Source of the DNA: Pedobacter cryoconitis | GTDB lineage: Bacteria > Bacteroidota > Bacteroidia > Sphingobacteriales > Sphingobacteriaceae | Reading direction: 5' to 3' | Assembly (NCBI RefSeq): GCF_014200595.1 | Contig: NZ_JACHCG010000005.1 | Span: 248,001-312,000 of the forward strand | Length of the DNA: 64,000 nucleotides | Shown: piece by piece, positions 1 through 64,000 of the stretch | Layout of the letters: every line of letters starts with the position of its first letter | Position numbering within the stretch: the first letter of the stretch is position 1 | The notes under the pieces: model-generated | What the model saw: the letters and a program-made list of their open reading frames with translations, nothing else | Told to the model about the DNA's origin: nothing | The model's database searches: none | Made by a program: the position numbers and the translations under genes

Positions 1-204
1 ATCTCCTTCTACAAGGTATCCTCCTTTTACTTTTCTGGCGTTCTCTGTACTAAAACCCAGATTGCTGATTTGAGATTTTGTGCTTGCAGAAATTTGATCC
101 TGACCAGCAGTTGAAGCAGTTTGTGCTTCTTTTTTCTGGCATCCGAAAATGCACAGCATCATTGTACCCACAAGGGCAAATGACAATAAATTCAGTTTTT
201 TCAT
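1..204 (-). CDS. M57-like lipoprotein metallopeptidase, N-terminal part (cut by the window edge)
   Basis: Only the first 68 codons are inside the window; the gene runs off the left edge. It starts at the ATG at 202-204 with a lipoprotein signal peptide (MKKLNLLSFALVG..., lipobox IFGC, then QKKEA). The visible part is nearly the same as the N-terminus of the next gene (415-1251), sharing the stretches KSQISNLGFSTENARKV and GGYLVEGD. The about 60 bases upstream of both ATGs are also alike. So this is one member of a tandem duplication. The catalytic part is not visible, so the peptidase assignment rests only on the paralogue. Confidence 0.8.
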   Translation of the reverse strand, partial: MKKLNLLSFALVGTMMLCIFGCQKKEAQTASTAGQDQISASTKSQISNLGFSTENARKVKGGYLVEGD

Positions 205-347
205 TAAGTTAATTTTAGGTAGATGATTAATAAGTCATAGGTAAGCTAAAATTATATATATCTTAAGATAAAAACAAATTTTAATGAAGTTAATTTACTG
301 GTTTTCAGCATACATACGCAATATTTTTAAAATACCCGCAAAAGACT

Positions 348-375
348 AAGCCCGGCAATAGTTATTGCCGGGCTT
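348..375 (-). terminator. Hairpin downstream of the M57-like gene
   Basis: A perfect inverted repeat with 13-base arms (AAGCCCGGCAATA and its complement) around a 2-base centre lies 40 bases past the stop of the 415-1251 gene. The GC-rich stem fits a transcription terminator; the T-run on the minus strand is weak. Confidence 0.6.
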
Positions 376-414
376 AAAGCCTCTAATTCACAAAATATCT
401 AATGGTTAGGTATT

Positions 415-1251
415 TTATTTATATAAATAGTTAATTGCTTTTACATCATTCGCATTAAAGGTTCTGTCACCGCCGTTTGAGCAAGCTAACATGAATGATG
501 CTGCATCTGGTGCTGAAGGAGTTCCAGGAATCAGAATTGCGCCAACACCGCTCGCGCCTTCGTTAACCGCAGTTCCACCACAGCTATAGGCTCTGTTTGA
601 ATAGTCAGTATGACGGAAACCGATACAGTGTCCAACTTCATGCTGTAAAACAGAAGTAAGATATAAAAGGTTAGGGTTAGCACCGTAAGCTGCTGGGTTA
701 GTATTCATTTTGATTTCGCTATATGGATTACCAGAAGCAGTTGGGAAACCAGAAGAACCTAAAGTAATAAAACCACCAGAAGGACCTTCATTAAATCCAA
801 TTACGTTAATTTGACCAGTAGTTCCGGCAGCTGCACGTTGAAAAGTAAAACGTAAGCCTAAATTGTTGTATCTGGTAATCATTGCATTCACTGCATCACT
901 ATAAACTGTAGGCAGGTTAGTTACAGAAATAGTAATTACTCTTGGCAATGCTTTTACAAGATTAGTGGTTCTGTACTGTTCTGTAGAGGCAACGCTCAAG
1001 TGTGTAGTTTCAGCTTTTTCAGTAAGATTAGCTTCGCTTAAAAGGATATCACCTTCTACAAGGTAACCACCTTCTACTTTTCTTGCATTTTCAGTGCTGA
1101 AACCAAGACCCGAGATCTGTGATTTAACACTTGCTGAAATTCCATCTTGTTTAGTATCAGCTGTAGTAGCAGCTTCTTTTTTCTGGCATCCGAAAACGCA
1201 GAGTGCGAGCATGCCGGCAACGGCAAGCGACAATAAGTTAAATTTTTTCAT
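415..1251 (-). CDS. M57-like (HExxH) zinc metallopeptidase, lipoprotein
   Basis: A 278-residue protein with a lipoprotein signal peptide (lipobox ending at Cys22). A clear zinc site HEVGHCIGFRH at residues 204-214 has two His in HExxH and a third His six residues on, as in metzincin-type peptidases. The spacing and the G-rich segment before it resemble the peptidase M57 family (dual-action HEIGH metallopeptidases). It is predicted to be tethered to the outer membrane or cell surface and to cleave proteins or peptides; the substrate is unknown. The partial gene at 1-204 is a tandem paralogue on the same strand. The start is the ATG at 1249-1251; it diverges from the subtilase gene that follows. 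Confidence 0.8.
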   Translation of the reverse strand: MKKFNLLSLAVAGMLALCVFGCQKKEAATTADTKQDGISASVKSQISGLGFSTENARKVEGGYLVEGDILLSEANLTEKAETTHLSVASTEQYRTTNLVKALPRVITISVTNLPTVYSDAVNAMITRYNNLGLRFTFQRAAAGTTGQINVIGFNEGPSGGFITLGSSGFPTASGNPYSEIKMNTNPAAYGANPNLLYLTSVLQHEVGHCIGFRHTDYSNRAYSCGGTAVNEGASGVGAILIPGTPSAPDAASFMLACSNGGDRTFNANDVKAINYLYK

Positions 1252-1348
1252 TAAGTTAGTTTTTTAGGTAGATTGTTTGTGAACTAATAGGTTAATCTAA
1301 AATTATATATAATTTTAACCATTAACAAATTTTTAATTTCAAATTATT

Positions 1349-4186
1349 GTGAATTTCAAAATAAAATATGCTTTAATTATAATTCTTCTTTGCAACATAG
1401 CTGCAAAAGCACAAAAATTATCGGTTGCAGAAAAAAAAGAAATATTCCACAAATACAGCTCTACTGTATCGGATTCAAAGATAAATGGTGGAAATCTTTT
1501 ATTGGTAGAGCTGTCACGCCCACTAACAGCGACCGAAATACAGGAACTAAAACCATTGCGCAGTTTTTCTTTGAACCATTTAATTATTCCGGAAAAGATG
1601 GCTGCAAAATTCAGTTCTCTGATAATTTCTCAGACCAAAGCCAACGCTTTATGGAAAGCCAGCGACAAACTTTCACGTCAGTATGAACAATATTTAACTC
1701 AGAACAAGCAATTTACTATAAGAATTTCGATAAATCCACAAGTACTGACTGTACCTGCTTCCTTGCAAACCTTAAAATCTTACACCTTTGATCAAAACAA
1801 CCACGTTGTTACGGCCAGCATACAAATGAGTGAGCTGATGCCGGTCTTACAATTGGAAGAAGTCCTCTTTGCTGACATCTATCAGACCGCAAAAGATGAA
1901 ACAGTCATTAATGATATGGATCTTTCGAGCAATGAAATTTCGGCAGTACACCTGCGTTATCCTGCTATTGATGGAAAAGGCATAACACTTTCTATCAAAG
2001 AACAAATGTTCGTTAAAGAAGATATTGACCTGGCCGGAAATGTGGTAGCTGCTCCCTCGGCTGCTCCCGTAGTAGACGATCATGCCACACAAATGGCCAC
2101 ACTCGCGGTTGGCAGGGGAAATACTTTTATCCGCGGACTGGGAGCTGCCCCTTTTGCCTCTTTAACGGCTTCAGACTACAGAAAAAACAACAATGATTTA
2201 ATGCCTGATGATATCAAAGAAATAAATCAATATCAAGTAAATGTACAAAACCACTCTTATGGCCTGGGCATAGATAACTTTTATGGCATGCAGGCAGTAG
2301 CTTATGACCAGCAAGTATTTGAAGCAGACACGATAGTCCATGTATTTTCGTCAGGAAACTCCGGTTTGATTACAGCAGTGGATGGTATTTATAAAAACAT
2401 TCCGAATACAGCCCAGTTAACAGGGAATTTTAAGACCGCAAAAAATGTCCTGGTTATAGGTGGTATAAATCAGGAAAACGTTTCAGAAAGTCAAAGCAGC
2501 AAGGGGCCTGCTTATGATGGCCGTGTAAAACCCGAGCTGGTTGCTTTAGGACAGGACGGCACATCTGGTGCCGCAGCACTAACTTCAGGATCAGTTGCTC
2601 TTTTCCAGCAGGAATATAAAAGCCTGTATGGGAAACAGCCTTCTGCTGCTACCGTAAAAAGTATTCTGGTTAACTCGGCAGATGATATTGGAACACCACA
2701 GGTAGATTTTGCTACAGGATTTGGAAAATTAAATACATTACAGGCTATTCAGACTATTATAGACAAACGCTTTCAAACAGGAGTGGTTAACGATCAGCAG
2801 GACTTTACATTTCCACTGCAAGTCACAACCGACCAGCAGGAACTGAAAGTTACACTGGCCTGGCTTGATCCTGCGGCACCGGTTAACAGTGTCCAGAGTA
2901 TTGTCAACCACCTGGACCTGTCTGTAGAAACACCCGCTGGAACAACAATCCTTCCCTGGATCCTGAATACTTATCCTAGTGCAGATTCTTTATTATTGCC
3001 TGCGAAAAGGGGAATAGATAACCTGAACACAGTACAACAGGTAAGTTTAACCAATGTACCCGCGGGGACTTATACCATCCATGTAAAAGGCAGAACTGTC
3101 ACCCAGGGGAAACAGAATTTCAGTATTGCTTATCAATGGAAAGCAAAGAATGATTTCAGCTGGACTTTCCCTTTAAAAGATGCTGCAATATTCGCCGCTG
3201 AGAGCAATTATATCAGATGGAGCAGTACTTTGTCAGGGCAGGCAGGGAAACTCTCTGTGAGCTATGATAATGGGGTCAACTGGACTGTTTTGAGCAGCAA
3301 CATTGATCTGGGTTCTTCTTTTTTTAAATGGTCCGCTCCAAATTTATTTACACGTGCGCTGTTCAAGATGGAAGCCGCAGGAAAAGAGTTTCTGAGTGAG
3401 TCTTTTGTAATTTCGATGCCAGAGAAACTCCAGATAGGCTATAGCTGTACCGAAAAGATTTTATTTCACTGGCCTGCACAAGCACAGGCAATTGGTTACA
3501 CCCTTTATAATTTAAAGAACAATGTATTAACCCCTGTTCAGCAGTTGACCGATACAATAGCTATCGTCGACAAATCTACCATAGCTTCAAATTATTTTGC
3601 AGTAGCCGCGAATGGCAGCAATTTCAGCGGATTAAAAAGTTATACTGTTGACTATACCGCGCAAGGGGTAGCTTGTTATGTAAGAACGTTTCTGGCAAAT
3701 ATCGTGAATGATGCTGGCAAGCTAGATTTAACAGTAGGTACTACCTATAATCTGAAAAGTATCATTTGGGAAAAACAAACCTCTCCGGGCGTATTTGCTC
3801 CGCTGTCCGAAACGGTTGTCACTTCTGGCCTGGTAAGTTACAGTCAGATTGATCAGAATCTGGTTCGTGGTATTCAATTCTACAGGGTGACTTTGGTTAC
3901 AAATGATGGTCTTAAAATTCCTTCTGATATTTTGCCTCTTAACTTCCTGAAAGAAAATGATTTTGCAGCTTTTCCAAATCCGGTAACGGATTATCTGTCC
4001 ATACTTAGCGGGGATTTTGATCCTTACACACTTACGCTTTACAATTTATCGGGACAAAAGATCTTCCTGAAGGAAGCAAATGGGTTATACCAGTTTGATT
4101 TAACTGCTTTGTCCACCGGATTGTATATCGGTACGATAAGCAGGAATGGAAACACGCTCAAAAAGCTAAAGATTATAAAAAGATAA
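1349..4186 (+). CDS. S8 family subtilase with T9SS C-terminal sorting domain
   Basis: A 945-residue secreted protein. It starts at a GTG and has a signal peptide ending near AKAQ (residue 22). The subtilase core shows His245 (DDHATQMA), the oxyanion Asn337 (SSGNSG) and the nucleophile Ser406 (DGTSGAAA). At the place where subtilases carry the catalytic Asp (DTG or DSG) the sequence reads SIKEQMF around residues 215-221, so Glu218 may stand in for Asp. Beta-rich modules follow, and the last about 75 residues (FPNPVTDYLSI... to the end) look like a type A sorting domain of the type IX secretion system, which would send the protein to the cell surface or outside. Divergent from the M57-like gene. 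Confidence 0.85.
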   Translation: MNFKIKYALIIILLCNIAAKAQKLSVAEKKEIFHKYSSTVSDSKINGGNLLLVELSRPLTATEIQELKPLRSFSLNHLIIPEKMAAKFSSLIISQTKANALWKASDKLSRQYEQYLTQNKQFTIRISINPQVLTVPASLQTLKSYTFDQNNHVVTASIQMSELMPVLQLEEVLFADIYQTAKDETVINDMDLSSNEISAVHLRYPAIDGKGITLSIKEQMFVKEDIDLAGNVVAAPSAAPVVDDHATQMATLAVGRGNTFIRGLGAAPFASLTASDYRKNNNDLMPDDIKEINQYQVNVQNHSYGLGIDNFYGMQAVAYDQQVFEADTIVHVFSSGNSGLITAVDGIYKNIPNTAQLTGNFKTAKNVLVIGGINQENVSESQSSKGPAYDGRVKPELVALGQDGTSGAAALTSGSVALFQQEYKSLYGKQPSAATVKSILVNSADDIGTPQVDFATGFGKLNTLQAIQTIIDKRFQTGVVNDQQDFTFPLQVTTDQQELKVTLAWLDPAAPVNSVQSIVNHLDLSVETPAGTTILPWILNTYPSADSLLLPAKRGIDNLNTVQQVSLTNVPAGTYTIHVKGRTVTQGKQNFSIAYQWKAKNDFSWTFPLKDAAIFAAESNYIRWSSTLSGQAGKLSVSYDNGVNWTVLSSNIDLGSSFFKWSAPNLFTRALFKMEAAGKEFLSESFVISMPEKLQIGYSCTEKILFHWPAQAQAIGYTLYNLKNNVLTPVQQLTDTIAIVDKSTIASNYFAVAANGSNFSGLKSYTVDYTAQGVACYVRTFLANIVNDAGKLDLTVGTTYNLKSIIWEKQTSPGVFAPLSETVVTSGLVSYSQIDQNLVRGIQFYRVTLVTNDGLKIPSDILPLNFLKENDFAAFPNPVTDYLSILSGDFDPYTLTLYNLSGQKIFLKEANGLYQFDLTALSTGLYIGTISRNGNTLKKLKIIKR

Positions 4187-4211
4187 AGCCCTTATAAGGG
4201 CTTTATCTTTT
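4178..4211. terminator. Bidirectional terminator between convergent genes
   Basis: A perfect palindrome with two 17-base arms, flanked by A-runs and T-runs, lies between the convergent subtilase and small acidic protein genes. The TAA stop of the subtilase is inside the left arm. Confidence 0.85.
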
Positions 4212-4231
4212 TATAACATTATGCGCTGGTT

Positions 4232-4507
4232 TTATAATCCGTCTTCTTCGTCGTGCGCTTCATCGTCTTCTTCATCCTCATCTTCCGGCACGTAGGCTAT
4301 AATCTCTTTGCCGATAGCGTTCACTTCTTCATCTTCTCCAAATAAGGGTAATGCAGTCTCAGGGTCCAGTGTCAGCCACTGCGATTCTGTATCTTTCAGG
4401 ATATGACGGTATTCCTTACCATCTTTAAAAACAACATAAGTATCATTTCCTTCTGGAAATATAGCGTAGTCGATTTCACCTATAGTAATATCAAATGGTT
4501 GTTGCAT
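4232..4507 (-). CDS. Small acidic protein of unknown function
   Basis: A 91-residue protein without signal peptide or membrane segment. The N-terminal 60 residues look like a small beta fold (FDITIGEIDYAIFPEGNDTY...) and the C-terminus is a tail of Asp and Glu (EDEDEEDDEAHDEEDGL). The gene lies 36 bases downstream of the TlpA-like gene on the same strand, so the two may be co-transcribed. I do not recognise the family. Confidence 0.65.
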   Translation of the reverse strand: MQQPFDITIGEIDYAIFPEGNDTYVVFKDGKEYRHILKDTESQWLTLDPETALPLFGEDEEVNAIGKEIIAYVPEDEDEEDDEAHDEEDGL

Positions 4508-4543
4508 GATTATTCTTTAACCGGGTATATAAATTGATAATTA

Positions 4544-5131
4544 TTAATTCGTTGTTTTTAGCTTATTGATAAACGCTATGAATTTTGCATCTGCATAATT
4601 GGCAGCCCCTGCTTCATTGTAAGAAATCCTTCCTTCTTTATCAAATACAACTGTTGTGGGCAATGACCCTTTGAAAAGTACTTCAGGGATTTCGCTGTCT
4701 ACTGCATAAACAGGTAATTGATACCCCTTTTTATCCATAAATTTTTGTGCTTTTGGCAATTGACTATCTGCATCAACCAGAATGAAAACTACATCTTTAT
4801 CATTCTTAAATTTTTCGTGCAGGGCATTTACACCCGGCATCTCAGCCAGACATGGAGGGCACCAGGTTGCCCAGAAATTAAGAAAAATGACTTTTCCTTT
4901 CAATTCTCCCAGGTCAATAACCTTTCCGCTGATGTCTTTAAATTTAATTCCGGACAAATTACCCGCAGCATTAACCTGTTTATCCACTACAGCAGTATCA
5001 GGTCTGAAAAACCCAATTTTCATTAAGCCTTCCAGTACCAGCGCCTTTGCAGGCGGTACAAATAACAGCACCAGGAATAATACAATCAGAATCCCGTTAA
5101 AAATATTCTTTCGGTTAAGAATCTTATTCAT
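4544..5131 (-). CDS. TlpA-family membrane-anchored thiol-disulfide oxidoreductase
   Basis: A 195-residue protein with one N-terminal membrane segment (about residues 12-27) and a thioredoxin fold of the TlpA/ResA type. The active site is WATWCPPC with Cys91 and Cys94, followed by the family's EMP. It is probably held in the inner membrane facing the periplasm, reducing disulfides, for example for cytochrome c maturation or protein repair. The cis-Pro loop is seen as SLPTTVVFD. Divergent from the S9 peptidase gene; the small acidic protein gene follows on the same strand. Confidence 0.88.
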   Translation of the reverse strand: MNKILNRKNIFNGILIVLFLVLLFVPPAKALVLEGLMKIGFFRPDTAVVDKQVNAAGNLSGIKFKDISGKVIDLGELKGKVIFLNFWATWCPPCLAEMPGVNALHEKFKNDKDVVFILVDADSQLPKAQKFMDKKGYQLPVYAVDSEIPEVLFKGSLPTTVVFDKEGRISYNEAGAANYADAKFIAFINKLKTTN

Positions 5132-5218
5132 GATGATATAATGTTTATAAAATTAATCCTATTTTGCAGTAGTCAAAGCCCTGAAGAAGCAAACAACAGA
5201 AACTCCAAACGATGTACA

Positions 5219-7366
5219 GTGAAGAAAATTATTCCGTTAATACTCTTGCTAAGTTCAGCTTTAGCTTGCACAAACAAAGATACGAAAATGGAAACTTATA
5301 AATGGCCCGCAGCAAAAGCGCCGGTAGCAGAAATCAAACCTAAACGACGTGTTTTACATGGTGATACGGTTATCGATAATTATTACTGGATGATTGATTA
5401 TTTTAAAAAAGGGCCGGACAGTACAAAAACGATCGATTATCTCAACGCCGAAAATGCTTATCTCGACAAGATGATGAGTGGTACAAAAACGTTACAAGCG
5501 AATCTCTTCAAAGAGTTAAAAGGCCGCATCAAAGAAAAAGATGAGTCTGTTCCGGTATTTAAAAATGGATATTTCTATTATTCCAGAACTGAAGAAGGAA
5601 AACAGTATTCTAAGTTTTGCCGCAAAAAGGGGACATTGGACGCTAAAGAAGAAATTCTGCTCGATATTGACGAACTGGCTAAAGGACTTCCCTACTATTC
5701 AGCTACCGGATACAGTATAAGTCCTGATAATAAATTACTTGCTTATGGAGTTGATCAGGTTTCCAGACGTCAGTATACTATTCTGATCAAGAACCTGGAA
5801 ACCGGTGAGCTATTAAAAGATAGCATTCCTAATACAGAGGGTGATGCCGTTTGGGCAGCAGATAATAAAACCTTGTTTTACACTTCAAAAAATGCAAAAA
5901 CCCTCCTTAGTGAGAAAATCAAAAGACATAAACTAGGAACAGCAGCCACTAAAGATGTGGTTGTTTACCAGGAAAAAGATAAATCCAACTATATTGGTGT
6001 AGGTAAATCAAAATCCGGAAAATATATCTTCATCTATTCTTCTGCTACTTTATCTGCCGAAGAGAGACTGATCCCTTCAGATCAGCCTGATGCTGAATTC
6101 AAAGTATTTCAACCCAGAATTAAAGATGTACTTTACAATGTAACTGCTTTAGCCGATAAGTTTCTGATTGTAACCAACTGGAACGCTAAAAACTTCCGTT
6201 TAATGGAATGTCCTCTTGATCAAACGGGAAAGGAAAACTGGAAAGAGGTAATTCCACACCGCAAAGATGTTCTTTTGGAAGATGTGGAGGGCTTTAAAGA
6301 TTTTATTGTGGTTTCAGAGCGTAAAAATGGTCTGGCCCAGTTACGCATCCGTAAATTAAACGGCACTGAACATTATATAGATTTCGGTGAGCCCACTTAT
6401 AATGCTTCTGTTGGCAATAATCCAGAATACAATAGTGAAAAGCTCCGCTATATCTATACTTCCATGACTACACCGGTGTCTGTTTATGACTATCACATGG
6501 ATACTAAAGAAAAGCAACTGATGAAGCAACAAGAGATTGTAGGTGGTTATAATAAGGACGAATATACAACAGAGCGTCTTTATGCGACCGCCAAAGACGG
6601 CACACAGGTTCCAATCTCATTAGTGTATAAAAACGGGCTTAAAAAGGATGGTAACGCGCCTTTGCTGCTCTATGCTTATGGTTCATATGGCCATAGCATG
6701 GACGCTTCGTTTTCTTCCGGCAACCTGAGCCTGCTGAACAGAGGCTTCGTTTTTGCCATTGCACATATTCGCGGTGGACAGGAAATGGGCAGACAGTGGT
6801 ATGAAGACGGAAAGCTGATGAAAAAGATGAATACTTTTACCGATTTCATTGATTGCGGGAACTTCCTGATTGAAAAAAAATATACAAGCTCAGCGCACCT
6901 TTATGCACAGGGTGGTAGTGCCGGCGGCCTGCTCATGGGTGCTATAATAAATCTTGCACCTGAGCTATGGCATGGGGTAATTGCCCAGGTCCCATTCGTA
7001 GACGTGGTAAATACCATGCTTGATGAGAGTATTCCGTTAACCACAAATGAATTTGACGAGTGGGGAAATCCTAAAAACGCCGATGCTTACCATTATATGA
7101 AGAGTTACTCTCCATATGAGAACATCGAAGCCAAACAGTATCCAAACATGCTGGTCACAACTGGTCTGCATGACAGCCAGGTTCAATATTTCGAGCCTGC
7201 TAAATGGGTCGCGAAGTTAAGGGCAACTAAAACAGACAAAAATGTACTGCTGCTGAAAACGGACATGGATTTTGGACATGGCGGCGCATCCGGAAGGTTC
7301 GATTATCTTAAAGATATTGCCCTGAACTATGCATTCCTGTTAAGTCTGGAGAATATCAGTAAATAA
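5219..7366 (+). CDS. S9 family serine peptidase (oligopeptidase B / prolyl oligopeptidase type), lipoprotein
   Basis: I place the start at the GTG at 5219, which gives MKKIIPLILLLSSALAC, a lipoprotein signal with Cys17. An in-frame ATG at 5141 would add 26 residues of no signal character. The 715-residue protein has an N-terminal beta-propeller and a C-terminal alpha/beta-hydrolase domain with Ser567 (GGSAGG), Asp652 (LHDSQV) and His687 (GHGGASGR). This Ser-Asp-His set and the segment around GGSAGG fit oligopeptidase B (protease II), which cuts short peptides after basic residues. The lipobox puts it in the periplasm or on the outer membrane, whereas E. coli protease II is cytoplasmic. Confidence 0.88.
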   Translation: MKKIIPLILLLSSALACTNKDTKMETYKWPAAKAPVAEIKPKRRVLHGDTVIDNYYWMIDYFKKGPDSTKTIDYLNAENAYLDKMMSGTKTLQANLFKELKGRIKEKDESVPVFKNGYFYYSRTEEGKQYSKFCRKKGTLDAKEEILLDIDELAKGLPYYSATGYSISPDNKLLAYGVDQVSRRQYTILIKNLETGELLKDSIPNTEGDAVWAADNKTLFYTSKNAKTLLSEKIKRHKLGTAATKDVVVYQEKDKSNYIGVGKSKSGKYIFIYSSATLSAEERLIPSDQPDAEFKVFQPRIKDVLYNVTALADKFLIVTNWNAKNFRLMECPLDQTGKENWKEVIPHRKDVLLEDVEGFKDFIVVSERKNGLAQLRIRKLNGTEHYIDFGEPTYNASVGNNPEYNSEKLRYIYTSMTTPVSVYDYHMDTKEKQLMKQQEIVGGYNKDEYTTERLYATAKDGTQVPISLVYKNGLKKDGNAPLLLYAYGSYGHSMDASFSSGNLSLLNRGFVFAIAHIRGGQEMGRQWYEDGKLMKKMNTFTDFIDCGNFLIEKKYTSSAHLYAQGGSAGGLLMGAIINLAPELWHGVIAQVPFVDVVNTMLDESIPLTTNEFDEWGNPKNADAYHYMKSYSPYENIEAKQYPNMLVTTGLHDSQVQYFEPAKWVAKLRATKTDKNVLLLKTDMDFGHGGASGRFDYLKDIALNYAFLLSLENISK

Positions 7367-7371
7367 TAAAA

Positions 7372-7422
7372 AACCCTGTTTTCTGTATAAATCCTTTAAA
7401 TGGAAATACAGGAAACAGGGTT
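7372..7422. terminator. Bidirectional terminator between S9 peptidase and htpG
   Basis: Arms of 17 bases (AACCCTGTTTTCTGTAT and its near-complement, one mismatch) enclose a 17-base loop between two convergent genes, with A- and T-rich flanks on both sides. Confidence 0.8.
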
Positions 7423-7456
7423 ATTTTTCAGAAAGGAGTATAAACTCCCTTGCTGG

Positions 7457-9346
7457 TTAGATCAATTCAACGCTTCTGTTAACGAACGCTGTTAATTCAG
7501 CACCAGTAAGCATTCCTTGAGAAAGTAAAGCTAAATCTACAGCCTGTTTAGCTAATGCACTTTGCTCTTCGCTATTTTCAGTTTGTAAAATCTTATTCAC
7601 CAGCTTATGGTTACCATTGATCGCAACTTTATAGCTATCAGGCATGCTACCATAGAAGCTCATTCCACCGCCCATTTGAGCCATGTCTTTCATTCTTCTC
7701 ATGAACTCATCCATAGTTACTGTTACAGGGAATTCTTCTGGGTGTAAGCCAACAATTTCCACCTGGAAGCCTGGTTTAACAATTGCTTTCTCAAAAACGT
7801 CTTTCACTTTTGCAGATTGCTCGTCAGTCAATACTGATTCTACAACCTCATCTTTTTCAATCAGTTTGCTTGCAACACTAGAATCCACACGTTTTAATAA
7901 CGTTTTCTCTAATTTCTGCTCTAAAGAGGTCACAAAGTGATTATCGATTGCTGAGTTCATCAACAGGACATCGTAATCTTTTTTGTTTGCCGACTGGATA
8001 AAACCATCTTGTTTAGCAGGATCGTTTGTATAAATATAAACTACCTGACCATTTTTATCAGTCTGGATATCTTTTACTTTTGCATGGTATTCCTCAAGCG
8101 TAAAGTTCTCATTTTTAGTATTGGTTACTAAAGCGAAATCTTTTGCTTTATCATAGAATTTCTCTTCGCTAACCATTCCGTATTTTACGAAAAGGCCGAT
8201 ATCACCCCATTTCTCTTCATAAGCCTTACGGTCTTTATTGAAAAGCTCACCTAATTTATCAGCTACTTTCTTAGTGATATAGCTATTGATTTTTTTCACA
8301 TTGCTGTCTGCCTGAAGGAAACTTCTGGAAACGTTCAACGGGATATCAGGAGAATCGATTACACCATGCAATAACATTAAGAATTCAGGTACGATATCTT
8401 TTACTTCATCAGTAATAAATACCTGGCGGCTGAATAACTTGATTTTGTTGCGTTGCATATCAAAATCGTTCTTCACTTTAGGGAAGTATAAAACACCTGT
8501 TAAGTTGAAAGGATAGTCTACATTCAGGTGAATCCAGAATAAAGGATCTTCTCCGAAAGGATATAATTGTTTATAGAAATCCAGATAATCCTGATCTGAC
8601 AAATCAGCAGGTGCTTTAGTCCAGATCGGATCAGTAGTGTTGATGATGTTATCAGTTTCAACACTTACTGTTTTAGGCTTTCCTTCTTCATCTTCACCGT
8701 CAGGAATCTCCTGAGTTTTTGTACCGAATTTAATTGGCACTGGTAAGAATTTACCGTATTTATCTAAGATCTCTTCTAATTTATGCTGACTAAGGAATTC
8801 AGCTGATTCTTCATTGATATGAAGGATAATTTCTGTTCCGCGGGTAGTACGTGAACCTTCAGTAATCTCATAAGAGGTACTTCCGTCACAAACCCAACGT
8901 GCTGGTTCTGCGCCTTCCTGGTAAGATAAAGTCTGAATTTCAACTAAATCAGATACCATAAATGCAGAGTAGAAACCTAATCCGAATTTACCAATGATCT
9001 CATTGGCATCTTTAGCGTCTTTAAATTTCTCTACGAATTCACTAGCACCAGAGAAAGCAACCTGATTGATATATTTCTTAATCTCTTCAGCGGTCATCCC
9101 CAAGCCATTATCACTGATTGTGATTGTCTTTTTTTCCACATCAAGCGCAACTTCTACTAAAGGATTGCCCAACTCACCGTTGTATTGTCCTAATGCAGCC
9201 AGACGTTTGATTTTTTGTACCGCATCAACCGCATTTGAAACCAGCTCACGCAGGAATATCTCATTGTCTGAGTACAGGAATTTCTTAATAATAGGAAAAA
9301 TGTTTTCGGTATGTATGGAAATACTCCCTTTTTCTTCTATGCTCAT
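7457..9346 (-). CDS. htpG: HtpG, Hsp90-family molecular chaperone
   Basis: 629 residues, the usual size for bacterial HtpG. The N-terminal GHKL ATPase shows ELVSNAVDA (Glu34, Asn38), ISDNGLGM (Asp79) and GKFGLGFYSAF (about 120-129), all ATP-binding motifs of Hsp90. Middle and C-terminal dimerisation domains follow. It is an ATP-driven cytosolic chaperone for client proteins, generally induced by stress. It is transcribed alone and ends at a hairpin shared with the S9 peptidase gene. Confidence 0.97.
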   Translation of the reverse strand: MSIEEKGSISIHTENIFPIIKKFLYSDNEIFLRELVSNAVDAVQKIKRLAALGQYNGELGNPLVEVALDVEKKTITISDNGLGMTAEEIKKYINQVAFSGASEFVEKFKDAKDANEIIGKFGLGFYSAFMVSDLVEIQTLSYQEGAEPARWVCDGSTSYEITEGSRTTRGTEIILHINEESAEFLSQHKLEEILDKYGKFLPVPIKFGTKTQEIPDGEDEEGKPKTVSVETDNIINTTDPIWTKAPADLSDQDYLDFYKQLYPFGEDPLFWIHLNVDYPFNLTGVLYFPKVKNDFDMQRNKIKLFSRQVFITDEVKDIVPEFLMLLHGVIDSPDIPLNVSRSFLQADSNVKKINSYITKKVADKLGELFNKDRKAYEEKWGDIGLFVKYGMVSEEKFYDKAKDFALVTNTKNENFTLEEYHAKVKDIQTDKNGQVVYIYTNDPAKQDGFIQSANKKDYDVLLMNSAIDNHFVTSLEQKLEKTLLKRVDSSVASKLIEKDEVVESVLTDEQSAKVKDVFEKAIVKPGFQVEIVGLHPEEFPVTVTMDEFMRRMKDMAQMGGGMSFYGSMPDSYKVAINGNHKLVNKILQTENSEEQSALAKQAVDLALLSQGMLTGAELTAFVNRSVELI

Positions 9347-9407
9347 ATGTTAACTCATTTTTAAGTACATAACGGCTTTATCAAGGGATGTTCCAATTTC
9401 ATTTTAG

Positions 9408-9437
9408 TTGTCAAATTGACAGTCTGATTTAATTTTC
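9408..9437 (+). promoter_or_regulatory. Promoter with overlapping inverted repeat, htpG/DUF2157 divergent region
   Basis: TTG (9408-9410), 19 bases, then TAATTTTC (9430-9437) resembles the Bacteroidota -33/-7 promoter for the gene starting at 9476. A 13-base inverted repeat, TGTCAAATTGACA (9409-9421), covers the -33 element and could be an operator. The operator role is inference. Confidence 0.4.
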
Positions 9438-9475
9438 GTAAGCTTACTCTGTAAATTATAGCTTCAACCAGATAT

Positions 9476-10456
9476 ATGAACATTGACCTCTATAAAAAAC
9501 TATATACTGAAGGACTTATCAGTGAACAAACACTGGAAAAGGTGGTTGAAAAAGATAAAAGCCCTTTATTCTCCTTACACTGGGAGCTGAAAACTCTTTT
9601 ATACCTCGGGGTTACACTTTTAAGCACAGGTCTGGGAATTCTGATCTATAAAAACATTGATACGATCGGTCATCAGTTCATCTTGTTATTTATAGCAGCA
9701 ATCTGCACAGGCAGTTTCTTTTACTGCGTTAAAAACAGAAAACCTTTTAGCAGGGAAAAAGTCAGATCTCCCGGTTCATTTTATGATTATATCTTATTAT
9801 TGGGTTGTCTGAGCCTGCTGAGTTTTCTGGGCTATCTTCAATTTCAATACCGTGTTTTTGGTGATAATTATGGCCTTGCAACATTTATTCCGATGCTCGT
9901 GCTATTCTATGTGGCTTATGAATTTGACCATATCGGCGTGCTGAGTATGGGCATTACTAACCTGGCTATCTGGCTGGGCGCAACCATTACGCCATTTGCC
10001 ATGCTTTCAAATGGGCTGTACAGCAGTAATCCTTTAATTATCCCTTATCTCTTTTTAGGGCTGTTGTTATTAACTGCGGCTTACCTTTCTGAACGGTACA
10101 ACTTCAAAAGGCATTTTAAATTCACTTATCAGAATTTTGGAGTAAATATCTCTTTTATTGCACTTTTTACCGGTTATTTCAGTTTTTACGAGCATCCTTT
10201 AAGCTTTCTGTGGTTAATTGCGGTACTTATACTGGCTTTTATCCTGTACCGGGATGCCTTAAAAAATAAATCGTTCTATTTTCTGGTGCTGGTTATCTTA
10301 TATGCTTATGTAGCAATCAGCACCCTTGTAGTCAGAATGCTGTTCAATATAGATTCAGAAGCTGCTTTTGTGACAGGGTTACTCTATTTTATCGGATCGG
10401 CAATCGGTTTAATCATTGTACTGATCCGGCTGAACAAAAAAATTAAAGAAATATGA
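9476..10456 (+). CDS. DUF2157-type integral membrane protein
   Basis: A 326-residue protein with a short soluble N-terminus (about 45 residues, LYTEGLISEQTLEKVVE) followed by about nine to ten hydrophobic helices. The layout fits the DUF2157 family: an N-terminal helical segment, then a polytopic membrane domain of unknown function. Its stop overlaps the start of the next gene by four bases (ATGA), so the two are probably translated together. It diverges from htpG. No function can be given. Confidence 0.7.
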   Translation: MNIDLYKKLYTEGLISEQTLEKVVEKDKSPLFSLHWELKTLLYLGVTLLSTGLGILIYKNIDTIGHQFILLFIAAICTGSFFYCVKNRKPFSREKVRSPGSFYDYILLLGCLSLLSFLGYLQFQYRVFGDNYGLATFIPMLVLFYVAYEFDHIGVLSMGITNLAIWLGATITPFAMLSNGLYSSNPLIIPYLFLGLLLLTAAYLSERYNFKRHFKFTYQNFGVNISFIALFTGYFSFYEHPLSFLWLIAVLILAFILYRDALKNKSFYFLVLVILYAYVAISTLVVRMLFNIDSEAAFVTGLLYFIGSAIGLIIVLIRLNKKIKEI

Positions 10457-11643
10457 TCATCTACAATAAAACATGGCTGACCAACCTGAATATACAAGAT
10501 CAGGTTAATTCCTCTCTGGCTGCGGGTGACCTGACTAAAGAGGAATTTAAAAATATAGAAAAAGCTTATCCGGTTGGATTTTATTCTCCCAATATCTTTG
10601 TCAGATCAGGATTATTTCTGCTAACCTGTGTGATTGCTTTGTTCGGGGGCTGTTTACTGACCTATATCTGCTGGGATTCGGTGGTAACCTCCCATGGTGG
10701 TGCATGGGTACTTTTTTTAGGCCTGATCAGTTATATCGCACTGGAAGTGGTTGTGAAAAACAAACATCATTTCAGATCTGGTGCTGATGACGCCCTGATC
10801 TGGATTTCGGGCGGCCTGTTTTGTGTGGCCTTTACCTGGCTGACATTCACTATGGCCTGGGATTTCAACACCACCATGAACACAGCAGTCTCTATGGCTG
10901 CTTTTACACTTTTTCTGAGCTTATTCCTGACAGTAAGATTTGCAGACAGCCTGATGGCCTTATTTTGCTTTTTAACAGCCTTAGTACTTGCGGTACTGTT
11001 AGCGATTGTGCACCTTTCTTTTGGTAAGGCGATACTTCCGTTTTTAGTCATGCTGCTTTCTGCTCTGGTTTATTATTTTTCCTGGTCTAAAAGCAGTAGT
11101 CCAAAATTTATTTATTATCGGCATTGTCTCCGCTTCGTGCAAACAGGCAGCTTACTTACTTTATACCTGGCTGGCAATTATTATGTAGTTCAGGAATTAG
11201 GCAATCAACTTTATGCTTATACCACTTTTGGACCATACAAAGTTCCTTATCCGGTCTTTTTCTGGCCATGGACTATTCTTGTCCCTTTTATCTATACAGG
11301 CCTGGGCCTTTATAAAAAGAATGTGATTTTACTGCGTACAGGATTGATTCTGATCGCCATAGCCGCGGTTACTTTTAAAAATTATTACCATGTACTGCCT
11401 ATAGAGGGCACACTTGTTTTAATTGGACTGGTTACCATTGGAGGCTCTTATTGGGCAATCAGGTATCTTAAAACACCTAAAAAGGGCTTTACTTCCGAAG
11501 AGTTAAGTGAAGATACCATCCCTGGCGGGGTTAACGTGGAATCACTGATTATTGCAAGCACTCAGCTGGATACGCCTTCGGGAACAGAGAGCCGCTTTGG
11601 TGGTGGAGATTTCGGTGGTGGAGGCTCTTCTTCAAATTTTTAA
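10453..11643 (+). CDS. Polytopic membrane protein with Gly/Ser-rich tail (DUF2157/DUF4401-like)
   Basis: A 396-residue protein with a soluble N-terminal stretch (about 50 residues, LAAGDLTKEEFKNIEKAYP) similar in layout to the start of its neighbour, then about ten membrane helices. It ends in a tail with FGGGDFGGGGSSSNF. Such Gly/Ser-rich tails are seen at the end of other membrane proteins such as TPM-domain proteins. Coupled by a 4-base overlap to the preceding gene, suggesting a two-subunit membrane complex. Function unknown. Confidence 0.7.
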   Translation: MIIYNKTWLTNLNIQDQVNSSLAAGDLTKEEFKNIEKAYPVGFYSPNIFVRSGLFLLTCVIALFGGCLLTYICWDSVVTSHGGAWVLFLGLISYIALEVVVKNKHHFRSGADDALIWISGGLFCVAFTWLTFTMAWDFNTTMNTAVSMAAFTLFLSLFLTVRFADSLMALFCFLTALVLAVLLAIVHLSFGKAILPFLVMLLSALVYYFSWSKSSSPKFIYYRHCLRFVQTGSLLTLYLAGNYYVVQELGNQLYAYTTFGPYKVPYPVFFWPWTILVPFIYTGLGLYKKNVILLRTGLILIAIAAVTFKNYYHVLPIEGTLVLIGLVTIGGSYWAIRYLKTPKKGFTSEELSEDTIPGGVNVESLIIASTQLDTPSGTESRFGGGDFGGGGSSSNF

Positions 11644-11658
11644 GAAAGAATATTACAA

Positions 11659-11687
11659 TTGGTTAGCAATGTTCTTCTGTATCTTTG
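11659..11687 (+). promoter_or_regulatory. Bacteroidota sigma-A promoter for the M16 peptidase
   Basis: TTG (11659-11661), 18 bases, TATCTTTG (11680-11687): a full TAnnTTTG -7 box. The ATG at 11694 begins only 7 bases after it, so the transcript would have almost no leader. The box overlaps the in-frame TTG at 11685, which rules that codon out as the start. Confidence 0.7.
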
Positions 11688-11693
11688 CATAGA

Positions 11694-12923
11694 ATGGAAT
11701 ATAATGTACACACACTGCCTAATGGCATTCGTCTTCTTCACGTACCCTCTGCATCAGCGATCTCTCACGCTTGTATTATTGTAAATAGCGGTTCGCGCGA
11801 TGAAACTGAAAGCCAGGCTGGACTTGCCCATTTTATTGAGCATTTAATCTTTAAACGCACAGAAAAAAGGAATACAAACCAGATCCTGAACAGACTGGAG
11901 AGTGTTGGGGCAGATTTAAATGCCTATACAACCAAAGAATATACCTGTATCCACGCTTCTTTTTTACATCCTTATCTGGATAGAACGCTGGAACTTTTTA
12001 ATGATATCGTATTCCATTCTACTTTTCCTGAAGAGGAAATGGAAAAGGAAAAAGGAGTAATCTTAGATGAGATCGCATCCTACCTTGATCAGCCTGAAGA
12101 AGCTATCTATGATGATTTTGAGGATATGGTATTCGCTGATCATGCCTTAGGCAGAAATATTCTGGGAACGACTGAAAGTGTAGATCGGCTTTCTCAGCAG
12201 GATATTAAAGATTTTATCGCTGCTAATTACCATACCGATAAAATTGTCGTTGCTGTTCTGGGAGATTATTCTTTGCCTAAAGCGGTTAAAATATTCACGA
12301 AGTATTATGAGGGAATCCCTCAAAATCTACATCAGGACAATAGAAAAGCTCCTTCTAAATCACCGGTAATTACCCGTATAGATCAAAAACCGATTATGCA
12401 GGCACATACCATGATTGGCTCTACAGCTTATTCTTTACACCACCCTTTTAAAACGGGCTTGCTGTTGTTGAATAACCTGTTATGTGGCACTGGAATGAGT
12501 TCTATCCTGAATTTACAGATCAGAGAAAAACATGGGATTGCTTACAGCATAGAATCGGGGTACAGTCCTTTGAGTGATACGGGCATTTTTACCTTGTATT
12601 TTGGTACGGATAAAGAAAAAGTAAACAGGGCACAGTCACTTATTTACAAAGAGTTTAAAAAGATCAGAGAAAATCCTTTAACAGAGGTGCAATTACAAAA
12701 AGCCAAGAATAAATTCATCGGACAAATTGCCCTTGGAGAAGAAAATAGAATAGGATTAATTGTTTCTATGGCAAAAAGCCTGATTGATTACAATAAAATA
12801 GATAGTCTGGAAACTGTTTTTCAAAAAATACAAGCCGTAAATACACAGGATATGGCACAGATTGCTGATGAAATCCTGGATGAAAAAAACCTCAGTGTCT
12901 TAACCTTTTACCCTTTAGCTTAA
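11694..12923 (+). CDS. M16 family zinc peptidase (processing-protease type)
   Basis: A 409-residue protein from the ATG at 11694. The inverted zinc motif HFIEH (His46, Glu49, His50) and the third ligand Glu126 (GVILDEI) are 76 residues apart, as in active M16 peptidases. No signal peptide is seen, so it is probably cytoplasmic. The size fits one full M16 unit (N- and C-terminal halves) of the PqqL/YmxG/mitochondrial processing peptidase group. In this position it may clear short peptides or act in processing; the substrate is unknown. The def gene follows with its own promoter. Confidence 0.9.
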   Translation: MEYNVHTLPNGIRLLHVPSASAISHACIIVNSGSRDETESQAGLAHFIEHLIFKRTEKRNTNQILNRLESVGADLNAYTTKEYTCIHASFLHPYLDRTLELFNDIVFHSTFPEEEMEKEKGVILDEIASYLDQPEEAIYDDFEDMVFADHALGRNILGTTESVDRLSQQDIKDFIAANYHTDKIVVAVLGDYSLPKAVKIFTKYYEGIPQNLHQDNRKAPSKSPVITRIDQKPIMQAHTMIGSTAYSLHHPFKTGLLLLNNLLCGTGMSSILNLQIREKHGIAYSIESGYSPLSDTGIFTLYFGTDKEKVNRAQSLIYKEFKKIRENPLTEVQLQKAKNKFIGQIALGEENRIGLIVSMAKSLIDYNKIDSLETVFQKIQAVNTQDMAQIADEILDEKNLSVLTFYPLA

Positions 12924-12930
12924 GAGCCAG

Positions 12931-12961
12931 TTTGAAACAGGCGCTAATATTTGTACTTTTG
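12931..12961 (+). promoter_or_regulatory. Bacteroidota sigma-A promoter for def
   Basis: TTTG (12931-12934), 19 bases, TACTTTTG (12954-12961) matches the TTTG/TAnnTTTG consensus. It would give a leader of about 80 bases before the def ATG at 13046. Confidence 0.7.
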
Positions 12962-13045
12962 TAATATACTTTGTTACTGTTAATAAGCAGTGACAAGATA
13001 AATACATATTGTGTGTATTTAAACAGGTCAAAAAAAATTATATAG

Positions 13046-13609
13046 ATGAAATTACCAATTGTAGCTTATGGAGATCCGGTTTTAAGGAAGGTATGTGAAA
13101 GCATAGATGAAAACTATCCGGATTTACAAAAACTAATCAGTAATATGTTTGACACCATGTATGCAGCAAGTGGTGTTGGTTTGGCTGCGCCACAGATCGG
13201 TCTGCCAATCAGACTGTTCATTGTGGATACTGGTGAAGACGAAGATGGAAAGCAAGGTTTCAAAAGAGTATTTATCAATGCTGTGATTTTGGAAGAAACC
13301 GGTGAGCCATGGGCTTTTACGGAAGGATGTCTGAGTCTCCCTGAAATCAGAGAGGATGTATTACGCAAACCAAATATCAAAGTCCAGTACTATGACGAAA
13401 ACTGGGAATTGCATGAAGAAGCACTTTCAGGTATGCCTGCACGTGTTGTACAGCATGAATATGACCATATAGAAGGTAAGTTGTTCACTGATACCCTAAG
13501 TCTGTTGCGTAAGACCATGCTGAAGTCTAAACTGGATTCAATTTCAAGAGGTGATATTCACGCAGATTACAGAATGAAGTTCCCAAAACAACGCAATAAG
13601 AAACGCTAG
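13046..13609 (+). CDS. def: Peptide deformylase
   Basis: 187 residues with all three deformylase motifs: GVGLAAPQIG (43-52), EGCLSLP (93-99, metal ligand Cys95) and QHEYDH (136-141, His137, Glu138 and His141). The enzyme removes the formyl group from the N-terminal methionine of new proteins in the cytosol. Its TAG stop overlaps the stop of the convergent gene that follows by three bases. Confidence 0.97.
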   Translation: MKLPIVAYGDPVLRKVCESIDENYPDLQKLISNMFDTMYAASGVGLAAPQIGLPIRLFIVDTGEDEDGKQGFKRVFINAVILEETGEPWAFTEGCLSLPEIREDVLRKPNIKVQYYDENWELHEEALSGMPARVVQHEYDHIEGKLFTDTLSLLRKTMLKSKLDSISRGDIHADYRMKFPKQRNKKR

Positions 13610-14250
13610 TTATTATTGTTTTGTCTGCTTTTATCCCCGCTAAAAATCTGCTGCATGAGCTTGCCCCAGGCAAATGGATTTAATAATGGGTTAGATTGTA
13701 CCAGATTTTTATTCAGTTCTCTTTCCTGATCTATACGGAAATTAGTTGAAGATATCTCTCCAGCATCCCTGGGGAGATATTGAATTTTTCCATTAATAGA
13801 GCGTGAAGACATATTTTTCCGCGCAATTTCCATATCATCATCAGCGACTTTCATCGCCAGAAAATCTTTCGTAAACTCTTCTATGGTAGCCCATGGATAA
13901 ACGCGTACAGCAGGAAGGTAAACGATTTCTGATTTCATTTTTACCATCGCAGTATACTTTGAGTCTTTAATATCAGCCGGAATAAGAACGACTTTGTCAG
14001 TGTATCCTATAGCGTTGTAAATCAAAGTATCCCCCGGATGGGCTACAAAAGAAAAATAACCTTTATAATTGGCAGCATAACGCTGATCCTGGTTAGTTTT
14101 ATTCGTTATAGTCACGTAAGGGACAACAAAACTACTGTCCCTGTCTGTTATAATACCAGAAAATTGGATCAATTTCTTCCCTGAAGGCGTTTGTTGTGCA
14201 AACAGCCCCGCAGTAAAAAAAATCAAAACGACCGTAAAGATGTATTTCAT
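13606..14250 (-). CDS. Exported protein with carboxypeptidase-like regulatory domain
   Basis: A 214-residue protein with a signal peptide (MKYIFTVVLIFFTAGLFAQ, cut near residue 18). A beta-sandwich follows of the carboxypeptidase-regulatory-like type (FSGIITDRDSSFVVPYVTITN..., YFSFVAHPGDTLIYNAIGY), the domain often found at the N-terminus of TonB receptors but here standing alone. The C-terminal half is unassigned. Such proteins are common and poorly understood in Bacteroidota. It overlaps def tail to tail. Confidence 0.75.
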   Translation of the reverse strand: MKYIFTVVLIFFTAGLFAQQTPSGKKLIQFSGIITDRDSSFVVPYVTITNKTNQDQRYAANYKGYFSFVAHPGDTLIYNAIGYTDKVVLIPADIKDSKYTAMVKMKSEIVYLPAVRVYPWATIEEFTKDFLAMKVADDDMEIARKNMSSRSINGKIQYLPRDAGEISSTNFRIDQERELNKNLVQSNPLLNPFAWGKLMQQIFSGDKSRQNNNN

Positions 14251-14303
14251 CGTACAAAAATAACTGTAATTCTTACAGTGACTAGTTAAAATTTGTTAAA
14301 TGG

Positions 14304-14549
14304 CTAAACTGATTCAGTCAGGTTAATAGCTTCAACCGCAGTAATTTGTGGTACTGCTTTCATAATAGCCTGCTCGATTCCTGCTTTCATGGTCATAAAA
14401 CTCATTTTGCAAGATCCGCAGTTCCCCAATAACTTCAATTTAACGACATTGTCCGGCGTAATTTCTTCTATCGCAACATCACCACCATCAGCCTTAAGAT
14501 AAGGACGGATGGTTTCTAATGCTTGTTCTACTTGTTCTTTTAAATCCAT
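14304..14549 (-). CDS. NifU C-terminal domain iron-sulfur carrier (Nfu type)
   Basis: 81 residues made of a single Nfu domain with the CxxC site GNCGSCKMS (Cys44, Cys47), which binds an iron-sulfur cluster at the dimer interface. It carries assembled clusters to target proteins. It lies 32 bases downstream of the Mrp-like gene on the same strand, so the two probably form an iron-sulfur carrier operon. Confidence 0.92.
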   Translation of the reverse strand: MDLKEQVEQALETIRPYLKADGGDVAIEEITPDNVVKLKLLGNCGSCKMSFMTMKAGIEQAIMKAVPQITAVEAINLTESV

Positions 14550-14581
14550 GATATATTTTAAAATATAAATTTACTAATTTT

Positions 14582-15658
14582 TTAGCAATCTGACCGCAAC
14601 GCATTATTAATTGCAATCTGCTGCGCAATCTTTCCTGCCATTTCTGCAAATGCAATTGAAGTCTGACTCTCTTTATCCATTGCAATAGGCGTACCACTAT
14701 CTCCACCTTCTGTAATTCCCTGAACAAGAGGTATTTCACCTAAGAAAGGTACGTCAAAAGAAGCTGCCAGAGCCTTTCCGCCGTCTTTCCCGAAAATATA
14801 ATACTTGTTTTCAGGCAATTCTGCCGGGGTAAAATAAGCCATATTCTCAATTACTCCTAATACCGGGATATTAATACCTGGCATTCTGAACATGGCAAGC
14901 CCTTTTCTGGTATCCGCTAAAGCTACTTGCTGTGGAGTAGTCACTATTACTGCACCTGCAATCGGGAAACTTTGGGTAATGGTGATATGAATATCCCCGG
15001 TTCCAGGAGGAAGATCCACAATCAGGTAATCCAGTTCGCCCCAATCTGCATCATTGAACAATTGTTTAATTGCATTGGACGCCATCGGGCCACGCCAGGG
15101 TACAGGCTGGTCAGGATCGGCAAAAAATCCTAATGACAATAACTTGATACCGTATTTTTCAATTGGCAGAATCAATGTTTTTCCTTCTGCTGTTTCTCTT
15201 GCACTTGGCTTAGCCCCTAAAAGACCAAACATTGTTGGCACCGAAGGCCCATAAATATCTGCATCAATTAAACCAACTTTAGCGCCGTCTGCTGCAAGGG
15301 TAACAGCAAGGTTACTCGCCACGGTAGATTTTCCTACTCCGCCTTTACCTGATGAGACCAGAATGATATTTTTAATATCTTTCAGCTGGGTAGTATCATT
15401 TGGCTTAGTTACTCTTGAAGTAATTTTTATATTTATTTCTGCCTCTTTGTCTACAAAATGCTTGATGGCATTAAGGCAGGCATTTTTAAGCATATCCTTC
15501 ATTGGACAGGCTGGAGTGGTCAGTTCTAAGGTGAAACTAATTTTTTTATCTTCGATGCTCAGCTCTTTAATCATGTTCAATGTGACCAGATCTTTTTTAA
15601 GATCAGGGTCTTCGACATTTCTTAAAGCAGCTAAAACTTGTTCGTTGCTAATATTCAT
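14582..15658 (-). CDS. mrp: Mrp/ApbC/Nbp35-family P-loop ATPase, iron-sulfur carrier
   Basis: 358 residues. An N-terminal MIP18-type domain (1-80, with Cys51 in TPACP) is followed by a deviant Walker A SGKGGVGKS (103-111) and the ATPase core with LIDADIYGPS and LIVDLPPGTGD. The family binds and delivers iron-sulfur clusters. The CxxC that many Mrp proteins carry after ENM(A/S) is absent: the sequence reads ENMAYFTPAELPENKYY. A neighbouring Nfu-domain gene supports a role in iron-sulfur cluster delivery. Confidence 0.92.
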   Translation of the reverse strand: MNISNEQVLAALRNVEDPDLKKDLVTLNMIKELSIEDKKISFTLELTTPACPMKDMLKNACLNAIKHFVDKEAEINIKITSRVTKPNDTTQLKDIKNIILVSSGKGGVGKSTVASNLAVTLAADGAKVGLIDADIYGPSVPTMFGLLGAKPSARETAEGKTLILPIEKYGIKLLSLGFFADPDQPVPWRGPMASNAIKQLFNDADWGELDYLIVDLPPGTGDIHITITQSFPIAGAVIVTTPQQVALADTRKGLAMFRMPGINIPVLGVIENMAYFTPAELPENKYYIFGKDGGKALAASFDVPFLGEIPLVQGITEGGDSGTPIAMDKESQTSIAFAEMAGKIAQQIAINNALRSDC

Positions 15659-15776
15659 TGCCCAAAATTAACAAAAGGACGTTACAATTAATTGATTTTA
15701 GGCTTTTTAAGTGTAATTTTAACACGAAATAAACATTTGCATTTAACGTTAAGCAATTAAACATCTATTTTACAGC

Positions 15777-17924
15777 ATGCGTCTTCCAAAAATAAACATC
15801 CCTAAAAAATACATCAAAGCAGGTGCATGGGTTCTAGGGGTATTTCTTGTATTAATTGCCATCCTTGGTTCTATTGCTTACAGCAAGAGAGAAGCTCTAC
15901 TCAAAAAAATGATAGCCAAAGCTATCCAGAAGGCCGATACTGATTATGGATTAGCCATAAAAATTGAGAATGCCGGCTTTAAAGGGCTGAGCACTGTACA
16001 CATGAAAAACATCTCTGTAGTTCCCAAAGACCGGGATACTTTATCTACAGTTGCTGATCTTACCATTGGTGTAAAGTTATTTCCCTTACTGTTCGGAGAC
16101 GTTAAACTTGCTGAGGTCGCCTTAAATACCGGTAAAGTCAGCATCGTATTGAAAGATAGTCTGACTAACCTTGATTTTATCCTCAAAAGGAAAAAGAAAG
16201 ATAAAAAAGATAATAAAGCAAAAATAGATCTGAGTGAAATTGCGCATGATATCCTCAACCAGGTACTGAATAAAATCCCGGATGACATGGAGATGAAGAA
16301 CCTGGTGTTCACCTTGAATGATAATGATACTGCAAAACTGAATTTCCTGACTACAACAGCTACAATTGACGGGGGAGATTTGAAATCAACCATTCTGGTC
16401 AATAATGATGAGGCAACCTGGCATATTGATGGTAAACTGAAACCGGGTAAAAAACAAATGGATGTGCTGTTCTTTGCGGATGGTAAAAAAGTCGAATTAC
16501 CTTACCTGGAAAATAAACTGCATGCAAAACTTAGTTTCGATACGGTCAGAACCGAAATGAGAAGCGCTGAATATAGTGGTGATAATTTCAAGATTTCCGG
16601 GTCCTGGTCGGTTAAAAACCTATTGATTAACCATACTAAGATCGCTTCTAACGATATTATAGTCAAGAATGCCAAGATTGATGCAGATATGCTGATCGGG
16701 CCAAATTTCGTGGCTCTGGACAGCACTTCAACGGTATTCCTTAAAGATGCCGCGATTCACCCTTATTTGAAATATACGCTTTCTCCGAACAAAATTTATG
16801 AAGTGAAACTTCATGCGGATGAACAGGATGCCCAAGCGGTTTTAAATGCTTTTCCAGAAGGTTTATTTGAATCACTGGACGGATTACAGGTGAAGGGAAA
16901 GATTAAATATGATCTTAATTTTTACCTGGACAGCAGTACACCGGATAGTTTAAAGTTTAATTCTACACTAACACCTTACAATTTTAAAATCGTCAAATGG
17001 GGTAAATTAAACCTGCAAAAGATTAATGAGACCTTTGTATATACCCCTTATGAGTACGGAAAACCGATGCGTGATATCACAATCGGGCCTTCTAATCCTA
17101 ATTACACCCCACTTTCTGAGATCTCCAGTAATTTCAAAAATGCACTATTGACCTCTGAAGACCCTTCATTTTATACACACAAAGGTTTTGTTGAAGAATC
17201 TATCCGTAAATCTTTCGTGATTAATTTCAAGGAGAAGAAGTTTGTCAGGGGAGGAAGTACGATTTCAATGCAGCTTGTGAAAAATGTATTCTTAAGCAGA
17301 CAAAAAACACTTGCACGTAAAGCGGAAGAAATTCTAATTGTCTGGTTAATCGAGAATAACCGCCTGGTTAGTAAACAGAGAATGCTTGAGGTCTATTTCA
17401 ATATTATTGAAATGGGTAAAAATATTTATGGAATAGGAGAAGCATCACGCCAGTATTTTGGAAAAAGCCCATCGCAATTGAGTATTGGAGAGGGTATATT
17501 CCTGGCTAATATTGTTCCGCGCCCAAAAATAGCAATGTTCAAGTTTCGGGGTGATGGTGGGTTAAAAGACTATATGCTGCCTTATTTCAGGTATATGGGC
17601 AGGATCATGGCCAAGCGTGGCTTGACACCTGCCGATACCAGTGGTTATGGTTTTTATAACGTAAGATTAAGAGAAGGTTTACGCCGTTACCTGCTGCCGG
17701 ATTCGGCAAAAGTTGACACTGCTGCCTTTGATACAGATACTGATGCGCCTGTTAAAATGCAGGATGAATCAAAAAATCTTTTTGACAGGTTATTTGGCAG
17801 GTCTAAAAAAGAGAAGGATACAACAAGCAAACAATTAACAGTACAGGATACCGTAAAAAAAACAAGAAAAGAATTGCGAAGAGAAAGGCGGGAAAAACGA
17901 CGTCTGGAAAAAGAAGCCAATTAA
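15777..17924 (+). CDS. GT51 peptidoglycan transglycosylase fused to an AsmA-like N-terminal region
   Basis: 715 residues, about three times the size of a stand-alone MtgA. One membrane helix (about 15-35) is followed by a 400-residue beta-rich periplasmic region of AsmA-like character. A GT51 domain follows with catalytic Glu461 (TSEDPSFYTHKGF), RGGSTISMQLVKN, RKAEEILI and MLEVYFNIIEMG. It ends in a Lys/Arg/Glu-rich tail. GT51 enzymes polymerise lipid II into glycan strands; no transpeptidase domain is present. The hpt gene starts 15 bases after the stop, so hpt is probably co-transcribed. Confidence 0.9.
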   Translation: MRLPKINIPKKYIKAGAWVLGVFLVLIAILGSIAYSKREALLKKMIAKAIQKADTDYGLAIKIENAGFKGLSTVHMKNISVVPKDRDTLSTVADLTIGVKLFPLLFGDVKLAEVALNTGKVSIVLKDSLTNLDFILKRKKKDKKDNKAKIDLSEIAHDILNQVLNKIPDDMEMKNLVFTLNDNDTAKLNFLTTTATIDGGDLKSTILVNNDEATWHIDGKLKPGKKQMDVLFFADGKKVELPYLENKLHAKLSFDTVRTEMRSAEYSGDNFKISGSWSVKNLLINHTKIASNDIIVKNAKIDADMLIGPNFVALDSTSTVFLKDAAIHPYLKYTLSPNKIYEVKLHADEQDAQAVLNAFPEGLFESLDGLQVKGKIKYDLNFYLDSSTPDSLKFNSTLTPYNFKIVKWGKLNLQKINETFVYTPYEYGKPMRDITIGPSNPNYTPLSEISSNFKNALLTSEDPSFYTHKGFVEESIRKSFVINFKEKKFVRGGSTISMQLVKNVFLSRQKTLARKAEEILIVWLIENNRLVSKQRMLEVYFNIIEMGKNIYGIGEASRQYFGKSPSQLSIGEGIFLANIVPRPKIAMFKFRGDGGLKDYMLPYFRYMGRIMAKRGLTPADTSGYGFYNVRLREGLRRYLLPDSAKVDTAAFDTDTDAPVKMQDESKNLFDRLFGRSKKEKDTTSKQLTVQDTVKKTRKELRRERREKRRLEKEAN

Positions 17925-17939
17925 CTTCGCCATAAAGAA

Positions 17940-18485
17940 ATGATGAATACGATAGAAGTTGGAGACAGAAAGTTCGGGATATCGATCACGAACGACCGCA
18001 TTAATGCGCGTACAAAAGAAATTGCAGCACAAATCAATGCTGAATATAAAGATAAACGCCCTCTATTTATCGGGGTATTAAATGGCAGCTTCTTATTTAT
18101 GGCTGATTTGCTTAAGGAAACAGAAATTCCTTGTGAAGTTGCTTTTATGAAGGTTTCCAGCTATAAAGGCGGACTAACCAGCAGCGGAGAATTAAAGGAG
18201 ATATTTGGTTTGCCGGACAATCTGGAAGGCCGGCACCTGGTTTTAGTTGAAGACATTGTGGATACAGGCCTTACATTAAAATATATATTAGAAAAGGTTT
18301 ATTTACAGCACCCTGCCTCTGTGCGTGTTTGCAGTATGCTTTTCAAGCCAGAAGCCATCCTTTCACCGATTAAAGAACTTGAATATGTAGGCTTTGAAAT
18401 CCCGAATGAATTTGTAGTTGGCTATGGCCTGGACTATGATGAACTGGGCCGGAACCTTAAACATATTTACCGTACAATTTCCTGA
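17940..18485 (+). CDS. hpt: Hypoxanthine phosphoribosyltransferase
   Basis: 181 residues with the PRPP-binding signature LVLVEDIVDTGLTL and the family's DRINAR and GVLNGSFLFMADL segments. It salvages hypoxanthine (and often guanine) to nucleotides in the cytosol. The ATG at 17940 is followed at once by a second in-frame ATG. It lies 15 bases after the transglycosylase gene and upstream of psd. Confidence 0.95.
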   Translation: MMNTIEVGDRKFGISITNDRINARTKEIAAQINAEYKDKRPLFIGVLNGSFLFMADLLKETEIPCEVAFMKVSSYKGGLTSSGELKEIFGLPDNLEGRHLVLVEDIVDTGLTLKYILEKVYLQHPASVRVCSMLFKPEAILSPIKELEYVGFEIPNEFVVGYGLDYDELGRNLKHIYRTIS

Positions 18486-18552
18486 TCGTGATTCTTTAGC
18501 CTGATTCCCGTAAATTTTTCACAATTTTGCATCAAACATATTTTATATTTAA

Positions 18553-19212
18553 ATGACAATACATAAAGAAGGTTATACAACCATCGCACTCTCTCTCCTT
18601 TTTATCTTCGTCCTTAATGCCATTATTGACTACAGATTTGCTGATGTCACCTGGTTAAGGTGGGCAGTGTATATTGCTTCATTCGCGTTATTCATTACGG
18701 TGCTTCAGTTTTTCAGAAACCCATCCAGACCATTCGTAACTGGCGGAAACCTGATCATCTGTCCGGCTGACGGAAAAGTCGTTGTAATTGAAGAAACTCA
18801 GGAAAATGAATATTTCAAAGACAAAAGACTACAGGTTTCTATATTTATGTCTCCTGTTAATGTACATATAAACAGAAATCCAATTGCTGGAGTTGTTAAA
18901 TTCTTCAAATATCATCCTGGAAAATATCTTGCTGCATGGAATCCGAAATCTTCTACGGAAAATGAGCGTACCACAGTTGTCGTAGAACACGCAAACGGAA
19001 CACCGGTACTATTCAGACAAATTGCAGGAGCACTTGCCAGAAGGATTGTATGGTATGTTAAAGAAGGTGACGTAGTAGAACAAAGCAAAGAATTTGGCTT
19101 TATTAAGTTCGGATCCCGCGTAGATATATTTCTTCCTGTTGGTACAAAAGTTAACCTGGAACTGAACCAGGTAGTTAAAGGCGGTATTACCGTGCTTGGC
19201 GAACTCGCTTAG
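18553..19212 (+). CDS. psd: Phosphatidylserine decarboxylase (short, PSD-B/archaetidylserine type)
   Basis: 219 residues with two N-terminal membrane helices (about 10-25 and 35-52) and the maturation site FIKFGSRVDIF. Gly187-Ser188 is the self-cleavage point that makes the pyruvoyl cofactor. ICPADGKVVVIE and NVHINRNP are typical of the family. It makes phosphatidylethanolamine in the inner membrane. It ends at a long hairpin terminator. Confidence 0.95.
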   Translation: MTIHKEGYTTIALSLLFIFVLNAIIDYRFADVTWLRWAVYIASFALFITVLQFFRNPSRPFVTGGNLIICPADGKVVVIEETQENEYFKDKRLQVSIFMSPVNVHINRNPIAGVVKFFKYHPGKYLAAWNPKSSTENERTTVVVEHANGTPVLFRQIAGALARRIVWYVKEGDVVEQSKEFGFIKFGSRVDIFLPVGTKVNLELNQVVKGGITVLGELA

Positions 19213-19227
19213 TTCCCAGGAGCTATA

Positions 19228-19289
19228 ACAAATAAAGAGGGTCAATAATTGATGTGTGTATAACTCAATTATTGACCCTCTTTATTTGT
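19228..19289 (+). terminator. Terminator after psd with a 25-base perfect stem
   Basis: Two exact 25-base complementary arms (19228-19252 and 19265-19289) enclose a 12-base loop. The centre of each arm is GAGGGTCAATAATTGA and its complement. T-rich sequence follows shortly after. The stem is unusually long for a simple terminator. Confidence 0.75.
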
Positions 19290-19882
19290 ATCCGGTTTTT
19301 TTATAGCTTAAAAAGCTTTTCAGCCACTTTAGTGAACTCTAACAGACATCATGCAGTTTGTGATAAAGCAATCCCATTGGCAGCTTTAAATCGCTTTATT
19401 TGCAGCCTTCAAAGAATGAGTATAATCATGGATCAAGTCATAAACTTCAACGGAATTCTTAGGGGAGGAAAGATCCTGATTTTTCCAGGCTTGCTACTTT
19501 TACGAAAGTTCGTTTGGTTGTACCTGAGTAGTGGTCGGGGTGACACCAGGTTGTAAACGGGCTTTAAGCATGGCAAGTCCATGTTGTTTCAACTAGTTGT
19601 TTTGACTTGGACTTGCCATGGACTCAACTTGCTCTTACCTTGCTGTTACCCTAACGAGTACCCGGGCAGTACTCAGGCACTACCCGGCAGATATAGCTTT
19701 ATTATTAAGCTATTTTGAATTTATTTACTAACAGCCCGGCCTCGTTTCGGCTGAGTCATTCCCCTGCAAATTGAAAGCTTTCAGCGCAACTTCCAGAGAC
19801 ATAAGAGCATCCTCCACAAGTTGATGAATTGATCCGGAGTATAATCATATACTGAATACTGAGGCAGGCACAAACAAAAAAA
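19290..19882. other. Gene-free stretch with nested inverted repeats and possible coding fossils
   Basis: No intact gene is seen. The middle (19516-19684) is a large imperfect inverted-repeat element, listed separately. Short open stretches on the minus strand either side look protein-like but are broken by stops and frame changes. One runs 19844-19728 (contains LVEDALMSLEVALKAFNLQ). Another lies around 19515-19380 (contains KSSKPGKIRIFPPLRIPLK in one frame and NSVEVYDLIHDYTHSLKA in another). They could be gene remnants or chance. A 7-base-arm hairpin lies at 19693-19713. Confidence 0.4.
19516..19684. repeat. Nested inverted-repeat element (MITE-, REP- or ncRNA-like)
   Basis: The outer ends (19516-19539 and 19661-19684) are inverted repeats matching at 19 of 24 bases, with CCTGAGTA the longest exact block. 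Inside lies an exact 13-base stem, CATGGCAAGTCCA (19569-19581) with its complement (19608-19620), and at its centre the palindrome CAACTAGTTG (19590-19599). The whole segment could fold into one long structure. The size (about 170 bases), terminal inverted repeats and lack of a gene fit a MITE or REP-type element, but a structured RNA is also possible. Confidence 0.5.
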
Positions 19883-19905
19883 CCTCCCCGACAAAGTCGG
19901 GAAGG
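19883..19905 (-). terminator. Rho-independent terminator after rplS
   Basis: Stem CCCGAC/GTCGGG, extended outward, with an AAA loop, followed on the minus strand by seven Ts (complement of 19876-19882). It lies 22 bases past the rplS stop. Confidence 0.88.
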
Positions 19906-19926
19906 CCTATATATTTTGTAGAGAAA

Positions 19927-20274
19927 TTAAACTCTCTTAGACTTGATACGAGCTGCTTTACCAGTCAATTCACGAAGATAGAACAACTTAGCTCTACGCA
20001 CCTTACCGTGACTGTTAACTTCAATTTTAGCGATGTTTGGCGAGTTGATTGGGAAGATACGCTCTACTCCAACTCCATTAGACATTTTACGAACAGTAAA
20101 CGTCTCATTAGCACCTACGCTGTTACGTTGTAAGACTACACCTTGGTAAATTTGAACACGTTCTTTATTACCTTCGCGAATTTTATAGTGAACACTCACT
20201 GTATCTCCTGATTTGAATGCAGGAAACTCGTTCTTTGCGATTACCTGCTCTTCAACAAATTTTACTAAATCCAT
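19927..20274 (-). CDS. rplS: 50S ribosomal protein L19
   Basis: 115 residues, the normal length, with the L19 signature segments [24 protein letters not shown] and [19 protein letters not shown]. It sits at the 30S-50S interface of the ribosome. In many bacteria rplS closes the rpsP-rimM-trmD-rplS operon; here a small extra gene and two 165-base gaps separate it from trmD. It ends at a strong terminator. Confidence 0.97.
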
Positions 20275-20439
20275 GATTTTAAGCTATTAAGCCGACTTTT
20301 TGTTGTTTAAAATCGGACTGCAATATTAGGAATTTTATTTAATAAAAAAAAGTGATTCTTGTTTTTTTTCAACATTCTTTACGAAATCCACAATAATTCT
20401 TCTTTTTTTTATTTCTCTACTGGTATTAAATTAGCCTTG

Positions 20440-20712
20440 TCATTGGCCTTTAAGCAATTGCACAAGGCTTTTTCCATTCATTTTCGCGTTTTCAAGCGCT
20501 CCGCTTTCTGCGTCAAATAAAATTTCCATGAGTTTAACTTTTTCATAGGGGATGTCCTGGGTCTCGCCAATTTTTATCCTGCGGTAATTATGAAAGGTGT
20601 TCATCGAAATATTCAACAATTTAGGAATCATTTTCATTGCAAACTTATATTCCTTAACAGTAAGCTTGTCTAAGAAATAATTGATCTTATACTTATCTAT
20701 ACTTTCATTCAT
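20440..20712 (-). CDS. Small HTH-like protein of unknown function
   Basis: 90 residues, no signal peptide. The middle (about 25-70) reads like a helix-turn-helix: FAMKMIPKLLNISMNTFHNY, then RRIKIGETQDIPYEKVKLM. It could bind DNA in the manner of small XRE/Cro-like repressors, but I do not recognise the family. It lies between trmD and rplS on the same strand, with AT-rich gaps of 165 bases on each side, and breaks an otherwise classic ribosomal/tRNA operon. Confidence 0.6.
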   Translation of the reverse strand: MNESIDKYKINYFLDKLTVKEYKFAMKMIPKLLNISMNTFHNYRRIKIGETQDIPYEKVKLMEILFDAESGALENAKMNGKSLVQLLKGQ

Positions 20713-20877
20713 TCTTATTGAATTTATTTACACGATTTACAAAGACCTGCCAAACAGGCCACGAATACTATTTCGTAAATATATAAATAATTTCATCTGC
20801 AAATAAAGAATAATGGAAATAAATTATTTATTAAAGAATAAAAAGATTTTGCAGAGAATAATTTTTACAGAAACCGG

Positions 20878-21555
20878 CTAATCTTCAAGCAAATCAGGAC
20901 GACGCTTCAGCGTACGCGCCAGAGCCTGCTCGTGCCTCCAGTTATTAATCTTCAACTCATGTCCGCTCAAAAGGATTTCAGGTACCTGGTGCCCTTTATA
21001 ATCAGCGGGACGGGTATATAGGGGAGCGTCAAGCAGCCCACCCTGAAAACTATCACTCAAAGCTGACGTTTCATCGTTCAATACGCCCGGGATCAATCTG
21101 ACAATAGCATCTACAAGAACAGCCGCAGGCAGTTCTCCGCCTGATAAAACGTAATCACCAATAGAAATTTCACGTGTGACATAAATATCCCGGATCCGCT
21201 GGTCAATTCCCTTATAATGACCACACAGAATGATTACATTTTCCATGCCTGATAATTCATTGGCCATAGACTGGTCCAGCGTTACTCCGTCCGGCGTCAT
21301 GAAAATAATCTCATCGTATGTCCTTTGCTCTTTTAACGCATCTATACAGCGTGCAAAAGGCTCAATTGACATCACCATGCCACTACCACCGCCATAAGGA
21401 TAGTCATCAACACTACGTTGTTTATTTGTCGAGTAATCTCTCAGGCTGTGTACTACTATTTCAGCAATGCCTTTAGTTTGCGCCCGCTGCAAAATAGAGT
21501 GCGCGAAAGGGCTTTGCAATAAGTCAGGTAAAACTGTTATGATATCAAAACGCAT
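20878..21555 (-). CDS. trmD: tRNA (guanine-N1)-methyltransferase
   Basis: 225 residues with the trefoil-knot SAM site: [21 protein letters not shown] and [12 protein letters not shown]. TrmD methylates G37 next to the anticodon in tRNAs that read codons starting with C, which prevents frameshifting. It follows rimM with a 9-base gap in the rpsP-rimM-trmD order. Confidence 0.97.
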
Positions 21556-21564
21556 AGGATCAAA

Positions 21565-22092
21565 TTAATTAGACAGGTAAATATCAAGCAGGCCATCCGG
21601 AAGATCAACCAGCAAAGTACTGGCATCTTCGTCAATCTCAACAATCATATCGTCATTTAACGGGAACATGATTTCCTTTTCCTGATAAGAAACTGTAGCC
21701 ACAAACTGCTGAGGATATTCATTGACTTCAAGAATTTCGCCCAGTTCTCCATGAGTTTCATCGGTAACAATAAACCCGACAAGATCAGTATAATGAAAAT
21801 CATCATCATCTCTGTTAGGCATCTTGCTGATTGGCAGATAGACCTTTTTCTTTAACAAAGGCTGTGCTTTGTCAATGTGATCGATATCATCCAGATAGAT
21901 ATTTCCAGTGCTGTTAGGCTGCATTTTAAACGCCGAAACGAAAAAAGGAACCATCTTGCCATTCATCTCAGCGAATATAACGTCAAGCTCAAGCAGCCCT
22001 GGTTCATCATATTCAAAGTACAATTGAAGTTCACCCTTTAATCCTTTTGTTTTGGTAAAATACCCTATATAAAATGCCTCTTCGTGCGTCAT
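21565..22092 (-). CDS. rimM: 16S rRNA processing protein RimM
   Basis: 175 residues with the N-terminal RimM segment FYIGYFTKTKGLKGELQLYF and a C-terminal PRC-barrel (DLVGFIVTDETHGELGEIL). It helps 30S maturation together with S19. It lies between rpsP and trmD, as in most bacteria, but a hairpin stands between it and rpsP. Confidence 0.93.
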   Translation of the reverse strand: MTHEEAFYIGYFTKTKGLKGELQLYFEYDEPGLLELDVIFAEMNGKMVPFFVSAFKMQPNSTGNIYLDDIDHIDKAQPLLKKKVYLPISKMPNRDDDDFHYTDLVGFIVTDETHGELGEILEVNEYPQQFVATVSYQEKEIMFPLNDDMIVEIDEDASTLLVDLPDGLLDIYLSN

Positions 22093-22125
22093 TAAAATCT
22101 AAATCAATTATTACATTAAATAAAA

Positions 22126-22164
22126 ATAGCGAAGAAAACCTTCAGATGAAGGATTCTTCGCTAT
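22126..22164 (-). terminator. Hairpin between rpsP and rimM (terminator or attenuator)
   Basis: Outer arms ATAGCGAAGAA/TTCTTCGCTAT and inner arms CCTTCA/TGAAGG form one long hairpin. A T-rich run follows on the minus strand. It could end part of the rpsP transcripts and lower expression of rimM-trmD relative to S16. Confidence 0.7.
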
Positions 22165-22183
22165 AATCAAGAATTACAAATTA

Positions 22184-22747
22184 CTATGCTTCTTCTTCTT
22201 TTGTTTCTTCTGTTGCAGGAGCTTCTTCAGTTGTTTCTTCAGCCGCAGGAGTTTCCTCTGCTTCTTCAGCTACAACTTCTTCTGCTACTGGTGCATTTTT
22301 CAATGCGATAGCAGCACCACGGTCTGCATTTTTCTTAGCTTCAGCAGCAAGAGCAGTTTTCTTAACTTCATCTTTAGATTTAGTCAAGCTGTCTTTTTTG
22401 CCTTCGATTTTACTGTCTTTAGCTACTAACCACTCAGCAAATTTAGCTTCTGCCTGTTCTTCAGTTAAAGCGCCTTTTTTAACACCACCTTGTAAGTGTT
22501 TTTTGTACAAAATACCTTTGTGAGATAAAATAGTACGGCAAGTATCCGTAGGCTCAGCACCTTTGTTTACCCAGTCTAATGTTTTTTCGAAATTAATTTC
22601 GATAGTAGCAGGATTGGTGTTTGGGTTGTATGAACCTAAACGCTCAATAAATTTACCATCTCTCGGTGCGCGTGAATCCGCTACCACTACGTGGAAAAAA
22701 GGTTTGCTCTTTTTACCGAATCTTTGCAATCTGATTTTAGTTGCCAT
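22184..22747 (-). CDS. rpsP: 30S ribosomal protein S16 with long acidic C-terminal extension
   Basis: 187 residues, about twice the usual 80-90. The first about 85 residues are a normal S16 ([39 protein letters not shown]). The rest is a Lys/Ala-rich helix followed by a Glu/Ala/Thr-rich tail ([17 protein letters not shown]). Similar extended S16 proteins occur in Bacteroidota; the role of the tail is not known to me. First gene of rpsP-rimM-trmD, with a promoter just upstream. Confidence 0.95.
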
Positions 22748-22804
22748 TTCTTTATAAGTTTATGTATTCAACATAGTTCCCGGAGCTGCATGCTAGCGGG
22801 GATG

Positions 22805-22835
22805 CAAAAGTAAGTAAAATACTAATGATAAGCAA
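22805..22835 (-). promoter_or_regulatory. Bacteroidota sigma-A promoter for the rpsP operon
   Basis: Read on the minus strand: TTG (22835-22833), 20 bases, TACTTTTG (22812-22805). The -7 box is a full TAnnTTTG. The start of rpsP lies about 55 bases further on. Confidence 0.6.
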
Positions 22836-22847
22836 GATGCCGCAAAA

Positions 22848-22881
22848 TTAATATGCGCTGTTCATGAACAGCGCATATTAA
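22848..22881 (-). terminator. Terminator after pfkA (34-base perfect palindrome)
   Basis: A perfect palindrome with 17-base arms, centre TTCATGAA and TATGCGC in each arm, begins 3 bases past the pfkA stop. TTAATTTTG follows on the minus strand. Confidence 0.8.
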
Positions 22882-22884
22882 TTT

Positions 22885-23868
22885 TTATAAAGAGAGAATC
22901 TCTACCAGCTTTAACCACACCGGACTTACCTCTTCTGCATCGATGTGTTTGATCGCATGGTCAAAAGGAGTAAACAGGATTTCTTTATTAATCTGCCCAA
23001 CCATACCGCCCGATCTGCCTTCCAGCAAGCCTTCTACAGCTGCTACACCAAAACGGCTGGCCAGTACCCGGTCCATACAGCTTGGCTTACCGCCCCGCTG
23101 GATATGCCCCAGAACAGACACACGGATATCATAGTTAGGGAAGTTCTCTTTCAATACTTCGCCTACATTAAATGCACCACCAACTTCATCACCTTCGGCA
23201 ACAATTATAATTTTAGATGCTTTATCTTTTCGTCCGTACTCTAATCTTTTGATTAATCCTTCCACGCCCATATTGGCTTCAGGAATCATAATCGCTTCCG
23301 CACCTACACCAATCCCACTTCTCAAAGCGATCAGTCCGGAATCCCTGCCCATTACTTCGACAATAAAAAGCCTGTCATGTGATTCTGCGGTATCTCTGAT
23401 CTTATCAATAGCATTCACTACCGTATTAATTGCAGTATCATAACCAATTGTAAAATCTGTTCCTGCCAGGTCATTGTCTATAGTACCCGGCAAACCAATT
23501 ACAGGAAAATCAAATTCTCTGGTAAACAAGTCTGCTCCTGTAAAAGTACCATCTCCACCAATCACAACCATTGCGTCAATATTGTGCAGTTTTAACTGGT
23601 CATAAGCTTTTTGTCTTCCTTCTTTAGTCCGGAAGTCATCACTCCGGGCTGTTTTAAGAATGGTACCACCACGCTGTATAATATTCGCTACGGATTTCCG
23701 GTCCATGGGGATAAAATCTCCATTAATCAGCCCTTCATATCCTCTAAGTACTCCTGAAACATTTAAATCATAATATATCCCCGCTCTGACTACTGCCCTT
23801 ATGGCAGCATTCATACCGGGTGCGTCTCCCCCTGATGTTAATACAGCTATGTTTTTAATTTTATTCAT
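22885..23868 (-). CDS. pfkA: 6-phosphofructokinase
   Basis: 327 residues, the standard ATP-dependent bacterial type. TSGGDAPGMNAAI (11-23), IGGDGTFTGA (103-112), the catalytic PGTIDND (Asp131) and EVMGRDSG are all present. It phosphorylates fructose 6-phosphate in glycolysis. Its ATG overlaps the last base of the upstream DsbD-like gene (TAATG), so the two are translationally coupled. Confidence 0.97.
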   Translation of the reverse strand: MNKIKNIAVLTSGGDAPGMNAAIRAVVRAGIYYDLNVSGVLRGYEGLINGDFIPMDRKSVANIIQRGGTILKTARSDDFRTKEGRQKAYDQLKLHNIDAMVVIGGDGTFTGADLFTREFDFPVIGLPGTIDNDLAGTDFTIGYDTAINTVVNAIDKIRDTAESHDRLFIVEVMGRDSGLIALRSGIGVGAEAIMIPEANMGVEGLIKRLEYGRKDKASKIIIVAEGDEVGGAFNVGEVLKENFPNYDIRVSVLGHIQRGGKPSCMDRVLASRFGVAAVEGLLEGRSGGMVGQINKEILFTPFDHAIKHIDAEEVSPVWLKLVEILSL

Positions 23869-25568
23869 TATTTCTTGGATGCTTTAAATTTATCAAGTCC
23901 GCTTTGCAAATAAGCGGCGTATTCTTTCGCGTCAAAAATTGCTCCCTGAGGGGCAACTAAAGGAACCAGATCATGTCCGCCAAGGACATAAAAAGGCTGT
24001 GAGTTAGAATTATAGGTCGTTGCCTGGAAATCACCGTTCCAACGCCCCAGATCATCTGTGGTGGTCCTTAAAATTTTAGAGTAATGTACTTTCTCTGGTG
24101 GCATTTTAACAGACCGCTCATCTACATATAATTGGATAAGAACGTATTCATCTTTAATTAAATGCCCCACTTGCGGATCTATCCATACTTTATCTTCCAT
24201 TTTCCGGCAGTTTACACAAGCGTGCCCGGTAAAATCTATCAGTACTGGTTTATTTACTTTTTTTGCATAAGCCAAGCCTTCATCCAGATCGAAGAATGCA
24301 TTAAAACCATGCGGAGGATGTAATACATCATTGTATTTAACTACCGCAGGAAAATCGGACGTTCCCTGTGAACTTCCACCGCTATTTCCACCCAAAATAA
24401 AATCCTGTGTATTTAAAGGCGGTGCAATTCCACTTAAAATATTAACCGGTGCTCCCCAAAGTCCTGGAACAAGGTACATGGCAAAGGAGAAAGAGAGGAT
24501 AGCAAAAAATAATCTTGGAACAGAAACATAAGGGACATCACTGTCATGTGAAAATTTAATCTTTCCAAGAATATAAATACCCATCAGGAAGAAAATTACA
24601 ATCCATAAGACCAGGAATATCTCTCTGTCAAACCACTCCCAATGCCAAACCAGGTCTGCTGCTGATAAGAATTTTAAGGCCAGCGCAAGCTCAAGGAAAC
24701 CAAGGCAAACTTTTACACTGTTTAACCAGCCGCCTGATTTAGGCATGCTGCTTAAGAAACCAGGAAATATCGCTGATAAAGTAAAAGGTAGTGCCAGAGC
24801 CAGCGCAAATCCAAACATTCCTATGGCAGGAGCCAGAATTTCGCCCTTAGAACTCGCCTGTACTAACAATGTTCCAATAATGGGACCAGTGCAGGAGAAT
24901 GAAACAAGCGCTAAAGAAGCCGCCATAAAGAATATTCCTCCCAAACCTTTAGTATCATCTGCTTTCTGATCAATTTTATTAACGAAAGAACTTGGTAAAG
25001 TAATTTCAAAAGCGCCGAAAAACGAGATCGCAAAAACAATCAGTAAGATAAAGAAGGTAAAATTAAACCATCCGCTGCTGCTGAGTTCATTCAATTTGGC
25101 TGAACCAAAAAGCAGGGTGATCAATAACCCGAAAGCAACGTAAATGATAATAATAGAAAGGCCGTAAATTACCGCCTGCCCGATTCCCTTTTTTCTGCTG
25201 CCTGCTTTTTTAGTAAAGAAACTAACTGTAAGCGGTACCATTGGGAAAATGCAGGGCATTAAGAAAGCAATAAAACCGCCGATCAACCCCTGTATAAAGG
25301 TTTGCCATAACGTTTTCTCCTGTTCTGTTTGTTGTATTTCATGCACCGGTTTAACTACAGCAGCAGCTTTAACCGTGTCTTTTTTGACACTATCCTTAAC
25401 GACAGCATTAGCAGCACTGTCTGCCGCAGATCCAATTTCAGTAAACTGGATATCATCGCTTACCACAGTAGAATCATGGCTTTGTATCAAAGCAAAACTC
25501 TGGCTGGAATGCATTAAAAGCATTGTAAGCACCAAGCCAAGCATTAAAATTAACTTTTTCATTCTCAT
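23868..25568 (-). CDS. DsbD-type thiol:disulfide interchange protein (membrane and thioredoxin domains)
   Basis: 566 residues: a signal segment, about eight membrane helices with the redox cysteines LMPCIFPMVP and FSCTGPIIG, and a C-terminal thioredoxin domain with GHACVNCRKME. DsbD moves electrons from cytosolic thioredoxin across the inner membrane to periplasmic proteins. The N-terminal receptor domain (DsbD-alpha) found in the E. coli protein is missing; a separate upstream gene (25751-26200) encodes a domain of that type. pfkA follows with a 1-base overlap. Confidence 0.9.
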   Translation of the reverse strand: MRMKKLILMLGLVLTMLLMHSSQSFALIQSHDSTVVSDDIQFTEIGSAADSAANAVVKDSVKKDTVKAAAVVKPVHEIQQTEQEKTLWQTFIQGLIGGFIAFLMPCIFPMVPLTVSFFTKKAGSRKKGIGQAVIYGLSIIIIYVAFGLLITLLFGSAKLNELSSSGWFNFTFFILLIVFAISFFGAFEITLPSSFVNKIDQKADDTKGLGGIFFMAASLALVSFSCTGPIIGTLLVQASSKGEILAPAIGMFGFALALALPFTLSAIFPGFLSSMPKSGGWLNSVKVCLGFLELALALKFLSAADLVWHWEWFDREIFLVLWIVIFFLMGIYILGKIKFSHDSDVPYVSVPRLFFAILSFSFAMYLVPGLWGAPVNILSGIAPPLNTQDFILGGNSGGSSQGTSDFPAVVKYNDVLHPPHGFNAFFDLDEGLAYAKKVNKPVLIDFTGHACVNCRKMEDKVWIDPQVGHLIKDEYVLIQLYVDERSVKMPPEKVHYSKILRTTTDDLGRWNGDFQATTYNSNSQPFYVLGGHDLVPLVAPQGAIFDAKEYAAYLQSGLDKFKASKK

Positions 25569-25708
25569 GTTTTTTAACCTGATTGGGTATTATCTTTTTC
25601 TATAAGGCTGTGAAATTACTTATAATTTCTTGTTTAAAAAGTTTTGAATTACCGGATTGCCAATATTTTACTATACTTCGATATTCGGCAGAAAAAGACA
25701 AAAAAAAA

Positions 25709-25731
25709 GAGCGCCAGAAATTCTGGCGCTC
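25709..25731 (-). terminator. Terminator after the DsbD-alpha-like gene
   Basis: GAGCGCCAGAA/TTCTGGCGCTC with one central base, followed on the minus strand by eight Ts (complement of 25701-25708). A strong rho-independent terminator. Confidence 0.9.
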
Positions 25732-25750
25732 TTCAATACTTCTTGTAAAT

Positions 25751-26200
25751 CTATTTGACTTGTACAGAAAACTTCACTTCATCGGGAGGAAGACATTTTG
25801 TAGCATCACAAACCATAAATTCTATGGTACCAGTTACAACTGTTGCTGGTTTATTTAATTTAATTTTTTGCTGGAACACTACCTGATTCTCAAAATAGCC
25901 AACATTCATATCAAAAACCTTCTCAAATTTAGAAAGAGCTTTAGGTTCTGCTGTAGCACCCACTTTAGTAAAATCTTTTGACGGATTAAACTTAATCGTT
26001 GTTTTAACAGGCCCTCCTGGCTTTACTGTTTGAGAATAGATGTGCCATCCATCCTGAATAGTTGCTTTAAGATATACAATGGCTTCTGTTTTACTGATCT
26101 TCTTTTGTGCATAAGACCAGGTTACAGGATTCTCGATCTGAGCAGAAGCTCCAAGAATCGTAAAAAACAATAAGGCAAATACTAAGGTTATTCTTTTCAT
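25751..26200 (-). CDS. Exported DsbD N-terminal (alpha) domain-like protein
   Basis: 149 residues with a signal peptide (cut near residue 20, ASAQ). An immunoglobulin-like fold of the DsbD N-terminal type follows, with the C-terminal pair Cys131-x4-Cys136 in FMVCDATKCLPP. This is the site that takes electrons from the DsbD thioredoxin domain in E. coli (there spaced x5 and followed by PP). It probably works with the membrane DsbD protein encoded downstream, from which it is separated by a terminator. Confidence 0.8.
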   Translation of the reverse strand: MKRITLVFALLFFTILGASAQIENPVTWSYAQKKISKTEAIVYLKATIQDGWHIYSQTVKPGGPVKTTIKFNPSKDFTKVGATAEPKALSKFEKVFDMNVGYFENQVVFQQKIKLNKPATVVTGTIEFMVCDATKCLPPDEVKFSVQVK

Positions 26201-26243
26201 GTTTATAAATTATATTGGTATATACTAAGACTGATACTTTCTA

Positions 26244-27017
26244 TTATGGTTTAATAAATTCAATCTCTTTGAAGTTATACGTCTTTAGTCCGTCAATGGT
26301 TTCTAAACTTAACATTCCATTTTCACCTACATCTACAATTTTCCCTTCGATTATCTCGCCATTTTGTCTGTAATTGGCTTTTACGTTGTACTGATAAAGA
26401 TAATTCAGGTATTCATTCCGCAGATTGCCGTAGTTTCCCGCTTTGAGTTTTAAATATCCAGCCTCTATATGACTGCAAATTTCTGCTAAAAGCGTTACTA
26501 AATCAACATGCCGGTGTAAAATTTGATAGATTGAACCTGCACGCTGCTGTAACTCCGTTTCAAAAACTTCCTGGTTAACATTGATTCCGATTCCTGCGAT
26601 ACAAGCCTTTATGTGGCTTCCAGCTACGATATTCTCAATTAACATCCCGCCTATCTTTTGATGTCCAAAATAGATATCATTCGGCCATTTAACTGATAAA
26701 CCTGTACCAATAAGACTTTCCAGCGCTTTCTGAATCGCAATGCTGATAGTCATATTCAAGTTAAATTGCTCCCTGGGCTGTATAAACGATGGTCGCAGAA
26801 GAATGCTAAAAGTGAGGTTTTTACCTGGCTCAGCATGCCATTTACTCCCTACCTGGCCACGCCCCTCATATTGATTCTCTGCCATAATAACAGTTCCTTC
26901 GGGTAATGGCTCGGAATTTGACACCATCCTTTTCAAAAAATTATTGGTAGAATCAACTGCTAATAATTTGATAAGATTTTGACCAACAAATAGTGTTGAA
27001 AAAGTGTTATTTTGCAA
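26244..27017 (-). CDS. birA: Biotin--[acetyl-CoA-carboxylase] ligase
   Basis: 257 residues, with the BirA catalytic domain only and no N-terminal DNA-binding domain, so it is probably not a repressor. Motifs: the biotin/AMP loop EGRGQVGSKWH, then SVKWPNDIYF. It attaches biotin to the carboxyl carrier protein. The reading frame starts at a TTG at 27015-27017; no ATG is close by. Divergent from rsfS with a short shared gap. Confidence 0.93.
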   Translation of the reverse strand: MQNNTFSTLFVGQNLIKLLAVDSTNNFLKRMVSNSEPLPEGTVIMAENQYEGRGQVGSKWHAEPGKNLTFSILLRPSFIQPREQFNLNMTISIAIQKALESLIGTGLSVKWPNDIYFGHQKIGGMLIENIVAGSHIKACIAGIGINVNQEVFETELQQRAGSIYQILHRHVDLVTLLAEICSHIEAGYLKLKAGNYGNLRNEYLNYLYQYNVKANYRQNGEIIEGKIVDVGENGMLSLETIDGLKTYNFKEIEFIKP

Positions 27018-27061
27018 TAGTTGATTTTATAGTTGTTATTTATCAAAAATAAAACATTTTA

Positions 27062-27436
27062 ATGGTAAAAAAGAAATTAGTAAACCTTTCTACCTACCTT
27101 TCAGAAATAGCCGTTCAAGGCATGCAGGAAAAAAAGGGCCACGATATAGTCCGTCTGGACTTAAGAGAATTAAATAGCTCCGTATCAGATTATTTTATAG
27201 TTTGCAACGCAGACTCGTCGACACAAGTGAAAGCTATCGCAGATAGTGTAGAAGACGAAATTTACAAAAACACAGAAGCCACGCCGTGGAGAAAAGAAGG
27301 ATTAGAAAACGCAGAATGGATAATCTTAGATTATTTTGATGTTGTTGTTCATATCTTCAAAACTGAAAAAAGAGATTTTTATGGGATCGAAGATTTATGG
27401 GGCGACGCACAAACAACTTCTTATCAAAGCGCATAA
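27062..27436 (+). CDS. rsfS: Ribosomal silencing factor RsfS
   Basis: 124 residues with the conserved core SVSDYFIVCNADSSTQVKAI and DLWGDAQ near the end. RsfS binds ribosomal protein L14 and blocks subunit joining when nutrients are low. It lies upstream of ftsH on the same strand, the common order in Bacteroidota. Confidence 0.95.
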   Translation: MVKKKLVNLSTYLSEIAVQGMQEKKGHDIVRLDLRELNSSVSDYFIVCNADSSTQVKAIADSVEDEIYKNTEATPWRKEGLENAEWIILDYFDVVVHIFKTEKRDFYGIEDLWGDAQTTSYQSA

Positions 27437-27471
27437 CCAGTTACAACCTTATACATTTTTTTGAATCAACG

Positions 27472-29565
27472 ATGAAAGAGAAAGAAAATACTAAGCCCAA
27501 ATTAATTAAGAGAATACCGAACATTCCCAAAAAACCTCAAAAGGGTTCAAATTTCAATATATTCTGGGTTTACGCTGCTATCATTTTAGGCCTTGTCCTG
27601 GTTTCCGTTTTATTTACAAATGATACCAATAAAACGATCACGTACAGGGAATTTGAAACGAACATGCTTGCTCCGGGAGATGTTCAGAAGATTATAGCTT
27701 ACAAATATGAAGACCTGGTCAGGGCTGATGTATTTATTAAACCAGACCGTCTTAACCAGGAGAAGTATAAAAAATATCAGACTAAGAGCAATTTTGGTTC
27801 AACCGGAGGCCCTACAGTATCTTTTACCGCAGGATCAATGGACGCACTGGATAAGCAATTGTCAGAGTCACAAAAAACTGTTCCGGTTGACAGCCAGATT
27901 TTAGCAGAAAAAGAAACCAGACAAAGTACTTTCAATTCATGGTTCTTCACAGTAATTATTCCTGTGTTGTTATTTATTGGATTCTGGATCTTTATCATGC
28001 GTAAAATGGGTGGTGGTGCCGGCGGCGGCGGCGGACAGATTTTCAATATCGGAAAATCCAAAGCAACTCTTTTTGATAAAGAAAGCCAGGTAAACGTAAC
28101 ATTTAATGATGTTGCAGGTCTGGAAGAAGCTAAACAAGAGGTTATGGAGATTGTAGATTTCCTTAAAAACCCTAAAAAATACACCAACCTGGGTGGTAAA
28201 ATACCAAAAGGGGCGTTACTTGTAGGTTCTCCTGGTACTGGTAAAACTTTATTGGCGAAAGCTGTTGCTGGTGAAGCTCAGGTTCCATTCTTTTCGCTTT
28301 CAGGTTCCGATTTCGTAGAAATGTTTGTTGGAGTTGGTGCATCACGTGTACGTGACTTGTTTAAACAAGCTAAGGATAAAGCTCCATGTATCATCTTTAT
28401 TGATGAGGTTGATGCAATCGGGCGTGCCCGTGGTAAAAACAGCATGATGGGTGGTAATGATGAGCGTGAAAACACTTTGAACCAGTTATTAGTAGAAATG
28501 GATGGATTCGGTACAGATTCAGGAATTATTATTCTTGCTGCAACTAACCGTCCTGATGTATTAGACAGTGCTTTACTTCGTCCGGGAAGATTTGACAGAC
28601 AGATTTCTATCGATAAACCAGATTTAGTAGGCAGAGAGCAAATCTTTAAAGTCCATTTAAAACCTATCAAAACTGATGTGGTTGTGGATGCTAAAAAACT
28701 TTCTGCACAAACTCCTGGTTTCGCAGGGGCTGAAATTGCAAACGTTTGTAATGAAGCAGCCTTAATCGCTGCCAGAAGAAATAAGGAATCTGTGGATATG
28801 CAGGATTTCCAGGATGCAATTGACCGTGTTATTGGTGGTTTAGAGAAGAAAAACAAAATCATCTCTCCTGAAGAGAAACGTATAGTTGCTTATCATGAGG
28901 CCGGACATGCTATTGCAGGATGGTACCTTGAACATGCAGATCCATTGGTAAAAGTATCTATCGTACCGCGTGGTGTTGCTGCGTTAGGCTATGCACAATA
29001 CTTACCGAAAGAGCAGTTCCTGTACACTACAGAACAGCTTACAGATGGTATGTGTATGACTATGGGTGGCCGTGTTGCTGAAGACCTTGTTTTTGGTAAA
29101 ATATCTACAGGTGCACAGAATGACCTGGAGAGAATTACTAAATTGTCTTATGCCATGGTAACTATTTATGGAATGAACAGTACGATCGGTAATGTTTCCT
29201 TCCATGATCCTCAAAATGAATACAACTTCAATAAACCTTACTCAGAAAAAACTTCTGAGCTGATTGACATTGAAGTACGTAAACTGATCAATGAGGTATA
29301 TGTCAGAACAATGCAGTTATTAATTGACAAAAGAGACGGCTTAGAGAAACTGGCAGAGAAATTACTGGAAAAAGAAATTCTTTTCCAGGCAGATCTGGAA
29401 GAAATCTTAGGTAAACGCCCTTTTGACAACCGTACTACATATGATGAATTCGTGAATGGCACAGGTGATCAAAAACCTGCTGCTGAAGGCTTACTTCATG
29501 AAGGTGTTGGAGAAACAACAGATCCGTCTGCTCCTTTAGTATCGCCTTTAAATTCTGAATCTTAA
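27472..29565 (+). CDS. ftsH: ATP-dependent zinc metalloprotease FtsH
   Basis: 697 residues from the ATG at 27472; an upstream in-frame ATG inside rsfS would add 25 residues with no family likeness. Two membrane helices (about 30-48 and 155-180), then the AAA ATPase with Walker A GSPGTGKT (Lys258), Walker B IIFIDEVDAIG and the second region of homology. The protease site is YHEAGHAI (His475-Glu476-x2-His479). It degrades membrane and short-lived cytosolic proteins. A hairpin follows the stop. Confidence 0.96.
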   Translation: MKEKENTKPKLIKRIPNIPKKPQKGSNFNIFWVYAAIILGLVLVSVLFTNDTNKTITYREFETNMLAPGDVQKIIAYKYEDLVRADVFIKPDRLNQEKYKKYQTKSNFGSTGGPTVSFTAGSMDALDKQLSESQKTVPVDSQILAEKETRQSTFNSWFFTVIIPVLLFIGFWIFIMRKMGGGAGGGGGQIFNIGKSKATLFDKESQVNVTFNDVAGLEEAKQEVMEIVDFLKNPKKYTNLGGKIPKGALLVGSPGTGKTLLAKAVAGEAQVPFFSLSGSDFVEMFVGVGASRVRDLFKQAKDKAPCIIFIDEVDAIGRARGKNSMMGGNDERENTLNQLLVEMDGFGTDSGIIILAATNRPDVLDSALLRPGRFDRQISIDKPDLVGREQIFKVHLKPIKTDVVVDAKKLSAQTPGFAGAEIANVCNEAALIAARRNKESVDMQDFQDAIDRVIGGLEKKNKIISPEEKRIVAYHEAGHAIAGWYLEHADPLVKVSIVPRGVAALGYAQYLPKEQFLYTTEQLTDGMCMTMGGRVAEDLVFGKISTGAQNDLERITKLSYAMVTIYGMNSTIGNVSFHDPQNEYNFNKPYSEKTSELIDIEVRKLINEVYVRTMQLLIDKRDGLEKLAEKLLEKEILFQADLEEILGKRPFDNRTTYDEFVNGTGDQKPAAEGLLHEGVGETTDPSAPLVSPLNSES

Positions 29566-29581
29566 TAATTAACTTTATGGA

Positions 29582-29608
29582 GCTGTCATCAGGTATACTG
29601 ATGACAGC
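29582..29608 (+). terminator. Hairpin between ftsH and the LUD gene
   Basis: Exact 11-base arms (GCTGTCATCAG and complement) around GTATA, then seven Ts at 29616-29622 after a 7-base gap, directly before the next ATG. Either a partial terminator or a 5' hairpin of the next gene. Confidence 0.55.
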
Positions 29609-29622
29609 AAATCCATTTTTTT

Positions 29623-30267
29623 ATGCAAGAGAATATTTCCTCCAAGGAGTTAATGCTAAAAAAGATAAGGAAAGCTCTGCTTGAAAAAAGAGATAACCCT
29701 TATCCGAACTTAGAAGAAACCCCGCTTTACAAGCCCAACACAGAGATTCCGGAAATTTTATTTGCCGAGCAGTTAACCGCTGTATCCGGCAATTTTATTT
29801 ATTGCCAGGACGGTGTTGAATTCATCGAAAACATTCTCGAACTGGCTGAAAAGTTCAAATGGAGAAAAATATATTGCTGGGAAACTGAACTTCAGAAATT
29901 ACTTTCCACGTACGAATTCCCTTTTTACAAGACTGACAAGGACTTTGAAATGGCCGAGGTTGGAATCACCATGTGTGAAGCTTTAATTGCCAGAAATGGC
30001 TCTATATTGCTGAGCAATCAAAATGAAGCGGGCAGAAGACTCAGTATTTTTCCGCATCACCATATTGTTATCGCGAGAACAGGCCAGATGGTGATGGATC
30101 TTAAAGATGGATTTCAACTGATCAAAAATAAATATGGCTCACAGCTGCCCTCTATGATCAGTACGATCACCGGGCCCAGCAGAACTGCTGATATTGAGAA
30201 AACACTTGTCCTTGGTGCCCATGGCCCGAAAGAATTATTTGTTTTTTTAATTGATGATTTCTCTTAA
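29623..30267 (+). CDS. LUD-domain protein (LutC/YkgG type)
   Basis: 214 residues covering one LUD domain, with segments typical of LutC/YkgG (ALIARNGSILLSN, HHHIVIARTGQMVMDLKDG, TGPSRTADIEKTLVLGAHGP). LutC is part of the lactate oxidation complex LutABC, but no lutA or lutB lies nearby. In Bacteroidota a stand-alone LUD gene after ftsH is common and its role is not clear to me. Confidence 0.85.
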   Translation: MQENISSKELMLKKIRKALLEKRDNPYPNLEETPLYKPNTEIPEILFAEQLTAVSGNFIYCQDGVEFIENILELAEKFKWRKIYCWETELQKLLSTYEFPFYKTDKDFEMAEVGITMCEALIARNGSILLSNQNEAGRRLSIFPHHHIVIARTGQMVMDLKDGFQLIKNKYGSQLPSMISTITGPSRTADIEKTLVLGAHGPKELFVFLIDDFS

Positions 30268-30270
30268 ATT

Positions 30271-30300
30271 TTTGTTTTCAATAAATTAATCCTAGTTTTA
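30271..30300 (+). promoter_or_regulatory. Candidate promoter for the FabH-like gene
   Basis: TTTG (30271-30274), 18 bases, TAGTTTTA (30293-30300): one base off the TAnnTTTG consensus. It lies about 30 bases before the ATG at 30332. Confidence 0.4.
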
Positions 30301-30331
30301 TACTAAATACTAAAACAGTATACGGTTCAGA

Positions 30332-31414
30332 ATGGGTAATAAAATGCATATATCTTCAGTAATTGCAGGCACAGGAAGTTACATTCCGGAGAAAATTGTT
30401 TCAGGAGATTCCTTCCTAAACTCTACTTTTTACGAAAACGGGCTCATTCTTGAGAAAGACAACGCAGATATTATCAGTAAATTCTCTGAAATTACTGAGA
30501 TTATAGAGCGCCGTTATATCGATGATAATCTGCTCAACAGCAATATCGCAGCCATTGCCGCACAAAGAGCTTTGGATGATGCGAAAATCGATAAAGAGAC
30601 CTTAGATCACATTATTGTATGTCATAATTTTGGAGATATTCACCATGGAAGTAACCGGATGGATATTTTGCCTTCTCTTGCGGCTAAAGTTAAGCAGCAA
30701 TTAGAGATTGTGAATCCAGACTGTGTGTCTTATGATATCATATTTGGATGTCCGGGATGGGTTCAGGGCGCAATACAAGCCAATTACCTGATTCAAAGCG
30801 GAGATGCTAAACGTGTTTTAGTCATTGGTTCAGAAACACTTTCCAGAATCATTGATCCGCATGACCGTGATAGTATGATCTTTTCGGACGGGGCAGGAGC
30901 AGTAGTTTTTGAAGGCGTTGAAAATGAAGAGCCAATTGGTATCATTGCCCATAAAACACAGACATTCGCCGGCAACTTTGCTTCGCTGTTATATATGGCT
31001 AAAAGCTGTAATCCAGGCGCTACGGATGGCAATACCTACATGAAAATGAATGGACGCAAGCTCTATGAATTTGCGGTTGTAAACGTTCCTCATGTAGTAA
31101 AAATGGCTATTGACAAAGCAGGATTGAGTATTGAAGATATTAAAACCGTATTTATCCACCAGGCAAATGGCAAAATGGATAATGCGATTATGAAAAGATT
31201 ATTCAAATTATACGATAAGGATGCGGTTCCTGAAAACCTGGTCCCAATGACAATTTCATGGTTAGGTAATAGCTCAGTTGCTACTATACCTACCTTACTG
31301 GATCTTGTACTGAAGGAAAAAGTAGCAGGTTATAAGGTAAAAACAGGCGAATATGCAGTGTTTGCTTCCGTTGGTGCAGGAATGCATATCAACGCCTTTG
31401 TATACCGGTTTTAA
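30332..31414 (+). CDS. 3-oxoacyl-ACP synthase III-like enzyme (FabH family)
   Basis: 360 residues of the thiolase fold with the full KAS III triad: Cys140 (IIFGCPGW), His276 (FIHQANGK) and Asn313 (WLGNSSVATIP). The catalytic residues point to an active condensing enzyme that joins an acyl-CoA with malonyl-ACP or a related unit. It is longer than a standard FabH (about 320) and diverges at the N-terminus, so it may serve a special lipid or ketone pathway rather than general fatty acid initiation. Its stop overlaps the convergent TPR gene by four bases. Confidence 0.85.
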   Translation: MGNKMHISSVIAGTGSYIPEKIVSGDSFLNSTFYENGLILEKDNADIISKFSEITEIIERRYIDDNLLNSNIAAIAAQRALDDAKIDKETLDHIIVCHNFGDIHHGSNRMDILPSLAAKVKQQLEIVNPDCVSYDIIFGCPGWVQGAIQANYLIQSGDAKRVLVIGSETLSRIIDPHDRDSMIFSDGAGAVVFEGVENEEPIGIIAHKTQTFAGNFASLLYMAKSCNPGATDGNTYMKMNGRKLYEFAVVNVPHVVKMAIDKAGLSIEDIKTVFIHQANGKMDNAIMKRLFKLYDKDAVPENLVPMTISWLGNSSVATIPTLLDLVLKEKVAGYKVKTGEYAVFASVGAGMHINAFVYRF

Positions 31415-32946
31415 TTGCTCAGTTTCTTCAGGCCATCTTTGGCCTGAGTTTCAATACTATTCTCATATTCATGATTTTTCATATTGATTGCCAGGTTAAA
31501 GTAAGCTTTAGCCCTGGCATCATTTTTTTTCTTTGCATAGATTTTACCCATATTCAAAGCAGAAGTCGCCGCATAATAATACTTTAAATTTTTCCCGTAA
31601 TTTACAGCATTCTGATAATGCTGTAAAGCACTATCATCTTTATCCAGTGCATCGTAAATTCTGCCCATGCGATAATAAAACTCCACTTTATCTTTGATAG
31701 CCTGATAGTCCGAAGCATTCTCCCCTGATAATATCTCCAGCGCTTTAGTATAGTATCCGCCATCAAATAATAACCTGGATTTTAATAACCCTTTGTCCGG
31801 AGCAGGAGCACCAGCTTCATTCATCGCTTGCTTATCTTTTTCAGCGTAGGTGTATCCTGCACTTTTAACTTTGGCAATATAGCCTCTATAAGCCCCTGTA
31901 TCACCATTTAATAAAGCAACCCATGACAAGTGAAGGTTAGCGTCTTTAATGTAATTCACGCCTTTATTAAGCTGCAAAAATCTTTTAAAATTAACAGAAG
32001 CAGAATAATCCAGTTTATTCAATTTTGCGGTTCCCATTAAAAGTTCGAGATAAGGAAATGCCTGGTAACCTTCACCAGCAGGCCGCTTCGCCAAAATAGC
32101 TATTGCTTCCTCATTATGGCCATTTCGTGCGCAAACATAAGCCTGCAAATAAGCTTTCAGCAAACTGCTGTCAGAAATCCTGGCCGTATATTTCATAGTT
32201 TTAGCATAAGCATCCGGAGAATGGATCACATCAGATAAAACATAAGAATAATAAAAGACTACTTCTTCGTAAAATGGCTCAAACGCAGAACGGGGAAGGT
32301 TTTGGGCAAGCTTATCCAACATCAATAGTCCCTTTTGTACATCACCTTTGACGCCGAAAGTGGAAAGCATACTCTTCAGCGTACCATCAGGAAGATTTCC
32401 CAAAAACACATTGATTAACCCTAACCCTTTACCATTCAAATGAAAGCCCGGAAATTTCTTACTATTTTCCTGCAAAAGGCTGTTTGCTTTCTTGATTTCT
32501 CTGGCAGCTGTAAAATATTCTCCATAGCGGCTTCTTAATAATGCCCACTGCAAATTAACCTCTGCCTGCGCATACAGGTAATAAGGAGATTTATCATCGT
32601 CATCCTCAATCTGACTAAGCCTGCGGGATTTTTCGTCTTTTAACCTGTCAAAATCCTGTTTACTTTCTACTGTAATCAGGTAAAAATAATCCGCATAATT
32701 TTCTAATAAGGGTACTATAGAATTTTTAGGGTGTGCACTTTTTTCGGCTGCAATCAGTTGCTTCGCTGCGTTAATTTTAAGCTCAAATATTAACTGATAA
32801 GCTTTTAAACAATTGGCATTAAAATCAAAATTAGCGTGAACTGTGCCGGGAAGGATTAAAAACAGGGGAAAAAGGCAGTATCTAAACAGGAGGATGAATT
32901 TCCTTTTGGCGGGCATAAATAAAATATTTCTATATGGTGAATCCAT
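31411..32946 (-). CDS. Exported TPR-repeat protein
   Basis: 511 residues with a signal peptide (hydrophobic LLFRYCLFPLFLILPGTVHA). The start may be the ATG at 32916 (MPAKRKF...), which gives a better-shaped signal than the ATG at 32946. The C-terminal third carries clear tetratricopeptide repeats (YRMGRIYDALDKDDSALQHY, NMGKIYAKKKNDARAKAYF). Such repeats make protein-protein contacts; a periplasmic location is likely. No specific partner is suggested by the neighbours. Confidence 0.8.
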   Translation of the reverse strand: MDSPYRNILFMPAKRKFILLFRYCLFPLFLILPGTVHANFDFNANCLKAYQLIFELKINAAKQLIAAEKSAHPKNSIVPLLENYADYFYLITVESKQDFDRLKDEKSRRLSQIEDDDDKSPYYLYAQAEVNLQWALLRSRYGEYFTAAREIKKANSLLQENSKKFPGFHLNGKGLGLINVFLGNLPDGTLKSMLSTFGVKGDVQKGLLMLDKLAQNLPRSAFEPFYEEVVFYYSYVLSDVIHSPDAYAKTMKYTARISDSSLLKAYLQAYVCARNGHNEEAIAILAKRPAGEGYQAFPYLELLMGTAKLNKLDYSASVNFKRFLQLNKGVNYIKDANLHLSWVALLNGDTGAYRGYIAKVKSAGYTYAEKDKQAMNEAGAPAPDKGLLKSRLLFDGGYYTKALEILSGENASDYQAIKDKVEFYYRMGRIYDALDKDDSALQHYQNAVNYGKNLKYYYAATSALNMGKIYAKKKNDARAKAYFNLAINMKNHEYENSIETQAKDGLKKLSN

Positions 32947-33000
32947 AAAAACGACAAAGACAGCGCTATTGTTTTAAATTTAGAAAAAACTGTATAAAAA

Positions 33001-33028
33001 AAACGGCCAGATTACAATCTGACCGTTT
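33001..33028 (-). terminator. Terminator after the zinc-ribbon gene
   Basis: ACGGCCAGATT/AATCTGACCGT (one mismatch) with A-run and T-run flanks on both sides, 28 bases past the stop of the 33057-33800 gene. Confidence 0.8.
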
Positions 33029-33056
33029 TTTTATAGGATTAGCAATAATTACTTAA

Positions 33057-33800
33057 TTATGCTGGTACGTTTTCTAATGTTAAGGCTTCATCAACTAAAA
33101 TTCTTCCGCAATGCTCACATACGATGATTTTTTTACGCTGACGAATATCCAGCTGACGTTGAGGTGGGATCTGATTGAAACATCCTGAACAAGAATCACG
33201 GTCAATAGTTACCACAGCAAGACCATTGTTTGCATTTCCTCTTAATCTTCTGTAAGCAATTAATAATCTTTCTTCAATTACAGACTCAGCTTTCTCGGCT
33301 TTTTTATTTAAAACCTGCTCGTCTTTTTCAGTCTCAGATGTAATTGTTTGTAATTCTCCTCTTTTGATCTCTAAGTCTTTCTTTCTTGACTCCTGATCAG
33401 CTAAAGCTTTCTCATAAACTTCAGTTTTAGAAGAGATATCAAATCCATATTCTCTGATTTTCTTTTCACAAACCTGAATTTCAAGAGACTGGATCTCTAC
33501 TTCTTTTGTTAAAGCATCATACTCACGATTATTTTTTACCTCTTTTAACTGAGTATCATATTTTTTAATCAAAGCCTGAGATTCTTTGATCATATTTTTA
33601 CGTGTTACAATAGCATCTTCGGTTTCATCCAATTCAGCTTTGAATTTTTGTATACGTGTATCCAATCCCGCTACCTCATCTTCTAAATCAGCCACTTCCA
33701 TTGGCAATTCACCACGAATCTGACGTATTTTATCAATTTTTGTATGAAGGGTTTGTAATTCGTATAAAGCTTTCAGCTTTTGCTCTACAGTTTGTTCCAT
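33057..33800 (-). CDS. C4-type zinc-ribbon coiled-coil protein (DUF164)
   Basis: 247 residues: a long coiled coil (about 5-180, rich in Glu, Lys and Leu) followed by a C4 zinc ribbon with DSCSGCFNQ and VCEHCGRI. This layout is the DUF164 zinc-ribbon family, a proposed nucleic-acid or protein-binding factor. In many genomes its gene is next to the DUF34/Nif3 gene; here the Nif3 gene is about 14.6 kb away on the same strand. Confidence 0.85.
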   Translation of the reverse strand: MEQTVEQKLKALYELQTLHTKIDKIRQIRGELPMEVADLEDEVAGLDTRIQKFKAELDETEDAIVTRKNMIKESQALIKKYDTQLKEVKNNREYDALTKEVEIQSLEIQVCEKKIREYGFDISSKTEVYEKALADQESRKKDLEIKRGELQTITSETEKDEQVLNKKAEKAESVIEERLLIAYRRLRGNANNGLAVVTIDRDSCSGCFNQIPPQRQLDIRQRKKIIVCEHCGRILVDEALTLENVPA

Positions 33801-33950
33801 TAAATGAAATAATTTATGGGTATGGGTATAATTATATTTGACTAATTGTCAGTTCTTTAACTGTTTCTTAGCTCTTGCACAGACTCAAAACAAAATATAA
33901 TTCCCCAAAATATAGGAATTAATTGTCATATAGTCTATTGCTAAAGCTTG

Positions 33951-33958
33951 CAAAGATA
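33951..33958 (-). promoter_or_regulatory. -7 box upstream of the zinc-ribbon gene
   Basis: TATCTTTG on the minus strand, an exact TAnnTTTG, about 150 bases before the ATG. No -33 element at the usual spacing is clear. Confidence 0.35.
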
Positions 33959-34043
33959 AGTATTATATTTTCTTTCAGCCATACAATTTGCTATTAATCT
34001 GCTGATTGGCTTTTAATTAAATATTTTATCCCCTGTATCCTCC

Positions 34044-36473
34044 TTATTTCAACCTTCCTTTTAAGTCTTCACTGGCCGTACTTCGTTGTTTACCACCTGT
34101 TCCATCTCCACCAAAGCGGTAACTGAAAGAGAGCACTACAGCGCGGCTGTCGGGTCTGCTATGACTGTAAGTTGAGATATTTCCATACGTAGCAGCTTGC
34201 TTAATTTGTCTGCTCTGAAAAATATCATTGACCAGTAATTTAAGTGTCCCCCTGTCCTTAAGGATGTCTTTCTGGCCACCCGCAGAGACCATATAATAGC
34301 TCTTTGTCGTAAACACACCCGAAACTACTTTCGATTTATACATTCCGCTCAGCTCAGCCTTCCAGCCATTTCCCAGTTTAAAAGTATTTTGAGAATCAAA
34401 TGTAAAACTTGTCCCTTGAATACGCTGTTCTCCCTGGGGAGCTGCAATAGAAAAATCATTTCTGAAAAGATTAGCAAACTGCGTTCCTGACCACCATTTG
34501 GTAAAATCTACAGACGCCGTAAAACTGATTCCATAATTTTTAAAAGTTGCCAGGTTCTCAGGCCGCTGGAAAGCAAGATTACTATCTCCCCCCACCAGGC
34601 TGCTGATTACATCTGTGCTGGAATTGTAAGTCAATGTTGTATAATAACGGGAACGAAAGCCATAGCTCAGTTCAAAAGCATTCACAATAGATGGGCTCAG
34701 ATAAGGATTTCCTTCCTCATAAGAAAACGGATCCATATAAACCCGGAAAGGGTTCATATCCCAATAGCTGGGACGCTCTATCCGCTTGCTATAACTCAAC
34801 TGCACCCTGTTTTTCTCATTTATTTCCTGCGTCAGGAATACACTTGGAAATAATTTAAAATAACTTCTTTTAACTAAAGAGTCTGTGGTAAGCTGATGCC
34901 CTTGTGTATAAGTATATTCACCCCGCAGCCCTGCCTGGATACTGAATTTTCCAATATCCTTCTTCAAGTTGACATAACCCGCCTGAATTTGTTCCTTATA
35001 AATAAAATCATTGCTTGTAGAATAATCAGGAACATAGACTCCGTTTTGTAAAGTATCGTATTTCAGCTTATTCATCATACGAACCACACTTCCTTTCCAG
35101 CCAGCTTCCAGTTTTCCCAATTTACCCGCAGGCAGTACATAATCAATTTTCCCTACATAAATGTCATTATCAGAAGGAAGATCACCAATTCTGGATTTTA
35201 ATGCAGGCAGAAACATATTCTGCGTCCCCATGAACCTCGTATCCAACTGCTGATCCATTTTAGAAAAGTGAGAAACATAATCCAGATCTGCCGTTAATTC
35301 ATGTCCTTTAGCATTGAAAAGGTGCTTATAATTAATATTATAAAGCATGTCAGTCCATCTTTCCTTACCTGTAGTATTCGTATGTGCATCCCATATTACA
35401 TCGCCTGTTTCATTATTGTATAACCGGTTCCTGGTAGGCTGGACAGATGGATATTTACCAACCCCTCCATTTACCATGAAACCCAAAGTATTTTTCTCAT
35501 TCAAAAACAGATCCATTCCTGCCTGGAAGTTATGCGAACGTAGTTTCGCTTTTTCATCCATTCGCTGAACCGAGCTGCTATACGGAGTTTTTCCTGCCCC
35601 CATTCCATCCTGGTAAAAGTCTCTTTTCACCTCATCAGACCCTTTTAAATCCTGGTAGAAATAATTATAATTCCCAAAAAAGCTCACCTTTTCTGTCCGG
35701 TAATTCAGGCTTGTCCCTCCACCAAACCGGGCCGATCTTCCGGCACCACCATTCGCAGAGACAGTCCCATTTAAACCTGCCTTTGTTTGTTTCTTTAAAA
35801 TAATATTAACGATGCCACCATTACCCGCAGCATCATATTTAGAAGACGGGCTTGCCATAATTTCAATTCTGGAGATCGTGTTCGAAGCAGTTCCTCTCAG
35901 TAAATTTGCCAGTTGATTTCCTGAAAGGTAAGTCGGCTTGCCGTTAATCATCACCATAGTGCCTGGCCTGCCTTTTAAACTAAGCTCTCCGCTTTCGCTC
36001 ATGGTTACACCCGGAGCTTTATTCAACAACTCTAAAGTTGTTCCTCCTTCGGCCATGACACTATTTTCTACATTCATGATCATCCGGTCAAGCTGTTGTA
36101 CAATTGTCGCTTTATTCGCTTTAATTTCTATTGTATTTAAAGCCAGCTGTTCGGCAACCAGCCGGATACGCCCAAGATTAGAAACCAGTGCGGTACCATT
36201 TAGCTCCAAAGGTTCACTCATATAATGCTGGTAACCAATAAAGCTGATTTTAACAAAATATTTGCCCTTTGGCACATTGGAAAGATTAAAATAACCAGTT
36301 GAATCACTCACTACAGCTTTAACTTTCGTAGAATCCGCTGCACTCATTAAAAAAATCCCAGCATAACTTACCGGTTTTTGATGTTCGTCCGTTAAATGAC
36401 CTCTCACCTGATGCGTCTGCGCATGTAATTGAGCAAACAAGAAGAAACTGAATAAAGTCAGGATTATTTTCAT
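34044..36473 (-). CDS. Outer-membrane beta-barrel TonB-dependent receptor (OMP_b-brl_3 type)
   Basis: 809 residues with a signal peptide (cut near LHAQ, residue 19) and an N-terminal carboxypeptidase-like domain (VRGHLTDEHQKPVSYAGIFL). A plug-like region follows (GGTTLELLNKAPGVTM, GKPTYLSGNQLANLL), then a long barrel. This is the outer-membrane beta-barrel family common in Bacteroidota, which is related to but distinct from classic TonB receptors. Its start overlaps the stop of the PepSY gene by four bases (ATGA), tying it to the iron-uptake locus. Confidence 0.85.
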   Translation of the reverse strand: MKIILTLFSFFLFAQLHAQTHQVRGHLTDEHQKPVSYAGIFLMSAADSTKVKAVVSDSTGYFNLSNVPKGKYFVKISFIGYQHYMSEPLELNGTALVSNLGRIRLVAEQLALNTIEIKANKATIVQQLDRMIMNVENSVMAEGGTTLELLNKAPGVTMSESGELSLKGRPGTMVMINGKPTYLSGNQLANLLRGTASNTISRIEIMASPSSKYDAAGNGGIVNIILKKQTKAGLNGTVSANGGAGRSARFGGGTSLNYRTEKVSFFGNYNYFYQDLKGSDEVKRDFYQDGMGAGKTPYSSSVQRMDEKAKLRSHNFQAGMDLFLNEKNTLGFMVNGGVGKYPSVQPTRNRLYNNETGDVIWDAHTNTTGKERWTDMLYNINYKHLFNAKGHELTADLDYVSHFSKMDQQLDTRFMGTQNMFLPALKSRIGDLPSDNDIYVGKIDYVLPAGKLGKLEAGWKGSVVRMMNKLKYDTLQNGVYVPDYSTSNDFIYKEQIQAGYVNLKKDIGKFSIQAGLRGEYTYTQGHQLTTDSLVKRSYFKLFPSVFLTQEINEKNRVQLSYSKRIERPSYWDMNPFRVYMDPFSYEEGNPYLSPSIVNAFELSYGFRSRYYTTLTYNSSTDVISSLVGGDSNLAFQRPENLATFKNYGISFTASVDFTKWWSGTQFANLFRNDFSIAAPQGEQRIQGTSFTFDSQNTFKLGNGWKAELSGMYKSKVVSGVFTTKSYYMVSAGGQKDILKDRGTLKLLVNDIFQSRQIKQAATYGNISTYSHSRPDSRAVVLSFSYRFGGDGTGGKQRSTASEDLKGRLK

Positions 36474-37579
36474 GCGGTTGTTATTTTATTTTTTTTCGTT
36501 TTTTTCCTTTTACCCCACCACACATAAAATCCTGTGATTGGTAAACTAGCACAGATCAGGCTGGTTATAAAAGCTATAATTTTAGTGAACAGCCCACCAA
36601 CAGCACCAACATGCAATGCATAGTTAGACTTGCGGAGCCAATCTGCAAATGCAAGATCAGACAGTCTTTTTCCTGAGTAAGGCAATGCCTCTATCGTGAC
36701 AGGATCAAAGTAAAGATCTCTCCAGCTGCCATTGTGCATATCTGTACAGGCATAAACCGCCTCATCATCATGGTCAGGAATAGAAACTATAATGGCATTC
36801 TTATCGTGGACTGCGATCTCTTTTCTCACTTTATACCAGACCTTATCCGAGCTGTAAACAATCGGATCTGGCGGTGGCAATATTTTAATTTCCTGCTGTT
36901 TAACCCTTTTGGCCATACTTCCGCCACTCAACCAGTAAACACTCTTTGAGAACCAGGAAAAACTCATTACAAGCCCCGTACAGGCCAGTATAACGGCAAT
37001 TAACAGTGAATAAAACCCCAGTACATTGTGCAGATCATAGTTGAGTCTTTTGAACTTTGCATCCCACTTTATTTTAAAGCTCCTGTTGAAATTCGTTTTG
37101 CTCCACTTTTTCGGATACCATAAAATTAATCCGCTGATGAGCAGCAGAAAAAAAATGAACGTTCCCCAGCCAACAACGGCCTTACCAACTTTTCTTCCCA
37201 TCCAAAAATTCCGGTGTCCCTCATCCATGAAATGAAAGAAAGCATCATGATCAGCTACAGCCAGCACTTCACCACTAAAAGGATTCATATAAACCGTAGA
37301 ATCAGAATTAATAGTTACATGTGCAGATTTATCTAACCCATGATACCAGATACTCGCTGCTTTTTTTCCAGGCAATGCTTTAGCTAAACGCTCAGCCAGC
37401 TGAGAAGGAGGGAGATACTTACTTTCCGCCTCCGGTTTTACGCTCAGATATGGATACAGCAGGTTATTTATTTCCTGCTCAAATACTAAAATGCAGCCTG
37501 TAAGACTAACAACTACTACAATAATACCTGAAGCAAGCCCCAGCCACAAATGGAGCCAGGCATTGATTTTTTTGAACAT
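36470..37579 (-). CDS. PepSY-type inner-membrane protein (XusC-like, siderophore/iron reductase family)
   Basis: 369 residues with four membrane helices (about 12-33, 130-155, 187-208, 335-355). The first begins with the PepSY_TM motif WLHLWLGLASG. Large periplasmic parts lie between the helices. Family members are linked to siderophore use and to reduction of iron at the inner membrane; XusC of Bacteroides thetaiotaomicron is one. It lies downstream of the DUF4374 gene with a terminator-like hairpin between, and overlaps the next barrel gene by four bases. Confidence 0.85.
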   Translation of the reverse strand: MFKKINAWLHLWLGLASGIIVVVVSLTGCILVFEQEINNLLYPYLSVKPEAESKYLPPSQLAERLAKALPGKKAASIWYHGLDKSAHVTINSDSTVYMNPFSGEVLAVADHDAFFHFMDEGHRNFWMGRKVGKAVVGWGTFIFFLLLISGLILWYPKKWSKTNFNRSFKIKWDAKFKRLNYDLHNVLGFYSLLIAVILACTGLVMSFSWFSKSVYWLSGGSMAKRVKQQEIKILPPPDPIVYSSDKVWYKVRKEIAVHDKNAIIVSIPDHDDEAVYACTDMHNGSWRDLYFDPVTIEALPYSGKRLSDLAFADWLRKSNYALHVGAVGGLFTKIIAFITSLICASLPITGFYVWWGKRKKTKKNKITTA

Positions 37580-37596
37580 TGGGACGGAATAAAAAA

Positions 37597-37624
37597 GGGC
37601 CGCTTACTCGTGGTAATACGGCCC
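37597..37624 (-). terminator. Terminator between the DUF4374 and PepSY genes
   Basis: Stem GGGCCG/CGGCCC with inner TTAC/GTAA, followed on the minus strand by TTTTTTATT. It would end or reduce transcription after the DUF4374 gene (37641-38873). Confidence 0.75.
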
Positions 37625-37640
37625 AACAAAACACAATATT

Positions 37641-38873
37641 TTAATACGTTAATTTCGAGATAGCAGTTACGCCAGCTGCACCTTCAATATGAACACCTCT
37701 TGTTACAGTTCCATTGTCTGCATTAATAATGTATACATAGTATTCACCTGCACTGTCCTCCATTACGTAGTTGATTGTTTTACCATCTGGTTCAGCATAT
37801 ACGATTAACTTAAATCCACCAAATTCATGTACAGGAACTCCTGGAACCGGGGTAACCGTATTGTTAAATACATCAGCAATAATCATCTTGATTTTTCCAC
37901 CAGTTGCTTTGGCATCAGTATAAACCGCCATCAGGAATTTACCTTTACCGATATATTCACCTCTGCAGATTTTTGATCCTACTGCTGCTTCAACATTAAA
38001 GAAATAAGATTTATCGAATTGTTCTGCTCCTTTTTTGATACGAACAATACCAGACGGTTTTGTAGATGTTCTTTGTTCACCATCACCAGATGCAGTAGAC
38101 CAGGCATAAGTATCCCCGTTCTCAATTTGCTTAAGGCCCTGCTGACTGCTCCAGTCTCCGATAAAACCAGTACGGTCATCAGAGATTGTTTTTTCGTATT
38201 TAAGCTCAGGATAACTGAAAACAGCCACCCATGTACTGTCTAAACTACCATATTCACCTTCGTAAACCCGGCCACCAGGAGTATGTTTAAACTTATAGTA
38301 AGGAAGATATATTTTATTATCTACCTCAAATAAACCTGTCCATACAGCATTGAAACCTGTTCCTGTTATTTTCTTTAAATCTGTTGTACTTCTTCCCGAA
38401 AGTTGAAGATTGATCGCGTCAAAACGGTATAATTCTCCAACACCACTTGAACGCGGATCACCACCACCTACCCAGAAATCATTACCGACTTTACCAGATA
38501 CACCGGTGCGAAAGGTCGTTACTGCTCTACCGGCTTCAAATATTTTACCCTGTTCATTCAGACGAAATGGCCTTACCAATCCCTGTTCATTATAAGCTTG
38601 TGCAAACACTGTATTATTCTGGACGATAAAAGACCAGGCATCTACCTCTACACCATTATTAGTTGATGAGACACCTCCTTTGGTAATATCATCCGTACTT
38701 ACAATATAGGTTGCAGCGCCATCACCCTTCCCAGTATAAACAAATACATATTTTGAACGCCCTGGCTTCCCTGGATCTACAGGAGCATCCGGAGTTTTAT
38801 CCTTGCTGCAAGCACCTAATAGTACCGCCATTCCTAACATACCTGTTATTAAAAAATTAGTAGTCTTCTTCAT
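37641..38873 (-). CDS. DUF4374 lipoprotein (XusB-like siderophore-binding protein)
   Basis: 410 residues with a lipoprotein signal (lipobox LLGAC, Cys22, then SKDKTPD). The body is a predicted beta-propeller of the DUF4374 family, with VAVFSYPELKYEKTISDDRT shared in pattern with the other DUF4374 gene in this locus. XusB of Bacteroides thetaiotaomicron, a surface lipoprotein that binds ferric enterobactin, belongs to this kind of locus: receptor, DUF4374, PepSY. The order here is the same, so binding of a ferric siderophore is likely but not proven. It ends at a terminator. Confidence 0.85.
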   Translation of the reverse strand: MKKTTNFLITGMLGMAVLLGACSKDKTPDAPVDPGKPGRSKYVFVYTGKGDGAATYIVSTDDITKGGVSSTNNGVEVDAWSFIVQNNTVFAQAYNEQGLVRPFRLNEQGKIFEAGRAVTTFRTGVSGKVGNDFWVGGGDPRSSGVGELYRFDAINLQLSGRSTTDLKKITGTGFNAVWTGLFEVDNKIYLPYYKFKHTPGGRVYEGEYGSLDSTWVAVFSYPELKYEKTISDDRTGFIGDWSSQQGLKQIENGDTYAWSTASGDGEQRTSTKPSGIVRIKKGAEQFDKSYFFNVEAAVGSKICRGEYIGKGKFLMAVYTDAKATGGKIKMIIADVFNNTVTPVPGVPVHEFGGFKLIVYAEPDGKTINYVMEDSAGEYYVYIINADNGTVTRGVHIEGAAGVTAISKLTY

Positions 38874-38921
38874 TGTTTTATTGATTTAATTATTAAAAGC
38901 TGATTTAAGCGGGCACCCTGA

Positions 38922-41366
38922 TCAGAGGCCTCTTTTTTTAGAAAAATAATAGCGGAGTTTGATGTTAAAAGCGCGGCTGGGCTTTTGTAATGCATAATTA
39001 TCAAACAGCTCAGCATCAGTTAAATTCAGACACTCTACTGCGATATTATATTTTCCACCTCCCATTGCATAGATCATATTGACATCGTGTGCCCACTGGG
39101 TTGGTACAACCATTTTAGTCTCCTTAGAGCCCTGTCCGGGCCAGTACAGGTAAAATTTATTGACAAATAATACGTTATAGCCCAAAGTAAGCTGGTTACC
39201 TTTTTTCAGGACATTATTGAAATAAAAGCTGCCATTTGCATTTCCAAAAAGGTAGGGGGTATTAGGAATACGGTCTCTGTAAATGACACTTCTGGTTTTC
39301 GAGAGTTCACCTGAAATCAGTCTGTCGAATTCATTGTCGTTTCTTAAATTCTGATAAGTGAAATTAGTATTCAACGTGAACAACTGCTTATAAGCATAGC
39401 GCAACTCTGCATCTATACCACGATTGGTAACTTTACCCTCATTGCTAAACTTGCTTAAATATCTGCCATTACTTGCGCCAGGCAATACATTAGCCCGGAT
39501 ATAATCATTCGCATTACGGAAAATATAATTAGCCTGAATTTGAAAGAAATGTGTTTTATCTATTTCTGTAGTATAAGTCGCCCCAATATTAATATTATCA
39601 CTACGCTCGGGCTTCAGTTCCAGATTTGCAACTGTCAGATATACATTACCAAAAAACTCATCATTATCAGGCAGACGGTAAGCTTTTTCGTATGAAGCCT
39701 TTAGCTGAAGATTTTCTGTTAAGAAATAAGATCCCGCAAACCCGTACCCTTGCTTAGATAAATCCGAGCTTCGCGAGAGGATAGTATAAGTAGTTACTTT
39801 AGTAGAATTATCAAAATCCCTGACTACGTTATTACTCGTAATATGTTGATTGTACTGTTTGATAAAGGCAGTAAAATTCAGTTTTTCATTAAGATTTAAG
39901 CGATAACCTAAACCTAAGATATTCTTCCTGGAAATCTGAGGCTGCTTGTCCTGCCGGTTATCCGGATCAAAACGGTTCACTCCTTTTCTGTTAAAAGTCG
40001 AAAACTGGTCATTAAGAGACAAAGAATGACGGTCATTTATGGCATAATTCAATCCTGCATTAGCCAGACCATTGTTGTTTTTAAACTTAAAGTCTGCCAG
40101 ATCACCTTCTCCACCAATAGCCTTAGGATCGTTTCGGTTTCTGGGTACAGAAGATCCATCCCAGGTAAATTTTCGGGGAACCGTATCCACATTACGCTCC
40201 TCTCCAAAATTAAAATTTCCATTCACCCTTAAATCCAGTCCTTTAACAAATAAATCCTTCTTCACATATTTTAAAGTAGGCTGTATTGTATTTCCGGATT
40301 TCCATCTTCCACCAAATACGTCTTCCATCCGGTTTCCGACCTGTATATCTGCTTTGTTTTGTCCCAAAGTAATCCCTACCAATAACTGATCAGCATATTT
40401 TTTACCGGATACACCAATATTTGCGACTACAGTTTCATTGTGATACCGATCATGAAACCTGCGTACTCTTGTCGGCGTATTTACTCCGGTGATACTATCT
40501 GTCACCCCTCCGGTTACCCAGTAATTATTATCAGAGTAGTTCTGGAAAGCACTTAATTGTGCCGTAAAACCAGATTTAGCTGTATAACCAGCATTGACCG
40601 AACTTTTATGCGTATTAAAAGAACCATAAGAATAAGAAGCATCTACATAAGTTCTGGGATCTGTGTTGGTCACAATATTTACCGCACCACCCAAAGCATC
40701 TCCACCAAGCCATACCGGAACAACTCCTTTATAGACTTCAATCCTGTCAGCAAAATTCACCGGGATATTATTCAGCTGGAAAGAAGATCCAAAATTCTCC
40801 ATCGGCATACCATCCAGAAAGAACTTCACCTGGTTACCAGAAAATCCATTCAGGCTAAAAGTCATATTTGATCCTACTCCACCAGATTCACGGACCCGGG
40901 CACCAGAAACCCTGTTCATTACCTGTCCAAGGTCCATTGTTGTATTGTGAAGCGTCTTTGCGTCTATAGAGATTACATTATAAGCCTGCCTGTTCGTTTT
41001 TTGATTTTTGCTGAAGCCAAGAATAGCAACTTCATCAATCTCTCTTACATCCTGCTTAAGTCTGAAACTAATAACAGTCTCTCCTTGTGCGACAACCGTC
41101 AAGCTCTTCTCTTCTTTAGCATGCCCCAGTGAATGAATTTTCAGCTGATAAGTACCCGCAGCTAATCCAGAAAAATGGAATTCTCCCTTTCCATCACTGA
41201 CTGCCGTTTTATTTAAGGGTGATAATTTGATAATTGCGCCCGGAATGGCTTCCGACTGGTCATTATATATAGTTCCTTTAATCGTGCCGTTCTTGCCACT
41301 CTGAGCCTGAACAAAAAAAATCAGGGCGCACAAAATACCCGTCAGAAAAATTTTCTTAATTTGCAT
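38922..41366 (-). CDS. TonB-dependent siderophore receptor (XusA-like)
   Basis: 814 residues with a signal peptide (cut near FVQAQ, residue 22), a carboxypeptidase-like regulatory domain (about 26-110) and a plug (ISIDAKTLHNTTMDLGQVMN, FFLDGMPMENFG, YKGVVPVWLGGDALGGAVNI). A 22-strand type barrel follows, ending in an aromatic-rich strand (FNIKLRYYFS). There is no STN signalling domain before the plug. It is preceded by a 5' leader with hairpins and by an ECF-type promoter motif, and followed by the DUF4374 and PepSY genes, as in xusABC. Confidence 0.9.
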   Translation of the reverse strand: MQIKKIFLTGILCALIFFVQAQSGKNGTIKGTIYNDQSEAIPGAIIKLSPLNKTAVSDGKGEFHFSGLAAGTYQLKIHSLGHAKEEKSLTVVAQGETVISFRLKQDVREIDEVAILGFSKNQKTNRQAYNVISIDAKTLHNTTMDLGQVMNRVSGARVRESGGVGSNMTFSLNGFSGNQVKFFLDGMPMENFGSSFQLNNIPVNFADRIEVYKGVVPVWLGGDALGGAVNIVTNTDPRTYVDASYSYGSFNTHKSSVNAGYTAKSGFTAQLSAFQNYSDNNYWVTGGVTDSITGVNTPTRVRRFHDRYHNETVVANIGVSGKKYADQLLVGITLGQNKADIQVGNRMEDVFGGRWKSGNTIQPTLKYVKKDLFVKGLDLRVNGNFNFGEERNVDTVPRKFTWDGSSVPRNRNDPKAIGGEGDLADFKFKNNNGLANAGLNYAINDRHSLSLNDQFSTFNRKGVNRFDPDNRQDKQPQISRKNILGLGYRLNLNEKLNFTAFIKQYNQHITSNNVVRDFDNSTKVTTYTILSRSSDLSKQGYGFAGSYFLTENLQLKASYEKAYRLPDNDEFFGNVYLTVANLELKPERSDNINIGATYTTEIDKTHFFQIQANYIFRNANDYIRANVLPGASNGRYLSKFSNEGKVTNRGIDAELRYAYKQLFTLNTNFTYQNLRNDNEFDRLISGELSKTRSVIYRDRIPNTPYLFGNANGSFYFNNVLKKGNQLTLGYNVLFVNKFYLYWPGQGSKETKMVVPTQWAHDVNMIYAMGGGKYNIAVECLNLTDAELFDNYALQKPSRAFNIKLRYYFSKKRGL

Positions 41367-41493
41367 TACTTTTAAATGATAAACGATTTAGAGGTAACCC
41401 CATCTGGGGATGAGTCATACAGGTACGAACTGTATGGCTCTTTTTTATTTTTTCATATATTCTACCGCTGGTTTCCCTGCTTCTACTTATACT
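41367..41493 (-). promoter_or_regulatory. Structured 5' leader of the TonB receptor gene
   Basis: Between the ECF-type promoter motif (41494-41520) and the ATG lie two hairpins. One has arms GAGCCATACAG/CTGTATGACTC (complements of 41430-41440 and 41412-41422; one mismatch) around TTCGTAC. The other is CCCC-AGAT-GGGG around 41396-41410. They may affect mRNA stability or translation. I found no match to a known riboswitch. Confidence 0.4.
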
Positions 41494-41520
41494 ATTATCA
41501 TAAGTCGGGCTTTCCCCCTA
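41494..41520 (-). promoter_or_regulatory. Putative ECF sigma promoter before the TonB receptor
   Basis: On the minus strand: TAGGGG, 11 bases, TTATGATAAT. The same layout (18 of 27 bases identical) occurs before the anti-sigma gene at 43434-43460. It lies about 130 bases upstream of the receptor ATG. Recognition by the local sigma factor is inference. Confidence 0.45.
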
Positions 41521-41561
41521 CGGCTATTTAGAATAATTTTAAATAAAATAGAAAAAAGATT

Positions 41562-42749
41562 TTAATCTGCTAATTTATCGATGCGGATTATCTCTCCATT
41601 TACAATTACGCCACGCTTAAGTGTCCCCGAGCGGAGATTATAAATCCAGATTTGACTTTTATCATTCTCCTGATAAACTGACAGATAGGCGAAATTTTCA
41701 TCCGCAGTAACGTTCATTATAAAATTAAGCATCACAGGAGGCATCGCCAGCTTAATCTTTTTTTGCCGGCGAAGATCCAATAGCTCGTACCGGGAAATTC
41801 TTTTCAGCATATAATCATCAAACTGACTGATAGCCGAAGACTCTACAATTCTGGTTACCGCCAGCCCATGTCCTAAATTATAGAGCGTATAAGCCTCCTG
41901 AGCGCCATGGCTCCCTAATTTAAACAAGTAATCCGGATCAAATGTCTTCGCCCCCTTATTCAGCCTTAAAATAGCCGAAGGAGCAGTAGGGTGATTACCT
42001 GTTCTGCCACCAGGTTGCCCTAATACATAAGCCGTATCATTTAACACGATAGAATTGGAACTCCAGATATTATAACTGCCAGGCCAGGTAGTCCTTTTAT
42101 CCTCAAAACTACTTTGCAATTTCAGCTCAGGAAAGCTAAAAACAGCCGTATGAACCGCATCATCCGGTGGATTAACATGCTCCCGCATAAAACCCTTTTG
42201 AAAAGTATAGAAAATAAAAAGCTTGTCCTTAACCAGCTGAGCAGACATACCCGTGTAATTAACCCCCTTTGGTGCTGGCGGAACAGCTAATAATCCATTC
42301 CGTAATATTTTCATCTCCTTCAAATCGATTTCTATATACCGGAACTGCTCGTCAACCACACTACCCAATAAAATGGTATGGTCATTAATCCAGTTTACCC
42401 AGCCAGAATAAGGCTCCCAGGGAATCGCTTTCATATCAATTGACTGTTCCAGCACTAAACCATCTGCCGTTGCCCGGTACTTCAGCAAACTATGATCAGA
42501 CCTGTCCATCAGCAAATAACAATGCTCATAAATGGCAATCGTCATTCCAGGCACATCTATTCCTTTAGCCTCAGGCTTTCCTTCCTCCATGGAATAAACA
42601 GGCATAAAATGCGTTACATCCTTCTCCTGATCATAAACAATCAGCCCAAAATTAAAGTCATTCTTTTCCATGTGCCCACTACAAGCGCACATCAAAAGAA
42701 ACACAGACAAAAATAAAAGCTTAAAATTACCAGGTAAATACCGATTCAC
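41562..42749 (-). CDS. Second DUF4374 lipoprotein, next to the anti-sigma gene
   Basis: 395 residues with a lipoprotein signal (LLMCAC, Cys23) and a DUF4374-like beta-propeller. It shares with the 37641-38873 protein the pattern AVFSFPELKLQSSFEDKRTT and the APSAILRLNKGAKTFDPDY block. The N-terminal third differs more. It starts 10 bases after the anti-sigma stop, so it is co-transcribed with it, while the receptor behind it has its own leader and promoter motif. It may be a second siderophore-binding protein or a ligand sensor; the second is inference from position. Confidence 0.8.
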   Translation of the reverse strand: MNRYLPGNFKLLFLSVFLLMCACSGHMEKNDFNFGLIVYDQEKDVTHFMPVYSMEEGKPEAKGIDVPGMTIAIYEHCYLLMDRSDHSLLKYRATADGLVLEQSIDMKAIPWEPYSGWVNWINDHTILLGSVVDEQFRYIEIDLKEMKILRNGLLAVPPAPKGVNYTGMSAQLVKDKLFIFYTFQKGFMREHVNPPDDAVHTAVFSFPELKLQSSFEDKRTTWPGSYNIWSSNSIVLNDTAYVLGQPGGRTGNHPTAPSAILRLNKGAKTFDPDYLFKLGSHGAQEAYTLYNLGHGLAVTRIVESSAISQFDDYMLKRISRYELLDLRRQKKIKLAMPPVMLNFIMNVTADENFAYLSVYQENDKSQIWIYNLRSGTLKRGVIVNGEIIRIDKLAD

Positions 42750-42759
42750 ATCAATGGAT

Positions 42760-43413
42760 TTAGAGGTTAAAATCTCTTTTCATATTTAAGGCCAGTACCG
42801 GTGGCATATCCATGAGATTACGATTTTCTACCATAACCAGTTCATCACCTTTAAAAAGATAATGTGCCAGTAAATAAGATCTGCCCTTGCGCAGGTTAAG
42901 TTTTTTAGACCGGAATTGTCCTTCATTATTTCTGGAAAGCACCAAAATTTCTTTGTCAGCAGAAGTCGTATTGCGCACCATCATGTTCCCTGAAAAACTG
43001 ATATCCAGTGTATCATTTTTCTGCTGTACCAACCTGACCATTCCATTTTGTCCCAGGCGGATTTTTAACCCATCAAACTCCTTTTCCATAGCTGGTCTGG
43101 ACTGATCATAATGAAATACCATGAACTGATCCTTTGAAACACTCCGCTGAAAACCAAAAAAATAAAATATAACCAGTAAACTCGCAGCAACCAGCAATTT
43201 AAACACCTTACTTTTAAAAAGCTGCGAATGCTCATACTTTAAATTTTCTGCACTGATCTTAGCCCATACCTCGCTCTGCAACGGTATATTCTCCCCGGTT
43301 AATTCTTCTGCATCAAAATCATCAGCTTCCCCTTCCATCCATTTTTCATAGATTTTAAGTTCTTCCTCAGAAGCATTCCCCGATAAGCATTTTTTTAATA
43401 ATTCCGGATTCAT
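42760..43413 (-). CDS. Short FecR-like anti-sigma factor
   Basis: 217 residues with a cytoplasmic N-terminus (MNPELLKKCLSGNASEEELK, the usual start of FecR-type anti-sigma factors), one membrane helix (about 71-88) and a periplasmic part of about 130 residues with a FecR-like beta region. Full FecR proteins of Bacteroidota have 300 or more residues and a C-terminal receptor-contact domain; that domain is absent here. It follows the sigma gene after 74 bases that contain a sigma-type promoter motif. Confidence 0.75.
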   Translation of the reverse strand: MNPELLKKCLSGNASEEELKIYEKWMEGEADDFDAEELTGENIPLQSEVWAKISAENLKYEHSQLFKSKVFKLLVAASLLVIFYFFGFQRSVSKDQFMVFHYDQSRPAMEKEFDGLKIRLGQNGMVRLVQQKNDTLDISFSGNMMVRNTTSADKEILVLSRNNEGQFRSKKLNLRKGRSYLLAHYLFKGDELVMVENRNLMDMPPVLALNMKRDFNL

Positions 43414-43433
43414 AGCGTGTCCTGCTGATTGTA

Positions 43434-43460
43434 ATTATCACAACCTATCCTTATCCCCTA
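43434..43460 (-). promoter_or_regulatory. Putative ECF sigma promoter before the anti-sigma gene
   Basis: On the minus strand: TAGGGG, 11 bases, TTGTGATAAT, 20 bases before the ATG of the anti-sigma gene. It matches the motif before the TonB receptor (41494-41520) in spacing and in both blocks. It fits an autoregulated promoter of a FecI-type sigma factor. Confidence 0.45.
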
Positions 43461-43487
43461 TGTCAGGGCAGATAAAGACTAATAATT

Positions 43488-44042
43488 TTAAGATAATGGA
43501 TACTTATCGAGTCCCTTACGGATAAACTTCAGCGCTTTTGTCAATTGGTTTTCGACTGTTTTTTCAGAGATCAGCAGATTACCTGCAATTTCCTGGTTAT
43601 TCAGTCCCTTTTCTCTGCTTAATACATATACCGCTTTACAGCGCTCAGGAAGACAATTGACTAACTTATCAATATCCTCCCTTAAAAACCGGTACAGCAC
43701 TTCCTGCTCCGTATGGTTGTTATCACTCACTGTTTGTCTCAGCAGCAATTCATCCATCTTCTTTGCTTTACGGACTTCATCACTATAAATCCGGCTGATC
43801 CGGAAACGTACCGCACGGACTAAATAATTTTCTATCGTATCTTCACTCAGCAACAAACTATCCTTACGCTGCCAAATAGACGTAAAAACCTCTTGTACCA
43901 CACCTTCTGCGCGATAAGCATCTCCCAGATATTTATAGCCCAGTTGATATAACTTTTTCCAATAGCGTTCATAAAGATGAAAAAAAGACGTTTCATCAAT
44001 CCTAAGCTGATTCTTTAAATTATCCGGTGATTGTTCAGACAC
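43488..44042 (-). CDS. ECF RNA polymerase sigma factor (FecI-like)
   Basis: 184 residues with sigma region 2 (YLGDAYRAEGVVQEVFTSIW) and region 4 (LPERCKAVYVLSREKGLNNQ, followed by the DNA-reading helix ISEKTVENQLTKALKFI). This is the small FecI-type sigma of Bacteroidota, which activates transport operons when its anti-sigma factor is signalled. It heads the minus-strand iron-uptake locus and has its own housekeeping-type promoter upstream. Confidence 0.92.
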   Translation of the reverse strand: MSEQSPDNLKNQLRIDETSFFHLYERYWKKLYQLGYKYLGDAYRAEGVVQEVFTSIWQRKDSLLLSEDTIENYLVRAVRFRISRIYSDEVRKAKKMDELLLRQTVSDNNHTEQEVLYRFLREDIDKLVNCLPERCKAVYVLSREKGLNNQEIAGNLLISEKTVENQLTKALKFIRKGLDKYPLS

Positions 44043-44064
44043 GATCTATTATGAGTTAATCCGT

Positions 44065-44094
44065 CAAAGTTAGGATAATTTAGAACGATTCAAA
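44065..44094 (-). promoter_or_regulatory. Bacteroidota sigma-A promoter for the ECF sigma gene
   Basis: On the minus strand: TTTG (44094-44091), 18 bases, TAACTTTG (44072-44065), an exact TAnnTTTG box. Transcription would start about 20 bases before the ATG at 44042. Confidence 0.7.
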
Positions 44095-44184
44095 ATGGCG
44101 GAATGTGTAACGATTTTATGCAGAGCGATATTTAATAACCCATTAAGCTTGTCAGTTAAAATAATTTTTAGATTTTTATAGTAC

Positions 44185-46620
44185 ATGGAAAACAGAAGGG
44201 ATTTTATCAAGAAGGCATCTTTATTAACCGGTGCCTTAAGTCTTTCAACAATTTTACCAGGATCAATACAAAGGGCCTTAGCCATCGATCCTGAACTGGG
44301 AACCACTTTTCTGGATGCAGAACATATCGTTTTCCTGATGCAGGAAAACAGATCTTTCGATCATGCCTTTGGTTCTTTAAAAGGAGTCCGGGGCTTCAAT
44401 GACCCCAGGGCGATCCGCCTACCTGATGATCATCCGGTTTGGCTGCAAACCAATAAAAAAGGAGAAACATATGCCCCTTTCAGGTTAGATCTGAAAGATA
44501 CCAGGGCAACCTGGATGAATTCCCTGCCACACTCGTGGGAAAATCAGGTTGATGCCCGTAACCATGGTAATTTCAACGGATGGCTTGAAGCCAAAAGATC
44601 CGGGAATAAAGATTACGCAGACATGCCCCTTACCATGGGCTATTATAACAGAGAAGACATCCCATTCTATTATGCCCTTGCAGATTCGTTTACAGTCTGC
44701 GATCATAGCTTTTGCTCTTCGCTGACTGGTACAAGTCCTAACCGCACCTTTTTCTGGACAGGGAAGATCAGAGAAGAGCAAAACGATACCGCCAAAGCTC
44801 ACCTCGACAATGGAGACATTGATGGATCGGAGCGCCTTTCGTGGGGCACTTTCCCTGAGCGTCTGTCTGCTCACGGCATAGACTGGAGAATCTATCAGAA
44901 CGAGCTCAGTGCAGGTGTTGGCTTTGAAGGAGAACAAGACGACTGGCTGGGGAACTTTACAGACAATCCAATTGAATTTTTCCAGCAATACCACGTTAAA
45001 CGACACCCTGAACATATTTCATGGTTGAAAAAAGCAACAGCAGATTTAGCTGCCAAATTAAAAGATAAACCAGATCCGAAACTGCAAAAGACACTGGAGC
45101 GCTATCAGAAGGATCTTACCTTTCTGGAAAGCAATCCATTAGAATCTTTATCCCCCGAACAACAAGACTTACACCAAAGAGCATTTACCACCAATAGAAA
45201 TGATCCCGATTTTCACCAGTTAGAATCCATTACTTATCAAGACCAGGGTAAAGAAAGAACTACAGCTATTCCCAAAGGGGATGTATTACATCAGTTCCGC
45301 ACAGACGCAGATGCAGGCAAGTTACCGGCAGTTTCCTGGCTGGTTGCACCTTGCAACTTCTCTGACCATCCCGGCGCCCCCTGGTATGGCGCATGGTATG
45401 TATCAGAAGCCATTGATATTTTAACAAAAAATCCAGAAGTCTGGAAGAAGACAATTTTCGTGCTTACCTACGATGAAAATGATGGTTATTTTGATCATGT
45501 ACCTCCATTTACAGCTCCTAACCCAAAAGACCCGTCTACAGGAATTGTTTCCAAAAGCCTCGATATCTCTGCCGAGTTTGTACAAAAAGGACAGAGTAAA
45601 AGAGAAAGCCCTGTAGGTTTAGGTTACAGAGTGCCTATGGTTGTAGTCTCTCCATGGACGCGCGGAGGCTATGTAAACTCACAAGTTTTCGATCACACCT
45701 CATCTATTCAATTTTTAGAACACTTTTTAAGCCACAAAACAGGGCAGAAGATCCATGAAGAAAACCTGACTTCCTGGCGAAGGAGTTTGTGTGGTGACCT
45801 TACTTCTGTTTTCAGGCCCTATAACGGAGAGAAGATTCCATTGCCAAAAACAATAGAAAGAAAGCCCTTTATCGAAGGAATCCACAAAGCTCAGTTTGCC
45901 AAATTACCAGATAACTTTAAAAAATTAGATCAGCAGGCTATAACAGCGGTCACCAAAAACATGAAAGGCTCGATATACCTTCCAGCGCAGGAAAAAGGAA
46001 TTAAGCCAGCTAACGCCATTCCTTATGAGATTTACGCCCAGGGAGGATTAAATTCAGCCAAAAAACAATTTGAAATCGCCCTTACTGCTGGTCATAAATA
46101 CTTCGGCAAACAGGCCAGTGGTGCTGGCTTTAACATTTATGCCAAACACAAAAACTGGTCTTTTACAGCGGCAGCAGGAGATACGCTTACCTATCAATGG
46201 CCACTGGATACATTCGATCAGCAGCAATATGACTTGAAAGTATACAGTGTTAATGGTTTTTTCAGACACTTTAAAGGAGATATCAATGATCCTGAAATCA
46301 TGATTTCCCTGCATTATCAGAATGAAAAAGGAAAGATTGATCAATTAAACGGGAATGTAATCCTGGAAATTACGCGGCTTAAAAAAGGAAGACCACTTCA
46401 GTTTACCCTTACAGATAACGCTTATCAGCAGCAGTTAGCTGAAGTTTCAATGACCGCAAAAGAAACATCAAAACGTGTTCCTCTTGATTTAAAGCAGAGC
46501 CACAACTGGTACGATTTTACAGTTAAAGCAAGTGGGCACCCCGCTTTCAGTCAGCAGTTTGCCGGCCACGTAGAACATTCCGGAGAAAGCTTTACAGATC
46601 CCCTAATGGCGAATGTATAA
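44185..46620 (+). CDS. Phosphocholine-specific phospholipase C (non-hemolytic type)
   Basis: 811 residues. It starts with a Tat signal (RRDFIKKASLL), followed by the phosphoesterase domain with MQENRSFDHAFGSLKGVRGF, TGTSPNRTFFWTG and FVLTYDENDGYFDHVPP. Two C-terminal beta domains of the bacterial phospholipase C type follow (YEIYAQGGLN, FYVN-like repeats). The family hydrolyses phosphatidylcholine and sphingomyelin in the periplasm or outside the cell. The gene diverges from the sigma gene and is followed by a GH20 gene. Confidence 0.92.
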   Translation: MENRRDFIKKASLLTGALSLSTILPGSIQRALAIDPELGTTFLDAEHIVFLMQENRSFDHAFGSLKGVRGFNDPRAIRLPDDHPVWLQTNKKGETYAPFRLDLKDTRATWMNSLPHSWENQVDARNHGNFNGWLEAKRSGNKDYADMPLTMGYYNREDIPFYYALADSFTVCDHSFCSSLTGTSPNRTFFWTGKIREEQNDTAKAHLDNGDIDGSERLSWGTFPERLSAHGIDWRIYQNELSAGVGFEGEQDDWLGNFTDNPIEFFQQYHVKRHPEHISWLKKATADLAAKLKDKPDPKLQKTLERYQKDLTFLESNPLESLSPEQQDLHQRAFTTNRNDPDFHQLESITYQDQGKERTTAIPKGDVLHQFRTDADAGKLPAVSWLVAPCNFSDHPGAPWYGAWYVSEAIDILTKNPEVWKKTIFVLTYDENDGYFDHVPPFTAPNPKDPSTGIVSKSLDISAEFVQKGQSKRESPVGLGYRVPMVVVSPWTRGGYVNSQVFDHTSSIQFLEHFLSHKTGQKIHEENLTSWRRSLCGDLTSVFRPYNGEKIPLPKTIERKPFIEGIHKAQFAKLPDNFKKLDQQAITAVTKNMKGSIYLPAQEKGIKPANAIPYEIYAQGGLNSAKKQFEIALTAGHKYFGKQASGAGFNIYAKHKNWSFTAAAGDTLTYQWPLDTFDQQQYDLKVYSVNGFFRHFKGDINDPEIMISLHYQNEKGKIDQLNGNVILEITRLKKGRPLQFTLTDNAYQQQLAEVSMTAKETSKRVPLDLKQSHNWYDFTVKASGHPAFSQQFAGHVEHSGESFTDPLMANV

Positions 46621-46681
46621 TTAAGTTATTTCATTAAAAATTAATATATTAAGAATTCCCCAACTTAACCAAATAACCATT

Positions 46682-48322
46682 ATGAAAAAGCTTTTAGCTT
46701 CGTTTGCAGCAGTTTGTTTACTCCTCAGTAACCAAACCGTATTTGCACAAACAGAACCACTTATTTCTCCGCGCCCCTTAACTCTGGAAACAGCCCTGGG
46801 AACCTTTCAGCTTAATGCTGCTACCACAATTAATGCTGCCAGAACATTAACCACAGAAGCAAATTATCTAAAAGATAAACTTTCGGCCGCTACTGGCCTG
46901 AACATTCAGATCAGCAACTCATCAAAAGCCGCAAATCATAAAATTGTACTGTCGCTGGAACAAAATCAATCTGCAACTGCCGGTAAAGAAGGCTATCAGC
47001 TTACAGTAAATGCGACAGGAGTTAAAATAACCGCAGCCGACAAAGCAGGCCTGTTTTATGGCATACAATCTCTGCTGCAATTAATCACACAGCAGGAAAA
47101 CGGTAAAAATGTCAAAATTCCTTTTATAACCATTCAGGACAAACCACGCTTTAGCTGGCGTGCTTTAATGCTCGATGAAGGCCGCCATTTCAAAGGAGAG
47201 AAGGTAGTAAAGCAGCTATTGGATGACATGGCTATGCTGAAAATGAATGTTTTTCACTGGCACTTAACAGACGATCAGGGCTGGAGAATTGAAATCAAAA
47301 AATACCCTGAATTAACAAGAATAGGTTCTAAACGTAAAGATTCACAATTAGCCTGGAGAAGTGATAAACGTTCAGGAAAACCACATGAAGGCTTCTATAC
47401 ACAAGAACAGATTAAAGAAGTAGTCCGTTATGCTACCGAAAGACATATTACAATAGTTCCGGAAATCGAAATGCCAGGTCATGCTACCGCAGCCATCGCT
47501 GCCTATCCCTGGTTAGGTACTACAGGAGAAAAAGTTGAAGTTCCGGTTACTTTTGGCAAGTTTAAAGACACCTACAACGTAGCTGATCCTAAAGTTTATG
47601 CCTTTTTAGAAGATGTACTGACCGAAGTAATGGTCTTATTCCCATCTAAAGTAATTCACATTGGTGGCGACGAAGTCTTATACGATCAATGGAAAAGCTC
47701 TCCTCAGATACAGGCATTGATGGTCAGAGAAGGTTTAAAATCACCCGCTGATGTACAAATCTGGTTTACCAACAAAATTTCTAAATTCATTGCTTCCAAA
47801 GGCCGCAGGATGATGGGCTGGAATGAAATTATGGGTGGTAAAGTCCATGAGAATATAGATGAAAAAGAAACAACTGTCAAAGAGAAACTGGATCAGGGAA
47901 CTATCGTTCATTTTTGGAGAGGCACTACAGATATGATTACCAACGCAGCCTCAAAAGGCTATGATCTGGTTAACTCTTACCACATTTACACTTATCTGGA
48001 CTATGATTACAAAGAAATACCGGTTCAGAAAGCCTATGAATTTAATCCGGTCCCAGAAGGGCTGGATCCTAAATATGACAAACACGTATTAGGCCTGGGC
48101 TGTCAGATGTGGAGTGAATTTATTCCGGAAGCAGCTGATATGCAAAAGAAGATTTATCCGCGTTTAGCTGCTTACGCAGAAGTAGGATGGACAGATCTAT
48201 CCCGGAAAGACTATACCTATTTCAAGAATACAATGAAGCTGATTGAAGCACATTGGAAAGCAGAAGGGGTAAATGTTGCGGTCGTAGATTATGACGCAAA
48301 AGCAGAAGAAACTAAACAATAA
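46682..48322 (+). CDS. GH20 beta-N-acetylhexosaminidase
   Basis: 546 residues with a signal peptide (cut near VFAQ, residue 23). A small N-terminal alpha/beta domain (25-155) is followed by a TIM barrel with NVFHWHLTDDQGWRIE, EIEMPGHATAAIAAYPWLG and the catalytic HIGGDEVLYDQW (Asp330-Glu331). It removes terminal GlcNAc or GalNAc from glycans or chitin fragments. It lies 61 bases after the phospholipase gene on the same strand, so both may be transcribed together. It ends at a bidirectional terminator. Confidence 0.95.
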   Translation: MKKLLASFAAVCLLLSNQTVFAQTEPLISPRPLTLETALGTFQLNAATTINAARTLTTEANYLKDKLSAATGLNIQISNSSKAANHKIVLSLEQNQSATAGKEGYQLTVNATGVKITAADKAGLFYGIQSLLQLITQQENGKNVKIPFITIQDKPRFSWRALMLDEGRHFKGEKVVKQLLDDMAMLKMNVFHWHLTDDQGWRIEIKKYPELTRIGSKRKDSQLAWRSDKRSGKPHEGFYTQEQIKEVVRYATERHITIVPEIEMPGHATAAIAAYPWLGTTGEKVEVPVTFGKFKDTYNVADPKVYAFLEDVLTEVMVLFPSKVIHIGGDEVLYDQWKSSPQIQALMVREGLKSPADVQIWFTNKISKFIASKGRRMMGWNEIMGGKVHENIDEKETTVKEKLDQGTIVHFWRGTTDMITNAASKGYDLVNSYHIYTYLDYDYKEIPVQKAYEFNPVPEGLDPKYDKHVLGLGCQMWSEFIPEAADMQKKIYPRLAAYAEVGWTDLSRKDYTYFKNTMKLIEAHWKAEGVNVAVVDYDAKAEETKQ

Positions 48323-48323
48323 A

Positions 48324-48358
48324 AAAACGGGGGTCAGCTTATGGCTAACCCCCGTTTT
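48324..48358. terminator. Bidirectional terminator between GH20 and Nif3 genes
   Basis: AAAACGGGGGTCAGC and its near-complement (one mismatch) enclose a 5-base loop between two convergent genes, flanked by A- and T-runs. Confidence 0.85.
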
Positions 48359-48369
48359 AACTCATTTAT

Positions 48370-49470
48370 CTAATAAAAGTAATTGATCGGATTTGTATTG
48401 ACCTCCGTTAAACGGACTGCCAGTTCAGGGAATTTCCTTTGCAGAATATCTACCAGTAAATCAGAAGTAAACTGCTCACTCTCAAAATGTCCGATATCAG
48501 CAATAATCAGCTTTCCGTCCGCATCAAAAAACTCATGGTACTTAAAATCTGCTGTAATAAAAGCATCGGCACCAGCTGCAAGCGCATTTCCCAGTAGAAA
48601 ACTACCAGAACCACCGCAAACAGCCACCTTTTTAATTTTCCGGCCCGTATCCTTCGTATGTCTGATCACGCTGACATTCATTCTTGATTTAACAAATCTC
48701 AGGAAATCTGCCATATCCATTTCTTCTTCCAGCCAGCCGACCATTCCGGCTCCAACTGTATTTAACTTATTTTCAAGTGGATAAATATCGTAAGCAACCT
48801 CCTCATAAGGATGATTTTCAAGCAGTGCAAGCAATACTTTTCTTTCATCCTGAATTAAAAATACCGTTTCAATTCTAACTTCAGGCTCCTGGTGCTGCAA
48901 TCCCTGCTGACCAACAAAAGGCTGTGTACCAGCCGAAGCCTTAAACGTACCTACACCTACTGCATTGAAACTACATTCACTGTAATTTGCAATATTTCCG
49001 GCACCCGCAGCAAAAAGAGCTTCTCTTAATTTAGTCACCTGCGCCGTTGGGCAAAAAGTAACCAGCTTTTTCAAAATTCCGTCTTTAGGTGCAAGGATTT
49101 TCGGCTGTTTTAAACCCAGACGTTTACAAATCACCCCATTCACTCCATTTTGCACACTATCAAGATTCGTATGGATTGCATATAAAGCAATGTTATTCTT
49201 GATTGCTTTAACAATCACACGCTCTATATAATTCTTGCCCGTAAACTTTTTCAATCCTTTAAAAACAATCGGATGATGCGTAATGATCAGGTTGCAATTT
49301 CTGGCAATGGCCTCATCAACAATATCTTCGGTACAATCAAGAGCCACTAAAGCGCCTGTGATTTCCTGGTTCATATCACCTGTCAGCAAACCCGAATTAT
49401 CATAATCTTCCTGATAACTTAACGGTGCATAAGCCTCCAGATGTTTAGTAATTACAGCTAATCTCATCAT
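48370..49470 (-). CDS. Nif3-like dinuclear metal centre protein (DUF34), long form
   Basis: 366 residues of the longer Nif3 form, with an inserted domain between the two halves. Metal-binding motifs: NLIITHHPIVFKGL, YAIHTNLDSVQNGVN, AFITADFKYHEFFD and IADIGHFESEQF. The family forms hexameric rings with two metals per subunit; the substrate is uncertain, with GTP cyclohydrolase-like and other roles proposed. Last gene of a minus-strand set with the TM2 and DUF2752 genes. Its usual neighbour, the DUF164 zinc-ribbon gene, is 14.6 kb away. Confidence 0.92.
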   Translation of the reverse strand: MMRLAVITKHLEAYAPLSYQEDYDNSGLLTGDMNQEITGALVALDCTEDIVDEAIARNCNLIITHHPIVFKGLKKFTGKNYIERVIVKAIKNNIALYAIHTNLDSVQNGVNGVICKRLGLKQPKILAPKDGILKKLVTFCPTAQVTKLREALFAAGAGNIANYSECSFNAVGVGTFKASAGTQPFVGQQGLQHQEPEVRIETVFLIQDERKVLLALLENHPYEEVAYDIYPLENKLNTVGAGMVGWLEEEMDMADFLRFVKSRMNVSVIRHTKDTGRKIKKVAVCGGSGSFLLGNALAAGADAFITADFKYHEFFDADGKLIIADIGHFESEQFTSDLLVDILQRKFPELAVRLTEVNTNPINYFY

Positions 49471-49494
49471 ATGTAAAGATACTATAAGATTTAA

Positions 49495-49857
49495 TTATTG
49501 GGTAATTGTACCCATTTTCGCCATTTGCAAACTTTCAAAAGCTACCTTTTGATTGTATTCAAAAGCCAGGTTTTTATAATTGACCAGGTCAATAATTGTT
49601 CCGATCATACATAAACCAAGGGTAAAAAAGTAAAGGATTCCCATCCCAATCTGATTCACCAGAAACCTCGATAATCCAGGTACAAAAAACCCTAAAACAC
49701 AATAAAGTACCATATCGTCCGGATTTCTTCTTTTGCTATTGTAAATCATCAGAAATCCATTCAGCTGCTGCTCATTAAAACCTGCGGTCATAGACTGCAA
49801 ATAAGAAAACTCCTGAGGCGTGATGCCCGGAAGCATCATAAATGGTGAATTGTACAT
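49495..49857 (-). CDS. TM2-domain membrane protein
   Basis: 120 residues with two membrane helices (about 48-66 and 70-90) in the TM2 pattern: VLGFFVPGLSRFLVNQIGMG, then FFTLGLCMIGTIIDLVNYK. TM2 proteins are widespread and of unclear role. It lies 17 bases after the DUF2752 gene and 24 before the Nif3 gene, probably one operon. Confidence 0.85.
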   Translation of the reverse strand: MYNSPFMMLPGITPQEFSYLQSMTAGFNEQQLNGFLMIYNSKRRNPDDMVLYCVLGFFVPGLSRFLVNQIGMGILYFFTLGLCMIGTIIDLVNYKNLAFEYNQKVAFESLQMAKMGTITQ

Positions 49858-49874
49858 AATCTCTCTCCTTATAT

Positions 49875-50222
49875 TTAATTTTTTCTATTCTTATTTTTCT
49901 TCCACTCGTACTGGCTAAGTGTGATAATTCTCAAGCCGATAATGATTACCGCAGGTATCCCCAGCCAGTGCTGATGAAAACTCTCCGCCAGATTACCATG
50001 GAACAATTGGGTAATCGACCTTCCCAGTCCGCAGCCCGGGCACCAGTCCAGACCCATATTTGCTAAAGGGCAAAAGGTAAAATGATGTACCTGTCCATGT
50101 CCCTCCGGTTCTGCAATGGCCAGCAAAGTTAAACCTGCCACCCACAAAACCAGCTCCAGCGGTAAACGGCCTAACCAGTTAAGCATCACGGTTTTGAATT
50201 TTAGAGTCATAAATGGCCGCAT
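49875..50222 (-). CDS. DUF2752 membrane protein
   Basis: 115 residues with two or three membrane helices and the family's Cys motif FCPLANMGLDWCPGCGLGRS. The start may be the ATG at 50222 or the one four codons later (MTLKFK). DUF2752 proteins are often found next to TM2 proteins in Bacteroidota; the function is unknown. Divergent from mfd. Confidence 0.85.
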   Translation of the reverse strand: MRPFMTLKFKTVMLNWLGRLPLELVLWVAGLTLLAIAEPEGHGQVHHFTFCPLANMGLDWCPGCGLGRSITQLFHGNLAESFHQHWLGIPAVIIIGLRIITLSQYEWKKNKNRKN

Positions 50223-50249
50223 TGTTACATATTAGCAAATCATAAATAT

Positions 50250-50257
50250 TATCTTTG
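50250..50257 (+). promoter_or_regulatory. -7 box directly before the mfd start
   Basis: TATCTTTG, an exact TAnnTTTG, ends 4 bases before the GTG at 50262. A TTG lies 25 bases upstream, longer than the usual spacing. The transcript would be leaderless. Confidence 0.55.
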
Positions 50258-50261
50258 TGAG

Positions 50262-53200
50262 GTGAACATCCGTGACCTGATCAATAGATATAAAACTGAT
50301 GAGCGCATCGAAGCGCTTGCAAAGACCCTCAATTCGGGTAAAGGTAATAAACTTCAATTAAAAGGTTTAGTAGGCTCTGCCGATGCTACAGTTGCCGTTA
50401 CTACCTATTTCCTGCTGCATAAGCCACAATTATTTATCCTTCCTGACAGAGAAGAAGCTGCTTATTTTATGGCAGATCTGGAAAGTATACTTGAAAAAGA
50501 GGTCTTAATTTTTCCATCTTCCTTCCGTAAAGCCTTCGACTTCACCCAGGTAGATACTGCTAATGTGCTGGCAAGGGCAGAAGTGCTCAATGAGCTGAAC
50601 CACAATTCTTCGTTTGGAAAGATCGTGGTTACCTATCCCGAAGCGCTTGCTGAAAAGGTAATTAACAGAGATGTTCTCGAAAAAAACACCCTTGAAATAA
50701 GTTTAGGGGTAAAACTAGGCATTGATTTTATCAATGAATTTCTTGTTGATTATGATTTTAACCGCACCGATTTCGTTTATGAACCCGGTCAGTTCTCTAT
50801 CCGCGGTGGTATAGTTGACATTTTCTCTTTCTCTCATGATCTTCCTTACCGGATAGAATTTTTTGGGGATGAAGTAGAAAGCATCCGGACTTTCGAAATA
50901 GAAAGCCAGCTCTCGGTAGAAGATGTCAAAACCTTCACTATTATCCCTAACGTACAATCCAAGTACCTTACAGAAAGCAATATTAACCTGCTGGATTATG
51001 TGGAGAAAGACACTCAGCTCTGGTTTAAAGATGTAGAATTCACTTTGGATATTATAAAAACAGGTTATAAAAAGGCCGTAGAATTATGGAAAGCACTTCC
51101 TGCAAAAGAAAAACAGGAAAACCTGGACTGGATTGACCCGAAATTTGCTTTCTCTGACGAAAGAATGATCGGAGACATCCTGCATGATTTCCCGGTTATA
51201 GAATTTGGCAAGCAGTTCTTCTATAAAACCGATCACGTTTTCCTGTTTGATACTAAGCCGCAACCTTCTTTCAACAAAGATTTCAATCTGCTGATCCATA
51301 ATTTAAAAGAAAACGAGAAAAACGGAATTCATAATTTCATTTCCAGCTCTTCCCCTAAACAAACCGAGAGGTTATATGCCATACTGGACGATATTGATAA
51401 AACGGCCAAGTTCGTTCCTGTCAACATTCAGTTAAGAGAAGGATTTATTGATCCCAAACAATCCATAGCCTTTTACACTGATCACCAGATCTTTGACAGG
51501 TTTTATAAGTATAAGTTAAAAAGAGGTTATCAGCGCAGTCAGGCTATCACCATGAAAGATCTGAGGGATCTTAAACCTGGAGATTTCGTTACCCATATAG
51601 ACCATGGTATTGGTAAATATGCTGGTTTGGAAAAGGTAGAAGTCAATGGCAAAACGCAGGAAATGATCCGGTTGGTCTATGCTGATAATGACCTGCTTTA
51701 CGTGAATATCAACTCTTTAAACCGTATTGCAAAATACAGTGGAAAAGACGGTACGCCACCAAAAATGAATAAACTGGGTACAGAAGCCTGGGACAAACTA
51801 AAAAAGACTACAAAAAAAAAAGTTAAAGACATTGCCCGGGACCTGATCAAGCTTTATGCCCTGAGAAAATCACAGGTAGGAACCGCATTTGATCCTGACG
51901 GTTATCTGGAAACTGAACTGGAAGCATCCTTCATTTATGAAGATACACCCGATCAGATGAAAGCCACCAATGATGTCAAAAAAGATATGGAAGCCCCGCA
52001 TCCAATGGACAGGCTGGTTTGTGGTGATGTAGGTTTCGGAAAAACAGAAATAGCCATCAGAGCTGCTTTTAAAGCTGTAGCCAATGGTAAACAAGCTGCG
52101 GTTCTGGTTCCAACGACCATTCTGGCTTTACAACACTTCAAAACATTTTCAGGAAGACTAAAAGAGTTTCCTTGTAAAGTAGACTATATTAATCGTTTCA
52201 AGACCAATAAACAGATTAAAGAAACACTGGCACAAGTAGAAGAAGGTAAAGTTGACATCATTATCGGAACACATCGTTTATTGAGTAAAGACGTGAAATT
52301 CAAATCACTCGGTATTATGATTATCGATGAAGAACAGAAATTCGGTGTCACTGCCAAAGAAAAACTGCGTGCACTGCGTGTTAACGTAGATACCCTTACA
52401 CTTACCGCTACACCAATACCAAGAACCCTCCATTTTTCACTAATGGGCGCCAGGGATCTTTCCATTATGAGTACCCCGCCACCAAACCGGCAGCCCGTTA
52501 ATACTGAACTTCACGTATTCAATGATAAACTGATCCAGGAAGCAGTACAATTTGAACTGGATCGCGGCGGACAAGTATTTTTTATCCATAACCGGGTAAA
52601 TGACCTGCCACAACTTGGTGGCCTGATACAAACACTCGTTCCAAAAGCCCGTATAGGTATCGCTCACGGACAATTGGATGGGGATGCACTGGAAGATGTC
52701 ATGCTTGATTTCATCAATGGAGAAAAGGACGTACTTGTTGCTACCACTATTATCGAAGCAGGCCTTGATATTCCAAATGCCAATACCATCATCATTAACC
52801 ATGCCCACATGTTTGGTTTGAGTGATTTGCACCAGATGCGCGGGAGGGTAGGAAGATCGAATAAAAAAGCCTTCTGTTATCTGTTAAGCCCGCCTTTATC
52901 TACCCTTACTTCCGAAGCCAGGAAACGTCTAAGTGCCATAGAAGAATTTTCTGATCTGGGCAGTGGCTTTAACATTGCCATGCGTGATCTGGATATTCGT
53001 GGCAGTGGAAACCTGCTGGGCGCTGAACAAAGCGGATTCATTGCAGAAATAGGCTTTGAAATGTACCACAAGATATTGGATGAGGCTATACAGGAACTTA
53101 AAGCCGACGAATTCAAAGAATTATTCAAGGACGACAAGGAAAGGCCATTTGTCACTTTTACACAAATCGATACAGATCTGGAATTATACATCCCGGATGA

Positions 53201-53603
53201 TTATGTAACCAACATTACAGAGCGATACAACCTCTATACCGAACTTTCCAAGCTGGATGACGAATTACAGCTAACAGCCTTCGAAACGTCCTTAAAAGAC
53301 CGCTTTGGTAGTGTTCCGAAGCCCGTAAAGACGATGTTGAATGTGCTGCGGTTACAATGGACAGCTAAAAAGCTGGGATTTGAAAAATTAAGCTTTAAAA
53401 AAGGCGTATTAAGAGGCTATTTTATTGCCGACAAGCAATCTAATTTCTTTGATTCTCCGATGTTCCATAAAATATTAACCTTCGCACAGCAGCATCCCCG
53501 GATGTGTAACCTGAAAGAAGTTAAAAATACCTTAAGAATTGCTTTTGAAGATCTGAAAACGGTAGATGAAGCGATTCAAATGCTGCAAATGGTTGCAGAA
53601 TAA
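50262..53603 (+). CDS. mfd: Transcription-repair coupling factor Mfd
   Basis: 1113 residues starting at a GTG. UvrB-like N-terminal domains with FVYEPGQFSIRGGIVDIFSF, the RNA-polymerase-binding domain (PGDFVTHIDHGIGKYAGL), and an SF2 translocase with GDVGFGKTE (Lys594) and IIDEEQKFG. TATPIPRTLH and the TRCF C-terminal domain follow. Mfd pushes stalled RNA polymerase off damaged DNA and recruits UvrA. The DUF3820 gene follows after 10 bases. Confidence 0.96.
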   Translation: MNIRDLINRYKTDERIEALAKTLNSGKGNKLQLKGLVGSADATVAVTTYFLLHKPQLFILPDREEAAYFMADLESILEKEVLIFPSSFRKAFDFTQVDTANVLARAEVLNELNHNSSFGKIVVTYPEALAEKVINRDVLEKNTLEISLGVKLGIDFINEFLVDYDFNRTDFVYEPGQFSIRGGIVDIFSFSHDLPYRIEFFGDEVESIRTFEIESQLSVEDVKTFTIIPNVQSKYLTESNINLLDYVEKDTQLWFKDVEFTLDIIKTGYKKAVELWKALPAKEKQENLDWIDPKFAFSDERMIGDILHDFPVIEFGKQFFYKTDHVFLFDTKPQPSFNKDFNLLIHNLKENEKNGIHNFISSSSPKQTERLYAILDDIDKTAKFVPVNIQLREGFIDPKQSIAFYTDHQIFDRFYKYKLKRGYQRSQAITMKDLRDLKPGDFVTHIDHGIGKYAGLEKVEVNGKTQEMIRLVYADNDLLYVNINSLNRIAKYSGKDGTPPKMNKLGTEAWDKLKKTTKKKVKDIARDLIKLYALRKSQVGTAFDPDGYLETELEASFIYEDTPDQMKATNDVKKDMEAPHPMDRLVCGDVGFGKTEIAIRAAFKAVANGKQAAVLVPTTILALQHFKTFSGRLKEFPCKVDYINRFKTNKQIKETLAQVEEGKVDIIIGTHRLLSKDVKFKSLGIMIIDEEQKFGVTAKEKLRALRVNVDTLTLTATPIPRTLHFSLMGARDLSIMSTPPPNRQPVNTELHVFNDKLIQEAVQFELDRGGQVFFIHNRVNDLPQLGGLIQTLVPKARIGIAHGQLDGDALEDVMLDFINGEKDVLVATTIIEAGLDIPNANTIIINHAHMFGLSDLHQMRGRVGRSNKKAFCYLLSPPLSTLTSEARKRLSAIEEFSDLGSGFNIAMRDLDIRGSGNLLGAEQSGFIAEIGFEMYHKILDEAIQELKADEFKELFKDDKERPFVTFTQIDTDLELYIPDDYVTNITERYNLYTELSKLDDELQLTAFETSLKDRFGSVPKPVKTMLNVLRLQWTAKKLGFEKLSFKKGVLRGYFIADKQSNFFDSPMFHKILTFAQQHPRMCNLKEVKNTLRIAFEDLKTVDEAIQMLQMVAE

Positions 53604-53613
53604 ATAGATCAGG

Positions 53614-53826
53614 ATGAACCCACAACTATTAAACGAGCTGGTTACTTTTAAGATGCCATTTGGTAAATACAAAGACAAAATAATCTGCGACCTGCCAGAG
53701 TCGTACCTGATCTGGTTTAATAACCAGGGGCTTCCTCCCGGCAAACTCGGAGAACTGATCGGAACCATGTATGAAATCAGGTTAAACGGATTGGAATATC
53801 TGTTAAAACCGCTCAGAAAAAGATAA
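53614..53826 (+). CDS. DUF3820 family small protein
   Basis: 70 residues with the family's core FKMPFGKYKDKIICDLPESY and a WF pair after it. DUF3820 proteins are small cytosolic proteins of unknown role. The gene lies 10 bases after mfd and is probably co-transcribed with it. Confidence 0.85.
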   Translation: MNPQLLNELVTFKMPFGKYKDKIICDLPESYLIWFNNQGLPPGKLGELIGTMYEIRLNGLEYLLKPLRKR

Positions 53827-53849
53827 ATTAAAAGATCTGCCGGATGAAT

Positions 53850-54500
53850 TTATCCGGCGGTCACTTCTTTGACAAAACGCAAACGGTTTCCTTCCAGTTT
53901 GAAAGTCCATTGCTGTGCAGATTCCCCGCAAACCTCTTCCTGATCCGGATGCGCTTCTCTATATTTAGGATCTGAATTCGTGCCATATTGCAAGCTCACC
54001 GTGTCCCCGTCAACCAGGATTATATAAAAAGAATAACAGCCTTCGTCTTCTACATGTGATTCACTTTCAAGTTTGCCCTTGTCTTTAAGCTCAGCCACAT
54101 TCACAGCCTTAAACAGGTCGTTAAAGCCTCCCATTTGAAAGTAATCGTAGATATCATTAAAGTTTTTGATAAAAAGATCTCTGCTGATCTTTCCACCATT
54201 CGCTTTTCTCACCTGATCGAACTCCTCATTCACATCAAACATAGACATGGTACTGTCTGCCAGCGGAAAATCAAAATACTTTTCAATCTGGTTGACGTCT
54301 TTAGCAGTGAAGGCCTGCTGCATTCTTTTCAATTCAGCAATTATCAAAATGCGTTTAGCAGCAATAGAATTATCATTTTGGGTCTGTAATCCTTTACCTT
54401 TTGTCGCATCAGAACTATTTTTACCTGATCCGGATTCCCGGTTACAACCGGCAGAAACCATTAACAACAGCAAAATAAAATAAGCAAATTTATTCATCAC
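53850..54500 (-). CDS. Lipoprotein of unknown function
   Basis: 216 residues with a lipoprotein signal (LLLMVSAGC, Cys19) followed by a Ser/Gly/Lys-rich linker. The body has no motif I recognise; two cysteines near the C-terminus (EGCYSF, EEVCGE) may form a disulfide. It lies 3 bases after cdsA on the same strand. Confidence 0.7.
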   Translation of the reverse strand: MMNKFAYFILLLLMVSAGCNRESGSGKNSSDATKGKGLQTQNDNSIAAKRILIIAELKRMQQAFTAKDVNQIEKYFDFPLADSTMSMFDVNEEFDQVRKANGGKISRDLFIKNFNDIYDYFQMGGFNDLFKAVNVAELKDKGKLESESHVEDEGCYSFYIILVDGDTVSLQYGTNSDPKYREAHPDQEEVCGESAQQWTFKLEGNRLRFVKEVTAG

Positions 54501-54503
54501 TAA

Positions 54504-55313
54504 TTAGTTTAAAACAAGGTACAGATAGGCAAAAACAACAGGAGCCGCAATCAATAATCCGTCAAATCTGTCCAGTAAACCACCATGTCCTGGTAAAAGT
54601 GTACCCGAATCCTTCGCATTCAGACTTCTTTTAAGCATGGATTCTACCAGGTCTCCCAGTGTACCAAAACTTACAATTAAAACAGCCATCCCCGCCCAGA
54701 CAAGAAATGGTATTTCCTTAAAAAACAAAGAAATCACGAAAGAAACCAATACACTGGTCAGCATACCACCAAAGAAACCTTCCCAGGTCTTTTTAGGAGA
54801 ATGGCGCTCAAATAATTTATGATTTCCTAATTTTCTGCCAAATAAGTAAGCACCAGTATCACTAGCCCATAACAACAGCAAAAAAGCCAGTGGCAAATGA
54901 TAATTATGCGTTTTGAAATCCTGTATAAATGCTAAAGAATAGAAAAAGCAAAAAGGAACTGTTACATAAACAAAGCCCACAAAAGTATAGGCAATATTGC
55001 CAAATGGAATCTTATCCTTTTTATAGAGTTCACCCAGGAAAACTGCGGAAACCAATGGAATCAGCAATAATAAATATTTAGTATCAAATTGATATAAATG
55101 ATAACCGGCAGTGATTAAAAAGATGAATGCACTCACGACCAAACCAATATTGCGATGCGGCCTGATTCCGGATGTTTTAATCAGTTTATAAAACTCTGCA
55201 AGAGAAAAAACACTTAAAAACAAGTAAAAGAAAGTAAAAGTCCAGGCACCAAGAAATATAGAACCCAGCATTACAATAGTAAAAAAGAAGGCTGTTATTG
55301 CTCTGGTTTTCAT
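54504..55313 (-). CDS. cdsA: Phosphatidate cytidylyltransferase
   Basis: 269 residues with about seven membrane helices and the CDP-diglyceride synthase signature near the C-terminus (SMLKRSLNAKDSGTLLPGHG, then LLDRFDGLL). It makes CDP-diacylglycerol from phosphatidate and CTP, the branch point for membrane phospholipids. It overlaps the DUF2007 gene by four bases upstream and feeds the pathway that psd (18553-19212) completes. Confidence 0.95.
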   Translation of the reverse strand: MKTRAITAFFFTIVMLGSIFLGAWTFTFFYLFLSVFSLAEFYKLIKTSGIRPHRNIGLVVSAFIFLITAGYHLYQFDTKYLLLLIPLVSAVFLGELYKKDKIPFGNIAYTFVGFVYVTVPFCFFYSLAFIQDFKTHNYHLPLAFLLLLWASDTGAYLFGRKLGNHKLFERHSPKKTWEGFFGGMLTSVLVSFVISLFFKEIPFLVWAGMAVLIVSFGTLGDLVESMLKRSLNAKDSGTLLPGHGGLLDRFDGLLIAAPVVFAYLYLVLN

Positions 55314-55519
55314 TCTGTTTCTGTCGATTTTATATAAGTATCCGCAGCATCAAAATCCTTTTGATTCACCAATACTTCAATCACACCGAAAGTCTGGTAA
55401 GAAGAATCTTTTTTATTCATAATTACCGCAGCAATATCATTTTCTATTAATCCTTGTTTGATAATCTCCGCTGTCACAGGATTTTCTGTGGTATAAACCT
55501 TAACCCAATTGTTTTCCAT
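55310..55519 (-). CDS. DUF2007 small protein
   Basis: 69 residues with the family pattern WVKVYTTENPVTAEIIKQGL and VEVLVNQKDFDAADTYI-like end. DUF2007 (putative signal-transducing protein) has a small alpha/beta fold and no proven role. It overlaps both neighbours: cdsA downstream by four bases and the CPBP gene upstream by 20 bases. Confidence 0.85.
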   Translation of the reverse strand: MENNWVKVYTTENPVTAEIIKQGLIENDIAAVIMNKKDSSYQTFGVIEVLVNQKDFDAADTYIKSTETE

Positions 55520-56432
55520 TGCCCGATGTGGTTTTGTTTTTTAAATACTTAAATAAAAATATGCTCAAAATTAAGCTAATAACATATGCATACCATGGAA
55601 AATTTGAAGAATTATCTGCTTCAGTTAAAGGAATATTATGTTTTTGCAAATACCAGGCTACACTAACTGCATAAGCATTGTTTAAAAAGTGCGCCAGCAT
55701 CGCATACCATAAACTACCCGTCCACCAATAGATATAACCAAATGCTGCTCCTAAAAATAATCTTGGGAAAAATCCAAAAAACTGAAGATGTATTGCGCTA
55801 AAAATAAATGCAGAAATCCATATAGCGACATGCGGATTCTTAAACATTTTAGTAAATGACCGTTGAATCCCTCCTCTGAACATCAGTTCTTCTCCTATAG
55901 CCGGTAACAATGCAATCACCAGAATATTGATCAGAAAGTCAGAAACATTTTTAGTTTTTAATAATAAAATTGTCATTTTCATTGCTTCATCCTCTTTATT
56001 CCTCATCCAGTTTTCAAGTGGTTTTAGAAATTCCGGCAGCACCATTTTTTGATTAACCAATCCAATCCATTCCATTAAAGGCATAGAACAAAGCATAATC
56101 AAAAAGACTAAAAGAACAAGAGAGGCCGTTGGTTTTTTAAAATTGTAAAAATTACTGATTTTAATTTTTTCCGTCCAGGCCAGCATTAAAGGCGGTAAAA
56201 TGAACATACAACCCGTTGTTAATACCTGCGAAATTTTAAGGACAGCTGTAGAACTGGCATCTCCGCTCATTAAAACAGCAGCATTACTTAGACCATCGGT
56301 CCCGTAAACACCCACTACTATAGCTAAACTCAGCACAGAGCCTATAACCAAGCCTGATATCGTATAACACAGAATCATAAGTAGCTGTATATAAGCATCC
56401 TTTTCTTCCGCCTCTTTGTAAATGAAATTCAT
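55500..56432 (-). CDS. CPBP family intramembrane metalloprotease
   Basis: 310 residues from the ATG at 56430-56432. A longer in-frame opening reaches 56540, but that would run into the divergent dusB gene, so I reject it. About eight membrane helices with the CPBP motifs GEELMFRGG (Glu181-Glu182, Arg186), FSAIHLQFFG (His215) and HFLNNAY (His248, Asn251). Members include CAAX-processing and bacteriocin-immunity types; the role here is unknown. It precedes DUF2007 and cdsA. Confidence 0.88.
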   Translation of the reverse strand: MNFIYKEAEEKDAYIQLLMILCYTISGLVIGSVLSLAIVVGVYGTDGLSNAAVLMSGDASSTAVLKISQVLTTGCMFILPPLMLAWTEKIKISNFYNFKKPTASLVLLVFLIMLCSMPLMEWIGLVNQKMVLPEFLKPLENWMRNKEDEAMKMTILLLKTKNVSDFLINILVIALLPAIGEELMFRGGIQRSFTKMFKNPHVAIWISAFIFSAIHLQFFGFFPRLFLGAAFGYIYWWTGSLWYAMLAHFLNNAYAVSVAWYLQKHNIPLTEADNSSNFPWYAYVISLILSIFLFKYLKNKTTSGNGKQLG

Positions 56433-56448
56433 TATTGGGAATAGTTTG

Positions 56449-56456
56449 TACCTTTG
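56449..56456 (+). promoter_or_regulatory. -7 box for dusB
   Basis: TACCTTTG, an exact TAnnTTTG, 30 bases before the dusB ATG. A -33 element at the usual spacing is weak. Confidence 0.45.
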
Positions 56457-56485
56457 TCTTTTAATTTTGGATTGAAGATAGAAAA

Positions 56486-57493
56486 ATGTCTGTAAAGATA
56501 GGAAATATTGACTTGGGAGAGTTCCCATTATTGCTGGCACCGATGGAAGATGTAAGCGATCCGCCTTTCCGTTTTGTATGTAAACAAAGCGGTGTGGATA
56601 TGATGTACACAGAATTCATTTCTTCTGAAGGGCTGATACGTGATGCAGCTAAAAGCAGGCAGAAACTTGATATTTTTGAGTACGAAAGACCCATTGGTAT
56701 TCAGATTTTCGGAAGTGAGATATCGACCATGCAGGAAGCAACTGAAATTGCTACCCTGGCTAAACCAGACCTGATTGATATCAACTATGGCTGTCCAGTT
56801 AAGCAGGTGGCTTGTAAAGGTGCGGGATCTGCGCTTTTACAGGATATAGATAAGATGGTAAAAATGACTGAAGCTGTAGTCAAAGCCACTCATTTGCCCG
56901 TTACCGTTAAAACCCGCTTAGGCTGGGATGATAACACGAAAAACGTAGATGAAGTAGCCGAAAGATTGCAGGATATCGGTATTCAGGCACTGACTATTCA
57001 CGGAAGAACAAGATCGCAAATGTATAAAGGCGAAGCTGACTGGCGGATGATCAGGGATATCAAAAGAAATCCAAGGATCAAAATTCCGGTTTTCGGTAAC
57101 GGTGATGTAGACAGTCCTCAAAAAGCACTCGATTGGCGCAGAGAATTTGAAGTAGACGGAATCATGATCGGCAGAGCTGCAATTGGTTACCCGTGGATTT
57201 TCAGAGAAATTGCCCACTTCTTCAAAACCGGGGAAAAACTTGCAGGCCCTACTGTTGCAGAAAGAGTTTCCGTTTGCAGGACCCATTTAGATAAATCTAT
57301 TGCCTGGAAAGGCCCAAAAGTAGGTATTTTTGAAATGAGACGTCACTATGCTAATTATTTCAAGGGTTTGCCTGACTTTAAGAACTATAGAATGTTATTG
57401 GTCAAAGAAGACAACATTGAAATAATTCATGCTATTTTAGACGAAGTGGCAGATACATATCATCACCTGCTCCTGGAAGGAGAAATGGCTTGA
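56486..57493 (+). CDS. dusB: tRNA-dihydrouridine synthase
   Basis: 335 residues with the FMN-binding TIM barrel: PLLLAPMEDVSDPPFR, the active-site segment INYGCPVKQVACKGAGSALL (Cys103), VKTRLGWD and HGRTRSQMYKG, GNGDV, MIGRAAIG. It reduces uridine to dihydrouridine in tRNA. Divergent from the CPBP gene; apaG follows after 44 bases. Confidence 0.93.
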   Translation: MSVKIGNIDLGEFPLLLAPMEDVSDPPFRFVCKQSGVDMMYTEFISSEGLIRDAAKSRQKLDIFEYERPIGIQIFGSEISTMQEATEIATLAKPDLIDINYGCPVKQVACKGAGSALLQDIDKMVKMTEAVVKATHLPVTVKTRLGWDDNTKNVDEVAERLQDIGIQALTIHGRTRSQMYKGEADWRMIRDIKRNPRIKIPVFGNGDVDSPQKALDWRREFEVDGIMIGRAAIGYPWIFREIAHFFKTGEKLAGPTVAERVSVCRTHLDKSIAWKGPKVGIFEMRRHYANYFKGLPDFKNYRMLLVKEDNIEIIHAILDEVADTYHHLLLEGEMA

Positions 57494-57537
57494 TTTTTGA
57501 AAAACACTTAATAAATTAGATTAGAATTTAGATTATA

Positions 57538-57924
57538 ATGGTCACAGCGATTACACAAGGCGTTAAGATTTCGGTAGATACGGTGTATCAGGAAGAATAT
57601 TCCAATCCTGAGAAAGAACATTTTATGTTTGCTTACCAGATTTCTGTAGAAAATCTGTCAGATTATTCAATACAATTAATGCGCCGTCAATGGTTCATCT
57701 TTGATTCCAACGGCACACAAAGAGAAGTAGAGGGAGAAGGTGTTGTTGGCATTCAGCCAGTGATAGAACCAGGAGAAAGTTATTCTTACGTTTCCGGATG
57801 CAATCTGACCACTGATATGGGATCAATGTCAGGAAATTACCTGATGCACCGCACCGCAGATGAAAGTGATTTCACAGTTGATATTCCTGAATTTCAATTG
57901 ATTGTACCTTACCGTTTGAATTAA
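57538..57924 (+). CDS. apaG: ApaG domain protein
   Basis: 128 residues, one ApaG fold (fibronectin-like), with the conserved FAYQISVENLS and REVEGEGVVG and GESYSYVSGC and GSMSGNY. Named after a gene linked to cobalt/magnesium resistance in Salmonella; the molecular role is unclear. It overlaps the convergent peptidase gene by four bases. Confidence 0.93.
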   Translation: MVTAITQGVKISVDTVYQEEYSNPEKEHFMFAYQISVENLSDYSIQLMRRQWFIFDSNGTQREVEGEGVVGIQPVIEPGESYSYVSGCNLTTDMGSMSGNYLMHRTADESDFTVDIPEFQLIVPYRLN

Positions 57925-58616
57925 TTTTTATTTCTTCCAAATAACATGGAAGCATAATATAATAAATTGGACAATGCACCAAGGGCAGCTACCACATAGG
58001 TCATTGCTGCCCACCATAAAGCATCCTTAGCCTGCGCATTTTCCTCGTAGCTATGCATCACTACCTGGTTGTTTTTAAGCCATATTAAAGCTCTTTTACT
58101 CGCATCGAATTCAACAGGCAGGGTGATAAAACTGAAGATTGTAATCAGCACCAAACCAGCTACCCCCATTCCCAGTACAAAAGGATTACCTGTAAAACCA
58201 ATCAGCAAAATGCCTATAATCAGCACCCATTGTAAAAGATTAGAAGATATACTGACTACAGGAACCATATTTGTCCTGAATTGAAGCCAATAATAGGATT
58301 TAGCATGTTGAACAGCATGCCCGCATTCATGAGCTGCTACAGCTGCGGCGGCCACACTTCTTCCATAATAAACATCTGTACTTAAATTAACGGTCTTGTC
58401 TGCCGGATTATAATGATCCGTTAACTGTCCGTCTGCATTCATTACCCGTACATCATATATCCCATTGTCATGCAGCATTTTTTCTGCAATTTCATGTCCT
58501 GAAAATCCAGAATTCAACTGCATTTCTGCATATCTGGCAAATTTATGCCTGAACTTCCATTGCACAAAAATGCTCAGCATCAACATCGGAATTATAAAAA
58601 ACAAATAGGTCGCCAT
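57921..58616 (-). CDS. YugP-type membrane zinc metallopeptidase
   Basis: 231 residues: one N-terminal membrane helix, a soluble loop with the zinc motif HECGH (96-100, VAAHECGHAVQHAKSY), and three further helices. This matches the neutral zinc metallopeptidase 2 (YugP) family. It probably acts at the inner membrane; substrate unknown. Confidence 0.88.
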   Translation of the reverse strand: MATYLFFIIPMLMLSIFVQWKFRHKFARYAEMQLNSGFSGHEIAEKMLHDNGIYDVRVMNADGQLTDHYNPADKTVNLSTDVYYGRSVAAAAVAAHECGHAVQHAKSYYWLQFRTNMVPVVSISSNLLQWVLIIGILLIGFTGNPFVLGMGVAGLVLITIFSFITLPVEFDASKRALIWLKNNQVVMHSYEENAQAKDALWWAAMTYVVAALGALSNLLYYASMLFGRNKN

Positions 58617-58934
58617 CTCTTGATATCACATTTTATTCAATGTCGTAAATCAAAAATTGTTCCCATAATCTTGAATTTCAATAATATTTCAATAAAACAG
58701 CTATTCTTTGGTTAAAAGGCTTTATTAGAATTAAAAAACACTCTTATTAATTAATTTATTACTTGAGTATTAATAAAATACCCTTCTCGTTCTTTCAAAA
58801 AATCACTATATTTTCAATAAAATAATTTTATGTCTCTTTAAAACTTCATAAATACTACTATTAACAAGTATATAAATACTAAAATAGTTGTTAAAATCGT
58901 TTATAATATAGATTTTTGATAAAAAAATTAGCAA
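58617..58934. other. AT-rich gap between the YugP-type and rmuC genes
   Basis: 318 bases of very AT-rich sequence between divergent genes. I see no gene, clear hairpin or consensus promoter; it presumably carries the promoters of both genes. Confidence 0.5.
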
Positions 58935-60263
58935 ATGAATATCCTGATTATAGTACTTCTTGTCATAGTGATCATCTTCCTTTTTTTCATTTTATTAAAA
59001 AAGCCAGGTGCAGTTGATAATCAGACCGACCTGTTATGTTTAAAAGAAGCAGAACATGAAAAGATTTTAGGCTATTACAGAGAAGAAAAACAACGTCTGG
59101 AAGATGAACTTATTGATTTACGGACAGGATTTATGGATGAAAGAAGCCGTGCCGTCAAAGCAGAAGAGATGCTTAAAGCCCAGGTAGACAAACAAACAGA
59201 ACAGGAAAAATATATAGCAGAGCTACAGCAAAAATTCAAAATGGAATTTGAGCATATCGCAAATCAGATACTCGAAGAAAAGACTTCAAAATTCACGGCA
59301 AACAATAAAGCCAACATGGATCTTATTTTAAGCCCGCTAAAGGAGAATATTAAAGCATTCGAGGAAAAGGTCGACCGGGTGTACAAAGCGGAGTCAGACG
59401 AGCGCAATATACTCAAAGGCGTCATTTCACAGCTGATGGACCAGAGCAGACAAATACAAGAGGATGCAAATAACCTGACCAAAGCACTGAAAGGCGATAA
59501 CAAAAAACAAGGTAACTGGGGAGAAGTCATCCTGGAACGTGTACTGGAACGCTCAGGGCTTGTTAAAGATCAGGAATACCGCATACAATCGAGTTTTAGT
59601 ACGGCAACGGGCAACAGGGTCCAACCCGATGTAATTATTGATCTGCCAGAAGATAAACACATCGTAGTCGATTCTAAAGTGTCGCTGATTGCTTACGAAA
59701 AATACGTTACTGCCGAAACAGAAGAAGAAAGAGAAATATTTGTCAAACAGCATTTGCTTTCTTTAAAAAACCATATTCAGGATTTGTCCGGTAAAAATTA
59801 TCAGGCACTTTACCAGATTAATTCTCCTGATTTTGTACTGCTTTTCATCCCTATAGAATCTTCATTTGGTATTGCAGTTCAAAAAGATGCGGAACTTTTC
59901 AACTATGCCTGGGAAAGAAAAGTAGTTATAGTGAGCCCTTCGACTTTACTGGCTACCCTGCGTACCATTTCAAGCATCTGGAAACAAGAAAGACAAAATA
60001 GAAATGTACTGGAAATAGCGCGTTTAAGCGGCAGTATGTATGATAAATTTGTGGGTTTTGTAACTGATATGGAGAGTATAGGAAGAAATATAAGACAGAG
60101 CCAGGATGCTTATGACAAAGCGATGGGTAAACTGTCAGCCGGAACAGGGAACCTGGCTAATACAGCTGATAAAATAAAAAAGCTGGGTGCAAAAACTACG
60201 AAACAAATTGATCGTAAATTTTTAGACCCAGCTTTAATTGAGGATGAAAATCCTATAATTTAA
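58935..60263 (+). CDS. rmuC: RmuC-family DNA recombination protein
   Basis: 442 residues: an N-terminal membrane helix (2-22), a coiled coil (about 35-110) and the RmuC domain with GNWGEVILERVLERSGL, RVQPDVIIDLPEDKHIVVDS and FVLLFIPIESSF. The domain resembles a nuclease core; RmuC limits inversions at short inverted repeats in E. coli. Its end overlaps thiL tail to tail by 11 bases. Confidence 0.93.
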   Translation: MNILIIVLLVIVIIFLFFILLKKPGAVDNQTDLLCLKEAEHEKILGYYREEKQRLEDELIDLRTGFMDERSRAVKAEEMLKAQVDKQTEQEKYIAELQQKFKMEFEHIANQILEEKTSKFTANNKANMDLILSPLKENIKAFEEKVDRVYKAESDERNILKGVISQLMDQSRQIQEDANNLTKALKGDNKKQGNWGEVILERVLERSGLVKDQEYRIQSSFSTATGNRVQPDVIIDLPEDKHIVVDSKVSLIAYEKYVTAETEEEREIFVKQHLLSLKNHIQDLSGKNYQALYQINSPDFVLLFIPIESSFGIAVQKDAELFNYAWERKVVIVSPSTLLATLRTISSIWKQERQNRNVLEIARLSGSMYDKFVGFVTDMESIGRNIRQSQDAYDKAMGKLSAGTGNLANTADKIKKLGAKTTKQIDRKFLDPALIEDENPII

Positions 60264-61293
60264 ACGCGTTCCAGCCCTGTGCTTTCAATTCATGAACCAC
60301 ACTTGATTTAGAAATCATTTTACAGCCTGAAGCTTTATCCGTGATATGACCGATTACAGTGATATCCACATCATGCTTTAATTTGGTATAATCCTCTTGT
60401 TTGATCGTAAATAACAATTCATAATCTTCACCGCCATTTAACGCACAAACAGTTGGATCAAGTCCAAGTTCTCTTGCAGTTTCATAAGTCATCGGATCAA
60501 TTGGAAATTTATCTTCATACAAAGTACATCCTTTTTCAGATTGCTTGCAGATATGCATAATATCAGAAGCCAGGCCATCCGAAATATCAATCATTGCAGT
60601 AGGAACAATTTTCATCTGAGCCAGCAGATCCACGATATCTCTTCTTCCTTCAGGCTTCAATTGCCTTTCAATAATATAGTCCTTTCCTTCCAGATCAGGT
60701 TGAATATTAGGGTTTTCAAGGAAAATCTGTTTTTCTCTTTCTAAAATCTGAAGCCCAACATAAGCACCACCCAAATCGCCCGAAACACAGATTAAATCGC
60801 CATCATTAGCGCCATTTCTGTAGCAAATATCTTCTTTGGCAGCATAACCAATACTTGTTACACTCAACACTAATCCTTGCTTGCTGGAAGAAGTATCCCC
60901 ACCAATTAAATCAATGTTGAACTTATTACAAGCCAGCTCTATCCCTTTGTAAATTTCTTCTACAGCTTCCAGCGGAAACTTGCTCGAAACCCCAATAGAA
61001 ACAGTAATCTGAGTCGCCACTCCGTTCATTGCATAGATATCGCTTAAATTTACCTGAACAGCTTTATATCCCAGGTGCATCAAGGGTACATAAGCCAGGT
61101 CAAAATGAATTCCTTCCAACAATAAATCCGTAGAAATTAAGATTTCTTTATCGCCAGAATGCAATACCGCAGCGTCATCACCAATCCCTTTGACACTACT
61201 CTCATGTCTTATTTTAAAATTATTTGTCAGGTGTTCAATTAAGCCAAATTCACCTAATTCACCTAATTCTGTACGTTCTTTATTCTCAAACAT
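60253..61293 (-). CDS. thiL: Thiamine-phosphate kinase
   Basis: 346 residues with the AIR synthase-like fold: VKGIGDDAAVL, ISTDLLLEGIHFD, LIGGDTSSSKQGLVLS and GGEDYELLF. It makes thiamine diphosphate from thiamine phosphate with ATP. No TPP riboswitch is seen upstream. Confidence 0.95.
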   Translation of the reverse strand: MFENKERTELGELGEFGLIEHLTNNFKIRHESSVKGIGDDAAVLHSGDKEILISTDLLLEGIHFDLAYVPLMHLGYKAVQVNLSDIYAMNGVATQITVSIGVSSKFPLEAVEEIYKGIELACNKFNIDLIGGDTSSSKQGLVLSVTSIGYAAKEDICYRNGANDGDLICVSGDLGGAYVGLQILEREKQIFLENPNIQPDLEGKDYIIERQLKPEGRRDIVDLLAQMKIVPTAMIDISDGLASDIMHICKQSEKGCTLYEDKFPIDPMTYETARELGLDPTVCALNGGEDYELLFTIKQEDYTKLKHDVDITVIGHITDKASGCKMISKSSVVHELKAQGWNAFKL

Positions 61294-61402
61294 ATTTTTT
61301 TTATAAATATTAACCGCCAGAATTTTCCGTCGGTTTTACCCCTGTTTTTTAAGCTTTTAAACTTATTAACAGTTGTTAGGAAAGTTTAAAAACTAACAAT
61401 TC

Positions 61403-62401
61403 CTATAAGCCAAGACTTGCTGATATTTCCAGCATTCTCTCAATTGGTTTTCTAGCCTCTCTGATAATATGCTCAGGTACAGTAACTTCTGGAGATCCAT
61501 TTTTTAAACACAGATACAATTTTTCCAAAGTATTTCTTTTCATATACGGGCAATCATTACATGCACAATTATTATTCGGCGGCGCCGGAATAAAAGTTTT
61601 TGTCGGATTTGCCTTTTCCATCTGGTGAATTATACCACTTTCTGTCGCTACAATAAATTCTTTCGCCTCACTTTTGATCGAATAATTTAACAATCCTGTC
61701 GTAGAACCAATATAATCTGCCATCTGCAATACAGCTTCCTCACATTCCGGATGCGCAATAAATTTTGCATTCGGATGGCGCTCTTTCAGCCTGGTTATTT
61801 TCTCTCTGGAAAATATTTCATGAACCATACAGGCACCATTCCACAAAACCAGGTCCCTGCCAGTTTTTTTCGCCACCCAGGCACCCAGATTTTTATCCGG
61901 ACCAAAAATAATCTTCTGCTCTTTTGGCAGGCTTTCTACAATTTGAACTGCGTTGGTTGAGGTACAGACGATATCACTCATCGCTTTTAGCTCTGCCGTA
62001 CAATTTACGTAGGTAATAACCAGGTGATCCGGATATTTCTCTTTAAACTTTTTAAACAAATGTGGAGGACAACTATCTGCTAATGAGCATCCTGCCTTTA
62101 AGTCAGGTAATAAAACCTTTTTTTCCGGAGATAGAATTTTAGCCGTTTCTGCCATAAAATGCACTCCTGCAAAAACAATCACATCTGCCTCTGTTCTGGC
62201 TGCTTCCTGAGAAAGCCCTAAACTGTCCCCAATATAGTCCGCAACATCCTGTATATCAGGTTCTTGGTAGTAGTGTGCCAGGATTATCGCATTTTTCTCT
62301 TTTTTTAGTTTTTCAATTTCCGCAAAAAGATCAAGTGTTGGGTCGATACTTTCTTCTACAAATCCTCTTCTGTTCAATTCTTCTAAGGTATCCATTTTCA
62401 A
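61403..62401 (-). CDS. nadA: Quinolinate synthase A
   Basis: 332 residues with the three cluster cysteines of NadA: Cys105 (AGCSLADSC), Cys191 (NGACMVH) and Cys284 in the CACNDCPYM motif. It makes quinolinate from iminoaspartate and dihydroxyacetone phosphate with a [4Fe-4S] cluster. It diverges from nadB, which makes its substrate, so the two share a control region. Confidence 0.97.
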
Positions 62402-62793
62402 CGTTTCAATAATTAATAATTATTTAATATAAATAGATTTCTATTGTTTATTAGTGTGTTAGTAATGTTTGTAACTCTGAGCTTTTTATTCGTTTTTATA
62501 ACTTGTTCTATACTTATCAACAAATAAATCACTTTTTTTTTCAAAAAATGCGCTGATTAACAATTAGATATTTTTAAGATTAAAAACTTATCCATACTCA
62601 GATGTTTATTAGTTACTTGGTAGTAAAAAGTTAATAACTCATGCAAAGTTGCTGAAAAATAACTTAAAATATTGTGTCTAATTCTCATTTTACCTTAGCT
62701 TTAAACATTCTTAAATAGTTACTCTATTTATTTAGACAAGTAATCAACATATTTCTAACGTTGTTAACAACAAGGCGGATTTAGCACAATTCA
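62402..62793. promoter_or_regulatory. Divergent nadA/nadB control region
   Basis: 392 bases of AT-rich sequence. The clearest element is the 12-base palindrome GTTGTTAACAAC (62760-62771), 22 bases before the nadB ATG, a possible operator. No gene and no consensus TAnnTTTG box is seen. Confidence 0.4.
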
Positions 62794-64000
62794 ATGAAGA
62801 ATACAGACTTTTTAGTAATAGGATCGGGGATTGCGGGCTTGAGCTTCGCTTTAAAGGCCGCTAAACATGGTAAAGTTTTAATTATTACAAAATCAAATGA
62901 AGATGAATCCAATACAAAATATGCCCAGGGTGGCGTAGCTGTAGTTGTGGATAAAGATGATTCTTTTGAAAAACATATTCACGATACTTTAATTGCCGGT
63001 GATGGACTTTGCGATCCGGCAATTGTGGAAATCGTGGTGAAAGAAGGGCCTCAGCGTATCCAGGAGATCATAGATTACGGAATTAAATTTGACAAGGACC
63101 CCGCAGGTGTCTATGATCTTGCGAAGGAAGGGGGGCATTCAGAGCACCGTGTTTTACACTATAAAGACGTTACAGGGTACGAAATTGAGAGTGTTTTATT
63201 GAAGCAGATTCATGAGAATCCGAACATAGAGATATTAACACATTACTTTTGTTTGGAGTTAATTACCCAGCATCACCTCGGATTGTTTGTTGACAAGAGT
63301 ACTAAAGTTATTAACTGTTTTGGTGTATATGCCTTTAACACAGAGCTTAACGATGTGGAAAAGATACTAGCAAAGGTAACTGTGCTGGCTTCTGGAGGAG
63401 CTGGACATGTGTATTCCAGCACTACAAATCCTGTAATTGCAACAGGTGATGGAATGGCAATGGTTTACCGTGCAAAGGGAAAATTGAGGAATATGGAGTT
63501 CATTCAGTTTCATCCTACCGCATTATACAACCCCGGAGAGTATCCATCCTTCTTAATATCGGAAGCAGTGAGGGGCTTTGGAGGCGTTCTGAGGCGTAAG
63601 AATGGTGATGAATTTATGTATGAATATGACGAAAGAGGGTCATTGGCACCACGTGATATTGTAGCCAGGGCGATAGATTCTGAGATGAAAAAATCGGGTG
63701 AAGATTTCGTTTATCTGGACATCAGGCACCGCTCAAAGACTGACATTCTGACACACTTTCCAAATATTTATGCGAAGTGTTTATCTATAGGTATAGACAT
63801 GACTAAAGATTTAATTCCGGTTACTCCAGCTGCACATTATATGTGTGGTGGAATTTTAGTGGATGAATTCGGAAGATCTTCTATTCATAATTTATATGCT
63901 TGCGGAGAATGTTCTTCAACTGGATTACATGGAGCAAACCGGTTAGCTTCAAATTCTTTATTGGAAGCTCCTGTTTTTGCACACCGTATTTATCTGGATG
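62794..64000 (+). CDS. nadB: L-aspartate oxidase, N-terminal part (cut by the window edge)
   Basis: 402 codons are inside the window; the gene runs off the right edge (full length is about 530). The FAD-binding start [16 protein letters not shown], then [42 protein letters not shown] and [13 protein letters not shown] mark it as NadB of the succinate dehydrogenase flavoprotein family. It oxidises aspartate to iminoaspartate for NAD synthesis, the step before NadA. Confidence 0.97.

Follow-up and report, generated by a model that had tools for sequence, protein, structure and literature searches.

In the analysed window, i.e., the whole stretch of 64,000 nucleotides of Pedobacter cryoconitis DNA, seven genes follow one another on the minus strand. 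The series opens with an ECF sigma factor of the Bacteroidota expansion type (SIG; 43488..44042), which matches TIGR02985 above its cut-off (1.1e-38) and carries Sigma70_r2 and Sigma70_r4_2 domains, and continues with an anti-sigma factor recognized from alignments of its relatives (ASIG; 42760..43413) and a DUF4374-type lipoprotein (DUF1; 41562..42749), which co-variation places in the regulatory block and which is proposed below as a sensor. Next come a XusA-like TonB-dependent receptor with plug and barrel (38922..41366), a lipoprotein that resembles XusB and falls in the short length class (DUF2; 37641..38873), a XusC-like PepSY_TM inner-membrane protein (36470..37579), and an outer-membrane barrel of the OMP_b-brl_3 type as accessory member (34044..36473). 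This order had been given by the first-pass annotation, and all the open reading frames are present where it put them, with agreeing domain matches for all but ASIG and DUF1. The arrangement is not a product of chance, because the identical seven-gene order recurs in 44 of the 118 distinct anti-sigma loci; a second, diverged copy in the same genome has no PepSY gene. The extra barrel, already described as an addition to the Xus core, matches PF14905 at 4.5e-118, and of the 94 loci with a linked receptor, 57 carry a gene of this type no more than four genes past that receptor.

The likeness to the XusABC transport core was likewise borne out. The best PDB match of the receptor is XusA (9gbc_A, 2.3e-181 across residues 5–809); DUF2, adjoining it, matches PF14298 at 4.7e-29 and has as its best PDB match the short, ferrichrome-binding XusB of B. 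fragilis (9hqe_A, 4.7e-23); and the inner-membrane PepSY protein encoded in this series of genes matches PF03929 (1.5e-63) and 7abw_A (2.7e-9).

Both DUF4374 proteins had been attributed to the XusB family, which holds for DUF2 by the PF14298 match and for DUF1 by profile and fold. The Pfam scan returned no match for the DUF1 of the window itself; it is counted as a DUF4374 member because phmmer aligned it with B. fragilis XusB (8e-6), the family profile covered positions 7–394 of its 405 (1.2e-23), 43 of 57 relatives matched PF14298, and the six best PDB matches of its predicted fold were all B. fragilis XusB (fold match E 3.0e-16, TM 0.73). As modelled, DUF1 is a full-length DUF4374 propeller, and P223, N227, G247, Y287, and G288 are conserved in DUF1 alone. 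A recent tandem duplication of DUF2 as the source of DUF1 was ruled out, the two proteins falling in different parts of the tree.

The genes of the locus behave as two evolutionary blocks. A DUF4374 gene adjoins the anti-sigma gene in 108 of 118 distinct copies of the anti-sigma family, and DUF1 remains beside the sigma and anti-sigma genes even in loci where a gene other than the receptor comes next. In a set fetched with an anti-sigma profile (51 loci, 5 of them dropped as FecR-type and 7 of the remaining 46 being duplicate query rows) the adjoining DUF4374 gene was found in 46/46 loci, or 39/39 counting new loci. The ten copies with no DUF1 next door belong to nine genomes that have DUF1 genes elsewhere, six or seven of these belonging to another trio, and one orphan (L049) sits behind an anti-sigma relic. 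When evolutionary distances were correlated over 73 of 91 loci, rho reached 0.91 for SIG-ASIG, 0.92 for SIG-DUF1, and 0.91 for ASIG-DUF1 within the regulatory block and 0.89 for the receptor and DUF2, while between the blocks it was 0.29–0.42. In a tree sampled from 38 of 108 DUF1, 36 of 96 DUF2, and 18 of 21 other proteins, 33 of the 38 DUF1 representatives formed one clade (SH-aLRT 100), which serves several DUF2 classes, and DUF2 was scattered among XusB-like proteins from loci without this anti-sigma factor. A single clade of all DUF1 was weakly rejected (AU p 0.028), and to judge by the tree the DUF1 type of the window may be a separate recruitment.

The N-termini of the two lipoproteins differ as well. 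Under a lipobox rule that was relaxed once (98/108 DUF1 and 82/97 DUF2 found at first, 106/108 and 95/96 after it; L097, L101, and L116, where it failed, are doubtful in start or frame), lysine stands at position +3 after the lipid cysteine in 3/106 DUF1 versus 68/95 DUF2 proteins, in 20/21 XusB-like proteins from loci without a linked anti-sigma gene, and in 23/25 SusD proteins of the same genome, in which conservation of the N-terminus may have causes other than export. The published strict export motif, K-(D/E)2, was found in 6/95 DUF2 and 0/106 DUF1; the mature DUF2 of the window starts C-S-K-D-K, with lysine at +3 and an acid at +4, and so departs from the strict form. In the available part of PMC5080379 the lysine of the Capnocytophaga canimorsus export signal is mainly at +3, a signal that may not be that of Pedobacter.

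These data bear on the doubled DUF4374 gene, which had been interpreted as two binding proteins. Both genes are present, but the interpretation is doubtful, since DUF1 co-varies and travels with the sigma and anti-sigma factors and is without the N-terminal lysine of DUF2; on this sequence evidence the notion that one transport system has two binding proteins here is probably wrong as to DUF1. DUF1 could still be a second siderophore-binding surface lipoprotein, serving another ligand or acting as a hemophore-like scavenger, that merely lies behind the sigma and anti-sigma genes. Its full-length relationship to B. fragilis XusB, the lipid cysteine in 57/57 aligned members, and a minority with K or D at +3 (10/106) agree with such a role; however, the attachment of DUF1 to the regulators rather than to the receptor and the export-like lysine missing from most of its members make it unlikely.

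The anti-sigma factor, as read by eye from the alignments with respect to its membrane segment and sidedness, consists of a FecR-like cytoplasmic N-terminus, one transmembrane helix, and an unnamed periplasmic domain of about 120 residues ending in NLMDMPPVLAL; no Pfam family matches the copy in the window. FecR and FecR_C were absent from all 57 anti-sigma factors scanned (that of the window and 56 others, out of 118), and STN was absent from all 24 receptors scanned (that of the window and 23 others, out of 97). Signalling of the FecR type was rejected because these domains were missing from the proteins scanned but present in control loci of that type, where FecR with FecR_C was detected in 3/3 and STN in 2/3 (L122 and L123, not L124). 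When the anti-sigma factor was split in halves in search of contact with DUF1, the periplasmic half gave no sign of following DUF1 more than the cytoplasmic one (partial 0.35 and 0.41).

The conserved trio of sigma factor, anti-sigma factor, and DUF1 would also be expected if DUF1 were a ligand-free co-anti-sigma factor that shields the anti-sigma factor from proteolysis, with the signal coming from the receptor or from the iron state. Binding-pocket positions are kept just partly in DUF1, and there is a precedent for shielding in the signalling domain of FoxA, which acts so for FoxR according to the available part of PMC11637429. Against this stands the propeller fold, which is kept entire, and the service of one DUF1 clade to several DUF2 classes fits shielding and sensing equally; this explanation is considered quite improbable.

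The claim of a dedicated sigma/anti-sigma pair gained support from a conserved promoter motif upstream of the receptor genes, because of which the link between sigma factor and receptor exceeds mere neighbourhood. Promoter motifs were discovered and counted on the same loci, after upstream regions had been thinned for likeness to 75 of 97 receptors and 102 of 115 sigma genes; CTTCGG-N15-GCWAC precedes the receptor in 57/75, always with a spacing of 15, and is found in 0/102 SIG upstream regions. Against reversed controls the sites numbered 78 versus 4 in this count and 50 versus 20 in another count. In the window the receptor operon has a candidate ECF promoter, GTAGGGG-N15-GATAAT (41494..41522, minus strand), which is conserved upstream of the receptors of relatives and is the sole site of its own pattern without mismatch in the genome. 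A second candidate, CATAGGGG...TGATAAT, lies in the SIG-ASIG gap (43434..43462, minus strand) as one of two sites with 2 mismatches in the 6.35 Mb genome (reversed control 6), and the motif precedes 19 distinct anti-sigma genes; in the window's subfamily it stands ahead of the anti-sigma gene. Transcription is predicted to start a few bases past 41494 and 43434 on the minus strand. Within this genome the patterns are no commoner than their reversed controls (1 versus 4; 2 versus 6), so that position alone is informative. Of 31 receptors whose loci lack a counted anti-sigma gene, 11 had the motif; nine of these are refetches of loci already counted (L076, L082, L091, L096, L100, L162, L194, L224, and L225), and for the other two (L042 and L073) the anti-sigma gene of the genome is found on a contig other than theirs. 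From this motif of fixed spacing it is predicted that the ECF sigma factor probably controls the receptor operon.

Upstream of SIG a putative promoter, TTTTG ... TAACTTTG (44065..44095, minus strand), was read by eye, which we take to be of the housekeeping type from its consensus; it encloses a Fur-like half-site, TTCTAAAT, which differs by more than 3 mismatches from the Fur-like palindrome searched. Among 102 SIG upstream regions TATATTTG occurs in 67 versus 1.4 expected and TCTAAAT in 68 versus 6.0 expected from shuffles. A site of this palindrome with 1 mismatch, TATTTAAAATTATTCTAAATA (41525..41545, minus strand), overlaps the receptor promoter region, being one of four such sites in the genome; other sites precede receptor, IucA/IucC, and SIP genes, and in all the sites of the palindrome outnumber the reversed control by 33 to 17. 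Iron control of the locus is accordingly put forward as putative, on sequence grounds. The 5′ leader of the receptor mRNA contains two hairpins (41398..41440, minus strand; comparison of 20 leaders), and in the first of them changes on both sides are kept in 5/7 pairs; a known RNA was ruled out, since up to an E-value of 5 no Rfam family matched this leader.

The Fur-like motifs upstream of SIG and receptor genes would also suit ordinary iron regulation, in which the sigma/anti-sigma pair relays iron shortage without ligand sensing, as proposed for the Xus system of B. thetaiotaomicron. According to the available parts of the sources, iron starvation alone suffices to induce that system (PMC13142918), and its level increases 489- to 676-fold when the medium is poor in iron (PMC10434189). 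For the present locus such regulation without ligand sensing is highly improbable, as it leaves the regulator-tied lipoprotein and the second, internal promoter unexplained, and several Xus loci of the genus without a linked sigma gene (L058–L061, L069, L070, and L075) seem, by eye, to manage with Fur-like half-sites and housekeeping-type promoters.

The reading preferred here, held with somewhat better than even confidence, is that of an iron-gated, sigma-controlled, and signal-inducible Xus system with DUF1 as a periplasm-facing sensor. It draws on the gene content, the two blocks, the lack of STN and FecR matches among the proteins scanned, the promoter and Fur-like motifs, and the lipoprotein N-termini, and we infer from it the location and ligand of DUF1, its contact with the anti-sigma factor, and the sign of the signal. 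Against this reading count the ten anti-sigma copies with no DUF1 alongside, the partly kept pocket, the outcome of splitting the anti-sigma factor, the weak rejection of a single DUF1 clade, the rarity of the strict export motif in DUF2, and promoter patterns that in this genome do not exceed their reversed controls. In the transport block the surface lipoprotein DUF2 would bind a ferric siderophore and hand it over to the XusA-like receptor, the PepSY protein would reduce the iron, and the OMP_b-brl_3 barrel would be an accessory outer-membrane protein. The regulatory block would comprise the sigma factor, expressed from a housekeeping-type promoter that a Fur-type repressor probably controls, the anti-sigma factor that holds the sigma factor, and DUF1, a lipid-anchored XusB-type propeller without the export-like lysine and presumably facing the periplasm. 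DUF1 would signal the import of ferric siderophore to the anti-sigma factor through the latter's periplasmic domain, whereupon the freed sigma factor would fire the promoter upstream of the receptor and, in the subfamily of the window, also that ahead of the anti-sigma and DUF1 genes, giving negative feedback. With respect to origin, the odds appear even that duplication of an outer-membrane siderophore-binding lipoprotein gave rise to a copy that shed the surface-export mark and turned into the ligand sensor of a sigma/anti-sigma switch, in place of the STN-FecR contact of classical cell-surface signalling; the sensor block would then have been shuffled as a unit between several receptor and binding-protein classes in Sphingobacteriaceae, Spirosomataceae, and their neighbours, and its recruitment may have taken place repeatedly.

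If true, this would be a new way to tell which siderophore is available, via an inward-turned second copy of the binding protein and not via a signalling domain of the receptor. Sensing of xenosiderophores, which the authors of the B. thetaiotaomicron study suggest not to take place there (PMC13142918, available part), becomes testable in Pedobacter. Two binding-protein genes in a locus of this kind do not necessarily mean a doubled ligand range, and the promoter motifs can be used for seeking further members.

Compared with known systems, the locus resembles the ECF pairs linked to SusC/SusD in Bacteroidota in that the genes for sigma and anti-sigma factor precede those for receptor and lipoprotein; the receptor in those pairs often bears STN, whereas STN was not found on the receptors here (0/24 scanned). 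The putative Fur-type control on top is a likeness to FecI. With the cell-surface signalling systems FecA-FecR-FecI and FoxA-FoxR-FoxI, as far as the available parts of PMC9249621 and PMC11637429 go, it has in common an ECF sigma factor, a membrane anti-sigma factor, and the receptor operon as probable target, and differs in being without STN on the receptors and FecR or FecR_C on the anti-sigma factors scanned and in having a lipoprotein gene within the regulatory block. With XusABC of B. thetaiotaomicron and XusAB of B. fragilis, as presented in the available part of PMC13142918, it shares the receptor, the DUF4374 lipoprotein, and the PepSY protein in that order, and to these it adds a sigma/anti-sigma pair of its own with a promoter motif, another DUF4374 protein associated with the regulators, and the OMP_b-brl_3 barrel.

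All seven minus-strand genes (34044..44042) are present in the order claimed by the first-pass annotation, and its XusABC-like core was borne out by three matches. The receptor is most similar to Bacteroides thetaiotaomicron XusA (9gbc_A, 2.3e-181). For the second DUF4374-type lipoprotein (DUF2) the match is to B. fragilis XusB, which binds ferrichrome (9hqe_A, 4.7e-23), and for the PepSY protein it is to FoxB (7abw, 2.7e-9); thus the core is Xus. The sigma gene product is an ECF factor of the Bacteroidota-expansion type. Next to the locus a divergent phosphocholine-specific phospholipase C gene (TIGR03396) lies at 44185-46620 (+); an ORF of equal length occupies this position in the related locus L037 and is absent from L036 and L038.

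The first lipoprotein (DUF1), beside the anti-sigma gene, belongs among DUF4374 relatives. The window's protein has no Pfam match of its own, PF14298 is matched by 43 of 57 DUF1 relatives, and the DUF1 family profile aligns with B. fragilis XusB over the whole length. The predicted DUF1 model (mean pLDDT 86.7, pTM 0.85) found as its six best PDB matches six B. fragilis XusB chains (E 3.0e-16 to 1.1e-14; TM by query 0.68-0.73), while the next match reached only 3.3e-8. Among the residues with which B. fragilis XusB contacts ferrichrome, Y52 is mostly kept in the alignments (Y in 24/33 main-type DUF1), while W235 is replaced, mostly by I or V and by Y in the four window-type rows; W323 is Y in DUF1.

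Related loci were collected by two routes, a DUF1 search and an anti-sigma search. The anti-sigma profile had matches in 137/145 genus genomes, most of those listed being weak and limited to the N-terminal half, with full-length members fewer; a member was found at E 1e-20 in 52/301 family genomes and at E 1e-25 in 2/395 phylum genomes. In 115 of the 118 distinct copies (score >75, <275 aa) a sigma gene lies at most two genes upstream, and in 108/118 a DUF4374 gene is adjacent on the same strand, a count biased by the choice of the first loci by DUF1. Among the 51 loci fetched by the anti-sigma profile alone, itself built from DUF1-linked loci, five (L122-L126; 318-323 aa, without a neighbouring DUF4374 gene) were set aside as FecR-type, and an adjacent DUF4374 gene was found in 46/46, or 39/39 without seven copies of query rows; the organisms named are Pedobacter, Dyadobacter, Spirosoma, Larkinella, Emticicia, Mucilaginibacter, Siphonobacter, Sphingobacterium, Pararcticibacter and two unclassified. 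The genus of the window is tied to Pedobacter through G002, a genome of that genus whose locus L046 carries an anti-sigma identical to the one at L076 of Pedobacter sp. V48. DUF1 stands downstream of the anti-sigma gene in 103 copies and is followed by the receptor in 84, a contig end in 2 and another gene call in 17. Among these 17, L116 has a split DUF1, in L098, L108 and L117 ORFs called on the reverse strand stand ahead of the receptor, and in L118 the receptor is on the opposite strand; no such receptor stands among the following genes listed for L041, L095, L097, L099, L101, L106, L107, L110, L169, L182 and L208. In L041 and L095 a histidine kinase gene (PF06580 in the scan of L041) and a 240-aa gene replace it after the trio of sigma, anti-sigma and DUF1.

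Across 73 loci the distance agreement was 0.91-0.92 among sigma, anti-sigma and DUF1 and 0.89 between receptor and DUF2, but only 0.29-0.42 between these two blocks; given the anti-sigma, the DUF1-receptor correlation was 0.08. Such mirror-tree values mean that proteins are inherited together, not that they touch, and splitting the anti-sigma into halves gave no pointer to DUF1 contact. The tree agrees with the two blocks, since one clade holds 33 DUF1 proteins and DUF2 is scattered among XusB-like proteins from loci without anti-sigma; the four window-type DUF1 rows fall outside the main clade, and a single DUF1 clade was weakly rejected (AU p 0.028).

Ten anti-sigma copies (L067, L196, L214, L215, L216, L218, L219, L220, L221, L223) have no adjacent DUF1; each of their nine genomes holds DUF1 elsewhere: G013 (L052), G171 (L195), G058 (L051), G059 (L048 and L049), G178 (L217), G177 (L213), G162 (L208), G046 (L053) and G154 (L222). 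L195, L217, L213, L208, L053, L048 and L222 each come with a sigma and anti-sigma of their own and thus do not have to work with the DUF1-less pair. With the main DUF1 profile the orphans L049, L051 and L052 reach scores of 587-604, against 292-313 with the DUF2 profile; for L048 and L222 the DUF2 profile gives the higher score, and these two form a third type. About 200 bases before position 4632 of L049 a stretch resembling both ends of an anti-sigma gene precedes the intact DUF1, so this orphan may be a leftover. L196, L214, L215 and L218 (G171, G058, G059, G177), with L216 similar, combine sigma and anti-sigma with a 111-117 aa gene, containing a Fur-type part (PF01475, 3e-5) in L196, the one scanned, and an OMP_b-brl_3 gene, with the ECF-type motif ahead of these genes; this arrangement is a reduced relative with no linked receptor.

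The minimal Capnocytophaga canimorsus export signal after the cysteine is given as K-(D/E)2 or Q-A-(D/E)2, with K mainly at +3 (PMC5080379). Here K at +3 occurs in 68/95 DUF2, 3/106 DUF1 and 20/21 DUF4374 proteins of loci without linked anti-sigma, and K or D in 82/95, 10/106 and 20/21, respectively; within 92 same-locus pairs K or D was found in DUF2 alone in 73 and in DUF1 alone in 2. The strict published motif is uncommon throughout (DUF2 6/95, DUF1 0/106), and K at +3 with an acid at +4 occurs in 23/95 DUF2 and 0/106 DUF1. Of 49 SusD matches in the own genome, regarded as surface lipoproteins, 30 were fetched, with another ORF picked in 5; among the 25 in which a lipobox was found, 23 carry K at +3. 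The number of acidic residues between +2 and +6 varies less (means of 0.73 for DUF1, 1.24 for DUF2 and 0.76 for SusD), so lysine is the marking feature in this genus. Since it is mostly missing in DUF1 and common in DUF2 and SusD, we infer from these N-termini that DUF1 remains on the periplasmic face.

CTTCGG-N15-GCWAC precedes the receptor in 57/75 upstreams, with a spacing of 15 every time (14-16 allowed), and the sigma gene in 0/102. In 2.54 Mb searched it has 78 distinct sites (67 before receptors, 6 PepSY, 3 anti-sigma, 2 farther off) against 4 for the reversed control; in the own genome it has one, at the second-copy (L043) receptor, against 4. The motif of the window's subfamily, TAGGGG-N15-GNNAA, has 50 sites against 20 reversed: 19 before anti-sigma genes, 16 receptors, 2 PepSY, 2 OMP_b-brl_3 and 5 unlabelled genes, four of which are 111-117 aa genes of L196-type loci; six count as far from a gene under the rule applied, and of these two lie 340-391 bases before OMP_b-brl_3 and one in the window. 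The window's fuller pattern (at most two mismatches) has two own-genome sites, both in this locus (receptor, anti-sigma), against 6 reversed. As reversed controls are more frequent in the own genome, the patterns alone are not rare, and the argument rests on position and conservation. TAGGGG-N15-GNNAA also occurs in L050 and L071, receptor loci without linked sigma genes; L215 and L214 lie in the respective genomes, suggesting that sigma acts in trans. In the 5' leader of xusA-type mRNAs a hairpin, whose loop is often UUCG-like, lies at 41398-41440 (-) and recurs in loci with and without linked sigma (L036-L040, L065, L067, L206, L211, L212; L058, L060, L061, L069, L070, L075); both-side changes preserve 5/7 pairs in 20 aligned leaders, some not fitting. 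The window's hairpin has no Rfam match and possibly controls translation or mRNA stability.

The palindrome TATTTAGANTNANTCTAAATA, taken for a putative Fur box, has 33 sites at up to three mismatches against 17 in the control. At 13 inspected sites, with 10 proteins from 8 of them scanned, the genes encode receptors at four (L230, L235, L237, L239), PepSY, an IucA/IucC synthetase, a siderophore-interacting protein, an ABC/AraC pair and deoxyhypusine synthase; L231, L233 and L236 have no clear gene. Four sites have one mismatch, and one of them lies at the receptor promoter in the window; upstream of the sigma gene the window has only a half-site and the second copy a two-mismatch site. The IucA/IucC siderophore synthetase gene lies near its palindrome at G000:C4:323407 (L241), so the strain may be a siderophore producer, and this locus could serve that siderophore.

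As for known systems, FecR-type signalling was rejected because no STN hit was found in 24 receptors scanned (97 in all) and no FecR hit in 57 anti-sigmas scanned (118 in all), the controls L122-L124 being positive for FecR and FecR_C in 3/3 and for STN in 2/3 (L124 without). Among the open-licence papers found, no title, abstract opening or selected passage reported a DUF4374 protein within a sigma/anti-sigma module. For B. thetaiotaomicron, iron starvation is stated to be enough to induce XusB, and the authors suggest that this organism does no xenosiderophore sensing (PMC13142918).
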